A DNA stretch of 37,856 nt from Clostridia bacterium (lineage in GTDB: Bacteria; Bacillota; Clostridia; Lutisporales; Lutisporaceae). The first letter of the stretch is position 1. The number at the start of each line of letters is the position of its first letter. A program made the position numbers and the translations under genes. The stretch is from positions 1-37,856 of the forward strand of contig JAQSYD010000034.1 of NCBI GenBank assembly GCA_029256325.1, given 5' to 3'. Of the stretch, positions 1 to 37,856 are shown one piece after another. Under the pieces are notes generated by a model that was not told the DNA's origin, did no database searches, and saw nothing but the letters and a program-made list of their open reading frames with translations.

Positions 1-60
1 AGATATGTTATTATAAATATTGATATTATTATTTATTTTATTAAACTCTGGGAGGTTATG

Positions 61-525
61 ATGAATAAGGAAAAACTTTTTACAGCATCCTTAAGCGAAG
101 AAGATGAAAAGGTGGAAATTCACGATATAAGGAGGCTGTTTTACGTAGCTTTTTTTGGCGGGATCATTCCTCTAGTAGGCTTAGCAGCAAAGTTGGCAAG
201 ACAGCTAAAAGTAGATAGAAAAACCATTATGCTGCTAGCTGCATTAGGTGCTGTGATACTTATTGGCAAATATGCCATTGCGTTTACGCTATTTGACGGA
301 CAACCGATTATGGATAGAAGAACCTTAAGCTGGATCTATAAGGCTGGCAGCTGCTTGTTATATTTAGCTTGCTATAAAGTTATGAAAGAAAAGTTTGCAA
401 TTCATATTGGCCTTGGCGGAGAGATAAAACCAATATTATGGGATGCCTTGGCTTGGATTTTAGCAGGTACCCTTGCCGAAGCAGGAATTGCGATGTTTGT
501 ATCATGGTTAGCATCAATCCTATAA
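61..525 (+). CDS. Four-helix membrane protein, unknown function (paralogue of 1464-1931)
   Basis: The family is not recognised. The product is about 154 residues with a short acidic N-terminus and four probable membrane segments near residues 25-45, 53-74, 90-107 and 124-151. A GGIIP motif lies in the first segment and a GGEIKP motif before the last. The gene at 1464 encodes a protein of the same length with matching GGITP and NGELEP motifs at the same places, so the two are paralogues. Two ATG codons are adjacent (58 and 61). The second is preferred because the GGGAGG site at 50-55 is then 5 bases away, and the paralogue also begins Met-Asn. It is the first gene seen of a four-gene run with a TPR membrane protein and a TPR-AAA+ ATPase, which suggests a shared membrane complex (inference). 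Confidence 0.75.
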   Translation: MNKEKLFTASLSEEDEKVEIHDIRRLFYVAFFGGIIPLVGLAAKLARQLKVDRKTIMLLAALGAVILIGKYAIAFTLFDGQPIMDRRTLSWIYKAGSCLLYLACYKVMKEKFAIHIGLGGEIKPILWDALAWILAGTLAEAGIAMFVSWLASIL

Positions 526-568
526 TATTGAAAAGCAGTAAGAAAAGAAGGCTAAGGAGGGCATTGTT

Positions 569-1471
569 TTGCAGTATGAAAATACACAAGAAGCTAAGTT
601 GAATGAGGCCTTGCATTATTTTGACATACAAAGATATGAGCAGGCTTTGGACGCTCTTTATATGGTATTGTCTGAAGCACCTAATGATGGGTTTGCTTTG
701 TATCTGGCGGCATACTGTCATTATAATTTGGACAACTATAAGGAAGCAGCAGATTACTGCGTTGAAAGTATGCAGCAGGGCTTTGGCATGCTGGAATGCA
801 ATTACCTTTTAGGCAGAATATATATGGACAATGATGAGCTGGTGAAGGCTGAACAAAGCTATATTGAAGTGCTGCGCAATAATCCGCACCATGGTCCTGC
901 TTTGGCTGCTTATGGCATGCTTATGTTAAAAACAGGTCATGAAAAAAAGGCGAAGGAACTGATGGAAGAAGCCATGAGGGTTGATCCTGAAGATGCTGTA
1001 GTATTGCATTACAAGTTCATGTACTATTTATTTAAAAATAAGAAAAGTGAGCAAATCATTGTACTGCAAAGATTTATTAACAGCACCGGCAATGAAGTGG
1101 CAAAGCTTATCAACATGGGAATCTACAATATGCACAATAAAAACTACAAAGCTGCTCGTGAAAATTATAGACAAGCCTTCCTTTTGAATCCAACAGATAA
1201 AAACCTACTTGAGATTTTGAAGGAATTAGATAGAGAGTGTAATATTTTATATTTACCGCAGCGGTTTATTAACAAAGTAGGACCAGCTGTTTTGTGGATA
1301 TCCTTTATAGCGCTTTATTTTGTACTTGGGCTGCTAAAGCTATATAATATTCGAATGGTAGTTGTAATGGCATATTTGATACTTGTACTGTACAGCTGGG
1401 TACTTGTACTTGGAAATGCTTTTGTGAATCTATTGAAGAATATTTTTAAAGGAAAAAGACAGCATGAATGA
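569..1471 (+). CDS. TPR-repeat membrane protein
   Basis: The N-terminal ~220 residues are a run of tetratricopeptide repeats: alternating helices with W/L-G-Y-A-type spacing, for example around residues 10-75, 82-150 and 175-215. Two hydrophobic helices near residues 235-255 and 262-290 follow, then a basic tail (KGKRQ). This suggests a cytoplasmic TPR platform anchored by a C-terminal hairpin, acting as a protein-protein scaffold. The start is a TTG codon, chosen because AAGGAGG at 554-560 lies 8 bases upstream. Its last 8 bases overlap the next gene, so translation is probably coupled. With the flanking paralogous membrane proteins and the downstream AAA+ ATPase it likely forms one complex; no substrate can be inferred. 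Confidence 0.8.
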   Translation: MQYENTQEAKLNEALHYFDIQRYEQALDALYMVLSEAPNDGFALYLAAYCHYNLDNYKEAADYCVESMQQGFGMLECNYLLGRIYMDNDELVKAEQSYIEVLRNNPHHGPALAAYGMLMLKTGHEKKAKELMEEAMRVDPEDAVVLHYKFMYYLFKNKKSEQIIVLQRFINSTGNEVAKLINMGIYNMHNKNYKAARENYRQAFLLNPTDKNLLEILKELDRECNILYLPQRFINKVGPAVLWISFIALYFVLGLLKLYNIRMVVVMAYLILVLYSWVLVLGNAFVNLLKNIFKGKRQHE

Positions 1472-1931
1472 TAAAATATTTGAGCCTACCTTAGTCAATG
1501 ACGAAAGTTATAAGGATTTATCCTCTTATAATTTGGAAGCTTTATTTGTACTTGCAATACTGGGTGGAATCACACCCATCATAATTAAAAGTTTAAAGAA
1601 TGCAAAGCTGCTTAAACTGGAAGGCAGACAAAGAAAACGCATGGGCATCCTTGCGCTGACATTGTGGTTATGTGAGTTTGCACTATTTGGTATTTGCAGC
1701 AAATTTAATAATTACTATGCTGCAGTAAATGTTGCATTATATTCAAGGCTTGCAAGTCTAGGATTCTACACATATTTTTATATGATGATGAGATCCAAAT
1801 ACAAGGCTGTCAAGTTCTTTAATGGGGAGCTTGAGCCAACAATTCCAATTATAATTGGTTGGACTATTGCAGGATATAATATTGAACTTTTAATGGTGCT
1901 GGTTGCAAGCTTTATTATAAGTCTTTTTTAA
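1464..1931 (+). CDS. Four-helix membrane protein, unknown function (paralogue of 61-525)
   Basis: A 155-residue protein with four hydrophobic segments near residues 25-45, 60-77, 88-109 and 126-155. It aligns by eye over its whole length with the protein at 61-525: a GGITP motif in helix 1, a K-Y-x-A-V-K-F-F stretch before a G-E-L-E-P motif, and a final long helix. Sequence identity is low but length and motif order are kept, so this is an old duplication, or two members of a family made to work as a heteromer. The start codon overlaps the end of the TPR gene by 8 bases, and the stop is 12 bases before the ATPase start, which indicates a tight operon. Function is unknown; the topology suggests an integral partner of the TPR/AAA proteins. 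Confidence 0.75.
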   Translation: MNDKIFEPTLVNDESYKDLSSYNLEALFVLAILGGITPIIIKSLKNAKLLKLEGRQRKRMGILALTLWLCEFALFGICSKFNNYYAAVNVALYSRLASLGFYTYFYMMMRSKYKAVKFFNGELEPTIPIIIGWTIAGYNIELLMVLVASFIISLF

Positions 1932-1943
1932 GAGGTGATAGGA

Positions 1944-3179
1944 ATGGAGAAAATAGATTTAATCAAGAAAATGCTTGAAAGCGATCCCGAAAATGCTGAA
2001 ATGTGGTGTCTGCTAGGTATGGAATACGCTGCTGCTGGCAGGGTTAATGATTCTATGCTTGCTTTTTCCGAAGCACTGAAAACTTGTAACGATGATATGA
2101 AGCTTAAGATATCTCAGGAGCTTGTTAAGCTTACTGCATCTATGGGCAAGATGCAGAATGAAAGTAATGTGGATAGAGGGAGTTACATATCCTTAGCACC
2201 GGAAGAAGAAAATGATAAAGAACAGGATTCCGAACAGCAAGACAGTGATCATAAGATCGTGCCCTTTGATGTGATACAAGGGGGGAGAGTTGAGAAAGGT
2301 TCGGATTTTGAAACAGCTCCTACGATTGCTTTTGAGGATGTAGGAGGACTGGAGGAACTAAAAGAAACCATACGAATGAAAATTATCAAGCCCTTTGTAA
2401 ATCAAGGCTTGTTTGACAAGTTTAAAAAGAAGGTCGGTGGAGGTCTGCTGCTATATGGACCGCCAGGCTGTGGTAAAACCTTTATGGCAAAAGCCACAGC
2501 AGGAGAATGCAAGGCCAATTTTAAACCGGTGCATATTACGGATATATTAGATAAATATATTGGTGAAAGTGAGCAAAATGTCAGAAATATTTTTGCTACA
2601 GCTAGGGCGAGAAAGCCATGCATACTATTTTTTGATGAAATAGACAGTATAGGTTTTAACAGAGCTAAGCTATCCTCAGAACATTTACGACCTGTTATAG
2701 ATCAGCTTTTAACTGAAATTGAAGGTATAGATTCCAATACAGACAAGCTTCTGATTATTGGAGCTACAAATATGCCTTGGGATGTAGATCCAGCCTTCAA
2801 AAGACCCGGACGATTTGATAAAATGATTTTTGTACCACCACCGGATAAAAAAGCGAGAGCAGTCATATTTAAGCTGAAGCTGCAGGAAAAACCAATCACT
2901 GAAATGGATTTTGAGCTTTTAGCAAATAAAACGGAATTGTATTCCGGAGCTGACATAGAAAATGTTGTTGAGGCTGCAACTGAAAATGTAATTTCAGAGA
3001 TTATGAAAACAGGATTTGAGCGAGAGATAAATATGAAGGATATGCTCACAGCTATTGATAACACTAGACCATCAACAATAGAGTGGCTAAAAACAGTTAA
3101 GAACTATGTAAAGTATGCAAATCAATCTGGTTTGTATAATGACGTGGAAAATTTCTTAAGCAAGAATAAAAGCATATAA
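1944..3179 (+). CDS. TPR-containing AAA+ ATPase (CDC48/FtsH-like AAA domain)
   Basis: About 411 residues. The first ~70 form one or two TPR-like helical pairs, residues ~75-105 are an acidic linker, and residues ~125-370 are a classical AAA domain. Visible motifs are Walker A GPPGCGKT (residues 172-179), Walker B with D231-E232 in FFDEIDS, sensor 1 in GATN, and the RPGRFD second-region-of-homology arginines. The C-terminal helical lid follows. Such ATPases remodel or unfold proteins as hexamers; no protease domain is present, so it is probably a remodelling motor. The ATG at 1944 is chosen over the GTG at 1935 because the GAGGTG site at 1932-1937 then has proper spacing. It closes the operon and is followed by a strong terminator. 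The partner is probably the membrane complex encoded upstream (inference). Confidence 0.85.
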   Translation: MEKIDLIKKMLESDPENAEMWCLLGMEYAAAGRVNDSMLAFSEALKTCNDDMKLKISQELVKLTASMGKMQNESNVDRGSYISLAPEEENDKEQDSEQQDSDHKIVPFDVIQGGRVEKGSDFETAPTIAFEDVGGLEELKETIRMKIIKPFVNQGLFDKFKKKVGGGLLLYGPPGCGKTFMAKATAGECKANFKPVHITDILDKYIGESEQNVRNIFATARARKPCILFFDEIDSIGFNRAKLSSEHLRPVIDQLLTEIEGIDSNTDKLLIIGATNMPWDVDPAFKRPGRFDKMIFVPPPDKKARAVIFKLKLQEKPITEMDFELLANKTELYSGADIENVVEAATENVISEIMKTGFEREINMKDMLTAIDNTRPSTIEWLKTVKNYVKYANQSGLYNDVENFLSKNKSI

Positions 3180-3194
3180 GATATTAGAAGTATA

Positions 3195-3229
3195 AACACT
3201 ATTTACCAGTGAGTAAATAGTGTTTTTTT
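3195..3229 (+). terminator. Rho-independent terminator of the TPR/AAA operon
   Basis: A perfect 12-bp stem (3195-3206 with 3213-3224), a 6-base loop and a T tract at 3223-3229, starting 15 bases after the AAA+ stop codon. Confidence 0.9.
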
Positions 3230-3271
3230 AATGTCAATAAATATCAAATGTAAAAAAAGTGTATCCAACAA

Positions 3272-3298
3272 ACAACTTACTTGACGAGTACAAGTTGT
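3272..3298. promoter_or_regulatory. Operator-like inverted repeat 1
   Basis: ACAACTT (3272-3278) and its reverse complement AAGTTGT (3292-3298) form a 27-bp dyad that covers the -35 box of the GNAT promoter. An equal 27-bp dyad lies exactly 50 bp downstream. Confidence 0.6.
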
Positions 3299-3310
3299 CT
3301 GTGGTAAAAT
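3281..3310 (+). promoter_or_regulatory. Sigma-A promoter of the GNAT gene
   Basis: TTGACG (3281-3286), an 18-base spacer and TAAAAT (3305-3310). Start of transcription is expected near 3316. The -35 box sits inside the first of two inverted repeats, so repression by a dimeric regulator is likely. Confidence 0.65.
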
Positions 3311-3321
3311 ATAAAAAACAA

Positions 3322-3348
3322 ACAACTTTACTACAAAATTTAAGTTGT
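3322..3348. promoter_or_regulatory. Operator-like inverted repeat 2
   Basis: ACAACTT (3322-3328) and AAGTTGT (3342-3348), with the same arms and the same 13-base gap as the dyad at 3272-3298. It lies just after the predicted transcription start. The 50-bp offset, about five helical turns, puts both sites on one face of the DNA. Confidence 0.6.
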
Positions 3349-3396
3349 TAGTTACGAAAATATATAAAGCACACATATTAGAAAGGAGGACGACAC

Positions 3397-4140
3397 ATGA
3401 AAACATTAAAAACAGGGATTGTTAAGAAACATGTAGGTGAGTCTATAGAACAAGAAGGATATGAAATGAGACTTATAGTTGAGAGAGAACTTGAAGAGGT
3501 TGTTGCTTTACAAGGTCTTGTCTACAGCAAGCTTCCAAATAAACAAGTACTTTACATGGATAGCTACGATGAAATGCTGACTGATATGAATTTGGGAGCA
3601 AAAATAGTAGGCGTATTCAACCAAAATCAGGAGCTAATCGCTTACCGTTATGTAGGCTTTCCAGGATATGACGATAAAAATTTAGGATATGATATTAACT
3701 TACCGCATAAAGAACTAGGCAAGGTAGTACATTTAGAAACTACTGTCGTTCATCCTGACTATAGAGGAAATGGTCTGCAAAGCTTGACCTTGCAGCAAAT
3801 GATTCCGGTTGTTAAAGAAATGGGATATAAACATATGCTTTGTACTGTGTCACCACAAAACTATTTTAGTTTGTTTAATATAATGAAAAATGGATTAAAG
3901 ATTAAAGCGCTTAAGAGAAAATATGGTGATGAGAACACTGGTAAAGAAGGACTTTGGAGATTTATTCTTCATAGAAATTTAGAGCCTGTATCACTATTAA
4001 ATCCTAGAGAACTTTTAAAGACATCAATCAGTGATCTTGAAAAGCAAGAAAAGCTGATTAAAGAAGGTTTTATTGGCTACTGGTTATTTACAGAGAGTAA
4101 GGAACTAAGCTATGTTAGATTTGACGGCGCTTTAGTATAA
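3397..4140 (+). CDS. GNAT-family N-acetyltransferase
   Basis: A 247-residue protein with a GNAT fold. The acetyl-CoA binding signature V-H-P-D-Y-R-G-N-G-L lies near residues 119-129, preceded by the beta-strand HLETTVV. It is followed by the QQMIPVVKEMGY helix and a strand with TVSPQN, which fits the family. The substrate (a small molecule or a protein amine) cannot be told. The ATG at 3397 follows GAAAGGAGG at 3381-3389. The gene stands alone between two terminators and has its own promoter with twin operators, so it is probably induced by a specific signal. The C-terminal ~60 residues beyond the GNAT core, including a WLFTESKE segment, may be specific to its subfamily. No neighbouring regulator gene is obvious. 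Confidence 0.85.
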   Translation: MKTLKTGIVKKHVGESIEQEGYEMRLIVERELEEVVALQGLVYSKLPNKQVLYMDSYDEMLTDMNLGAKIVGVFNQNQELIAYRYVGFPGYDDKNLGYDINLPHKELGKVVHLETTVVHPDYRGNGLQSLTLQQMIPVVKEMGYKHMLCTVSPQNYFSLFNIMKNGLKIKALKRKYGDENTGKEGLWRFILHRNLEPVSLLNPRELLKTSISDLEKQEKLIKEGFIGYWLFTESKELSYVRFDGALV

Positions 4141-4147
4141 TAGATAA

Positions 4148-4182
4148 AAAACTGAATCCTTTGTGGATTCAGTTTTTTTTTT
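4148..4182 (+). terminator. Terminator after the GNAT gene
   Basis: A 9-bp stem, ACTGAATCC (4151-4159) with GGATTCAGT (4165-4173), extended by A-T pairs, a TTTGT loop and a run of ten T. A strong intrinsic terminator. Confidence 0.92.
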
Positions 4183-4224
4183 GCAAAGTTTAATTCAAAA
4201 TTTATACAAGTTTACCATAAATTA

Positions 4225-4253
4225 TTGACAAATATTTATCAAGATTATATAAT
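4225..4253 (+). promoter_or_regulatory. Consensus promoter of the LysM flavoprotein gene
   Basis: TTGACA (4225-4230), a 17-base spacer and TATAAT (4248-4253), a full consensus sigma-A promoter. A leader of about 118 bases follows; it contains the operator-like motif and small hairpins (ACAC/GTGT and AATGCAG/CTGCGTT). Confidence 0.85.
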
Positions 4254-4257
4254 GAAC

Positions 4258-4277
4258 TTGTTCGTTGAACGGGTTCG
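4258..4277. promoter_or_regulatory. Operator-like motif shared with 7155-7174
   Basis: TTGTTCGTTGAACGGGTTCG, with core GAAC-GG-GTTC, begins 4 bases after the -10 box. The second flavoprotein promoter has TTGTTCGATGAATGCATTCA at the identical distance from its -10. Fifteen of the 20 positions agree, so a common repressor is likely, with the TetR at 6421-7008 as candidate. Confidence 0.6.
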
Positions 4278-4377
4278 CGACACGTAAATGTGTTAAATAA
4301 ATATCAAACTAGACTCCTTGTCTTGTCAAAAATGCAGATAGGCTGCGTTTTATATATAAAATTAAGGAGGAATGGAA

Positions 4378-6360
4378 ATGAACAAAAAAGTTCTATGTCT
4401 GCTGCTTGTTGCGGTATTTATTCTATCAAATATTGTATTTGCCTTTGCAGACAGTACTTACACTGTAAAAGAAGGAGATGTACTGTGGAAAATTGCAAAG
4501 CAGAATAATCTTACTTGGCAGCAGTTAGCTGAAGTCAACAAATTGACAAATCCACATTTGATTTATCCGGGACAGGTTTTGAAGCTTGATGACAAGTCTG
4601 CAGATGCAGTAGCATCCGCTAGTACAGGTGAGAGCAGTTCAACAAAGCCTGAAACACCAGCAGCTGAACCAAAGGCAGATGCATATGTAGGAGAAGGTAA
4701 AGGCGTACATGGAAACATTAAGGTTGGGGTAACTTTAAAGGATAATAAAATAGCTGAAATCGAAGTGTTGTATCAAGATGAAACTCCCGGGGTAGGAGAT
4801 GTAGCCATTGAACAGCTTGTCAAGGATATCGTTGTGTATCAGAGTGTGGCTGTAGATACAATAGCAGGAGCTACAATATCAAGTAAAGGTCTTTTGACTG
4901 CAGTGACCGAAGCCTTAGAGAAATCCGGGCTAGGAATGGCGAGCTTCCTGAAGAAACCAGAGAAAGCAGTTGCCTCTTCTAAACTGATAGAAAAGAAGGC
5001 TGATGTAGTCATCATAGGCGGCGGTGGAGCCGGTCTTGCAGCAGCTGTTTCTGCCCATCAAAATGGAGCAAAGGTATTGGTTCTAGAGAAAATGCCAAAG
5101 GTTGGCGGGAATACAATCATTTCAGGTGCAGCATTTAATGCTGTTGACTCTAAAAGACAGACGGCAGCCGGTATAGAGGACTCCATAGAAAAGCATTATA
5201 CACAAACCTTTGAAGGTGGAGATAAGCTGGCTAAGCCGGAAATGGTAAGAACTTTCGTTGAAAAGGCATATCCGGCATTGGAATGGTTAGAAAGCTTGGG
5301 AATGAAGTTTAAAGATGAAATATTCACAGTTTTGGGTGCTTTATGGCCAAGATCTCATAAGCCCATTGAGCCATTAGGCACAGGATATATCAATACCTAT
5401 ATGAACTATGTCAAAGCAAACAGCGGTGATATTGAAATAATGCTGAACACTACAGCAACAGAAATCATTGTTGAAGGCGGCAAAGTTGTTGGTGTTAAAG
5501 CAGAAAATAAAGATGGAAAAATAACAGCAATAGCCAATAAAGGGGTCGTAGTGGCAACTGGAGGCTTTGGCGCAAATATCCCGATGAGAGACAAATTTAA
5601 TAAGATTTGGCCTTCATTGACAAATATAAAGACCACCAATCATCCTGGAGCTACTGGTGATGGTATACTGATGGCTGAAAAGATTGGTGCGAAGCTTATC
5701 GGTATGGAACAAATACAATTGCTTCCAATGGGAGATCCCAAAACAGGAAGTCTTAGTGGAAATATTGAGCAAGGTGTAGAAAATCGTATATTTGTAAACA
5801 AAGAGGGCAATCGTTTTGTTGACGAAGGTGCACGCAGAGACGTTATGACAAAGGCACTGTTTGAACAAACGGATGCAACGATGTGGGTTATACTTGACAA
5901 GCACTCCTATCCAACTGGAGATACAAAGAATAATTTTAACGAAACAATAGATCAGTTGGTTGCTGAAGGTAGAGCATACAAAGCTGATACCTTAGAAGAT
6001 CTTGCAAAGCAAATAGGTGTAAGCCAAGATAACTTGAAAAAATCAGTAGAGGGCTTTAACAAAGCAATTGGAAGCGGTGTGCCAGATCAGTTTGGAAGAA
6101 CTCTTTTTAAAGACAAGATTGATACAGCGCCGTTTTATGCAGGTGCTCGTGTACCAACAGTACATCATACAATGGGTGGTATTGAAATTAATCCAAGTGC
6201 GCAAGTGCTGGATACCAATGGAAAAGTGATAGCGGGTCTATATGCAGCAGGTGAAACAACCGGTGGAATACATGGTTCTAACCGTTTAGGCGGTAATGCG
6301 CTTCCGGATACAGTTGTATTTGGAAAAATAGCCGGAGAAAGCGCTGCGGCAGGAAGATAA
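4378..6360 (+). CDS. Secreted LysM-FMN-FAD fumarate-reductase-type flavoprotein
   Basis: A 660-residue exported protein with a signal peptide (~1-24, cleavage after AFA), LysM peptidoglycan-binding domain (~28-70), Ser/Pro-rich linker, FMN_bind domain (~102-185) and FAD_binding_2 reductase domain (~205-660). The FMN domain has the motif D-T-I-A-G-A-T-I-S; Ser168 is the expected covalent FMN acceptor loaded by an ApbE enzyme, which is not in this window. The FAD site GGGGAG is at 214-219. Residues matching the fumarate-reductase active site are visible: H327 in RSHKP, R486/R487 in ARRD, H596/H597 in HHTMGG and R636 in SNRLGG. The substrate is thus a fumarate-like enoate, but urocanate, acrylate derivatives and others are possible. 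The ATG at 4378, 7 bases after GGAGG, is preferred over the ATG at 4372. The LysM would hold the enzyme in the cell wall. Confidence 0.88.
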   Translation: MNKKVLCLLLVAVFILSNIVFAFADSTYTVKEGDVLWKIAKQNNLTWQQLAEVNKLTNPHLIYPGQVLKLDDKSADAVASASTGESSSTKPETPAAEPKADAYVGEGKGVHGNIKVGVTLKDNKIAEIEVLYQDETPGVGDVAIEQLVKDIVVYQSVAVDTIAGATISSKGLLTAVTEALEKSGLGMASFLKKPEKAVASSKLIEKKADVVIIGGGGAGLAAAVSAHQNGAKVLVLEKMPKVGGNTIISGAAFNAVDSKRQTAAGIEDSIEKHYTQTFEGGDKLAKPEMVRTFVEKAYPALEWLESLGMKFKDEIFTVLGALWPRSHKPIEPLGTGYINTYMNYVKANSGDIEIMLNTTATEIIVEGGKVVGVKAENKDGKITAIANKGVVVATGGFGANIPMRDKFNKIWPSLTNIKTTNHPGATGDGILMAEKIGAKLIGMEQIQLLPMGDPKTGSLSGNIEQGVENRIFVNKEGNRFVDEGARRDVMTKALFEQTDATMWVILDKHSYPTGDTKNNFNETIDQLVAEGRAYKADTLEDLAKQIGVSQDNLKKSVEGFNKAIGSGVPDQFGRTLFKDKIDTAPFYAGARVPTVHHTMGGIEINPSAQVLDTNGKVIAGLYAAGETTGGIHGSNRLGGNALPDTVVFGKIAGESAAAGR

Positions 6361-6364
6361 TTCT

Positions 6365-6402
6365 AATATGAAAGGCTGTGAGGATTCACAGCCTTTCATA
6401 TT
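6365..6402. terminator. Perfect 17-bp hairpin between convergent genes
   Basis: Positions 6365-6381 pair perfectly with 6386-6402 around a GGAT loop, between the LysM flavoprotein gene and the convergent tetR gene. No clean T run follows on either strand, so it may be a weak terminator or an RNA-stabilising hairpin. Confidence 0.6.
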
Positions 6403-6420
6403 AGTTACATAATACTGTAC

Positions 6421-7008
6421 TTACACAGTGATGGATTTTACAAGTCTATTGATGTAAACAGACACCTCATTTACCAAATCAAACTGACCGTCATACAAAC
6501 ACCAATGATAAATCACACCTCTTATAGCAATAAATAAAAACTCTACAATTTCATCAGAGGTCATACTCCTTATAATTTCTCCGGCTTCTTGCCCATCTTC
6601 AATAATATCTCTAAGAATTGCCTGTAGGTATCTACCCTTCGTTATAAATAAGTTATTACGAACACCATATAACTGTTTTACAAACTCTATTCCTCTGTCT
6701 ACATTGTAATCAGCATATATTTCAAAATATATCTTGACCCTGTCTATAGAACTGCCTGATTTAAGCTTATCCATTACTGAATTTTTAAAGTATTCATCTA
6801 TTTGTCTAAACACCTCGTTTAGAATGTCATTTTTAGATTTAAAACAGTTATAAAAAGAACCTATGGATACCCCAGCAGCTTTGCAAATTTCTTCAACCTT
6901 AAGATTTTGGAATCCCTTTTCCTCCATCATTTCTAAAGCAGTTTTATAAATGATTTCTTGCGTATTCTGAGCTTGAATTTGTCTTTTCGTCAATTCCCTT
7001 TCAAACAT
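6421..7008 (-). CDS. TetR-family transcriptional regulator
   Basis: A 195-residue protein. The N-terminal TetR helix-turn-helix lies at residues ~12-60, with T-A-L-E-M-M-E-E-K-G-F and the recognition helix in GVSIGSFYNCFKSKNDIL. The remainder is the helical ligand-binding and dimerisation domain (~65-195), which resembles the TetR_C group found with fatty-acid or redox regulators. An ATG start lies behind an AGGAG site. It stands between two paralogous exported flavoproteins and its promoter is divergent from that of 7260. Both flavoprotein promoters carry one shared palindromic motif just downstream of the -10 box, so it is probably their repressor. A half-match (GATGAATCATT on the minus strand, near 7048-7058) lies after its own -10, hinting at autoregulation. 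The inducer is unknown. Confidence 0.88.
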   Translation of the reverse strand: MFERELTKRQIQAQNTQEIIYKTALEMMEEKGFQNLKVEEICKAAGVSIGSFYNCFKSKNDILNEVFRQIDEYFKNSVMDKLKSGSSIDRVKIYFEIYADYNVDRGIEFVKQLYGVRNNLFITKGRYLQAILRDIIEDGQEAGEIIRSMTSDEIVEFLFIAIRGVIYHWCLYDGQFDLVNEVSVYINRLVKSITV

Positions 7009-7065
7009 AACATTCTCCTAACACTATTAAAGTTCATGTTATTATTAATGATTCATCTATATTAC

Positions 7066-7093
7066 ATTATATTAAAGTAAAATATTTTGTCAA
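7066..7093 (-). promoter_or_regulatory. Promoter of the tetR gene
   Basis: On the minus strand, TTGACA (complement of 7088-7093), a 16-base spacer and TATAAT (complement of 7066-7071). A GATGAATCATT sequence resembling the flavoprotein operator half-site follows within 15 bases. Confidence 0.65.
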
Positions 7094-7121
7094 ATTATAG
7101 ATAAAAAATTAACATAACATA

Positions 7122-7150
7122 TTGACAACAATTTAACATTTAGGTAAAAT
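7122..7150 (+). promoter_or_regulatory. Promoter of the lipoprotein flavoprotein gene
   Basis: TTGACA (7122-7127), a 17-base spacer and TAAAAT (7145-7150). It differs from the -10 of the promoter at 4225-4253 by one base and has the same spacer length. The operator motif follows directly. Confidence 0.85.
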
Positions 7151-7154
7151 GAAT

Positions 7155-7178
7155 TTGTTCGATGAATGCATTCATTGA
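7155..7178. promoter_or_regulatory. TetR-type palindromic operator
   Basis: ATGAATGCATTCAT (7162-7175) is a perfect 14-bp palindrome. Extended to 20 bp (7159-7178) it has one mismatched pair. Its left part matches the motif at 4258-4277, with equal distance to the -10 box. The position over the start of transcription suits a repressor. Confidence 0.7.
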
Positions 7179-7259
7179 AAATGTTATTTTTATAACAAGT
7201 GATTCGGTTATGGCGCCTACGAGCTGAATTCGGAATTTATAATTTTATAGGGGGAAAGA

Positions 7260-9056
7260 ATGATGAGAAAAGTTTATAGATCATTGGCAATGCTGCTTGC
7301 AATAATAATGATATTTGCACTTGTTGGATGCCAATCAGCAGTTCCAACAAGCAGTTCAAGTTTATTTAAAGCCGGTACATATACAGGTGAAGCTGAGGGT
7401 ATTCACGGAATGCTTCAAGTAGAAGTTACTGTAGATGAAAATAAAATAACAGAAGTTAAAGTTGTAAAGCATGATGAAACACCGGGCGTAAGTGATACAG
7501 CAATTACAAACGTACCAGCAGATATAATGAAATATCAGACACTGGCTGTTGACACAGTAGCTGGGGCATCAGTAACAAGCAAGGCTATAATTGAAGCTGT
7601 CACAAAAGCGCTGGAAAAAGCCGGTGCTAACATAGCTAATTTGCAGAAAAAGCCTGAAGTTAGTGCAACAACTGGACAGACCATAGAAAAGCAAGCGGAT
7701 GTTGTAATCATAGGCGGTGGCGGTGCAGGGCTTGCAGCAGCAATTTCTGCACATGAAAATGGAGCAAAGGTAATTGTTATAGAGAAAATGCCGAGAGTGG
7801 GTGGAAATACGATAATTTCAGGATCTGCTTTCAACGCTGTTGACCCTGTAAGACAAGAAAAACAAGGGATAGAAGATGCGGTAGAAAAGCATTACACACA
7901 AACCTATGAAGGCGGCGATAAGCTGGGAAATCCTGAACTAATAAAGACTTTAACAGATAATGCATATCCTGCAATCCAGTGGTTGGAGAGCATGGGCATG
8001 GAGTTTAAGGACGAAGTATTTACGGTACTAGGTGGTCTATGGCCAAGAGCGCATAAGCCGGTTAAGCCATTGGGTACAGGATACATCGAAACATATATGA
8101 GCTATATTGAAGCAAATAAGGCTGATATTGAGATTATGGTAGATACAAAAGCTACAGAAATCATTATGGAAAATGGTAAGGCAGTAGGTGTAAAAGCAGA
8201 AGGCAAAGAGGGCAATGTTATACTTAAGGCGAACAAAGGTGTAGTTGTTGCTGCCGGTGGCTTTGGTGCAAATATAGAAATGAGAGAAAAGTATAACAGC
8301 ATATGGCCTTCACTTCAGAATGTGAAGACAACAAATCACGTTGGGGCTACTGGTGACGGTATGGTTATGGCAGAAAAAATCGGGGCTAATCTAATCGGTA
8401 TGGATAAGATACAGTTGCTGCCTATGGGAGATCCTGAAACAGGCAGTCTTAGTGGTAATATCGAGCAAGGTGTAGAAAACCGTATATTCGTAAACAAAGA
8501 CGGCGACCGTTTTGTTGACGAAGGTGCACGTAGAGACGTTATGACAAAGGCATTATTTGAACAAACGGATGCAACGATGTGGGTAATTGTTGATAAGCAT
8601 TCATACCCAACAGGAGATACAAAAAATAACTTTAATGAGACAATAGATCAGTTGGTAGAGCAAGGCAGAGCATATAAGGCCGATACAATAGAAGATCTTG
8701 CAAAGCAAATCGGTGTTAGCCCGGAAAACTTGAAAAAAGCAGTAGATGAATTTAATAAGGCTGTTGAAAAGGGTGGCAAGGATGCGCTGGGCAGAACTTT
8801 ATTCAAGGATAAGCTGGATTCTGCTCCATACTATGCAGGTGCTCGTGTACCGACGGTACACCACACAATGGGTGGAATTGCAATTAACACCAGCGCACAG
8901 GTACTGGACAAAGATGGAAAAATCATACCAGGATTATACGCAGCAGGAGAAGTTACTGGAGGAATTCATGGCAGCAACCGCTTAGGCGGAAATGCTTTGG
9001 CTGATATAAACGTATTTGGTAGAATTGCCGGAGAAAGTGCTGCAGCAGGAAAATAA
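7260..9056 (+). CDS. Lipoprotein FMN-FAD fumarate-reductase-type flavoprotein
   Basis: A 598-residue exported lipoprotein. The signal peptide ends in the lipobox LVGC, with the lipidated cysteine at residue 24. An FMN_bind domain (~40-125) carries D-T-V-A-G-A-S-V-T, with Thr as expected FMN acceptor, and the FAD_binding_2 domain fills residues ~140-598. The presumed active-site residues are kept: H265 in RAHKP, R424/R425 in ARRD, H534/H535 in HHTMGG and R574 in SNRLGG. It is the close paralogue of the protein at 4378, roughly three-quarters identical by eye in the FAD part. It lacks the LysM domain and is held by a lipid anchor instead. The start is ATG 7260 or the adjacent ATG 7263. It probably passes electrons to an external fumarate-like acceptor; the electron donor is not encoded here. 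Confidence 0.9.
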   Translation: MMRKVYRSLAMLLAIIMIFALVGCQSAVPTSSSSLFKAGTYTGEAEGIHGMLQVEVTVDENKITEVKVVKHDETPGVSDTAITNVPADIMKYQTLAVDTVAGASVTSKAIIEAVTKALEKAGANIANLQKKPEVSATTGQTIEKQADVVIIGGGGAGLAAAISAHENGAKVIVIEKMPRVGGNTIISGSAFNAVDPVRQEKQGIEDAVEKHYTQTYEGGDKLGNPELIKTLTDNAYPAIQWLESMGMEFKDEVFTVLGGLWPRAHKPVKPLGTGYIETYMSYIEANKADIEIMVDTKATEIIMENGKAVGVKAEGKEGNVILKANKGVVVAAGGFGANIEMREKYNSIWPSLQNVKTTNHVGATGDGMVMAEKIGANLIGMDKIQLLPMGDPETGSLSGNIEQGVENRIFVNKDGDRFVDEGARRDVMTKALFEQTDATMWVIVDKHSYPTGDTKNNFNETIDQLVEQGRAYKADTIEDLAKQIGVSPENLKKAVDEFNKAVEKGGKDALGRTLFKDKLDSAPYYAGARVPTVHHTMGGIAINTSAQVLDKDGKIIPGLYAAGEVTGGIHGSNRLGGNALADINVFGRIAGESAAAGK

Positions 9057-9094
9057 GACAATTGAATAGATAAAATTTAGCTTACTTGTGAGTC

Positions 9095-9134
9095 AGCGCT
9101 GCATCCCCCATAGATAGATGCAGCGCTTTATTTT
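9095..9134 (+). terminator. Terminator after the lipoprotein flavoprotein
   Basis: An 11-bp G+C-rich stem, AGCGCTGCATC (9095-9105) with GATGCAGCGCT (9117-9127), and a T-rich tail. Confidence 0.9.
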
Positions 9135-9198
9135 TATTAACCATCCTTTATGCATCTGCATATTATGTAATAGTTTCATTTAAAGGAGAGGTTGAAAA

Positions 9199-10509
9199 AT
9201 GAATCCCTATAATAAGATTTATTCACCAATGCAATTTTATGGGCAGCCCTATGCATGTCCTATGAATCCGGGATATATTTGTCCCTTTTATCAACCAATG
9301 GAAGAAGATGATTTTGAGGATCTTTATAATGAAGAGGATGAAAAATATCTCGAGGGTGACGATATGATGCGTCAAAGGCCACAAGATATCAACAGAATTA
9401 TGGCACGTATTAACCAACAGTTTAACAATTTCTATACTGAACTTCAAAGATATGGAGTTCAAAGGGTTGTAACACGCAATATTTTCAGAAATATAGTGAC
9501 TTATGTGTTAAGAAATGAAGATAATTATGCTGGAAACATTACTCAAAAAACAAATGCACTATTCAATGCTTATAGTCGTGATAATGCAAGAATATTTACT
9601 ATTCTAAGAGGATATGGTGTACCAACCAATCGTATTAATCAAATCATCAGAGCGATTATTCGTTTCACCTTGGAAAATATTGAAGAAGCACCAACTATAG
9701 GCTGGAGCCAATGGGAGGACCTAGGTGGTATATTAACCTCCGGTCCTGCAGTAGCATCCTGGCAGACGAATCGTTTGGATGTATTTGGACGAGGACAGAA
9801 TAACGCGCTTTGGCACAAGTGGTGGGATGGCAGCCGCTGGAGTGAGTGGGAGGACTTAGGCGGAGTATTGACATCTTCTCCTGATGCTGTATCTTGGGGA
9901 CCAAATAGAATTGATGTGTTTGGAAGAGGACAAAACAATGCATTATGGCATAAATGGTGGAACGGTTCAAGCTGGAGCCAATGGGAAGATTTAGGTGGGG
10001 TATTGACCTCAGACCCTGCAGTGGCATCCTGGCAGGCGAATCGTTTGGATGTATTTGGACGAGGACAGAATAACGCACTTTGGCATAAATGGTGGAATGG
10101 AATCCGATGGAGTGAATGGGAAGATTTGGGTGGAGTACTGACCTCGGCACCCGCAGCTGTATCTTGGGGACCAAATAGAATTGATGTATTTGGGCGAGGA
10201 CAGAATAATAGTCTATGGCACAAATGGTGGAATGGAATCCGATGGAGTCAATGGGAAGACTTAGGCGGTGGTGCAATAAGTTCAGCACCTGCAGCTGCAT
10301 CAACGGCTCCTAACCGCTTGGAGGTTTTTGCACGTGGTGGAAATAACCAGCTGTTATTTAGGACCTGGAACGGAAGCAGGTGGAGTGGATGGCAGTCCCT
10401 AGCAGGGGTATTGACCTCGGAGCCTGCGGCAGTATCATGGGGTGGCAATAGACTTGATGTTTTTGCTAGAGGACAGAATAATCATCTATGGCATATCTGG
10501 CGACCATAA
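9199..10509 (+). CDS. Propeller-like repeat protein (DUF346/PLL-lectin type) with helical N-terminus
   Basis: A 436-residue protein. Residues 1-50 are rich in Pro, Tyr, Met and Cys and then acidic; residues ~55-160 are helical. Six repeats of 45 residues then follow, starting at 169, 214, 259, 304, 349 and 395. The repeat consensus is W-S-x-W-E-D-L-G-G-V-L-T-S, then N-R-x-D-V-F-G-R-G-Q-N-N-x-L-W-H-K-W-W. This matches the DUF346 repeat seen in sugar-binding PLL-type beta-propellers, whose Trp residues line the ligand sites. No signal peptide is visible, so a cytoplasmic or spore-surface location is possible. The P/Y/M-rich start resembles clostridial coat proteins, but this is only a resemblance. 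An AAAGGAGAGG site precedes the ATG. Six repeats is one fewer than a seven-bladed propeller. Confidence 0.75.
   Translation: MNPYNKIYSPMQFYGQPYACPMNPGYICPFYQPMEEDDFEDLYNEEDEKYLEGDDMMRQRPQDINRIMARINQQFNNFYTELQRYGVQRVVTRNIFRNIVTYVLRNEDNYAGNITQKTNALFNAYSRDNARIFTILRGYGVPTNRINQIIRAIIRFTLENIEEAPTIGWSQWEDLGGILTSGPAVASWQTNRLDVFGRGQNNALWHKWWDGSRWSEWEDLGGVLTSSPDAVSWGPNRIDVFGRGQNNALWHKWWNGSSWSQWEDLGGVLTSDPAVASWQANRLDVFGRGQNNALWHKWWNGIRWSEWEDLGGVLTSAPAAVSWGPNRIDVFGRGQNNSLWHKWWNGIRWSQWEDLGGGAISSAPAAASTAPNRLEVFARGGNNQLLFRTWNGSRWSGWQSLAGVLTSEPAAVSWGGNRLDVFARGQNNHLWHIWRP
9703..10380 (+). repeat. 135-bp tandem repeats in the propeller gene
   Basis: Repeat units begin at 9703, 9838, 9973, 10108 and 10243, each 135 bp except the last, which is 138 bp. 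A sixth unit at 10381 runs to the gene end. Units 1 and 3 are nearly identical to each other, as are 2 and 4, so a 270-bp two-unit block was duplicated recently. Confidence 0.9.
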
Positions 10510-10535
10510 AGCGCATTATTAATAGTTATCTGAAG

Positions 10536-10554
10536 CTTTGCATCAAAGTTTTTT
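10536..10554 (+). terminator. Weak terminator after the propeller gene
   Basis: A short stem, CTTTG (10536-10540) with CAAAG (10544-10548), followed by six T. The stronger hairpin at 10651 may be the real end of the transcript. Confidence 0.5.
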
Positions 10555-10650
10555 AAGAAATGCAAAACCCAATTCCCCCGGAGTTTCCCATTAGATATGA
10601 ATGGTCAGCTAAATATTTGATTTAGTATATATTCCCTCTTGTAGAACAAA

Positions 10651-10680
10651 AGCCGCTGATTAGCGGCTTTTATTTTTTTC
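10651..10680. terminator. Bidirectional terminator overlapping the queG-like stop codon
   Basis: AGCCGCT (10651-10657) pairs with AGCGGCT (10662-10668). A T-rich tail follows on the plus strand. The right arm encodes the last codons and stop of the minus-strand iron-sulfur gene. Confidence 0.75.
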
Positions 10681-11562
10681 TATTGATTCAAAGTTTCGTA
10701 TAAGCATGTTTTTTCCACGCCAGCTAAAGGCTCTATTCTTATAGCGTCTTAAAAACTCTTTGTTGGAGATTTCCTGCAACTCTTTATATTCAATATTGCT
10801 TTTAATGTTCTCGCTAAACTCACTTATTGGAGTATGCTTGACATCTGCATTGTGTGGGCATACATCTTGGCAAATATCACAGCCATAAACCAGAGGGCTT
10901 TTACCCAAAATCTCTAGTTCCAGCTCTGTTAATTCACTTTTTTTCTGTGTAATAAAAGAACGGCACCGTAAGGGGTTGATATCAAAATCACCAAGTATAG
11001 CACAGCCGGGGCAGCTGCGAATACATGCTCCGCATTGAATACAGGTTCTGTCCTGCGGTTTGTCAGGTGCAAAGGCATAATTGTTTATGATATATCCAAT
11101 AAATACATAGGAACCATATTTGTCCGTAATGATATGAGCATTCACGCCAAAGTAGCCCAAGCCAGCCAAGCTAGCTAAATATCTATCCACCAAGGGACCG
11201 TTGTCTACAAATGCCTTATATTCAAATCCTGGAATTCTTTGTTTTAAGAAAGCACCTATCTGCTCCAGTTTAGCTTTTGCTATTACATGATAATCTAAGG
11301 AAAAGCTTGATTTTGAAAGATTAGCATTTTCATTGCTTCCGACAAAATAAGGAAATAAGCAAACAATTACAGATTGGGCATTCTCTAAGGTAAGCTTTGC
11401 ATCAATTCTGCGGTTGAAATCTTTCTCTTCAAAACCTGTAATATGGTTTTGGCTTACTCTCTTTTTCCACCTTTCAGCCAGCTCATGATAAGGTCCGGCT
11501 GGGGCAATACCAACATATTCTATATTTAAGGATAAACAATAATCGTTTAATTCTTTTTTCAC
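10660..11562 (-). CDS. QueG-like 4Fe-4S double-cluster protein (epoxyqueuosine reductase family)
   Basis: A 300-residue cytoplasmic protein. The N-terminal domain (~1-165) holds the family motif V-D-N-G-P-L-V-D-R-x-L-A-x-x-A-G-L-G, with the Asp that acts as proton donor in QueG. A double ferredoxin region follows: CIQCGACIRSCPGC near residues 175-190 and CDICQDVCPHN near 228-238. In true QueG this reduces epoxyqueuosine to queuosine in tRNA, using cobalamin and two 4Fe-4S clusters. QueG is usually about 380 residues with a C-terminal HEAT-like tRNA-binding part, which is missing here. This may therefore be a short paralogue with another role. The start is GTG, 8 bases after GGAG. It is a single gene with a terminator overlapping its stop. 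Confidence 0.75.
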   Translation of the reverse strand: MKKELNDYCLSLNIEYVGIAPAGPYHELAERWKKRVSQNHITGFEEKDFNRRIDAKLTLENAQSVIVCLFPYFVGSNENANLSKSSFSLDYHVIAKAKLEQIGAFLKQRIPGFEYKAFVDNGPLVDRYLASLAGLGYFGVNAHIITDKYGSYVFIGYIINNYAFAPDKPQDRTCIQCGACIRSCPGCAILGDFDINPLRCRSFITQKKSELTELELEILGKSPLVYGCDICQDVCPHNADVKHTPISEFSENIKSNIEYKELQEISNKEFLRRYKNRAFSWRGKNMLIRNFESIEKNKSR

Positions 11563-11946
11563 TTGTTTTACTCCTTATAGGGATTGCTTTTTAAATATTA
11601 TACCATTATTGCATTGTTTTAAATATAAACCCTTTGATAAAGATGGTTATAAATAATTATTTAAATGCACATAGTAATCTTACAAAAGTGAAAGATAAAA
11701 ATTCATTTTGAAAGAGAAATCAATTTGAAGATTTCTCTTTTTTTGGTAAAATTGATATGGAAGAAGATAATAAGACAACAATATTTGCAATTAATGTCAA
11801 TTATAAAAAACTTTTGGGATTTTGAAGTAATTCATCAATATATTGCGTATATACTTATGAAATCAATTATGGCATTATAGGATAGAAGCAATTTCTGTAG
11901 AATAAAATCAAATCTTTCATATAATTATTAATATAATCATTGCATT
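11563..11946. other. Gene-poor intergenic region with an orphan terminator
   Basis: 384 bases between the divergent queG-like and dedA-like genes. A strong plus-strand terminator sits at 11711-11745 with no gene before it. No tRNA, recognised riboswitch or supported ORF is seen. The AT-rich remainder at 11745-11985 should hold the dedA promoter, but no clear boxes are visible. Confidence 0.6.
11711..11745 (+). terminator. Orphan intrinsic terminator
   Basis: AAAGAGAAATC (11711-11721) pairs with GATTTCTCTTT (11730-11740), 11 bp perfect, 8-base loop, then a T run to 11744. It may end a short RNA or act as a leader attenuator for the gene at 11986. Confidence 0.8.
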
Positions 11947-11985
11947 ATGATTATGAATCAGTTCAAATCAAAAGGAGTGATCTAT

Positions 11986-12648
11986 TTGACGTTTATAAAT
12001 TATGCTGTGGATTTAATTGCAAAAATTAATACATTGATTGAACACGCTGTAAGCAGCGGCGGCAGTTTAGCATATATAATCATGTTCCTTATTCTTTTTG
12101 TCGGAGCAGCTTTTGTATTTACAGCACCGATGCTTCCAAGCGTCTCACTAATATTTTTGGTAGCTTCGCTTTCTGTTGCAGGATTGTTAAACCCTTTTAT
12201 ATCCTTTATAGTTTTAATTGCAGCCATTGCATTAGGAGATTTAACCTCCTATTATATCGGAAAGATTATTAGACATAGGGTAATAAATAATAAGAAAATA
12301 CCATTTTTGAAGGATGCATATATAAACCGTACAATTTTACTATATGAAAAGGCTGATTTTTTATCTATCGTTTTTGCCAGATTTACACCGGTTATCGGCT
12401 CTTTTGCGCAGTTTGTTGCAGGTACAATCAATCATAATATAGGTACCTTCTGTAAAAGAAATATCATAGGCGGGGTAATATGGCTGTTAGTTAATTTTGC
12501 CGGTGGGTATCTGGTAGCATCCATTCCGGGAATTAAGAGTAATTTTACATTGATTTTTATGCTAGTACCTTTTGCTTCATTACTTGTGAGCGGTGGTTAC
12601 TATATAGCAAGAAGTATTGGTATTGCAGGTTTAATAAAAAGAGCATAA
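11986..12648 (+). CDS. DedA/VTT-family membrane protein
   Basis: A 220-residue integral membrane protein with the SNARE-associated (VTT/DedA) domain. Visible marks are an N-terminal re-entrant helix region, the segment I-A-L-G-D-L-T-S-Y-Y-I-G-K, then F-A-R-F-T-P-V-I-G-S-F-A-Q-F-V-A-G. These are followed by N-I-I-G-G-V-I-W and a final GGYL helix. DedA proteins move lipid carriers such as undecaprenyl phosphate or phospholipids across the membrane and support proton-motive-force balance. The usual second Arg of the R-x-x-P-x-x-R motif is replaced by Gly-Ser here. The start is TTG at 11986, because AAAGGAG at 11970-11976 is properly spaced from it; the upstream ATG codons at 11947 and 11953 lack a site. 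It stands alone. Confidence 0.8.
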   Translation: MTFINYAVDLIAKINTLIEHAVSSGGSLAYIIMFLILFVGAAFVFTAPMLPSVSLIFLVASLSVAGLLNPFISFIVLIAAIALGDLTSYYIGKIIRHRVINNKKIPFLKDAYINRTILLYEKADFLSIVFARFTPVIGSFAQFVAGTINHNIGTFCKRNIIGGVIWLLVNFAGGYLVASIPGIKSNFTLIFMLVPFASLLVSGGYYIARSIGIAGLIKRA

Positions 12649-12664
12649 ATGCTTGAATATCTTG

Positions 12665-12706
12665 AATAAATAAAAGGCTGTGAGAAATCATGGTCTTTTA
12701 TTTATT
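12665..12706. terminator. Terminator-like inverted repeat after the dedA-like gene
   Basis: AATAAATAAAAG (12665-12676) pairs with CTTTTATTTATT (12695-12706) around an 18-base loop. It is AT-rich, so the strength is uncertain. Confidence 0.6.
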
Positions 12707-12727
12707 GAATCATCGTATATCTGGTAG

Positions 12728-12756
12728 TTGACAGGACATAAAGTAAAGTTTACAAT
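12728..12756 (+). promoter_or_regulatory. Promoter of the lipoprotein gene at 12865
   Basis: TTGACA (12728-12733), a 17-base spacer and TACAAT (12751-12756). Two direct repeats AAGTTTACA (12746-12754 and 12767-12775), 21 bp apart, overlap and follow the -10 box. They could be regulator half-sites. Confidence 0.7.
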
Positions 12757-12864
12757 TTTGAAACATAAGTTTACATTATTGAGAACTTTATATTGAAAAA
12801 ATACGTCATAATGATAACAAGAACATATTAAAAAATATTTTATGAAATACAGGAGGATTTATCA

Positions 12865-13818
12865 ATGACATTTTTTAAACTTATAAATAAGAAATTCGTA
12901 AAGCTTGGGTTAATATCTGCTTTATCTGCATTTTTAATAGCAGGTTCATTAACAGGCTGCACTGCAAGCACGAAGCCAGACATTGATCCGGCTCCGTCCG
13001 TACAGGAACCACAAGTCAATGATGCAGCAATCATGGAGGATTACAAAAAGCTGATAGAAAATAGTGCGCAGCCTAAAGAAGTATTTGAGTTTTTAGATGA
13101 AAATGCTAAGGTGTTAACGAAGGAAAATGTTGCGTTGATTATGAATGATCTAGAAAAGCTTCAAAAGGAATATCTTCCTAAGTTAGAAGAGAAGTACTTT
13201 GAAAGCACAGAGCTGCAGAAAGAGCTTATCGATCTATATATAGCAAAAAAAGATATTAATTATATCAATGATACCAGCAATATTGAAACAGAAGCTTTGA
13301 AAAGCTTAATTGATGAAACAAGAAGAAGCGGTTACAAGGTTGAAACAGCCGAAGGGATGTTTTTCCCAATAGTAGACTATAGTGCTTATAAGTCTTATGC
13401 GCAATACATTTCTGATGATTTAAAGGCTTATATTGAAATCATGGCGTTAGAATCAGATGATGTACCTGCAAAGGATGCAGCCCTTGTAATCGGCTGGGAT
13501 GAAGTAATTGATAGAGCTACAAAGCAAGAGGCGTTCATTAAAAAGTATGCAGATTCAAGCAAGCTGCCTGAAGTAAAGCAGCTTTATAATAAATATCTAA
13601 CCTTTACTTTCCTTGGACTAAATAATACGCCTTTGTTTAGCTATGATGGAAATGTAATGGCAGAAGATGCAAAAGCAGTTTACACAAAGCTTGATTTCAG
13701 TGCAAATGACAGTGAATATATGCAATCCTTGAAGGGCTTTATGGAGCTTTTGAAAAACAGCAACTACAAATTGACTCCGGAAATCGATAAATATAGAAAG
13801 GCTATTATAGGCAATTAA
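12865..13818 (+). CDS. Lipoprotein of unknown function
   Basis: A 317-residue protein with a signal peptide of ~31 residues and the lipobox L-T-G-C, so it is anchored to the outer face of the membrane. A Pro-rich spacer follows, then an almost wholly helical, highly charged region (~50-317). No enzymatic motif is recognised. The phrases SLIDETRRSGYKVETAEGMFFPIVDYS and ALESDDVPAKDAAL-type segments resemble a family of clostridial and bacillar extracellular helical lipoproteins, but no name can be given safely. ATG 12865 follows AGGAGG at 12851-12856. It has its own strong promoter and terminator, so it is a single-gene unit. It might be a wall-associated or solute-binding accessory protein; this is not supported beyond its location. 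Confidence 0.8.
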   Translation: MTFFKLINKKFVKLGLISALSAFLIAGSLTGCTASTKPDIDPAPSVQEPQVNDAAIMEDYKKLIENSAQPKEVFEFLDENAKVLTKENVALIMNDLEKLQKEYLPKLEEKYFESTELQKELIDLYIAKKDINYINDTSNIETEALKSLIDETRRSGYKVETAEGMFFPIVDYSAYKSYAQYISDDLKAYIEIMALESDDVPAKDAALVIGWDEVIDRATKQEAFIKKYADSSKLPEVKQLYNKYLTFTFLGLNNTPLFSYDGNVMAEDAKAVYTKLDFSANDSEYMQSLKGFMELLKNSNYKLTPEIDKYRKAIIGN

Positions 13819-13835
13819 TTTAAGAAATAAATGTA

Positions 13836-13870
13836 GAAAATGATCACCCTTTGTGGTGGTCATTTTTTTG
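13836..13870 (+). terminator. Terminator after the lipoprotein gene
   Basis: AAAATGATCACC pairs with GGTGGTCATTTT (one G-T pair) around CTTTGT, followed by a T run. Confidence 0.88.
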
Positions 13871-13974
13871 TTGTACAATTAAGACAAGTATAATATTTCT
13901 CATAAATGGACTTCAGAATATGTGAAGCCATAAAAGAGTATATTATAACAGAAATTCATTAGTGAGGTGTGGAC

Positions 13975-15651
13975 ATGAAGTATAATGTTTTAATAGGTGG
14001 TGCTGCAGGACTGGGCATAGATACGATCAGTATTTTGGTTGAAAAAATATTGAAGCGAAAGGGTTTTTTCATCTACTCCAACAAGGATTATATGTCAAGA
14101 GTCCGAGGCGGTCACAATTTTATTCAAGTTAGATTTGGGACTGAACCTATCTACTCTCATTGGCCGGAGTTGGATGTGATCATTGCTTTGGACAAGGAGA
14201 CTGTTGAATTTCATGCAGAAAGACTCTGTGCAGCAGGGGTGATTATTTGTGATGAATCCCTGAAAATCGAGTATAGCAGAACAGTTAAGGCGCCTCTGGC
14301 TCAAATGGCAGCCGAAGTAAAAAATCCAAGGGCCTTAGGATCTGCCGCTGCAGGTGCTTTACTTAAAATATTTGGACAAAATCTAGAGTTGGTGAAAGAG
14401 GTTTTTATTGAAAAGTTTGAAAGGGAAACTGCAGAATCCAACTATCATGCATTTCAATTAGGCTATGAATATGCTCCCAAGTACTTTGAAATATCAGCCG
14501 CCAACAAGGATAGTCATATACTGATAAATGGCAATGCAGCTATTGCGATGGGTGCATTGGCAGGAGGGGTCAGCTTTTATGCTTCCTATCCTATGACACC
14601 TGCTACCAGTATAATGACCCAGCTTTCTATGAGACAGGATGACACAGGTATCGTAGTGGAACAGGTGGAGGATGAGATATCTGCCATTAATATGGCACTG
14701 GGTGCTTCTTATGCGGGTGTTAGAGCAATGACAGGCACTTCGGGCGGTGGTTTTGCACTTATGGTTGAAGCCTTGAGCCTTCAAGGTGCAATGGAGCTGC
14801 CTTTGGTTGTCGTAAATTCGCAGCGTCCGGGACCTTCCACCGGAATAGCCACTCGCACAGAACAAAGTGATCTGGACTTTGTACTGACAGCGGGACATGG
14901 AGAGTTTCCAAGGATGGTACTGGCAGTCAGAAACCCGGAGGATGCTTTTTATCAGACAGCAAGAGCCTTGAATATAGCGGATCAATATCAGGTATTGGTT
15001 ATTATACTTACAGATCAGTATTTGGCAGATGCTGCCCAGACCATTGAGCCTTTTGACTATAGCAGGATAAGTATAGACAGATATTTTGCTGAAGCAAAGG
15101 ACATTCAAGGGGAAAGATATAAAAGATACATGCCCACAGAAAGTGGAGTTTCTCCCAGAATCATACCCGGGAAAATTGCTGGTGCTGTGGTGTTGTCTGA
15201 CAGCCATGAGCATAATGAATATGGTCATATATCGGAGTCAGCAGAAATACGTACTGCTATGATGAATAAAAGAATGAAAAAGCTGGAGCTATTGGCACAG
15301 GAAATACAAGAGCCAGAGTACTTTGGCGTAGAAAAGCCTGATATGCTGCTTCTAGGATGGGGTTCTATGCAGGGACCCATGAGAGAAGCGGTAGAGCTAC
15401 TCATGCAAGAGGGAAAACCTGTAGGAGCCTTAGTGTTTGGAGATTTGTATCCGCTTCCTACCAAGCTTTTGAAGAAATATGCCGGCACAGCCAAAAAGCT
15501 TATCAATATAGAACAAAACTTTACCGGACAGCTGGCTAAACTTATTAGACAGGAAACAGGAATATTTATGAATGACAGTATATTGAATTATAATGGAAGA
15601 CAACTTGATTCTTATACCATTTGTTCAAGATTAAAAAAGGAGGTGCTGTAA
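13975..15651 (+). CDS. 2-oxoacid:acceptor oxidoreductase, fused gamma-alpha subunit
   Basis: 558 residues. The N-terminal gamma domain (~1-185) begins G-G-A-A-G-L-G and contains S-R-V-R-G-G-H-N, typical of this family. The alpha/pyrimidine-binding domain follows (~190-390, with G-N-A-A-I-A-M-G-A and S-Y-P-M-T-P-A-T). A C-terminal domain II (~445-540) contains G-W-G-S. Together with the next gene it forms an alpha2beta2-type enzyme that oxidises a 2-oxoacid with CoA and reduces ferredoxin. The substrate may be 2-oxoglutarate, pyruvate or a branched 2-oxoacid and cannot be fixed here. The ATG at 13975 fits the GAGGTG site at 13964-13969 better than the GTG at 13969. The beta gene starts at the very next base after the stop. 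Confidence 0.88.
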   Translation: MKYNVLIGGAAGLGIDTISILVEKILKRKGFFIYSNKDYMSRVRGGHNFIQVRFGTEPIYSHWPELDVIIALDKETVEFHAERLCAAGVIICDESLKIEYSRTVKAPLAQMAAEVKNPRALGSAAAGALLKIFGQNLELVKEVFIEKFERETAESNYHAFQLGYEYAPKYFEISAANKDSHILINGNAAIAMGALAGGVSFYASYPMTPATSIMTQLSMRQDDTGIVVEQVEDEISAINMALGASYAGVRAMTGTSGGGFALMVEALSLQGAMELPLVVVNSQRPGPSTGIATRTEQSDLDFVLTAGHGEFPRMVLAVRNPEDAFYQTARALNIADQYQVLVIILTDQYLADAAQTIEPFDYSRISIDRYFAEAKDIQGERYKRYMPTESGVSPRIIPGKIAGAVVLSDSHEHNEYGHISESAEIRTAMMNKRMKKLELLAQEIQEPEYFGVEKPDMLLLGWGSMQGPMREAVELLMQEGKPVGALVFGDLYPLPTKLLKKYAGTAKKLINIEQNFTGQLAKLIRQETGIFMNDSILNYNGRQLDSYTICSRLKKEVL

Positions 15652-16515
15652 ATGCTAGACCCAAGGATTTACGATGTAAAAGATGAAATATCCTGGTGTC
15701 CCGGCTGCGGAAACTATAATATACTCCCATCCTTGAAGCAAGCTTTGGCAGAATTGGAATTACAACCTCATCAAGTCGTTATTGTATCCGGCATAGGGCA
15801 AGCTGCCAAGACACCACATTACATGAACGCAAATGGCTTCAACGGTTTGCATGGCAGAGCAGTGCCGCCGGCACAGGGAATGAAAATTGCGAATAAGAAT
15901 TTAAAGGTCATCATACACTCAGGGGATGGGGACTCCTATGGTGAAGGCGGCAATCATTTGCTGCATGGAATCAGGAGAAATGTAGATATCACACATATTG
16001 TACACAATAACCAGATATATGGATTGACCAAGGGGCAAGCTTCACCGACAACTGCCTTAGGGCAGAAAACTACCATGCAGTTTGATGGCAATACCTCCGA
16101 CCCTATCAGTCCTTTAGCCCTTGCTGTTTCAATCGGCTGTGGATTTGTAGCCAGAGCCTTTTCCGGAGACAAGGAGCATCTTGTAGAAATAATGAAGGAA
16201 GCTATAAATTACAAGGGCTATGCCTTAATCGATGTACTACAGCCCTGTATAGCCTTTAACAAAGTAAATACCTTCAAGTGGTACAAGGACAGGGTATATA
16301 AAATTGATGATACAAGCTATGATAATTCAGATAGAGTAGCTGCCTTTCAAAAGGCTTTGGAGTGGGGAGACAATGGAATTCCCTTAGGAGTATTGTATAG
16401 ACAGGAAAAGAGTACATATTTTGATAGAGTAAGCTATTTGGAGGAAGGTCCGGCTCTTGTGGACAGAATATGGCAGCCAAAAGACGCAGAGCGATTTATG
16501 GAGGATTTCAGATAG
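15652..16515 (+). CDS. 2-oxoacid:acceptor oxidoreductase, beta (TPP) subunit
   Basis: 287 residues. The thiamine diphosphate fold is shown by G-D-G-D-S-Y-G-E-G-G-N near residues 88-98 and the downstream H-N-N-Q-I-Y-G-L-T-K-G-Q-A-S-P-T motif, which is a hallmark of 2-oxoacid:ferredoxin oxidoreductase beta subunits. The N-terminal W-C-P-G-C-G region gives two cysteines of the proximal 4Fe-4S cluster, and further Cys residues lie downstream. It acts in the cytoplasm with the preceding subunit. The ATG abuts the alpha stop codon, with an AGGAGG site inside the end of the alpha gene, so the two are co-translated. No delta ferredoxin subunit is present, as in the two-gene forms of the enzyme. Two structured repeats follow the gene. 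Confidence 0.9.
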   Translation: MLDPRIYDVKDEISWCPGCGNYNILPSLKQALAELELQPHQVVIVSGIGQAAKTPHYMNANGFNGLHGRAVPPAQGMKIANKNLKVIIHSGDGDSYGEGGNHLLHGIRRNVDITHIVHNNQIYGLTKGQASPTTALGQKTTMQFDGNTSDPISPLALAVSIGCGFVARAFSGDKEHLVEIMKEAINYKGYALIDVLQPCIAFNKVNTFKWYKDRVYKIDDTSYDNSDRVAAFQKALEWGDNGIPLGVLYRQEKSTYFDRVSYLEEGPALVDRIWQPKDAERFMEDFR

Positions 16516-16568
16516 TTCATAGTATCAAAGCAGAACTTACAGCTAATAATAACTATGTTTAAATTATA

Positions 16569-16685
16569 AAAGCCAAACACTTTGCCTAAGGAATAACTTG
16601 CTGAAGTAAGGCTTCTCCCGCAAAGCAAGGCTTCTGATGCTGTTGAAGCCGATGGAAGCAAATTTGTTCCTTAGAAAGCAAAGAA
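16569..16685 (+). repeat. Structured intergenic repeat, copy 1 (117 bp)
   Basis: The ends pair as a long interrupted stem: CTTTGC (16580-16585) with GCAAAG (16678-16683), and TAAGGAA (16587-16593) with TTCCTTA (16667-16673). Inside are CTTGCT/AGCAAG with a GAAG/CTTC cap, and GCTTC (16630-16634)/GAAGC hairpins. The strand is arbitrary. Confidence 0.8.
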
Positions 16686-16705
16686 AATGTTTCTATTTGA
16701 ATGTT

Positions 16706-16878
16706 AAAGCCAAACACTTTGCCTAAGGAATAATTTGATGGAGTAAGGCTTCAGAGACCCAAGAGGAATGCCTCTGAAGGAGCTTGCTTTGTCAGACCTC
16801 GGAGCTGCATCCCGCAAAGTAAGGCTTCTGATGCTGTTGAAGCCGATGGAAGCAAATTTGTTCCTTAGAAAGCAAAGA
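16706..16878 (+). repeat. Structured intergenic repeat, copy 2 (173 bp)
   Basis: It has the same outer stem as copy 1: CTTTGC (16717-16722)/GCAAAG (16872-16877) and TAAGGAA (16724-16730)/TTCCTTA (16861-16867). The right half is almost identical to copy 1. About 58 extra bases are inserted; these form their own stem (CTTCAGAG with CTCTGAAG) and a longer helix, CTTGCTTTG with CAAAGTAAG. Confidence 0.8.
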
Positions 16879-16913
16879 ATATACTGCTAAATACATAGTT
16901 AGAAGGTGTTACT

Positions 16914-17831
16914 ATGGAGAATAAAAAGGAATTCAAAAAAGTAGGAACTCATGACGGTAGATTTCATCTAAAGGAATTGGATATTGTCTACGATGTTGGG
17001 GATGGAGAGTTTGATCATCATCAAGTGGATAAAGAATTCAGAGAAAGCGGCACACCCTATGCAGCCAGCGGCTTGATATGGAGAAAGTACGGCAGGGATG
17101 TTGTGCGCATCAATGCCCCGGATTTTTCAGATGATGAAATATACAATGTGTTCAGATACATAGACAGAAATCTTATAGAGGCTATTGATGCTTCAGATAA
17201 TGGTATCAGAGCTGCCATGTCAATTATCCCGACACCGAATATTTCTTCAATAATATCTAATTTTAATCCGCCATGGGATGCTGATACCGAGAATGAGGAT
17301 GAGTATTTTCATCAAGCGGTTAAATTAGCAGACATTGTTTTAGGAAATGCCTTGGCACAGCAAATATCTACCGTGAAAGCGAAGGCGCATATCGCAGCAG
17401 CTTTTGAAAGGCGTCCTAGACCGGAACTGCTGGTGCTGGAAAGATCCTACCCTTGGGCTAGAGTTTTAAACAGTATAGACAGAGAGCGGCAGGTACAATT
17501 TGTAGCTTTTCCCAGAGAAGAGGAATACCTATTGCAAACAGTAAGAGGCAGCGGAGGTTCGCTAGGGAACAGAAAAAGCCTACCGGAGGCTTGGGCTGGC
17601 AAAAGAGATGAAGAGCTTAATGAGATCATCGGAATTGATGACGGGATATTTTGTCATTCAGGCAGGTTTATCGCAGGCGCTAAATCTTATGAAAGCATAT
17701 TAAAGATGGCAGATATCGCAATTGAAACCCCAGAAAATAAGCCGCCTAAGAGATTTGGGCATGTACTGCGAAGATTTATTACAAAACAGCTTAAATCTAT
17801 CGGGCTGATAGAGGATCAAGGAAGAAAATAA
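16914..17831 (+). CDS. MYG1/UPF0160-family protein with a shortened metal-site region
   Basis: 305 residues. The start V-G-T-H-D-G-R-F-H and then Y-D-V-G-D-G-E-F-D-H-H-Q, with A-S-G-L-I-W-R-K-Y-G, are MYG1-family marks. This DHH-like fold is linked to RNA exonuclease or phosphodiesterase activity in eukaryotes; the bacterial role is unclear. In other members the first motif reads F-H-x-D-E/D followed by about 25-30 residues before the V-x-D-V-G strand. Here FH runs straight into LKELDIVYDVG, so that segment and its acidic metal ligands seem to be missing. The reading frame is intact. It lies after the structured repeats and 77 bases upstream of hutG. The AGAAGGTG site precedes the ATG. Activity may be lost or altered (inference). 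Confidence 0.75.
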   Translation: MENKKEFKKVGTHDGRFHLKELDIVYDVGDGEFDHHQVDKEFRESGTPYAASGLIWRKYGRDVVRINAPDFSDDEIYNVFRYIDRNLIEAIDASDNGIRAAMSIIPTPNISSIISNFNPPWDADTENEDEYFHQAVKLADIVLGNALAQQISTVKAKAHIAAAFERRPRPELLVLERSYPWARVLNSIDRERQVQFVAFPREEEYLLQTVRGSGGSLGNRKSLPEAWAGKRDEELNEIIGIDDGIFCHSGRFIAGAKSYESILKMADIAIETPENKPPKRFGHVLRRFITKQLKSIGLIEDQGRK

Positions 17832-17908
17832 CAGATATCAACATCCTTCAAGTATATAGAGCTTGTATGTTATACTACACATATGAGCTTTTATTTTGGG
17901 AGGATATG

Positions 17909-18949
17909 ATGTTTGATACTAGATATAAAGTAACTGAAGAAAATGTATGGACAGGCCGTATAGACAGTGAAACCAACTATGATGCCTTTAGACTGCATCA
18001 ATGGGTTCAACGAATCGATTTGAGAAATGAGACTATAGAACTTGATACCGGCAGGCTGGGAATTGCTTTTATAGGGTTTTGCTGTGATGAAGGTGTTAGG
18101 AGGAATCTTGGCAGAGTTGGTGCAGCGAAAGGACCTGAAAATATTAGAAAAGCATTGTCAAATCTACCCTGCAGGTTTACGCAGGATGTAAGGATTTTTG
18201 ATGCAGGGGATATTGTTTGCGAGGATGACAACCTAGAGCAGAGCCAAGAGATATTGGCAAAAGCTGTAGGCAGGATATTGGGTCTAAACCTATTTCCTAT
18301 TGTGTTAGGCGGAGGCCATGAAGTAGCCTTTGGGCATTACATGGGGATATTAAATCACTTGAGTGAAGTCGAGCAAAAGCCTAACATAGGGGTAATAAAT
18401 TTTGATGCACACTTTGATTTGCGTCCTTATCCAAATGGCGGCAGCTCCGGAACTATGTTCAGACAAATCGCTGATGTATGTGAATGCAAAGGCATGAAGT
18501 ACTCCTATTTCTGCGTAGGTGTTCAGAAGCACAGCAATACCATTGAATTGTTCAGGACTGCAGAAAAACTGGGTGTACAGTATGTATTGGAAAAAGATAT
18601 AGAAGGAAATAGATTCGCACATGATATTTCAAACAGTGACGAAGGCAGCATCATGGAGCGTTTAGACAGCTTTATTAAGCAAAATGACCATATCTATATC
18701 ACCATATGCGCTGATGTGTTTTCTTCTGCCTTCGCACCGGGGGTAAGCGCAACACAACCGTTGGGGTTGCACCCTGAGGCAGTATTGAAGTTTATCAAGC
18801 ACCTGCTGAAGTCTCAAAAAACCGTCAGCTTTGATATAGCGGAGGTATCCCCAAGATTTGATTTGGATAACACGACTGCAAATTTAGCGAAGGTTTTGAT
18901 ATTTGCGGTGATAGATACTTTGGCATCAATGAAAAACTTATCTTTGTAA
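17909..18949 (+). CDS. hutG: Formimidoylglutamase-like arginase-family hydrolase
   Basis: About 346 residues of the ureohydrolase (arginase/agmatinase/HutG) fold. Binuclear Mn site motifs are visible: G-G-G-H-E near residue 133, N-F-D-A-H-F-D-L near 163, and the late S-F-D-I-A-E-V-S-P near 308. The phrase R-N-L-G-R-V-G-A-A-K-G-P-E-N-I-R and the overall pattern best fit HutG, which splits N-formimidoyl-glutamate into glutamate and formamide at the end of histidine degradation. Agmatinase or another guanidino hydrolase is the alternative, since no hutH, hutU or hutI is in view. ATG codons stand at 17906 and 17909; the second is 5 bases after GGGAGG and is preferred. A bidirectional terminator separates it from topB. 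Confidence 0.8.
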   Translation: MFDTRYKVTEENVWTGRIDSETNYDAFRLHQWVQRIDLRNETIELDTGRLGIAFIGFCCDEGVRRNLGRVGAAKGPENIRKALSNLPCRFTQDVRIFDAGDIVCEDDNLEQSQEILAKAVGRILGLNLFPIVLGGGHEVAFGHYMGILNHLSEVEQKPNIGVINFDAHFDLRPYPNGGSSGTMFRQIADVCECKGMKYSYFCVGVQKHSNTIELFRTAEKLGVQYVLEKDIEGNRFAHDISNSDEGSIMERLDSFIKQNDHIYITICADVFSSAFAPGVSATQPLGLHPEAVLKFIKHLLKSQKTVSFDIAEVSPRFDLDNTTANLAKVLIFAVIDTLASMKNLSL

Positions 18950-18974
18950 GGGGAGGTTTCCATGCCTTCCCGTA

Positions 18975-19014
18975 AAAAAAGCTAAACTTGAGGTTATTCA
19001 AGTTTAGCTTTTTT
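18975..19014. terminator. Bidirectional terminator between hutG and topB
   Basis: A 17-bp perfect stem (18975-18991 with 18998-19014), GGTTAT loop, with A and T tracts on opposite sides, so it works on both strands. Confidence 0.92.
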
Positions 19015-19018
19015 ATTC

Positions 19019-21205
19019 CTATTTTTCCTGCATAGCCTTCCATTTTGCCAAAGCATCTGCCATTGCATCATTAATAGGTTCTTCTTTTTTCTGCTGTTGC
19101 ATATATTTTGCTACAGTACGCTTGTCACTGCTTTCTGTTTTATCTTCCATTCTCTTATTAAAGCTGGAGAGCTTTTCGCGATAACCGCAGCTGCAGGTGA
19201 AAATTTTGCCTTCTCCTTGCCCCTTAAGCTCCATTTTCTTGTGACATTGAGGACAGCGGGCGTTGGATATCTGGGAGACACCCTTTCGATAGCCGCATTC
19301 TCTATCAGAGCATACCAGCATCTTACCTTTTTTACCCTTGACCTCTAACAAAAATTTACTGCACTCAGGACAGCGTTCTCTTGTCATGTTTTCATGCTTA
19401 TAGGCTTCGCTGCTGGCAATGACTGCAGATACCAGCTTAGATGCATGTGTTCTTATATGATTCATAAAGGCTTTGGAATCCGCTTTGCCCTTGCTTATTT
19501 CATAAAGCTGCTGTTCCCATTTTGCAGTAAGTTCAGCAGAACGAAGCTCTTCGGGAGCCAAGTTTATTAGTTGTATTCCCTTGGCAGTTGGGAAGATTTC
19601 CTTGCCCTTTCTTTCAACATAAAAGGTACTAAACAGCTTTTCAATAATATCAGCTCTTGTTGCCGGTGTGCCCAAGCCACTGGTTCTATCCAAGGCTTCT
19701 CGAAGACTTTCATCTTCAATAAACTTACCGGGGTGCTCCATGGCTGAAAGTAAAGTTGCTTCGGTATATCTTGCAGGTGGTTTCGTTTTTCGGTTCATGG
19801 AGTTTACTGATATGAATTTCAGCTTATCACCTTTTTGAAGGTTAGGTAGTGCTTGCTCGCTATCTTCATCATTATTGGCTTCTGAGCCGCCCTTGTCATC
19901 ATATACAGCCTTCCATCCCATAGCAGTAGTAACTCTTCCCTTTGCAAATAGCTGCTCTCCTGAGGCTTCTACCTTGATTGTAGTCTGCTCATATTGATAT
20001 GCAGAGCTTAATACTGCAAGAAAGCGTTTCGCAACCAGGTCAAATATATTACGCTCCTCAAAGCTTAAGGCTGAAAGATTCACCGACTGCTCAGTAGGTA
20101 TAATTGCGTGGTGATCACTTACCTTTTTGTTATCCACCAAGCGACTGGTGGTATTAATTTTGTTGCGCAGCAGCATTTGTGCCATTGCTGCATATGGGCC
20201 AACTGCCATACTTCTCAGTCTGTCCGGCAACGTCGGTACGATATCTGTGGTAATGTGTCTGGAGTCTGTTCTGGGATAAGTAAGTACTTTGTGTTTTTCA
20301 TATAAGGATTGCATGATGGATAGTGTCTGTTTGGCAGAATAGCCATACCGCTTGTTGGCATCACGCTGCAGCTCCGTCAAATCATAGGCTAAAGGATGGG
20401 GCTCGTTTTTAGCTTCCTTTTTAACCTCAACTACGTTTCCTGTCTGTCCTTGCAGCTTTTGTGTGATTGCTTCAGCTTTAGCCTTATCAAACAGCTGTGT
20501 ATTGTTGCTGCTTTTATCCCGCCAGAATAAGGTAAAGCCATTCACTTTTGCTTCAATAGTCCAATAATCCTTAGGGATAAAGCTTTTAATTTCATTTTCC
20601 CTTTGTACGATCATGGCAAGGGTAGGGGTTTGCACTCTTCCAGCGGAAAGCTGTGCATTATACTTACAGGTAAGGGCACGGGTTACATTCAACCCTATAA
20701 GCCAATCTGCCTCTGCACGGCTTTGAGCTGCATGGTATAAATTCTCATAATCTCTGCCAGGCTTTAAGCTGTTAAAGCCTTCCCTGATGGCCTTGTCAGT
20801 CTGCGAAGATATCCATAGGCGCTTAATCGGCTTCCTAAAGCCTGCTTTTTCTATGATCCAGCGAGCAACCAACTCACCCTCTCGCCCTGCATCTGTTGCA
20901 ATAACAAGACTCTCTACATCAGGCTGCTTCAGCAGGTTTCGTACAACACCATATTGCTTGGAGGTCTCTTTTATGACAGCCAACTCCATTTTGCTTGGCA
21001 GCATAGGCAAATCCTCCAGATTCCAAGCTTTATACTTATTATCATAAGCCTCCGGATCAGCTAATGTCACCAAATGGCCTAATGCCCAGGTTACTATATA
21101 TTTTTGACCGATTAAGCAGCCATTGCCGTTTTGATTGCAGTTCAGTACCTTTGCTAAATCTCTGCCTACGGAAGGCTTTTCGGCTAATACTAATGTTTTT
21201 CCCAT
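19019..21205 (-). CDS. topB: DNA topoisomerase III
   Basis: 728 residues, the full length for TopB with extra zinc fingers. The N-terminal TOPRIM domain starts L-V-L-A-E-K-P-S-V-G, with the acidic motif T-D-A-G-R-E-G-E near residues 105-112. The active-site tyrosine is Y310 in L-T-Y-P-R-T-D-S-R. Two C-terminal zinc ribbons follow: C-P-E-C...C-S-D-R-E-C near 617-640 and C-P-Q-C-H...C-S-C near 650-675. The enzyme relaxes and decatenates DNA by single-strand passage. The ATG follows an AAGGAGA site. It is a single minus-strand gene ending at the shared terminator. TopB copies also occur on integrative elements, but no relaxase, integrase or att site is seen here, and codon use looks like its neighbours. 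Confidence 0.95.
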   Translation of the reverse strand: MGKTLVLAEKPSVGRDLAKVLNCNQNGNGCLIGQKYIVTWALGHLVTLADPEAYDNKYKAWNLEDLPMLPSKMELAVIKETSKQYGVVRNLLKQPDVESLVIATDAGREGELVARWIIEKAGFRKPIKRLWISSQTDKAIREGFNSLKPGRDYENLYHAAQSRAEADWLIGLNVTRALTCKYNAQLSAGRVQTPTLAMIVQRENEIKSFIPKDYWTIEAKVNGFTLFWRDKSSNNTQLFDKAKAEAITQKLQGQTGNVVEVKKEAKNEPHPLAYDLTELQRDANKRYGYSAKQTLSIMQSLYEKHKVLTYPRTDSRHITTDIVPTLPDRLRSMAVGPYAAMAQMLLRNKINTTSRLVDNKKVSDHHAIIPTEQSVNLSALSFEERNIFDLVAKRFLAVLSSAYQYEQTTIKVEASGEQLFAKGRVTTAMGWKAVYDDKGGSEANNDEDSEQALPNLQKGDKLKFISVNSMNRKTKPPARYTEATLLSAMEHPGKFIEDESLREALDRTSGLGTPATRADIIEKLFSTFYVERKGKEIFPTAKGIQLINLAPEELRSAELTAKWEQQLYEISKGKADSKAFMNHIRTHASKLVSAVIASSEAYKHENMTRERCPECSKFLLEVKGKKGKMLVCSDRECGYRKGVSQISNARCPQCHKKMELKGQGEGKIFTCSCGYREKLSSFNKRMEDKTESSDKRTVAKYMQQQKKEEPINDAMADALAKWKAMQEK

Positions 21206-21397
21206 TTTAACTCTCCTTGAATAAATAGTTCTTGCTTAATTAGTTTATCATTGAAGCAGCCTATTTACACTATTTTTTTGCGCATATGAAAATGTGCTAT
21301 AATAATTCTATAATTTACATATTAATTGGTAAACTAATAATATTTACAGTATAATACTTACATAGTAATACTTACAAAGGATAAAGAGGAGATAAAC

Positions 21398-22582
21398 ATG
21401 ACTGCTACATTTTTAGATTTAGGATTAAATCAGAGCTTAATTGAGGGCTTGAAAAAACAAGGCATTGAACAGCCTACAAGTATACAAGCCAAGACGATAC
21501 CCCTAGGCTTTGAAAATAGGGATATCATTGGACAATCCCAAACCGGCAGCGGAAAAACTCTCGCATATTTGCTGCCTATATTTCACAAGGTGGACAGCTC
21601 AAAGCGTGAAATGCAGGCGATTATTTTAGCACCCACCCATGAATTGGTTATGCAAATTGAGAAGCAAATAAAGACTTTGGCTGAAAACTCAGGAATTCCT
21701 GTAAAATCTGCAGCTATCATAGGGCAGGTAAATATCGAAAGACAAATAGAAAAGCTGAGAGAGAAGCCCCATATCATCGTAGGCTCTGCAGGAAGAATAT
21801 TAGAGCTTATCAAAAGGAAAAAAATCAGTGCCCACACGGTTAAGACCATTGTCATTGATGAAGGCGATCGAATGCTGGATGAGAACAATGCCAGCAATGT
21901 GAAGGATATCATTAAAACCACCATGAGAGATAGACAGCTTATGGTGTTTTCTGCAACGATAAATGATAGGACAATGAGTATTTCCAAGGAATTAATGAAG
22001 GACGCAGCCGTTGTAAAAGCAGAAGAGCAGGAAAAATTAAACCCAAATGTAGAGCATATATACCTTTTGGCAGAGCAGCGCGATAAGATCGAAATATTAA
22101 GAAAGCTCATTGCGGCAATTGAGCCTCCAAAAGCCATCGTATTTATCAATAAAAGTGATGAAATTGATATCACTACCTCCAAACTAAAATTCCATAAGCT
22201 AAATGCCGTAGGTATTTATGGAACAGCAGAAAAGGAAGAGCGTAAAAAGGCTTTGGAGGGCTTTAGAAGCGGCAAGAATCAGCTGCTGGTGGCTTCAGAT
22301 TTAGCTGCCAGGGGGTTGGACATTCAAGATGTAACTTATATATTTAATTTGGATTTGCCAGCAGAGCCTAAGGAATATTTACATAGAGCAGGCAGAACAG
22401 GCAGAATGGGTAAGGAAGGACTAGTCATCTCAATTGTAACAGCAAAAGAGGAAGCTCAGATTAAAAAATACCAAAATGCCTTTAAGTTGAATATTGAGCA
22501 GAAAGAAATCCATATGGGCGCTTTAATTGAGCCGGGCACCAAAAATGAAGCTGCTAAAAAGCAGATTAAAGCTAAAAAATAA
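21398..22582 (+). CDS. DEAD-box-type ATP-dependent RNA helicase (motif II DEGD)
   Basis: 394 residues with two RecA-like domains. Motifs in order are the Q motif region (G-I-E-Q-P-T-S-I-Q), motif I S-Q-T-G-S-G-K-T (~46-53), motif Ia A-P-T-H-E-L, motif II D154-E-G-D157, motif III S-A-T, the late A-S-D-L-A-A-R-G-L-D-I and motif VI H-R-A-G-R-T-G-R. The protein unwinds short RNA duplexes with ATP; likely roles are RNA decay, ribosome assembly or cold growth. The third position of motif II is Gly instead of Ala. The C-terminus is short (~25 residues, Lys-rich). It begins at an ATG after AAAGAGGAG and is a single-gene unit with a shared terminator. Confidence 0.92.
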   Translation: MTATFLDLGLNQSLIEGLKKQGIEQPTSIQAKTIPLGFENRDIIGQSQTGSGKTLAYLLPIFHKVDSSKREMQAIILAPTHELVMQIEKQIKTLAENSGIPVKSAAIIGQVNIERQIEKLREKPHIIVGSAGRILELIKRKKISAHTVKTIVIDEGDRMLDENNASNVKDIIKTTMRDRQLMVFSATINDRTMSISKELMKDAAVVKAEEQEKLNPNVEHIYLLAEQRDKIEILRKLIAAIEPPKAIVFINKSDEIDITTSKLKFHKLNAVGIYGTAEKEERKKALEGFRSGKNQLLVASDLAARGLDIQDVTYIFNLDLPAEPKEYLHRAGRTGRMGKEGLVISIVTAKEEAQIKKYQNAFKLNIEQKEIHMGALIEPGTKNEAAKKQIKAKK

Positions 22583-22665
22583 GTGTGAAAGTTCTTTAAC
22601 AGTCATTGCATATTTCAAATTAAACTGCTATGGAAAGCAGTGTGTAGATCAGCATAAAAGGAGTA

Positions 22666-22700
22666 AAAAAACCTGGTGTTTACTTAACACCAGGTTTTTG
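22666..22700. terminator. Bidirectional terminator
   Basis: ACCTGGTGTT (22671-22680) pairs with AACACCAGGT (22686-22695), flanked by A and T tracts. It is shared by the helicase and the convergent transporter gene. Confidence 0.92.
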
Positions 22701-22709
22701 TGTTTCTAT

Positions 22710-23327
22710 TTATTTTTTAAAAATTCCAAAAGGCTTGCCCACAGGAAGAAATTCTCTTCCAAAGTGTGGATTCAATACTGCAGCAGCGGACCCATAGAAG
22801 GAACACATTGCAATAACAAACTCTGAATAAGCGGCTAACGTATGTGGGAATTCTCCGCCTATTCCAAAGGAATCAAGGGTTAAACCGATAAATAGAAAAT
22901 CGATTAAGAAGAATATGATAAATAGTACCTTGTTTGTTTCCATAGCACCTATTGTCATAATCACTGAGAATATGAGGTAGCCTAAGAAAGCAAATCCTAA
23001 TTGCTTTGGATCAACGCCTGCTTGAAGGCTTTGACCAAATACACCTGCTTTGATCATCCAGGATGCAGCTACGCCAAACCAGAAAAGTGCATAAGCACCA
23101 AATGCAGTTGTACCAAAGGTGTTTTGTCTTTTGGAATCATTAATACATGCGAATAATTGCGCAAAGCCACCCAAGAAGATAGCCCATGGAATTATGAAGG
23201 AAGTACCCTCAGTAATACCAAGCTTTTGAGAGGATGCGACCAAGGTTACCATAGCAAGACCAAATAGTCCTAGGGCAGATGGGTCGCAGTTAAGAATTTT
23301 TACGTTTTGAGTTTGGTTGTTGTTCAT
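22710..23327 (-). CDS. GPR1/FUN34/YaaH-family acetate (succinate) transporter
   Basis: 205 residues with six predicted membrane helices. The family signature N-P-x-x-L-G-L appears as D-P-S-A-L-G-L-F-G-L-A near residues 15-25; the second signature region holds F-G-G-x-x-Q-L-x-A near residues 55-62 in the form LGGFAQLFA. Members (SatP, Ato2) carry acetate or succinate across the membrane with protons or through a hexameric channel. The first residue of the signature, usually Asn, is Asp here. The ATG follows AAGGAGG. It is a single minus-strand gene, fitting an organism that makes or takes up acetate. Acetate is the likeliest substrate from family knowledge only. Confidence 0.88.
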   Translation of the reverse strand: MNNNQTQNVKILNCDPSALGLFGLAMVTLVASSQKLGITEGTSFIIPWAIFLGGFAQLFACINDSKRQNTFGTTAFGAYALFWFGVAASWMIKAGVFGQSLQAGVDPKQLGFAFLGYLIFSVIMTIGAMETNKVLFIIFFLIDFLFIGLTLDSFGIGGEFPHTLAAYSEFVIAMCSFYGSAAAVLNPHFGREFLPVGKPFGIFKK

Positions 23328-23456
23328 AAACAGCCTCCTTAAAAATAATCACTATAATAAGCTATCAAAAAAAGTCGAACCTGTCAAATGTTTGTCGAAG
23401 TATAGAAGCTATATACCTAATAAAATATTACATTTTGATTTCTAACAATATTATTG

Positions 23457-23485
23457 TTGACTTAACCAGCTAATTTTGATACACT
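23457..23485 (+). promoter_or_regulatory. Promoter of the lysA-lysC operon
   Basis: TTGACT (23457-23462), a 17-base spacer and TACACT (23480-23485). It lies about 70 bases before the riboswitch aptamer. Confidence 0.6.
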
Positions 23486-23556
23486 ACATTTTAATATATT
23501 TAAAACTTTGTATTAATACTAAGAGTAAATATCGTTCTAAAATCGAATAAAAAACG

Positions 23557-23718
23557 ATGTGGTACAGAGGCCGCGGTTGTCATAAGTATTATGGAACAAA
23601 CCATAAAAAAGGGTCATCCGCCGAAATGCGTAATGAAGGTTATGCATTGGGACTATGCTTAACAAGTATAGTACTGTCTTGAAGAAATTGCCCAATTTCT
23701 CAAGGAGTGCTTATCATG
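23557..23718 (+). ncRNA. Lysine riboswitch (L-box)
   Basis: Core elements of the L-box are present in order: AGAGG-cc-GCG (23566-23575) and a P2 arm GGTTGT..ACAAACC with AAGTA inside. GCCGAA (23620-23625) follows, then a P3-like stem ATGCGTAA/TTATGCAT. The last arm is CTTGAAGAAATTG/CAATTTCTCAAGG (23678-23705), closely resembling that of Bacillus lysC. Lysine binding is expected to favour the terminator that follows. The genes controlled are lysA and aspartokinase, as expected for this class. Confidence 0.87.
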
Positions 23719-23745
23719 TCGGGGCAAGAGGATTTGTTTTTTTTG

Positions 23746-23784
23746 AAACAGCTATGGGTTCCTTTTGCCTATAGCTGTTTTTTG
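23746..23784 (+). terminator. Riboswitch expression-platform terminator
   Basis: AAACAGCTATGGG pairs with CCTATAGCTGTTT (one G-U pair, loop of about 9) and is followed by a T run, 39 bases before lysA. It is the lysine-dependent attenuator. Confidence 0.88.
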
Positions 23785-23822
23785 TTTACGTAAAATTATT
23801 CATATGAAATGAGGAGATATTA

Positions 23823-25124
23823 ATGAGAATATTTGGAACTACAAGCATCAATGAAAAAGGGATTTTATCTATAGGCGGCTGTGACACAATAGAATTAGCG
23901 AAAAATTATAGTACGCCTTTGTATGTAATAGATGAGGAATTGGTAAGACAAAATTGCAGAATATTTAAAGAATCCTTTACAAAAAATGGGTTGGAAACAG
24001 AGGTGATTTATGCTTCAAAGGCTTTTATGAATTTAGCCATATGTAAAGTGGTCTCAGAAGAAGGATTGGCTTTGGATGTCGTATCCGGAGGAGAATTATA
24101 CACTGCAATAAAAGCAGATTTTCCAGTGGAGAAAATATACTTTCATGGAAATAATAAAACTGCTCAAGAGCTGCAAATGGCTATTCTTGCTGGTGTCGGA
24201 AGAATCGTAGTGGATAATAGCCATGAGCTGGAGCTCATAGAAGAGATATGTCAGAACTTAAAAAAATCAGTTGACATCTTGTTAAGAGTAAATCCAGGTA
24301 TCGAAGCTCATACACATGCATATATACAAACATCTAAGAATGATTCAAAATTTGGAGAATCTATATTCAGTGAGAGCTTGGGTGCTACAATTGAAGGTCT
24401 GATGAGCAGCAGCCATATTAGGCTTAAAGGCCTGCACTGCCATATAGGCTCACAGATTTTCGAAGAAGAATCCTTTTATTCTGGGGCAAATGTTATGCTG
24501 GAATTTATTGCAAAGCAAAAAGCAAATTATGGCTTTGTTACGGAAGAGCTTAATCTTGGTGGCGGCTTTGGCGTATATTATTCAAAGGGTGACGAACCTG
24601 TAGATATAAGAAAATGCTTAAAAAATATGCTGGGCATCATCAGAGATGAAGCCTCACGTTTAAACATTAAAATACCCAAACTGATGATTGAACCCGGGAG
24701 AGCGATTGTAGCCAATGCAGGAACCACTTTGTATGAAGTTGGCGCTTTAAAAAGAACCTATGGAGGTAGAGACTATATATTTGTTGATGGTGGCATGACA
24801 GACAACCCAAGAACAGCACTATATGATGCCAAGTATGATGCGATTATTGCTAATAAGGCAGAGTCGGAAAGCAATATGCTTTATACCATTGCGGGCAAAT
24901 GCTGTGAATCAGGAGACATACTTATTAAAGATATTGTGCTGCCGGAAACAAAAAAAGGGGATATTCTGGCTGTATTAAGTACTGGAGCGTATAATTACAG
25001 TATGTCAAGCAATTATAATAGAATACCTCGTCCGGCAGTGGTATTTGTAAGAGATGGTAAAGCGAAGCTGGCTGTTAAACGTGAAAGCTATGAGGATGTT
25101 CTAAGAAACGATATGGTGGAATAA
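23823..25124 (+). CDS. lysA: Diaminopimelate decarboxylase
   Basis: 433 residues, the normal LysA length. An N-terminal alanine-racemase-like TIM barrel has the pyridoxal phosphate lysine K66 in Y-A-S-K-A-F. H-C-H-I-G-S-Q lies near residue 200, the phosphate-binding glycine loop is G-G-G-F-G near residue 240, and the C-terminal beta domain has C-C-E-S-G-D at ~360, whose Cys completes the other subunit's active site. It decarboxylates meso-diaminopimelate to L-lysine, the last step of lysine synthesis. The ATG follows GAGGAG. It is the first gene after the lysine riboswitch and is followed by aspartokinase after 22 bases, so the first and last steps of the pathway are repressed together by lysine. 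Confidence 0.96.
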   Translation: MRIFGTTSINEKGILSIGGCDTIELAKNYSTPLYVIDEELVRQNCRIFKESFTKNGLETEVIYASKAFMNLAICKVVSEEGLALDVVSGGELYTAIKADFPVEKIYFHGNNKTAQELQMAILAGVGRIVVDNSHELELIEEICQNLKKSVDILLRVNPGIEAHTHAYIQTSKNDSKFGESIFSESLGATIEGLMSSSHIRLKGLHCHIGSQIFEEESFYSGANVMLEFIAKQKANYGFVTEELNLGGGFGVYYSKGDEPVDIRKCLKNMLGIIRDEASRLNIKIPKLMIEPGRAIVANAGTTLYEVGALKRTYGGRDYIFVDGGMTDNPRTALYDAKYDAIIANKAESESNMLYTIAGKCCESGDILIKDIVLPETKKGDILAVLSTGAYNYSMSSNYNRIPRPAVVFVRDGKAKLAVKRESYEDVLRNDMVE

Positions 25125-25146
25125 CGCGAATTAGGAGGAGATAAGT

Positions 25147-26358
25147 ATGGCAGTTGTTGTACAAAAATATGGGGGTACATCCGTAGGAACCATCGAAAAG
25201 ATTAAAGCAGTTGCAAAAAAGGTTATTGAAAGAAAAGAACAAGGAAATGAAATGATCGTTGTTGTATCTGCCATGGGAAAAACAACAGACAGCCTGATCA
25301 CTATGGCGAAGGAAATTTCTCCGAATCCGGATAAAAGAGAGCTTGATATGCTTGTATCTACAGGAGAACAAATTTCAATTGCTTTGCTATCAATGGCTTT
25401 CCATGAATATGGTTATAATTCAATATCTTTGACTGGCTTTCAGGCAGGGATAAAAACAGATGGCTTGCATACAAAAAATCGCATTACAGATATTGATATA
25501 AAAAATGTGAAGAAGAATTTAAATGCTGGTAGAATTGTAGTAGTTGCAGGCTTTCAAGGCATAAATGAAAATGGAGATATCACTACACTGGGAAGAGGCG
25601 GATCGGATACTACCGCCGTTGCCTTGGCTGCTAAGCTAAAATGCGCATGTGAAATATATACGGATGTTGAGGGTGTTTACTGTGTTGATCCAAGAGTTTA
25701 CCCAAAGGCAAAGAAGCTTCATTCTATCAGCTATGAGGAAATGATGGAAATGGCCAGTCTGGGAGCCGGGGTAATGGAAACAAGGGCAGTGGAGTTGGGC
25801 TTTAAATATAACATACCTATCTATGTGGCAATGACCCATGGAAATAAAAAAGGAACAGTAATAAAGGAGTATGATGATACGATGGAAGGTAAAGTAATAA
25901 CAGGACTAACTTTAAACGATGATGTACTCATGATCACTGTGAATAATGTTGAATACAAATCAAAAAATATAGCTCGAATTTTTGACAAGGTAGCAAAACA
26001 CAACATTAATATCGATATGATAAGTCAGACAGCACCCTTTGAAGGTTATGTAAATGTATCCTTTACTTGTTCAACGGATGATAATTACTCAATAGACGCT
26101 GCGGCAAATGAACTGCAGACTGAAATACCCGGAATTGAAGTCAGCAAGGAAAGCGATATCACAAAGCTTTCAGTAGTCGGCATCGGTATGATGAAGCAAT
26201 CTGGGGTAGCTGCAAAAGTGTTCAATATTTTTTCGGACAACAACATTGAATTCAAACAGGTTACGACTTCGGAGATAAGTATAAGCTATACAATCAATAC
26301 ATCAGACAAGCAAAAAGCAGTGAATGCTTTAGCGGAAGCATTGGATCTAAGAGCTTAA
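25147..26358 (+). CDS. lysC: Aspartate kinase
   Basis: 403 residues. The amino-acid kinase domain (~1-240) begins V-V-Q-K-Y-G-G-T-S-V-G and contains G-R-G-G-S-D-T-T near 150, the substrate and phosphate site. Two ACT domains (~260-330 and ~340-403) give feedback control. It phosphorylates L-aspartate to start the synthesis of lysine, threonine and methionine. The class (lysine- or threonine-sensitive) cannot be read reliably, but its place behind a lysine riboswitch suggests the lysine-sensitive form. The start ATG lies after TTAGGAGGAG. The stop codon is inside the left arm of its terminator, so the operon ends here. Confidence 0.95.
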   Translation: MAVVVQKYGGTSVGTIEKIKAVAKKVIERKEQGNEMIVVVSAMGKTTDSLITMAKEISPNPDKRELDMLVSTGEQISIALLSMAFHEYGYNSISLTGFQAGIKTDGLHTKNRITDIDIKNVKKNLNAGRIVVVAGFQGINENGDITTLGRGGSDTTAVALAAKLKCACEIYTDVEGVYCVDPRVYPKAKKLHSISYEEMMEMASLGAGVMETRAVELGFKYNIPIYVAMTHGNKKGTVIKEYDDTMEGKVITGLTLNDDVLMITVNNVEYKSKNIARIFDKVAKHNINIDMISQTAPFEGYVNVSFTCSTDDNYSIDAAANELQTEIPGIEVSKESDITKLSVVGIGMMKQSGVAAKVFNIFSDNNIEFKQVTTSEISISYTINTSDKQKAVNALAEALDLRA

Positions 26359-26381
26359 GCTATACAGCTTAAGCTTTTTTT
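26352..26381 (+). terminator. Terminator overlapping the lysC stop codon
   Basis: AGCTTAAGCT (26352-26361) pairs with AGCTTAAGCT (26366-26375) around ATAC, followed by T residues. The TAA stop at 26356-26358 sits in the left arm. Confidence 0.88.
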
Positions 26382-26476
26382 AATTCTTATTTACTAAAAT
26401 TTAACAAAAACTTCATCATTTATTAATCAACATGATGCCATAACGTGATATAATAATGATGTAAGGAGGTGAGAAG

Positions 26477-27313
26477 ATGAGTTATTTAATGGATTATCAT
26501 ATACATTCAATTCATTCAACAGATGCCATAAGCAGTATTTCTGAAATATGTCAAAGTGCCGTCAATAAAGGTATCAATGAGATTATCATCACAGATCATT
26601 ATGAACCAAGCAATGGTGATGAACTATATACAATCTATGATCAAAAGAGCTATTGGGCAGAAATTACAAAAGCGAAGCAACTGTTTAAAGGTAAGCTGAA
26701 ATTGAAGATGGGCGTTGAATTAGGGCAGCCGCATATATTTAAAGAGGGCTCTGAAATTGTTATGAAAGACTTTCCCTATGACTATGTCATTGCTTCAGCC
26801 CATAAACTGCCTGATGGCAGGGATATGTCCGAGCTTGATTATTCGACGATATCAATTGAAGATGTATGTGCCATGTATCTTGAACAAATCAATATGCTGA
26901 TTGATTGGCAAAACTTTGATTGTGTAGGGCATTTAGACTTAATAAAAAGATACAGTGCCAGCACTTATGGCAAGAACCTATCCTTGACCTGCCAGTATGA
27001 GCTTTTATCTCAAGTGTTGAGAAAGCTTATTGCTAGTGGAAAGGGAATTGAGATTAACACTTCGGGCTTAAGGCAGACGCCTAAGGAAACAATGCCGGGG
27101 CTGGATGTATTAACTTTATACCATCAGCTGGGAGGAGAGATTCTAACCATAGGATCAGATGCACATAGAGCAGAAGATGTAGGTAAAGGAATTAGAGAAG
27201 CACACGCATTGGCAAAGAGTGCAGGCTTCAGATTTATAACCTCATTCCATGAAAGAAAACCGGTACAAATACAAATAAGTGATCAAAAAGCATTTTCAGC
27301 AAGCCAAAGGTAA
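26477..27313 (+). CDS. PHP-domain phosphatase, histidinol-phosphatase family
   Basis: 278 residues. PHP metal-binding motifs are visible: D-Y-H-I-H-S at residues ~7-12, T-D-H-Y in I-I-I-T-D-H-Y near 39, G-V-E-L near 77, A-S-A-H-K near 100, G-H-L-D near 152 and G-S-D-A-H near 230. The pattern and length match HisK/HisJ-type histidinol-phosphatase, which makes L-histidinol in histidine synthesis with a trinuclear metal site. A general PHP phosphoesterase is the alternative, as no other his gene is nearby. The ATG follows AAGGAGGTG. A likely -10 TATAAT lies shortly upstream (near 26448). It is a single gene. Confidence 0.82.
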   Translation: MSYLMDYHIHSIHSTDAISSISEICQSAVNKGINEIIITDHYEPSNGDELYTIYDQKSYWAEITKAKQLFKGKLKLKMGVELGQPHIFKEGSEIVMKDFPYDYVIASAHKLPDGRDMSELDYSTISIEDVCAMYLEQINMLIDWQNFDCVGHLDLIKRYSASTYGKNLSLTCQYELLSQVLRKLIASGKGIEINTSGLRQTPKETMPGLDVLTLYHQLGGEILTIGSDAHRAEDVGKGIREAHALAKSAGFRFITSFHERKPVQIQISDQKAFSASQR

Positions 27314-27326
27314 CTAAACCAAGGTT

Positions 27327-27349
27327 AAGCAGCTGAAGATGCTTTTTTT
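27327..27349 (+). terminator. Weak terminator after the PHP gene
   Basis: AAGCA (27327-27331) pairs with TGCTT (27340-27344), followed by seven T. The stem is short. Confidence 0.55.
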
Positions 27350-27475
27350 ATTTTATTAATAAAGACTTGATAATTATAAAATAATTGTGGATATTGTTAT
27401 CAAATAACGATAAAATATTTCTAGATTATGAAAAATTTACAAGAGGGTTTATTTATATTTGGGGGTACTAATTGA

Positions 27476-29824
27476 ATGAGTTTGTCAAATAATATGGTGA
27501 ATATGCAGCAGCCATATCTAAGAGTTCAGGATAACGTTGTTGACGATATGAACGAAGGCTTTACAGCAATGACAGGTTATAGCAGAGAAGAAATCAAAGG
27601 AAAAGCTATCTTATATGTGTTAAATGATTTATTAAAAATGAATAAAAATGTAAAATGTGTAGATGAGCTGAATGATATAGAAAGCTTTTTCTTTTTTAAT
27701 AAAATAGCAGATTTTAAGGAAGCAAGTATTAAAGTTCAAAGAGATAGGGACTGTAATATTTTTTATTTGATATTTCAGCAATGCCCACTTATCAGCATCA
27801 ATAACTCTTTAAGCTATACACATCAATTGATATCAGACAACTTGGTGGGAATTGCTATATACAGTGCTGAGGATTTCACTCTGCTGAAAGCAAGTAAGGA
27901 ATATGAGAGAATAATATGTGATCTTCATCAAGTAAATAATATTGTAGGAAAAAAGGTAAGTGATTTTCATATCAGCTGGATGAAAAGCCTTGCCAGAGAG
28001 AGCTGGGAGAAGGCAATTCATACGAAAAGTACAGTCCAGAATCTTGAGCATTCCATCTTAAATCCAGCAACTGGAAAGATTGAGTATTTTGATGCCAGCG
28101 TTGCACCAATATTGGATGGCAATCGAGTTAAGTTTCTTGTTGTCAGCATGAACAATGTAACAGAAAAAGTTAATTATAGAGTAGAAAATGAGAAAAAGGC
28201 ATTAATGATTAAAAAGCAAAAGGAGCTTTTGGAAACAGTTATAGAGAAACAAAAGGATTCAGTTTTTATAATAGATAAGCAGGGTAATATTATTTTAAAC
28301 AACAAAAGTGATGAAGAAGAGTATGGAAAGCAATTATTTACAATAAGAGACCTTTATCATGCAATAGATTATTATGATGAATCAGGGAACAAATTGAGCT
28401 TTGAGGAGATGCCTCTTCATCGAGTAATGAATGGAGAGGTAATAAATGATATTAAGCTGAAGCTGAAGAGGGGTGAGCATACAAAATATTTGAACCTAAA
28501 TGGCACCCCAATCTATGATAAAGAGGGGAAGTTCGAGCACGCCTTCCTGTTTGGACAAGATATGACTGAAGTTATGATAAGCAGGCAGCTGATTGTAGAT
28601 CAGAAGGAACAGCTGGAAGCCATTATGGAGAATATGTCTGATGCTATCTTTATAATTGATGGAAATGGAAAATACATATTGCAGAACAAATCTGCATTGG
28701 AATATTTTGGAAATGACCTTAAGCAAGTCGGAGATGCCGCTAAAGCTGCAAAATATTATGAAATGGACGGAGTGGAAATCACCTCGAGTGAACTGCCTGA
28801 AGCAATGATGCTGAAGGGTATTGAAACAAAAGATAAAGTAATACATATTCAATTTCCAAGAAAACAAATATATGTAAGTGTAAGTGCAACGCCAATTTTT
28901 GATAAGAAGGGTAATTATGTTATTGGAGTTCTATCCATTCGAGACATAACAGAGTATATTAAGCGTAATGAAACAATCAAAGAACAGCACATCGCATTGC
29001 TTATTGCAGAAAAGAAGGAAAAGGAAAATCTGGAAAAGGTAATAGCAATGAAGGATGAGTTTCTCTCTCTGATATCTCATGAATTCAAAACCCCTTTGAC
29101 TGTGATAAACTCAGCCTTGCAGACCTTGGAACTGGTATACAGTGATCAGCTGACCGAAAAAGTAAGGTCTTATATGGATAAGATAAAGCAAAATACATAC
29201 CGACAGGTACGTCTTGTGAACAATCTATTGGATATAACCCGTGCAAATGCAGGTCATGTAAAGCTTAACATTCGAAAACTTGATGTGGTCTTTATGACGA
29301 AGATGATCGTAGAGTCCGTAAGTCCATATGCTCTTCAAAAGTGTGTAAACATTCGCTTTGTATGTGAACATGAAGAAAAATTGATGGCGCTGGATGAAGA
29401 AAAATATGAGCGAATCCTTTTGAATCTACTATCTAATGCTATTAAATTCACTTCAGAAGGTAAACAGATTATAGTGGAATTAGTGGAAAAAGACAAAGGT
29501 CTGATATTGAAGGTTACGGACGAGGGTATCGGTATTCCAAAAGATAAGCAAGAAATGATATTTGAACGTTTTGGTCAAGTAGACAGCAGCTATACACGTC
29601 AGGTAGAAGGTTCAGGTATAGGATTATCCTTGGTAAAGCTCATGGTAAGTGCCATGGGAGGAAATATATCTGTTAACAGTCAAGTTGGAGCCGGAAGCAG
29701 TTTTTGTGTAGAACTGCCGGAATTGTTTCTGGAAAATGAGAAAAATATCGAAGCTTTAAGAGGGCTGGTAGATAATCGTCTCATACAAAGTATTGCCATA
29801 GAATTTTCCGATATATATTTCTGA
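27476..29824 (+). CDS. Soluble multi-PAS sensor histidine kinase
   Basis: 782 residues with no membrane segment, so a cytoplasmic sensor. Three or four PAS-type modules fill residues ~10-500; I-F-I-I-D-x-x-G-x-x-x-x-x-N is seen twice, near 260 and 395. A coiled-coil linker (~495-525) follows. The HisKA box has the phosphoacceptor H535 in S-H-E-F-K-T-P-L, and the HATPase domain shows the N box N-L-L-S-N-A-I-K-F (~650) and G boxes D-E-G-I-G-I-P and G-S-G-I-G-L-S-L-V-K. It would autophosphorylate in response to a cytoplasmic signal (redox, small ligand or energy state). No response regulator gene is next to it, so it is an orphan kinase. In clostridia such orphans often feed Spo0A (inference). 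Confidence 0.92.
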   Translation: MSLSNNMVNMQQPYLRVQDNVVDDMNEGFTAMTGYSREEIKGKAILYVLNDLLKMNKNVKCVDELNDIESFFFFNKIADFKEASIKVQRDRDCNIFYLIFQQCPLISINNSLSYTHQLISDNLVGIAIYSAEDFTLLKASKEYERIICDLHQVNNIVGKKVSDFHISWMKSLARESWEKAIHTKSTVQNLEHSILNPATGKIEYFDASVAPILDGNRVKFLVVSMNNVTEKVNYRVENEKKALMIKKQKELLETVIEKQKDSVFIIDKQGNIILNNKSDEEEYGKQLFTIRDLYHAIDYYDESGNKLSFEEMPLHRVMNGEVINDIKLKLKRGEHTKYLNLNGTPIYDKEGKFEHAFLFGQDMTEVMISRQLIVDQKEQLEAIMENMSDAIFIIDGNGKYILQNKSALEYFGNDLKQVGDAAKAAKYYEMDGVEITSSELPEAMMLKGIETKDKVIHIQFPRKQIYVSVSATPIFDKKGNYVIGVLSIRDITEYIKRNETIKEQHIALLIAEKKEKENLEKVIAMKDEFLSLISHEFKTPLTVINSALQTLELVYSDQLTEKVRSYMDKIKQNTYRQVRLVNNLLDITRANAGHVKLNIRKLDVVFMTKMIVESVSPYALQKCVNIRFVCEHEEKLMALDEEKYERILLNLLSNAIKFTSEGKQIIVELVEKDKGLILKVTDEGIGIPKDKQEMIFERFGQVDSSYTRQVEGSGIGLSLVKLMVSAMGGNISVNSQVGAGSSFCVELPELFLENEKNIEALRGLVDNRLIQSIAIEFSDIYF

Positions 29825-29844
29825 TTCTAAACAATCAATAATGC

Positions 29845-29872
29845 AAGCTGGAGCTATTCTCCAGCTTTTTGT
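29845..29872. terminator. Bidirectional terminator overlapping the BFD-like gene end
   Basis: AAGCTGGAG (29845-29853) pairs with CTCCAGCTT (29859-29867) around CTATT, with T residues following on the plus strand. The right arm encodes the last residues of the minus-strand gene. Confidence 0.82.
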
Positions 29873-30072
29873 TGTATTAAAAGCTCCTGTATTTTAGATG
29901 TACAGCGTTTGCCGCCGCAGCTTCCCGAGCCTGCTCCCGTTGCTTTCTGTACTGCTTCTATTGTGTTTGCACCATTCTTGATAGCTGCTTTGATGCTGGA
30001 TCTAGGTATTCCCTTACAAATGCATACCTTTGTCAGCTTATCCAATAGACCTTGATTTAAATTATGTTCCAC
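29854..30072 (-). CDS. BFD-like [2Fe-2S] protein
   Basis: 72 residues. The pattern C-I-C near residues 17-19, then C-G-G-K-R-C near 53-58, is that of the Fer2_BFD family (C-x-C...C-x4-C variant), which binds a [2Fe-2S] cluster. The helix-turn fold around T-G-A-G-S-G-S is also typical. Small stand-alone proteins of this type act as electron carriers, for instance to release iron from ferritin, or as a detached domain of an oxidoreductase. It starts at GTG behind GGAGG. A 23-bp inverted repeat (30091-30113) lies just before the ribosome binding site, which suggests strict control. The gene is divergent from a VanW-like protein. Confidence 0.8.
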   Translation of the reverse strand: MEHNLNQGLLDKLTKVCICKGIPRSSIKAAIKNGANTIEAVQKATGAGSGSCGGKRCTSKIQELLIQQKAGE

Positions 30073-30090
30073 TTTTATCCTCCAAAGAAA

Positions 30091-30113
30091 TTTGATAAAA
30101 ATAGTTTATCAAA
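30091..30113. promoter_or_regulatory. 23-bp inverted repeat, likely operator
   Basis: TTTGATAAA (30091-30099) and TTTATCAAA (30105-30113) form perfect 9-bp arms around AATAG. It lies in the divergent region between the BFD-like gene and the VanW gene, close to the former. Confidence 0.55.
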
Positions 30114-30217
30114 TATTATTAATACAATGCACTCAAAAAAATTTTTATGATTAGAGGAGTCATGATCCTGTGAATGGAATCATGTAAGAAAAGTATGTTT
30201 GTTGTGAGGTGTAATCA

Positions 30218-31039
30218 ATGAATCATATGAAGCCAAAACAAAGAAGTAGGTTCAGACTTCTTGCAGGTAAATTATACTATACAATCAAGCGTTATTTATA
30301 CTGGTATCTAGGAAGAAGTAATTTTGCTCAAAATAGCAGTGAAAATTTGCTTCCCTATATTTCTTTTAACCATCAAACACCTTTGCTGCGAAAGCTTAAG
30401 GATGTGGATATGCAGCTTCAGTATAATAAGGTGGAGAATTTAAAGCTCGCTGTTAAGCATCTGAATAGCATTATTCTAAGACCTGGTGAAACTTTTTCTT
30501 ATTGGAGGCTTATTGGAAAACCAACAAAACAAAAGGGATACAAGGATGGAATGGTACTATATTATGGAGGCTTCACGGCTGGAGTGGGAGGAGGACTTTG
30601 TCAGCTTTCCAATTTAATCTATTGGATGACACTGCACACACCGCTTAAAATAGTGGAGCGATATAGACATAGCTATGATGTGTTCCCCGATGTTAACCGA
30701 ACGCAGCCCTTTGGTAGTGGAGCTACTTGTGTATATAATTATAGGGATTTACAAATCTATAATGATACGGATAAGATTTATCAGCTGCACTTAACCATAG
30801 ACAAGGAATATTTACGCGGAGAGTGGAGAACAAGTGAAGAGCCAGAGACGATGTATCAGGTCTATGAAAAAAAACATTGGATTACCCATGAATTTTGGGG
30901 TGGTTATGTTAGGAATAATATTATTCATAGAAAGGTATTGGATATGGCAGGCAAAGAATTGGCAGATGAGTATATCAGTGAAAATCATGCGATCATGATG
31001 TATTCTCCCTTGCTAAATCAAGGAGATATGAGCTTATAA
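30218..31039 (+). CDS. VanW-like family protein
   Basis: 273 residues. The VanW domain (~55-215) is recognised by S-Y-W-R-L-I-G-K-P near 92-100, G-G-G-L-C-Q-L-S-N near 124-132 and the R-H-S-Y-D-V-F-P segment. VanW was found beside vancomycin-resistance genes, but its biochemical function is unknown and related domains occur in many firmicute surface proteins. No signal peptide is clear; the basic N-terminus (KRYLYWYLGRSNF) might associate with the membrane. The ATG follows TGTGAGGTG. No van genes are nearby, so resistance should not be assumed. It sits between the BFD-like gene and a small peptide gene. Confidence 0.8.
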   Translation: MNHMKPKQRSRFRLLAGKLYYTIKRYLYWYLGRSNFAQNSSENLLPYISFNHQTPLLRKLKDVDMQLQYNKVENLKLAVKHLNSIILRPGETFSYWRLIGKPTKQKGYKDGMVLYYGGFTAGVGGGLCQLSNLIYWMTLHTPLKIVERYRHSYDVFPDVNRTQPFGSGATCVYNYRDLQIYNDTDKIYQLHLTIDKEYLRGEWRTSEEPETMYQVYEKKHWITHEFWGGYVRNNIIHRKVLDMAGKELADEYISENHAIMMYSPLLNQGDMSL

Positions 31040-31127
31040 ATAAAAAATTCACAATATCGTTTTTCTTCATAATATCTACATAATGATAGGTTATATTTGA
31101 GATGGAAATGATGAAGGAGGTGTTGTA

Positions 31128-31223
31128 ATGATAGGTTTAACTTTAGCTCAATGCATTCAAGCATGTGGCGCACAAGGCAAAGAATTAGCAAACTGCATTC
31201 TTATGATGTTAGGTATAAATTAA
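31128..31223 (+). CDS. 31-residue small protein with three cysteines
   Basis: ATG 31128 is preceded by a perfect AAGGAGGTG at 31114-31122. The 31-residue product starts M-I-G-L-T-L-A-Q-C, contains cysteines at 9, 13 and 23 (C-x3-C-x9-C), and ends M-M-L-G-I-N. It is amphipathic, with hydrophobic ends and a G-A-Q-G-K-E middle. A strong terminator starts 26 bases after the stop, so it appears to be its own short transcription unit. It is probably helical. It might be a small membrane-associated or metal-binding peptide; no function is assigned. A precursor peptide is less likely, because no maturation enzyme lies nearby. Confidence 0.65.
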   Translation: MIGLTLAQCIQACGAQGKELANCILMMLGIN

Positions 31224-31248
31224 TCTTATTTGGTTTCCCCTCATAGAG

Positions 31249-31280
31249 ACTCGTGATTGATGTTAATCACGAGTTTTTTT
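31249..31280 (+). terminator. Terminator after the small protein gene
   Basis: ACTCGTGATT (31249-31258) pairs with AATCACGAGT (31265-31274), loop GATGTT, then a run of seven T. Confidence 0.92.
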
Positions 31281-31363
31281 ACTTTTATCAAGAGATATTT
31301 TGATTCTTCCTCTCATAGTAATACATATAAGCATTAGGTTCTATTTTAGGGGGAATTATTAAA

Positions 31364-32242
31364 ATGGGTGTATTGAGAAAAAAAATAGGAGATAGGTATG
31401 ATGGAAGACGCATCAGAACCTTAGACCCTTTTTATAGAATAATACCTTATATCATGCAGAACAGGACAGATGCTCAAAACTTCTACGAGGATAAGCTGGA
31501 CATTGGCAATATTGAGAAGTACTTGAAGGAGAAAAGGAGACTTGGAATAAAAGATATAGGATTGCTACAAATTTTAATTGCAGCCATGGTGAGAACCATA
31601 GCTCAAAAGCCGGGCTTAAACAGGTTTGTGGCAGGACAGAAAATCTATGCTAGAAATGAAATCCTTGTATCCCTAGCTCTAAAAAAGCAGATGAATGAGG
31701 GCGGAGCTGAAACAACAATAAAATTGAAATTTGCTCCAACGGATACTATTTTTGATGTCGCTGAGAAAATCAATGCTGTTATTGAGGAAAATAAAAGAGT
31801 TGAAATAAAGAACAGTGCAGACAAAACTGCAAAAATAATCATGTTTTGCCCTGGATTTATTGTTAAGTTTTTGGTTTGGTTTTTAAAGAAGCTGGACTAT
31901 TCTGGCTGGATGCCAAAGATCATAAATCATGTCAGTCCAATGCATACCACTATGTTTATCACAGATTTGGGTTCTCTGGGGATACAGCCTATCTATCATC
32001 ATTTATATGAATTTGGTACGACATCCATATTTGTGGCATTTGGTGCAAAATTCACAGAAAACTTTATTGAGGAAGATCATAGTATCGTGCAAAAGCGTTT
32101 TGTTCATATAAGAATAGTTACAGACGAGAGAACAGTGGATGGATTTTACTATGCTTCCGCCTTTAAGGTATTCAAGAGACTGCTTCAACATCCTGAGAGA
32201 CTGGAAGAAAAGCCGGATAAAATTGTTGAAGATATACTTTAA
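31364..32242 (+). CDS. Lipoyl-less E2-like acyltransferase-fold protein
   Basis: 292 residues that resemble only the catalytic domain of 2-oxoacid dehydrogenase E2 (CAT-like fold), without lipoyl or peripheral-subunit-binding domains. The fold is suggested by L-Q-I-L-I-A-A-M-V-R-T-I, the middle N-H-V-S-P-M-H-T-T-M-F-I-T-D-L-G-S-L-G-I, and the late D-E-R-T-V-D-G-F-Y-Y-A-S-A-F. In working E2 enzymes the last motif is D-H-R-x-x-D-G with the catalytic His; here it is Glu. The Asp-Gly pair is kept. The protein may bind an acyl-CoA-like ligand or act as a structural partner instead of being an acyltransferase. The ATG follows AGGGGGAA. It is a single gene. Confidence 0.72.
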   Translation: MGVLRKKIGDRYDGRRIRTLDPFYRIIPYIMQNRTDAQNFYEDKLDIGNIEKYLKEKRRLGIKDIGLLQILIAAMVRTIAQKPGLNRFVAGQKIYARNEILVSLALKKQMNEGGAETTIKLKFAPTDTIFDVAEKINAVIEENKRVEIKNSADKTAKIIMFCPGFIVKFLVWFLKKLDYSGWMPKIINHVSPMHTTMFITDLGSLGIQPIYHHLYEFGTTSIFVAFGAKFTENFIEEDHSIVQKRFVHIRIVTDERTVDGFYYASAFKVFKRLLQHPERLEEKPDKIVEDIL

Positions 32243-32329
32243 GTATGCCATCCAGAATGGATGCAATTTTACATTGATTGAATATATTGTATAACAAAAT
32301 TAACAAATATAAAGGTTTTGAATGACGTG

Positions 32330-32378
32330 AAATAAAGAAATGAGATGAAACATACTGTTTCATCTCATTTCTTTATTT
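32330..32378. terminator. Perfect 22-bp inverted repeat between convergent genes
   Basis: Positions 32330-32351 pair perfectly with 32357-32378 around ATACT. It separates the E2-like gene from the convergent threonine-synthase-type gene. T tracts are short, but the long stem suits a bidirectional terminator. Confidence 0.8.
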
Positions 32379-32380
32379 GC

Positions 32381-33613
32381 TTATAACAAGTGCTTTTTTA
32401 AATCCTCTAAATTAGGCTGGATTGTAATAGGTGCATTCACAGCGGACATGGCACTCTTGACATCCTTTAATCCATTGCCTGTAACGACTAATACTACTTT
32501 TTCACCCAGCTTTATATTGTTATCATTTACTGCTTTTCGGAGCCCGGCGAGGCCTGTAACTCCCGCAGGTTCGCCAAAAACCCCCGTCGTCCTGGCCATG
32601 AGCTTCATGGCATCCAATATCTCGATATCCATGACATCAACCACGTCGCCTTGAGATTCTCGCAAGGCTCTTAGTGCTTTTAAGCCATTTCGCGGTATTC
32701 CCACCGAAATACTGTCAGCTAAGGTTTCCGGCTTAATATAATCAAAGCTGTTCTTGTTTTCTCTAAAAGCACGGTTTACTGGGTTTGACATTGCTGCTTG
32801 AACACCCAGCATTCTTGGCAGCTTATTTATGAGCCCCAGCTCATATAGCTCCTTAAAGCCCTTCCATGCTCCGGAAATGCAGCAGCCATCTCCTATGGAC
32901 ATAACCACCCAATCAGGCACTTCCCATTTCAACTGTTCCATTAGCTCAAAGGCAACTGTCTTTTTACCTTCCACAAGGTAAGGATTAATTGCACAGCTTC
33001 TGTTATACCATCCAAACTCTTCAGATGCCTTGAGGCATACCTCGAAGGCTTCATCATAAGTGCCGTCAACCAAAATAACATTGGCACCGTATACCAATAA
33101 TTGTGTGATTTTGGCTGCAGGAGCTGTTGCAGGAACAAATATATAAGAGGGTATACCTGCGCAGGCTGCAAAGCCGGATAAAGAGGATGCTGCGTTGCCA
33201 GTAGAAGCAGCACACATGATTTGCTTATCTAATTCTATTGCTTTGGCTACGCCTATGGCGCTGGCTCTATCCTTGAAGGAAGCAGTAGGATTCCTGCCAT
33301 CATCCTTGATATATACAGCATCTAAGCCAAGTGATTTTTCCAGTCTTTGTGCTTTATACAGGGGCGTCCAACCTACCTGCATATTTAAAAGCTCCGGCTT
33401 ACGTTCCACAGGAAGCAGGTTAATATATCTCCACAGAGAGTATTCATCATCTGCAATGAAAGCTTCCTTGGTAAATTTAAGTTTGATCTGACTGTAATCA
33501 TAGAGCACATCCAAGGTGCCCTCCGGTCCACAGCTTGGACAGCAATACTCCACCTCTTTGGGGGAATATTCCCTTCCACATTTCACACATCTCAAAAACT
33601 CAACCTTTGCCAT
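32381..33613 (-). CDS. thrC: Threonine synthase-type PLP enzyme
   Basis: 410 residues of fold type II. An N-terminal zinc ribbon C-V-K-C...C-C-P-S-C spans residues ~9-33. The pyridoxal phosphate lysine is K114 in T-A-S-F-K-D-R-A-S, and the phosphate-binding region holds A-S-T-G-N-A-A-S-S near 138-146. A late V-V-T-G-N-G-L-K-D motif also matches threonine synthase. It would convert O-phosphohomoserine to threonine. Because it stands divergent from ssnA and a molybdenum hydroxylase cluster, a paralogue with another substrate (as the PLP lyase YgeX has in the E. coli cluster) is a real alternative. The ATG follows GGGGTGG. No T-box leader was found upstream. Confidence 0.8.
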   Translation of the reverse strand: MAKVEFLRCVKCGREYSPKEVEYCCPSCGPEGTLDVLYDYSQIKLKFTKEAFIADDEYSLWRYINLLPVERKPELLNMQVGWTPLYKAQRLEKSLGLDAVYIKDDGRNPTASFKDRASAIGVAKAIELDKQIMCAASTGNAASSLSGFAACAGIPSYIFVPATAPAAKITQLLVYGANVILVDGTYDEAFEVCLKASEEFGWYNRSCAINPYLVEGKKTVAFELMEQLKWEVPDWVVMSIGDGCCISGAWKGFKELYELGLINKLPRMLGVQAAMSNPVNRAFRENKNSFDYIKPETLADSISVGIPRNGLKALRALRESQGDVVDVMDIEILDAMKLMARTTGVFGEPAGVTGLAGLRKAVNDNNIKLGEKVVLVVTGNGLKDVKSAMSAVNAPITIQPNLEDLKKHLL

Positions 33614-33905
33614 TTAACCACCCCTTTTTGTTTCTCATAAGCTTGATTAATTATATCTTATTTTAATGTATATGTTAATGCATGTTTATTAGAAGCGTTT
33701 TTCTCTAGACGATGTGTAAAGGATATGAAGCTTCGCAAGCCCAGTATGACGGCTAATACTCCCAAATCACAATATGTCTAGCGCTTAGAACACATAAGGT
33801 TCTAATTGCATAGGCATTAAATTTATGGCATATTTACGATTCATAACTATATAAATATAGTAGGCTTGAACACTTTTTGAGCAAGAAAACTGTGGGAGTG
33901 ATTGT
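33614..33905. other. Divergent promoter region thrC-type gene / ssnA
   Basis: 292 bases between divergent genes. It holds the structured element at 33693-33805. No consensus promoter was identified with confidence for either direction. Confidence 0.6.
33693..33805 (+). other. Structured element upstream of ssnA, class not recognised
   Basis: CTAGAC (33705-33710) pairs with GTCTAG (33776-33781), extended past a bulge by AAGCG (33693-33697)/CGCTT (33782-33786). Inside are TGTG/CACA, a GCTT-CGC-AAGC hairpin and AGTAT/ATACT (33743-33760). A second hairpin TTAGAAC/GTTCTAA (33785-33805) competes with the 3' edge. This is like a riboswitch or leader RNA, but no known class fits. Confidence 0.45.
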
Positions 33906-35189
33906 ATGAAAGCTCTTGTAAATGCTGTGATATACGATTATGAAAATTATATAAGCAATGGTTATGTCCTATTTGATACCAAAATCACTGAGGTTGGAAG
34001 CATGGAAGACTTTGTTGGGGCTGACCAAGTGATAGACTGCTGTGGTTCTATACTTATGCCTGGGCTTACCAACTGTCATACTCATATTTATTCAGCCTTT
34101 GCAAGGGGAATGAGTTTGTATTTTAATCCAAGAAGCTTTATAGATATATTGGAGCAGCTATGGTGGAAGCTTGACAGGCAGCTGGATGAAAGTGCTGTAT
34201 ACAGCAGCGCAATGGCATACGGAATAGATTGCTTAAGCAACGGAGTAACTTCAATCATTGATCACCATGCCAGCGGATTATGCATAGAGGGCTCATTGGA
34301 TGCGCTTAATGATGCAATTAGCAAAAGACTGGGGATGCGGGGGATATATTGTTTTGAAACCAGTGATAGATTTCCCTTGGAGGAATGTCTAAAAGAAAAT
34401 TTGCGTTTTGCTGCCACCTGCTCTGAACACACAGGCAGTATGTTCGGCTTACATGCTTCCATGAGCTTAAGCCATCAGAGCCTGAAGAAAATATCCACCG
34501 TGCTTGGGAATACCCCTATACATATTCATGTGGCAGAAAGTATGGATGATGTTCAGGACTGCTATAGAAACTATCATATCAGCATTATAGAACGCTTTGA
34601 CAGATGCGGTCTGCTAAATAAAAATTCTATATTGGCACACTGCGTACATATAAATGAACAGGAAGCGGCTTTGATTGCCTCAAGGAATTGTTATGTAGCC
34701 TTGAACCCGACTTCAAATATGAACAATGCTGTAGGTTTGCCTGATTATGAGCTGTTCAGAAGACATAAAATCAAGTGCTTGTTAGGGAATGATGGGTTGG
34801 GTGCAAACATCACACGGGATTACCTTAATTTACTTTTCTCTATGAAAAACAGACTAGGCAGTCCGACAAAGTTTTCTATGGAGGATTTGGTGCAAGTCAT
34901 AAAAAATGGTTATGAGTTTTTTAGTAACACATTGAACATAAAGCTAGGCAGAATAGAAAAGGGTTATGAAGCGGATTTTGTAGTTATGCCCTATGATCCA
35001 CCGACACCAATCAATAAGGAGAATATATTGGGGCATGTGATTTTTGGGGTATATGACGGCTTTAAGCCGAAGCAGGTTTGGATAACCGGAAAGCAGTTAA
35101 TAAAAGACTATCATCCTCTCCTTGAGGTTGAGGAAGCTTTGGAAAAAGCAAGAGCTGAGGCGGCTAAGGTCTGGCAAAGACTTAAATAG
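33906..35189 (+). CDS. ssnA: SsnA-type amidohydrolase (selenium/purine metabolism linked)
   Basis: 427 residues of the amidohydrolase superfamily, close to the size of E. coli SsnA (~442). The N-terminal metal motif is P-G-L-T-N-C-H-T-H near residue 60; further ligands lie in G-L-H-A-S (~180), H-I-H-V-A-E-S (~207) and H-C-V-H-I-N-E (~243). The late L-G-N-D-G-L-G-A-N (~298) holds the catalytic Asp. The long I-D-I-L-E-Q-L-W-W-K-L-D region is typical of SsnA. It should remove an amino group from a purine-like ring, as guanine deaminase and related enzymes do. It opens an operon with the PreA-like gene and xdh genes. The ATG follows GGGAGTG. The exact substrate is inferred from the cluster only. 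Confidence 0.85.
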   Translation: MKALVNAVIYDYENYISNGYVLFDTKITEVGSMEDFVGADQVIDCCGSILMPGLTNCHTHIYSAFARGMSLYFNPRSFIDILEQLWWKLDRQLDESAVYSSAMAYGIDCLSNGVTSIIDHHASGLCIEGSLDALNDAISKRLGMRGIYCFETSDRFPLEECLKENLRFAATCSEHTGSMFGLHASMSLSHQSLKKISTVLGNTPIHIHVAESMDDVQDCYRNYHISIIERFDRCGLLNKNSILAHCVHINEQEAALIASRNCYVALNPTSNMNNAVGLPDYELFRRHKIKCLLGNDGLGANITRDYLNLLFSMKNRLGSPTKFSMEDLVQVIKNGYEFFSNTLNIKLGRIEKGYEADFVVMPYDPPTPINKENILGHVIFGVYDGFKPKQVWITGKQLIKDYHPLLEVEEALEKARAEAAKVWQRLK

Positions 35190-35209
35190 CTTAAAAAGGG
35201 GGAAATGGA

Positions 35210-36292
35210 ATGGAGCTTAGAACAAATATTGCAGGTATTGAGCTGAAAAATCCGCTTATGCCGGCATCGGGGCCATTGGTAGGAAGCTATGAAAAAATGA
35301 TGGCCATTGCAGATTTTGGTGTGGGCTGTATGGTGGGTAAGACAATTTCAATAAAGGGAGCAGAGGTGCCAAGACCCTGTATTATAGCCAACAATAACAG
35401 CATTATGAATGCAGAGCTATGGTCGGAATACCCACTGGATTATTGGATTTATCACATTTTACCTGCTTTGCGGAGAGATTTACATATCCCATTGATTTTA
35501 AGTGTTGGTTATACCAAGGAAGATATGGAAGTTCTCATACCGGCATTGGACGAGTATTGTGATGCCTTTGAGGTATCCACTCATTATGTAGGTAAGGATC
35601 TAAGCTTAATAGGAGAAACAGTAAGTACTATAACAGCTTTGACAAAAAAGCCTGTATTTATGAAAATAAGTCCTCATATACCGGATCCCGTTGCCTTTGC
35701 AAAGGTAGTTCAGCAAAATGGAGCCAAGGGCATAGTGGCTATTAATTCTCTGGGACCTACTATGAAGATTGATGCAGCCAAAAGAAAGGTACTGGTTGGG
35801 AATGAAGAAGGCGAGCTTTGGACCTCTGGTCCTGCTATTAAGCCGGTTGCTCTTGCAATCATAAACAAGATTAAGATGGCAATGCCGGAGTTTACAGTTA
35901 TTGGGGTAGGCGGCATTGAAAGTGCTGTGGATGTAGTGGAATTTTTACTGGCAGGAGCAGATGCGGTACAAATGCTTTCAGCAGCGATGCTTAAGGGAAA
36001 GGATTTATATGAAAAGATACTGAGGGAGCTGCCTGAGGTATTGACAAAACTGGAGTTCGCCAGTGTGGAGGAAGTTATCAATACACCACTGCAAAAAGGA
36101 AAGGTAAAGTACGATCCAAGCTATCCAGCTGTTGATAAAGAAAAATGCACCTTATGTGGGATTTGCCAAAGAGTTTGCCCTTATTTTGCAATAACAGTGG
36201 CAGAATCCGTGCAGGTAGATTGCTCAAAGTGCTTTGGCTGTGGACTATGCGAATCCAGATGTCCTGTAAAAGCTCTTACGGGAGCTTTATAA
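35210..36292 (+). CDS. Dihydropyrimidine/dihydroorotate dehydrogenase-like flavoprotein with two 4Fe-4S clusters
   Basis: 360 residues. An FMN-binding TIM barrel (~1-295) starts E-L-K-N-P-L-M-P-A-S-G-P and has S-G-P-A-I-K-P-V-A-L (~208) and G-V-G-G-I (~232). A ferredoxin tail holds C-T-L-C-G-I-C-Q-R-V-C-P (~313-324) and C-S-K-C-F-G-C-G-L-C-E-S-R-C-P (~340-354). This is the PreA-like layout, which uses ferredoxin or NADH to reduce pyrimidine or related rings. In known members a catalytic loop N-x-S-C-P-N holds Cys or Ser; here the matching place reads F-E-V-S-T-H-Y-V-G without Cys, so the chemistry may differ. It lies 20 bases after ssnA. A role in reducing a purine-derived ring is inferred. 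Confidence 0.82.
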   Translation: MELRTNIAGIELKNPLMPASGPLVGSYEKMMAIADFGVGCMVGKTISIKGAEVPRPCIIANNNSIMNAELWSEYPLDYWIYHILPALRRDLHIPLILSVGYTKEDMEVLIPALDEYCDAFEVSTHYVGKDLSLIGETVSTITALTKKPVFMKISPHIPDPVAFAKVVQQNGAKGIVAINSLGPTMKIDAAKRKVLVGNEEGELWTSGPAIKPVALAIINKIKMAMPEFTVIGVGGIESAVDVVEFLLAGADAVQMLSAAMLKGKDLYEKILRELPEVLTKLEFASVEEVINTPLQKGKVKYDPSYPAVDKEKCTLCGICQRVCPYFAITVAESVQVDCSKCFGCGLCESRCPVKALTGAL

Positions 36293-36323
36293 ATAAGAAA
36301 GAGAGTTAAAGGAGAGAGGGAAG

Positions 36324-37109
36324 TTGAATATAAAGGAATATTTGAGACCTGATAGTTTACAACAAGCCAATGAGCTTTTATCCGAAAATGGCGCTGTCAT
36401 TATAGGAGGAGGCGCCTTTATGCATCTTGGCGACTTAGAAATAGAAAAGGCAATTGATTTGCAAAATCTGGGACTTCATTATGTTGAAGAAAACAATGAA
36501 TTTATAGAAATCGGAGCAATGACTACTCTGAGAGAGCTTGAAATGAACAGCATAATAAATAAAAGCTTTAGCGGAATACTTTCAAAGGCTGCGGCATCCA
36601 TTATGGGTGTTCAGGTTAGAAATATTGCTACAATAGGCGGTTCGATATATGGTAAATATGGCTTTTCTGATCTATTGACAGCGCTGCTGGCTTTAAATGC
36701 ACAGGTGGAATTATACAATGCTGGACTTATGAGTTTGGAAAGCTATCTGGAGAGCAGCATGGATAAAGATATCATTTTAAAGGTGAGGATCAGCAAAGGT
36801 GTTTCAAAGGCTTACTTTGAATGCTTTAAAAAAGTAAGTGCAGATTTTTCTGTATTGAATACAGCAGCCGCTATTGTAAAAGGCAAGTTAAGAATATGCG
36901 TTGGTGCCAGACCTGCACGAGTAAGGTTGGCAAAAGGAGCAATGAGTTTTTTAAATATCATTGACTCTACGAATACTGCAGCAGAAATGGCAGGAATTTT
37001 GGCATCTGAAGAGATACAGTTTGGCAGTGACATCAGAGCATCAGCAGAATATAGAAAAGAACTATGCCGTACCTTGGTAAAAAGATGTGTTCTGGAGGTA
37101 TTACAGTGA
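36324..37109 (+). CDS. xdhB: Molybdenum hydroxylase FAD-binding subunit
   Basis: 261 residues. The FAD_binding_5 and CO_deh_flav_C pattern is visible: I-G-G-G-A (~31-35), E-I-G-A-M-T-T-L-R-E-L (~63-73) and the second FAD loop Q-V-R-N-I-A-T-I-G-G-S-I (~95-106). It carries electrons between the FAD and the 2Fe-2S subunit of a xanthine-dehydrogenase-type enzyme. The start is TTG at 36324, with GGAGAG at 36311-36316 properly spaced. It overlaps the next gene by 4 bases (GTGA), so the subunits are co-translated. It is slightly shorter than many homologues (~280-290). Confidence 0.88.
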   Translation: MNIKEYLRPDSLQQANELLSENGAVIIGGGAFMHLGDLEIEKAIDLQNLGLHYVEENNEFIEIGAMTTLRELEMNSIINKSFSGILSKAAASIMGVQVRNIATIGGSIYGKYGFSDLLTALLALNAQVELYNAGLMSLESYLESSMDKDIILKVRISKGVSKAYFECFKKVSADFSVLNTAAAIVKGKLRICVGARPARVRLAKGAMSFLNIIDSTNTAAEMAGILASEEIQFGSDIRASAEYRKELCRTLVKRCVLEVLQ

Positions 37110-37558
37110 AGATAGAAATTAACATCAATAATAACAGCAAATGTATAGAAATCAATCCTAGCGAGACTTTATACGAAGTGCTGCATAGATGTGGAGTTAC
37201 AAGTGTCAAAAAGGCTTGTGGGACTTCAAGCTGTGGGATATGCACCGTGCTGCTGGATGGCAGGCCAATACCATCCTGCTCTTTTTTGGCGGCTAAGGCA
37301 GATGGTCATCATATTACTACAATCGAAGGCGTTCAAGAAGAAGCCAATAGTTTGGGAGCGCTTATGAATGGAGAAGGGGCAGTACAATGCGGCTTCTGTA
37401 CACCCGGATTTTTACTTACAGTTATTGCAATGAAAAAAGAATTGAGTAACCCTGATGAACAGCAAATAAAGAACTATTTAGTAGGCAATTTATGTCGCTG
37501 CACTGGCTATGAAGGACAGCTGAGAGCTGTTAAGAGATATATGGGGGTGAGCAAATGA
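37106..37558 (+). CDS. xdhC: Molybdenum hydroxylase [2Fe-2S] subunit
   Basis: 150 residues. The N-terminal plant-type [2Fe-2S] cluster has C-G-T-S-S-C-G-I-C...S-C near residues 38-60, and the C-terminal cluster has Q-C-G-F-C (~96) with C-R-C (~131) in L-V-G-N-L-C-R-C-T-G-Y. It is the electron-transfer small subunit of xanthine-dehydrogenase-type enzymes. The true start is the GTG at 37106, within the xdhB stop region, because GGAGG at 37094-37098 precedes it; an earlier in-frame ATG at 37064 lies inside xdhB. It overlaps xdhA by 4 bases (ATGA). Confidence 0.93.
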   Translation: MKIEININNNSKCIEINPSETLYEVLHRCGVTSVKKACGTSSCGICTVLLDGRPIPSCSFLAAKADGHHITTIEGVQEEANSLGALMNGEGAVQCGFCTPGFLLTVIAMKKELSNPDEQQIKNYLVGNLCRCTGYEGQLRAVKRYMGVSK

Positions 37559-37856
37559 AGGAAGTAAACAAGTCTATACCCAAGAAAGAAGGTTTAGGAT
37601 TATCCATTGGAAAGCCGGCTTATACGGATGACTTAGCACCGCAGAATACCTTGATTGTGAAGGTACTCAGAAGCCCTCATGCCTTTGCAAGAATCATCAA
37701 TATCAATACCGAAAAGGCGGAGCAAATAGATAAGGTAAAGTGTGTACTTACCTATAAGAATATTCCACGAAACATTGTGACCAGAGCAGGTCAAGGATAT
37801 CCTGAGCCATCTCCCCACGATAAGTTTGTATTGGATGAATATGTAAGGTACGTTGG
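37555..37856 (+). CDS. xdhA: Molybdenum hydroxylase large subunit, N-terminal part (cut by window end)
   Basis: The frame is open from ATG 37555 to the window end, 100 codons seen. It begins M-K-E-V-N-K-S-I-P-K-K-E and then reads G-K-P-A-Y-T-D-D-L, L-R-S-P-H-A-F-A-R-I, and V-L-T-Y-K-N-I-P. These are marks of the aldehyde oxidase/xanthine dehydrogenase a/b hammerhead domain, which precedes the molybdopterin-binding domains. The start overlaps the xdhC stop (ATGA), with GGGGGTGAG before it. With ssnA in the operon it is probably a purine or selenium-dependent hydroxylase, but the substrate and the metal-site residues lie outside the window. Confidence 0.9.
   Translation, partial: MKEVNKSIPKKEGLGLSIGKPAYTDDLAPQNTLIVKVLRSPHAFARIININTEKAEQIDKVKCVLTYKNIPRNIVTRAGQGYPEPSPHDKFVLDEYVRYV

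What the first reader, a model, noticed from the sequence alone, without database searches (positions are those of the whole stretch)
16569..16878. Tandem pair of multi-stem intergenic elements of unknown class
Two copies (117 and 173 bp) share conserved ends that pair as CTTTGC/GCAAAG plus TAAGGAA/TTCCTTA and a near-identical right half with a GCTTC/GAAGC hairpin. Copy 2 gained about 58 bases that fold on their own (CTTCAGAG/CTCTGAAG and CTTGCTTTG/CAAAGTAAG, where a G-U pair keeps a helix that copy 1 forms as CTTGCT/AGCAAG). Keeping the pairing while changing the sequence suggests selection on structure. It may be a mobile palindromic repeat, a structured RNA, or a transcript-processing element. 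It lies before a MYG1-like gene.
Basis: partly seen in the sequence, partly recalled or inferred. Interest (0 to 1): 0.65.

Follow-up and report, generated by a model that had tools for sequence, protein, structure and literature searches.

The report
Dispersed mobile repeat with folded core
Two side-by-side copies of a short DNA element belong to a family scattered between genes in a patchy set of Clostridia; every full copy carries a 165-base core whose folded shape has been preserved while its letters changed, so it is a mobile repeat built around a folded, RNA-like core that is absent from the Rfam library.

Summary
Window 16569-16685 and 16706-16878 are two tandem members of a dispersed family: 28 sense-strand places in this genome and 61 in the five genomes of the genus. 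Polarity is reversed: the 165-nt long form is ancestral, and copy 1 lost the P3 arm. The core folds as a long closing stem P1, a stem P2 and a branched hairpin P3. The fold is conserved across several Clostridia families with almost complete turnover of stem sequence: 28 of 35 pairs carry two-sided changes, and 93% of cells pair against 77% in shuffles and 38-53% in slid controls. Within the genus, 49 G-U against 4 A-C cells mark the written strand as the folded one. Rfam has no match.

The element moves: species-specific copies, clean empty orthologous sites, two copies sharing one internal insertion, and one subfamily with 13-bp terminal inverted repeats and 8-bp target duplications. No autonomous partner was found; four of five genus genomes show no reverse transcriptase match. 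Best reading: a non-autonomous MITE-like element carrying a selected structured core, probably acting as read-through RNA (sense bias 16:5). What the core does is unproven. Closest analogues: CREE/NEMIS and bcr repeats. New variant of a known kind.

The parts
16569..16685 (+). Copy 1: short form of the element (core 16577-16683), P3 arm deleted
   Evidence: direct repeats; CM match 95 bits; HMM 1-42 + 98-163
16706..16878 (+). Copy 2: full-length element (core 16714-16877)
   Evidence: CM match 175.5 bits, positions 1-164 of 164
16717..16739 (+). Copy 2, 5' strand of closing stem P1 (CTTTGC..TAAGGAATAA..TTTGAT)
   Evidence: RNAalifold and covariation
16850..16877 (+). Copy 2, 3' strand of closing stem P1 (AAGCAAATTTGTTCCTTAG..GCAAAG)
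16748..16752 (+). Copy 2, P2 5' strand GCTTC
16839..16843 (+). Copy 2, P2 3' strand GAAGC
16756..16775 (+). Copy 2, conserved junction segment GACCCAAGAGGAATGCCTCT (family consensus CCCNNRAGGAAUACCUCU), kept across families
   Evidence: alignments
16776..16791 (+). Copy 2, P3 5' strand GAAG + CTTGCTTTG
16815..16828 (+). Copy 2, P3 3' strand CAAAGTAAG + CTTC
16686..16705 (+). A/T-rich linker between the tandem copies (right arm of copy 1 fused to left arm of copy 2); near-identical linkers occur in the C45 array
21206..21397 (.). Unoccupied orthologous site: G001 (and G003) carry a copy of the element between these same two genes; this genome does not

Best explanation
The two elements are members of a non-autonomous, MITE-like mobile repeat family whose essential content is a structured core of about 165 nt. 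SHOWN: dispersed multi-copy family; lineage-specific amplification; presence/absence at orthologous sites; a core fold P1/P2/P3 conserved by compensatory change in several families of Clostridia; the written strand is the folded one; one subfamily has terminal inverted repeats and 8-bp target duplications. INFERRED: (1) a trans-acting transposase, encoded elsewhere or on an uncaptured element, moves the copies (a DDE enzyme for subfamily B; unknown for the main subfamily); (2) the core acts as an RNA made by read-through from neighbouring genes, and because mainly copies with an intact fold have given rise to new copies, the fold is needed for the element's own propagation or for tolerated insertion (RNA processing or protection, as for CREE/NEMIS); (3) short forms such as copy 1 are deletion derivatives that lost P3.
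For: Copies: 28 distinct sense places in this genome, 61 in five genus genomes. Structure: 28 of 35 pairs with two-sided changes, 93.1% of cells paired against 77.2% shuffled and 38-53% slid, 0 of 500 shuffles as high on any of the five measures; the same direction within the genus alone, 98.7% paired. Strand: 49 G-U against 4 A-C cells. Mobility: the L098 site has a 25-bp spacer in G002 against ~240 bp in this genome; further sites lack the element in G002; copies cluster by species, 6 label changes against 24 in shuffles; L111 and L112 share one 54-bp internal insertion at different loci. Subfamily B: TIR GGCTATGTTAAAG/CTTTAACATAGCC and 8-bp direct repeats matching 8/8 and 7/8 (8/8 also in a TIR relative with another interior) against at most 6/8 in mismatched pairings. 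Read-through: sense to antisense 16:5 in codirectional spacers, p=0.027.
Against: No transposase with matching ends was found (drafts break at repeats). The main subfamily shows no general TIR or TSD. Orthologous sites occupied in two species would also fit vertical inheritance plus gene conversion for part of the family. No transcript was seen; the sense bias is modest. G-T wobble in single-stranded DNA would give a similar strand signal.
Confidence: 0.6

Rival explanations
1. The fold is needed as single-stranded DNA, not as RNA: a strand-specific transposase or recombinase recognises the folded top strand during replication, as HUH-Y1 enzymes or integron integrases do.
For: Strand-specific fold; no general TSD in the main subfamily; Y1_Tnp proteins occur above cut-off in four of five genus genomes.
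Against: The only Y1 gene of this genome is flanked by a different hairpin (GGTGCCAGGCACC), not by this element. Conserved loop sequences kept across families while stems turned over are more typical of RNA. Subfamily B has TIR and TSD like a DDE element.
Confidence: 0.2
2. A functional regulatory RNA (cis element or sRNA) of the host, dispersed by old duplications and kept at orthologous sites, not a mobile element.
For: Orthologous occupancy in several pairs (L096/L135, L099/L136, window/L139); multi-helix fold with conserved loops.
Against: Unrelated neighbouring genes, clean empty sites, opposite orientation at the same site (L093 vs L124/L150; L117 vs L125; L235 vs L247), species-wise clustering, tandem arrays, truncated copies, patchy taxonomic distribution.
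Confidence: 0.1
3. RNA-mediated retroposition (SINE-like): the structured RNA is reverse-transcribed into new sites.
For: 3'-end-only copies outnumber 5'-only copies (about 14-18 against about 4, part of them being internal deletions).
Against: No RVT_1 match in G000, G001, G003 or G004, although G000 has the most copies; no consistent TSD in the main subfamily; TIR in subfamily B.
Confidence: 0.05
4. Chance or artefact: two ordinary hairpins with accidental similarity.
For: Pairing within A/T-rich spacers is common.
Against: Covariation beyond all shuffles and slides, dozens of copies, full-length matches in other families.
Confidence: 0.01

Closest known systems
Correia repeat enclosed element (CREE/NEMIS) of Neisseria
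   Same: Small intergenic non-autonomous element, long (~153-157 bp) and internally deleted (~105 bp) forms, ends that pair in the transcript, presence/absence polymorphism (PMC2649163).
   Different: CREE folds mainly as one stem from its terminal repeats and occurs in Neisseria; here the core is a branched P1/P2/P3 fold with conserved loops, retained across several Clostridia families. RNase III cleavage not tested here. No sequence relation tested.
bcr1-bcr3 (MITE-like) and bcr10/bcr18 (structured) repeats of the Bacillus cereus group
   Same: Interspersed 100-400 bp repeats, some MITE-like, others with conserved RNA structure, often co-transcribed with genes (PMC3446304, PMC6542083).
   Different: There the mobile and the conserved-structure properties are reported mostly for different families and are confined to the B. 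cereus group; here one family combines both. TTTAT motif not found as a general boundary here.
IS1595/IS1016-type insertion sequences (as possible source of the subfamily B ends)
   Same: GG-starting inverted repeats and A/T-rich 8-bp direct repeats (IR GGGGCTGTACTAGA, PMC12561309) against GGCTATGTTAAAG and 8-bp A/T-rich repeats here.
   Different: Resemblance only; no transposase found. IS1595 search not run.
REP/REPIN elements with RAYT (Y1) transposases
   Same: Dispersed intergenic folded repeats moved in trans.
   Different: REPs are 20-40 bp (PMC3733652); the RAYT-like gene of this genome is flanked by another hairpin.

Membership tests
MITE (miniature inverted-repeat transposable element) | Short, non-coding, multi-copy, mostly intergenic | tested here: met
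   ~165-266 bp, nearly all copies outside long ORFs (the few overlaps are with 81-88 aa frames that look spurious)
MITE (miniature inverted-repeat transposable element) | Terminal inverted repeats | tested here: inconclusive
   Met in subfamily B (13 bp). In the main subfamily no outer TIR beyond chance, though the core ends pair (P1) and old copies L101, L113, L126 extend it to TAGCACTAAAT/ATTTAGTGCTA.
MITE (miniature inverted-repeat transposable element) | Target-site duplication | tested here: inconclusive
   8-bp in L265 and L107 and the TIR relative L271; not general
MITE (miniature inverted-repeat transposable element) | Autonomous relative with the same ends (customary, not strictly required) | tested here: inconclusive
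   No TIR pair around a transposase gene in the draft; the assembly breaks at repeats, so absence is weak.
Structured RNA family (Rfam-like) | Conserved secondary structure supported by covariation | tested here: met
Structured RNA family (Rfam-like) | Match to a described family | tested here: not met
   no credible match in Rfam 15
Structured RNA family (Rfam-like) | Transcribed | not testable with these tools
   no RNA-seq available
REP/RAYT | Repeat flanks the RAYT gene | tested here: not met
Retroelement (SINE-like) | Reverse transcriptase available in trans | tested here: not met
   no RVT_1 match in four of five genus genomes; drafts are 69-92% complete
CREE/NEMIS | RNase III processing of the paired ends | not testable with these tools
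   needs experiment

The most novel reading that the evidence does not exclude
The core is the RNA component of its own mobility: a trans-acting RNA-dependent transposition or recombination system (in the manner of bridge RNA or omega RNA, but with the RNA carried by a protein-less dispersed element) recognises the P1/P2/P3 fold, which is why the fold and the loops are kept in every active lineage while stems and outer arms turn over.
Probability: 0.1. Interest if true: 0.85.

Novelty: new variant of a known kind. Interest (0 to 1): 0.52.

Why it matters
Small bacterial mobile repeats are usually described as simple palindromes confined to one genus or group. This family combines clear mobility with a branched, RNA-like core whose structure survives almost complete replacement of stem sequence across families of Clostridia. 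That makes a concrete question testable: why a protein-less mobile element keeps a complex fold, whether as an RNA-processing signal that makes insertions tolerable, as a substrate for the enzyme that moves it, or as a regulatory RNA that spreads by itself. The covariance models and alignments define the family, which is missing from Rfam.

Tried and rejected
Rfam search of window copies, other genus copies and remote copies: no credible match. Plasmid and phage collections and viral contigs: none. Reverse transcriptase as mover: no match in four of five genomes. Y1/RAYT as mover: its gene has other flanking hairpins. General TSD or outer TIR for the main subfamily: not above mismatched controls. 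Iterative nhmmer mixed strands because the element is nearly palindromic; strand-fixed models were used afterwards. A pseudoknot between the GGAG of the P1 internal loop and the CUCC of the P3 loop looked attractive in some copies but fails in many, and CUCUG/CAGAG likewise (read by eye); neither is claimed. An alternative conformer that swaps the P2 and P3 strands is 92% paired but weaker than P2/P3 (97.9%) and broken in several G001 copies; noted, not claimed.

Full report
What is there. The window carries two tandem elements, 16569-16685 and 16706-16878, between a 2-oxoacid:ferredoxin oxidoreductase beta-like gene (15652-16515) and a MYG1-like gene (16914-17831) (gene names from reading the translations). 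Searching the window's own genome (G000, a 198-contig draft of 3.57 Mb) with the 310-bp stretch gave 32 places. A covariance model (R1, from 30 aligned full-length copies) gave 28 distinct sense-strand places in this genome and 61 in the five genus genomes held (my count from the table). Named members of the genus include Clostridiales bacterium GWB2_37_7 and MAGs under JARBUB01, JAQSYB01 and JAQSXJ01.

Polarity. Most copies are the long form, 160-165 nt; short forms are a minority. Copy 1 therefore lost the P3 region; copy 2 did not gain it. Short forms that lack P3 arose several times: window copy 1, L110, L126 and L154 in the genus; L250 and L260 in family f49; L261 in G271.

Structure. Within the genus the alignment folds as P1, P2 and P3: 98.7% of cells paired and 8 pairs with two-sided change, both above all 500 shuffles. 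Searching the class with R1 found full-length matches outside the genus, and R2, built with them, found 3-5 copies each in three genomes and 2 in a fourth genome of one other family (f49). On the combined alignment (A4, 37 sequences) 28 of 35 pairs have two-sided changes, 93.1% of cells pair (shuffled 77.2%, slid 38-53%), and the covariation score is 0.481 against 0.219 shuffled. P1, for example, is TAAGGAATAA/TTCCTTA in the genus and GGAGGATGG/CCATCCTCC in f49. Loops are kept: CCCNNRAGGAAUACCUCU in the junction, CAGAG in the P3 loop, GAUG after P3. A4 and A5 were fitted to the models, which leans towards the structure; but A1 was aligned without structure and gives the same answer, and the remote members fold alike on their own. 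G-U cells outnumber A-C cells 49 to 4 in A1, spread over 14 pairs against 3 (one pair accounts for 24 of the 49), so the strand as written is the folded one.

Distribution. With R3, 12 of 391 class genomes have a match at E<=0.001, most with several copies: the genus, two other genera of its family (G008 with a tandem pair, G018 with three near-identical copies), f49, G174, G271 and G398. The weakest (33-46 bits) are less certain singly, but the G008 and G018 copies are repeated within their genomes. A phylum sample of 398 gave only the window's own genome; these wide searches used stricter filters. No match in Rfam, plasmids, phages or viral contigs.

Mobility. (a) Empty sites: the L098 site has a 25-bp spacer in G002 where this genome has ~240 bp including the element; the sites of L109, L133, L147, L155 and L110/L146 lack the core in G002; window 21206-21397 lacks the element found there in G001 and G003. 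At the finding's own locus G002 lacks the core but keeps a palindrome CTAACTATGTA..TACATAGTTAG, so that site may be a remnant rather than never occupied. (b) Species-wise clustering of copies: 6 label changes against 24 shuffled, even though several sites are occupied in two or three species. (c) The same site can hold the element in opposite orientation: L093 against L124/L150, L117 against L125, L235 against L247. (d) L111 and L112 share one 54-bp internal insertion at unrelated loci, so a copy was made after the insertion. (e) Subfamily B of this genome is a 266-bp unit with TIR GGCTATGTTAAAG/CTTTAACATAGCC and 8-bp direct repeats (8/8 in L265, 7/8 in L107, and 8/8 in L271, a TIR relative with another interior; mismatched pairings at most 6/8; L112 3/8, L111 6/8). 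The main subfamily has no general TIR or TSD, so its mover is unknown.

How it probably works. Copies with enough context lie outside credible genes. In codirectional spacers the element reads with the genes in 16 of 21 independent sites (p=0.027), which fits read-through transcription and selection against, or rare insertion in, the other orientation. Because mainly copies with an intact fold have given rise to new copies in each species, the fold is probably needed for propagation or for tolerance of the insertion. I judge RNA more likely than single-stranded DNA because loop sequences are kept across families while stems are replaced; this is inference. CREE/NEMIS, whose ends are bound and can be cut by RNase III in transcripts (PMC2649163), and the bcr repeats, about half of which are co-transcribed (PMC3446304), are working analogues, not relatives shown by sequence.

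What would make it more. If the core were the RNA partner of an enzyme acting in trans, this would be an RNA-dependent mobility system carried by a protein-less element. Nothing here excludes it, but nothing specific supports it either; I give it about 0.1.

Limits. All genus genomes are drafts (69-92% complete) that break at repeats, so copy numbers are lower bounds and an autonomous partner could be missed. No expression data. The reverse transcriptase and Y1 searches exclude only what the drafts contain.

Noticed in passing
L150, L151, L153, L154 (G003), e.g. L150 either side of 179-341: A second dispersed repeat, AAGATTCTTCACTGCGTTCAGAATGACA, flanks copies of the element on both sides in G003, as if the two repeats form a composite unit.
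   Followed up: partly
L224 (G000:C99), around the ~300-aa Y1/RAYT-like ORF: The only Y1_Tnp gene found in this genome is flanked on both sides by GGTGCCAGGCACC hairpins, which look like its own REP elements; a similar hairpin occurs next to a truncated copy in L121.
   Followed up: partly
L271 (G000:C158), L267 (C66), L270 (C145): MITE-like units with the subfamily B inverted repeat GGCTATGTTAAAGT but other or decayed interiors (L271 has perfect 8-bp direct repeats), so one set of ends carries several interiors.
   Followed up: partly
L110:2027-2155 against L146:1698-1901: Cobalamin riboswitch beside the element: 129 nt and 74 bits in this genome against 204 nt and 104 bits in G001, apparently lacking an internal segment in this genome.
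   Followed up: partly
all genus loci: Partial copies keeping only the 3' part outnumber those keeping only the 5' part; some are internal deletions, but a bias may remain unexplained.
   Followed up: partly
A4 columns 39-43, 105-108, 161-164, 176-180: The four strands of P2 and outer P3 are alike in pairs, so they could also pair the other way (92% of cells), as in a migrating four-way junction; weaker than the main fold.
   Followed up: yes
L244, L247, L249 (G302): Right arms of the f49 element in this genome are followed by a shared hairpin GCCGGGCGGTCAAAGACCGCCC, and left arms are preceded by GAAGTTAGAAGTTGG repeats.
   Followed up: no
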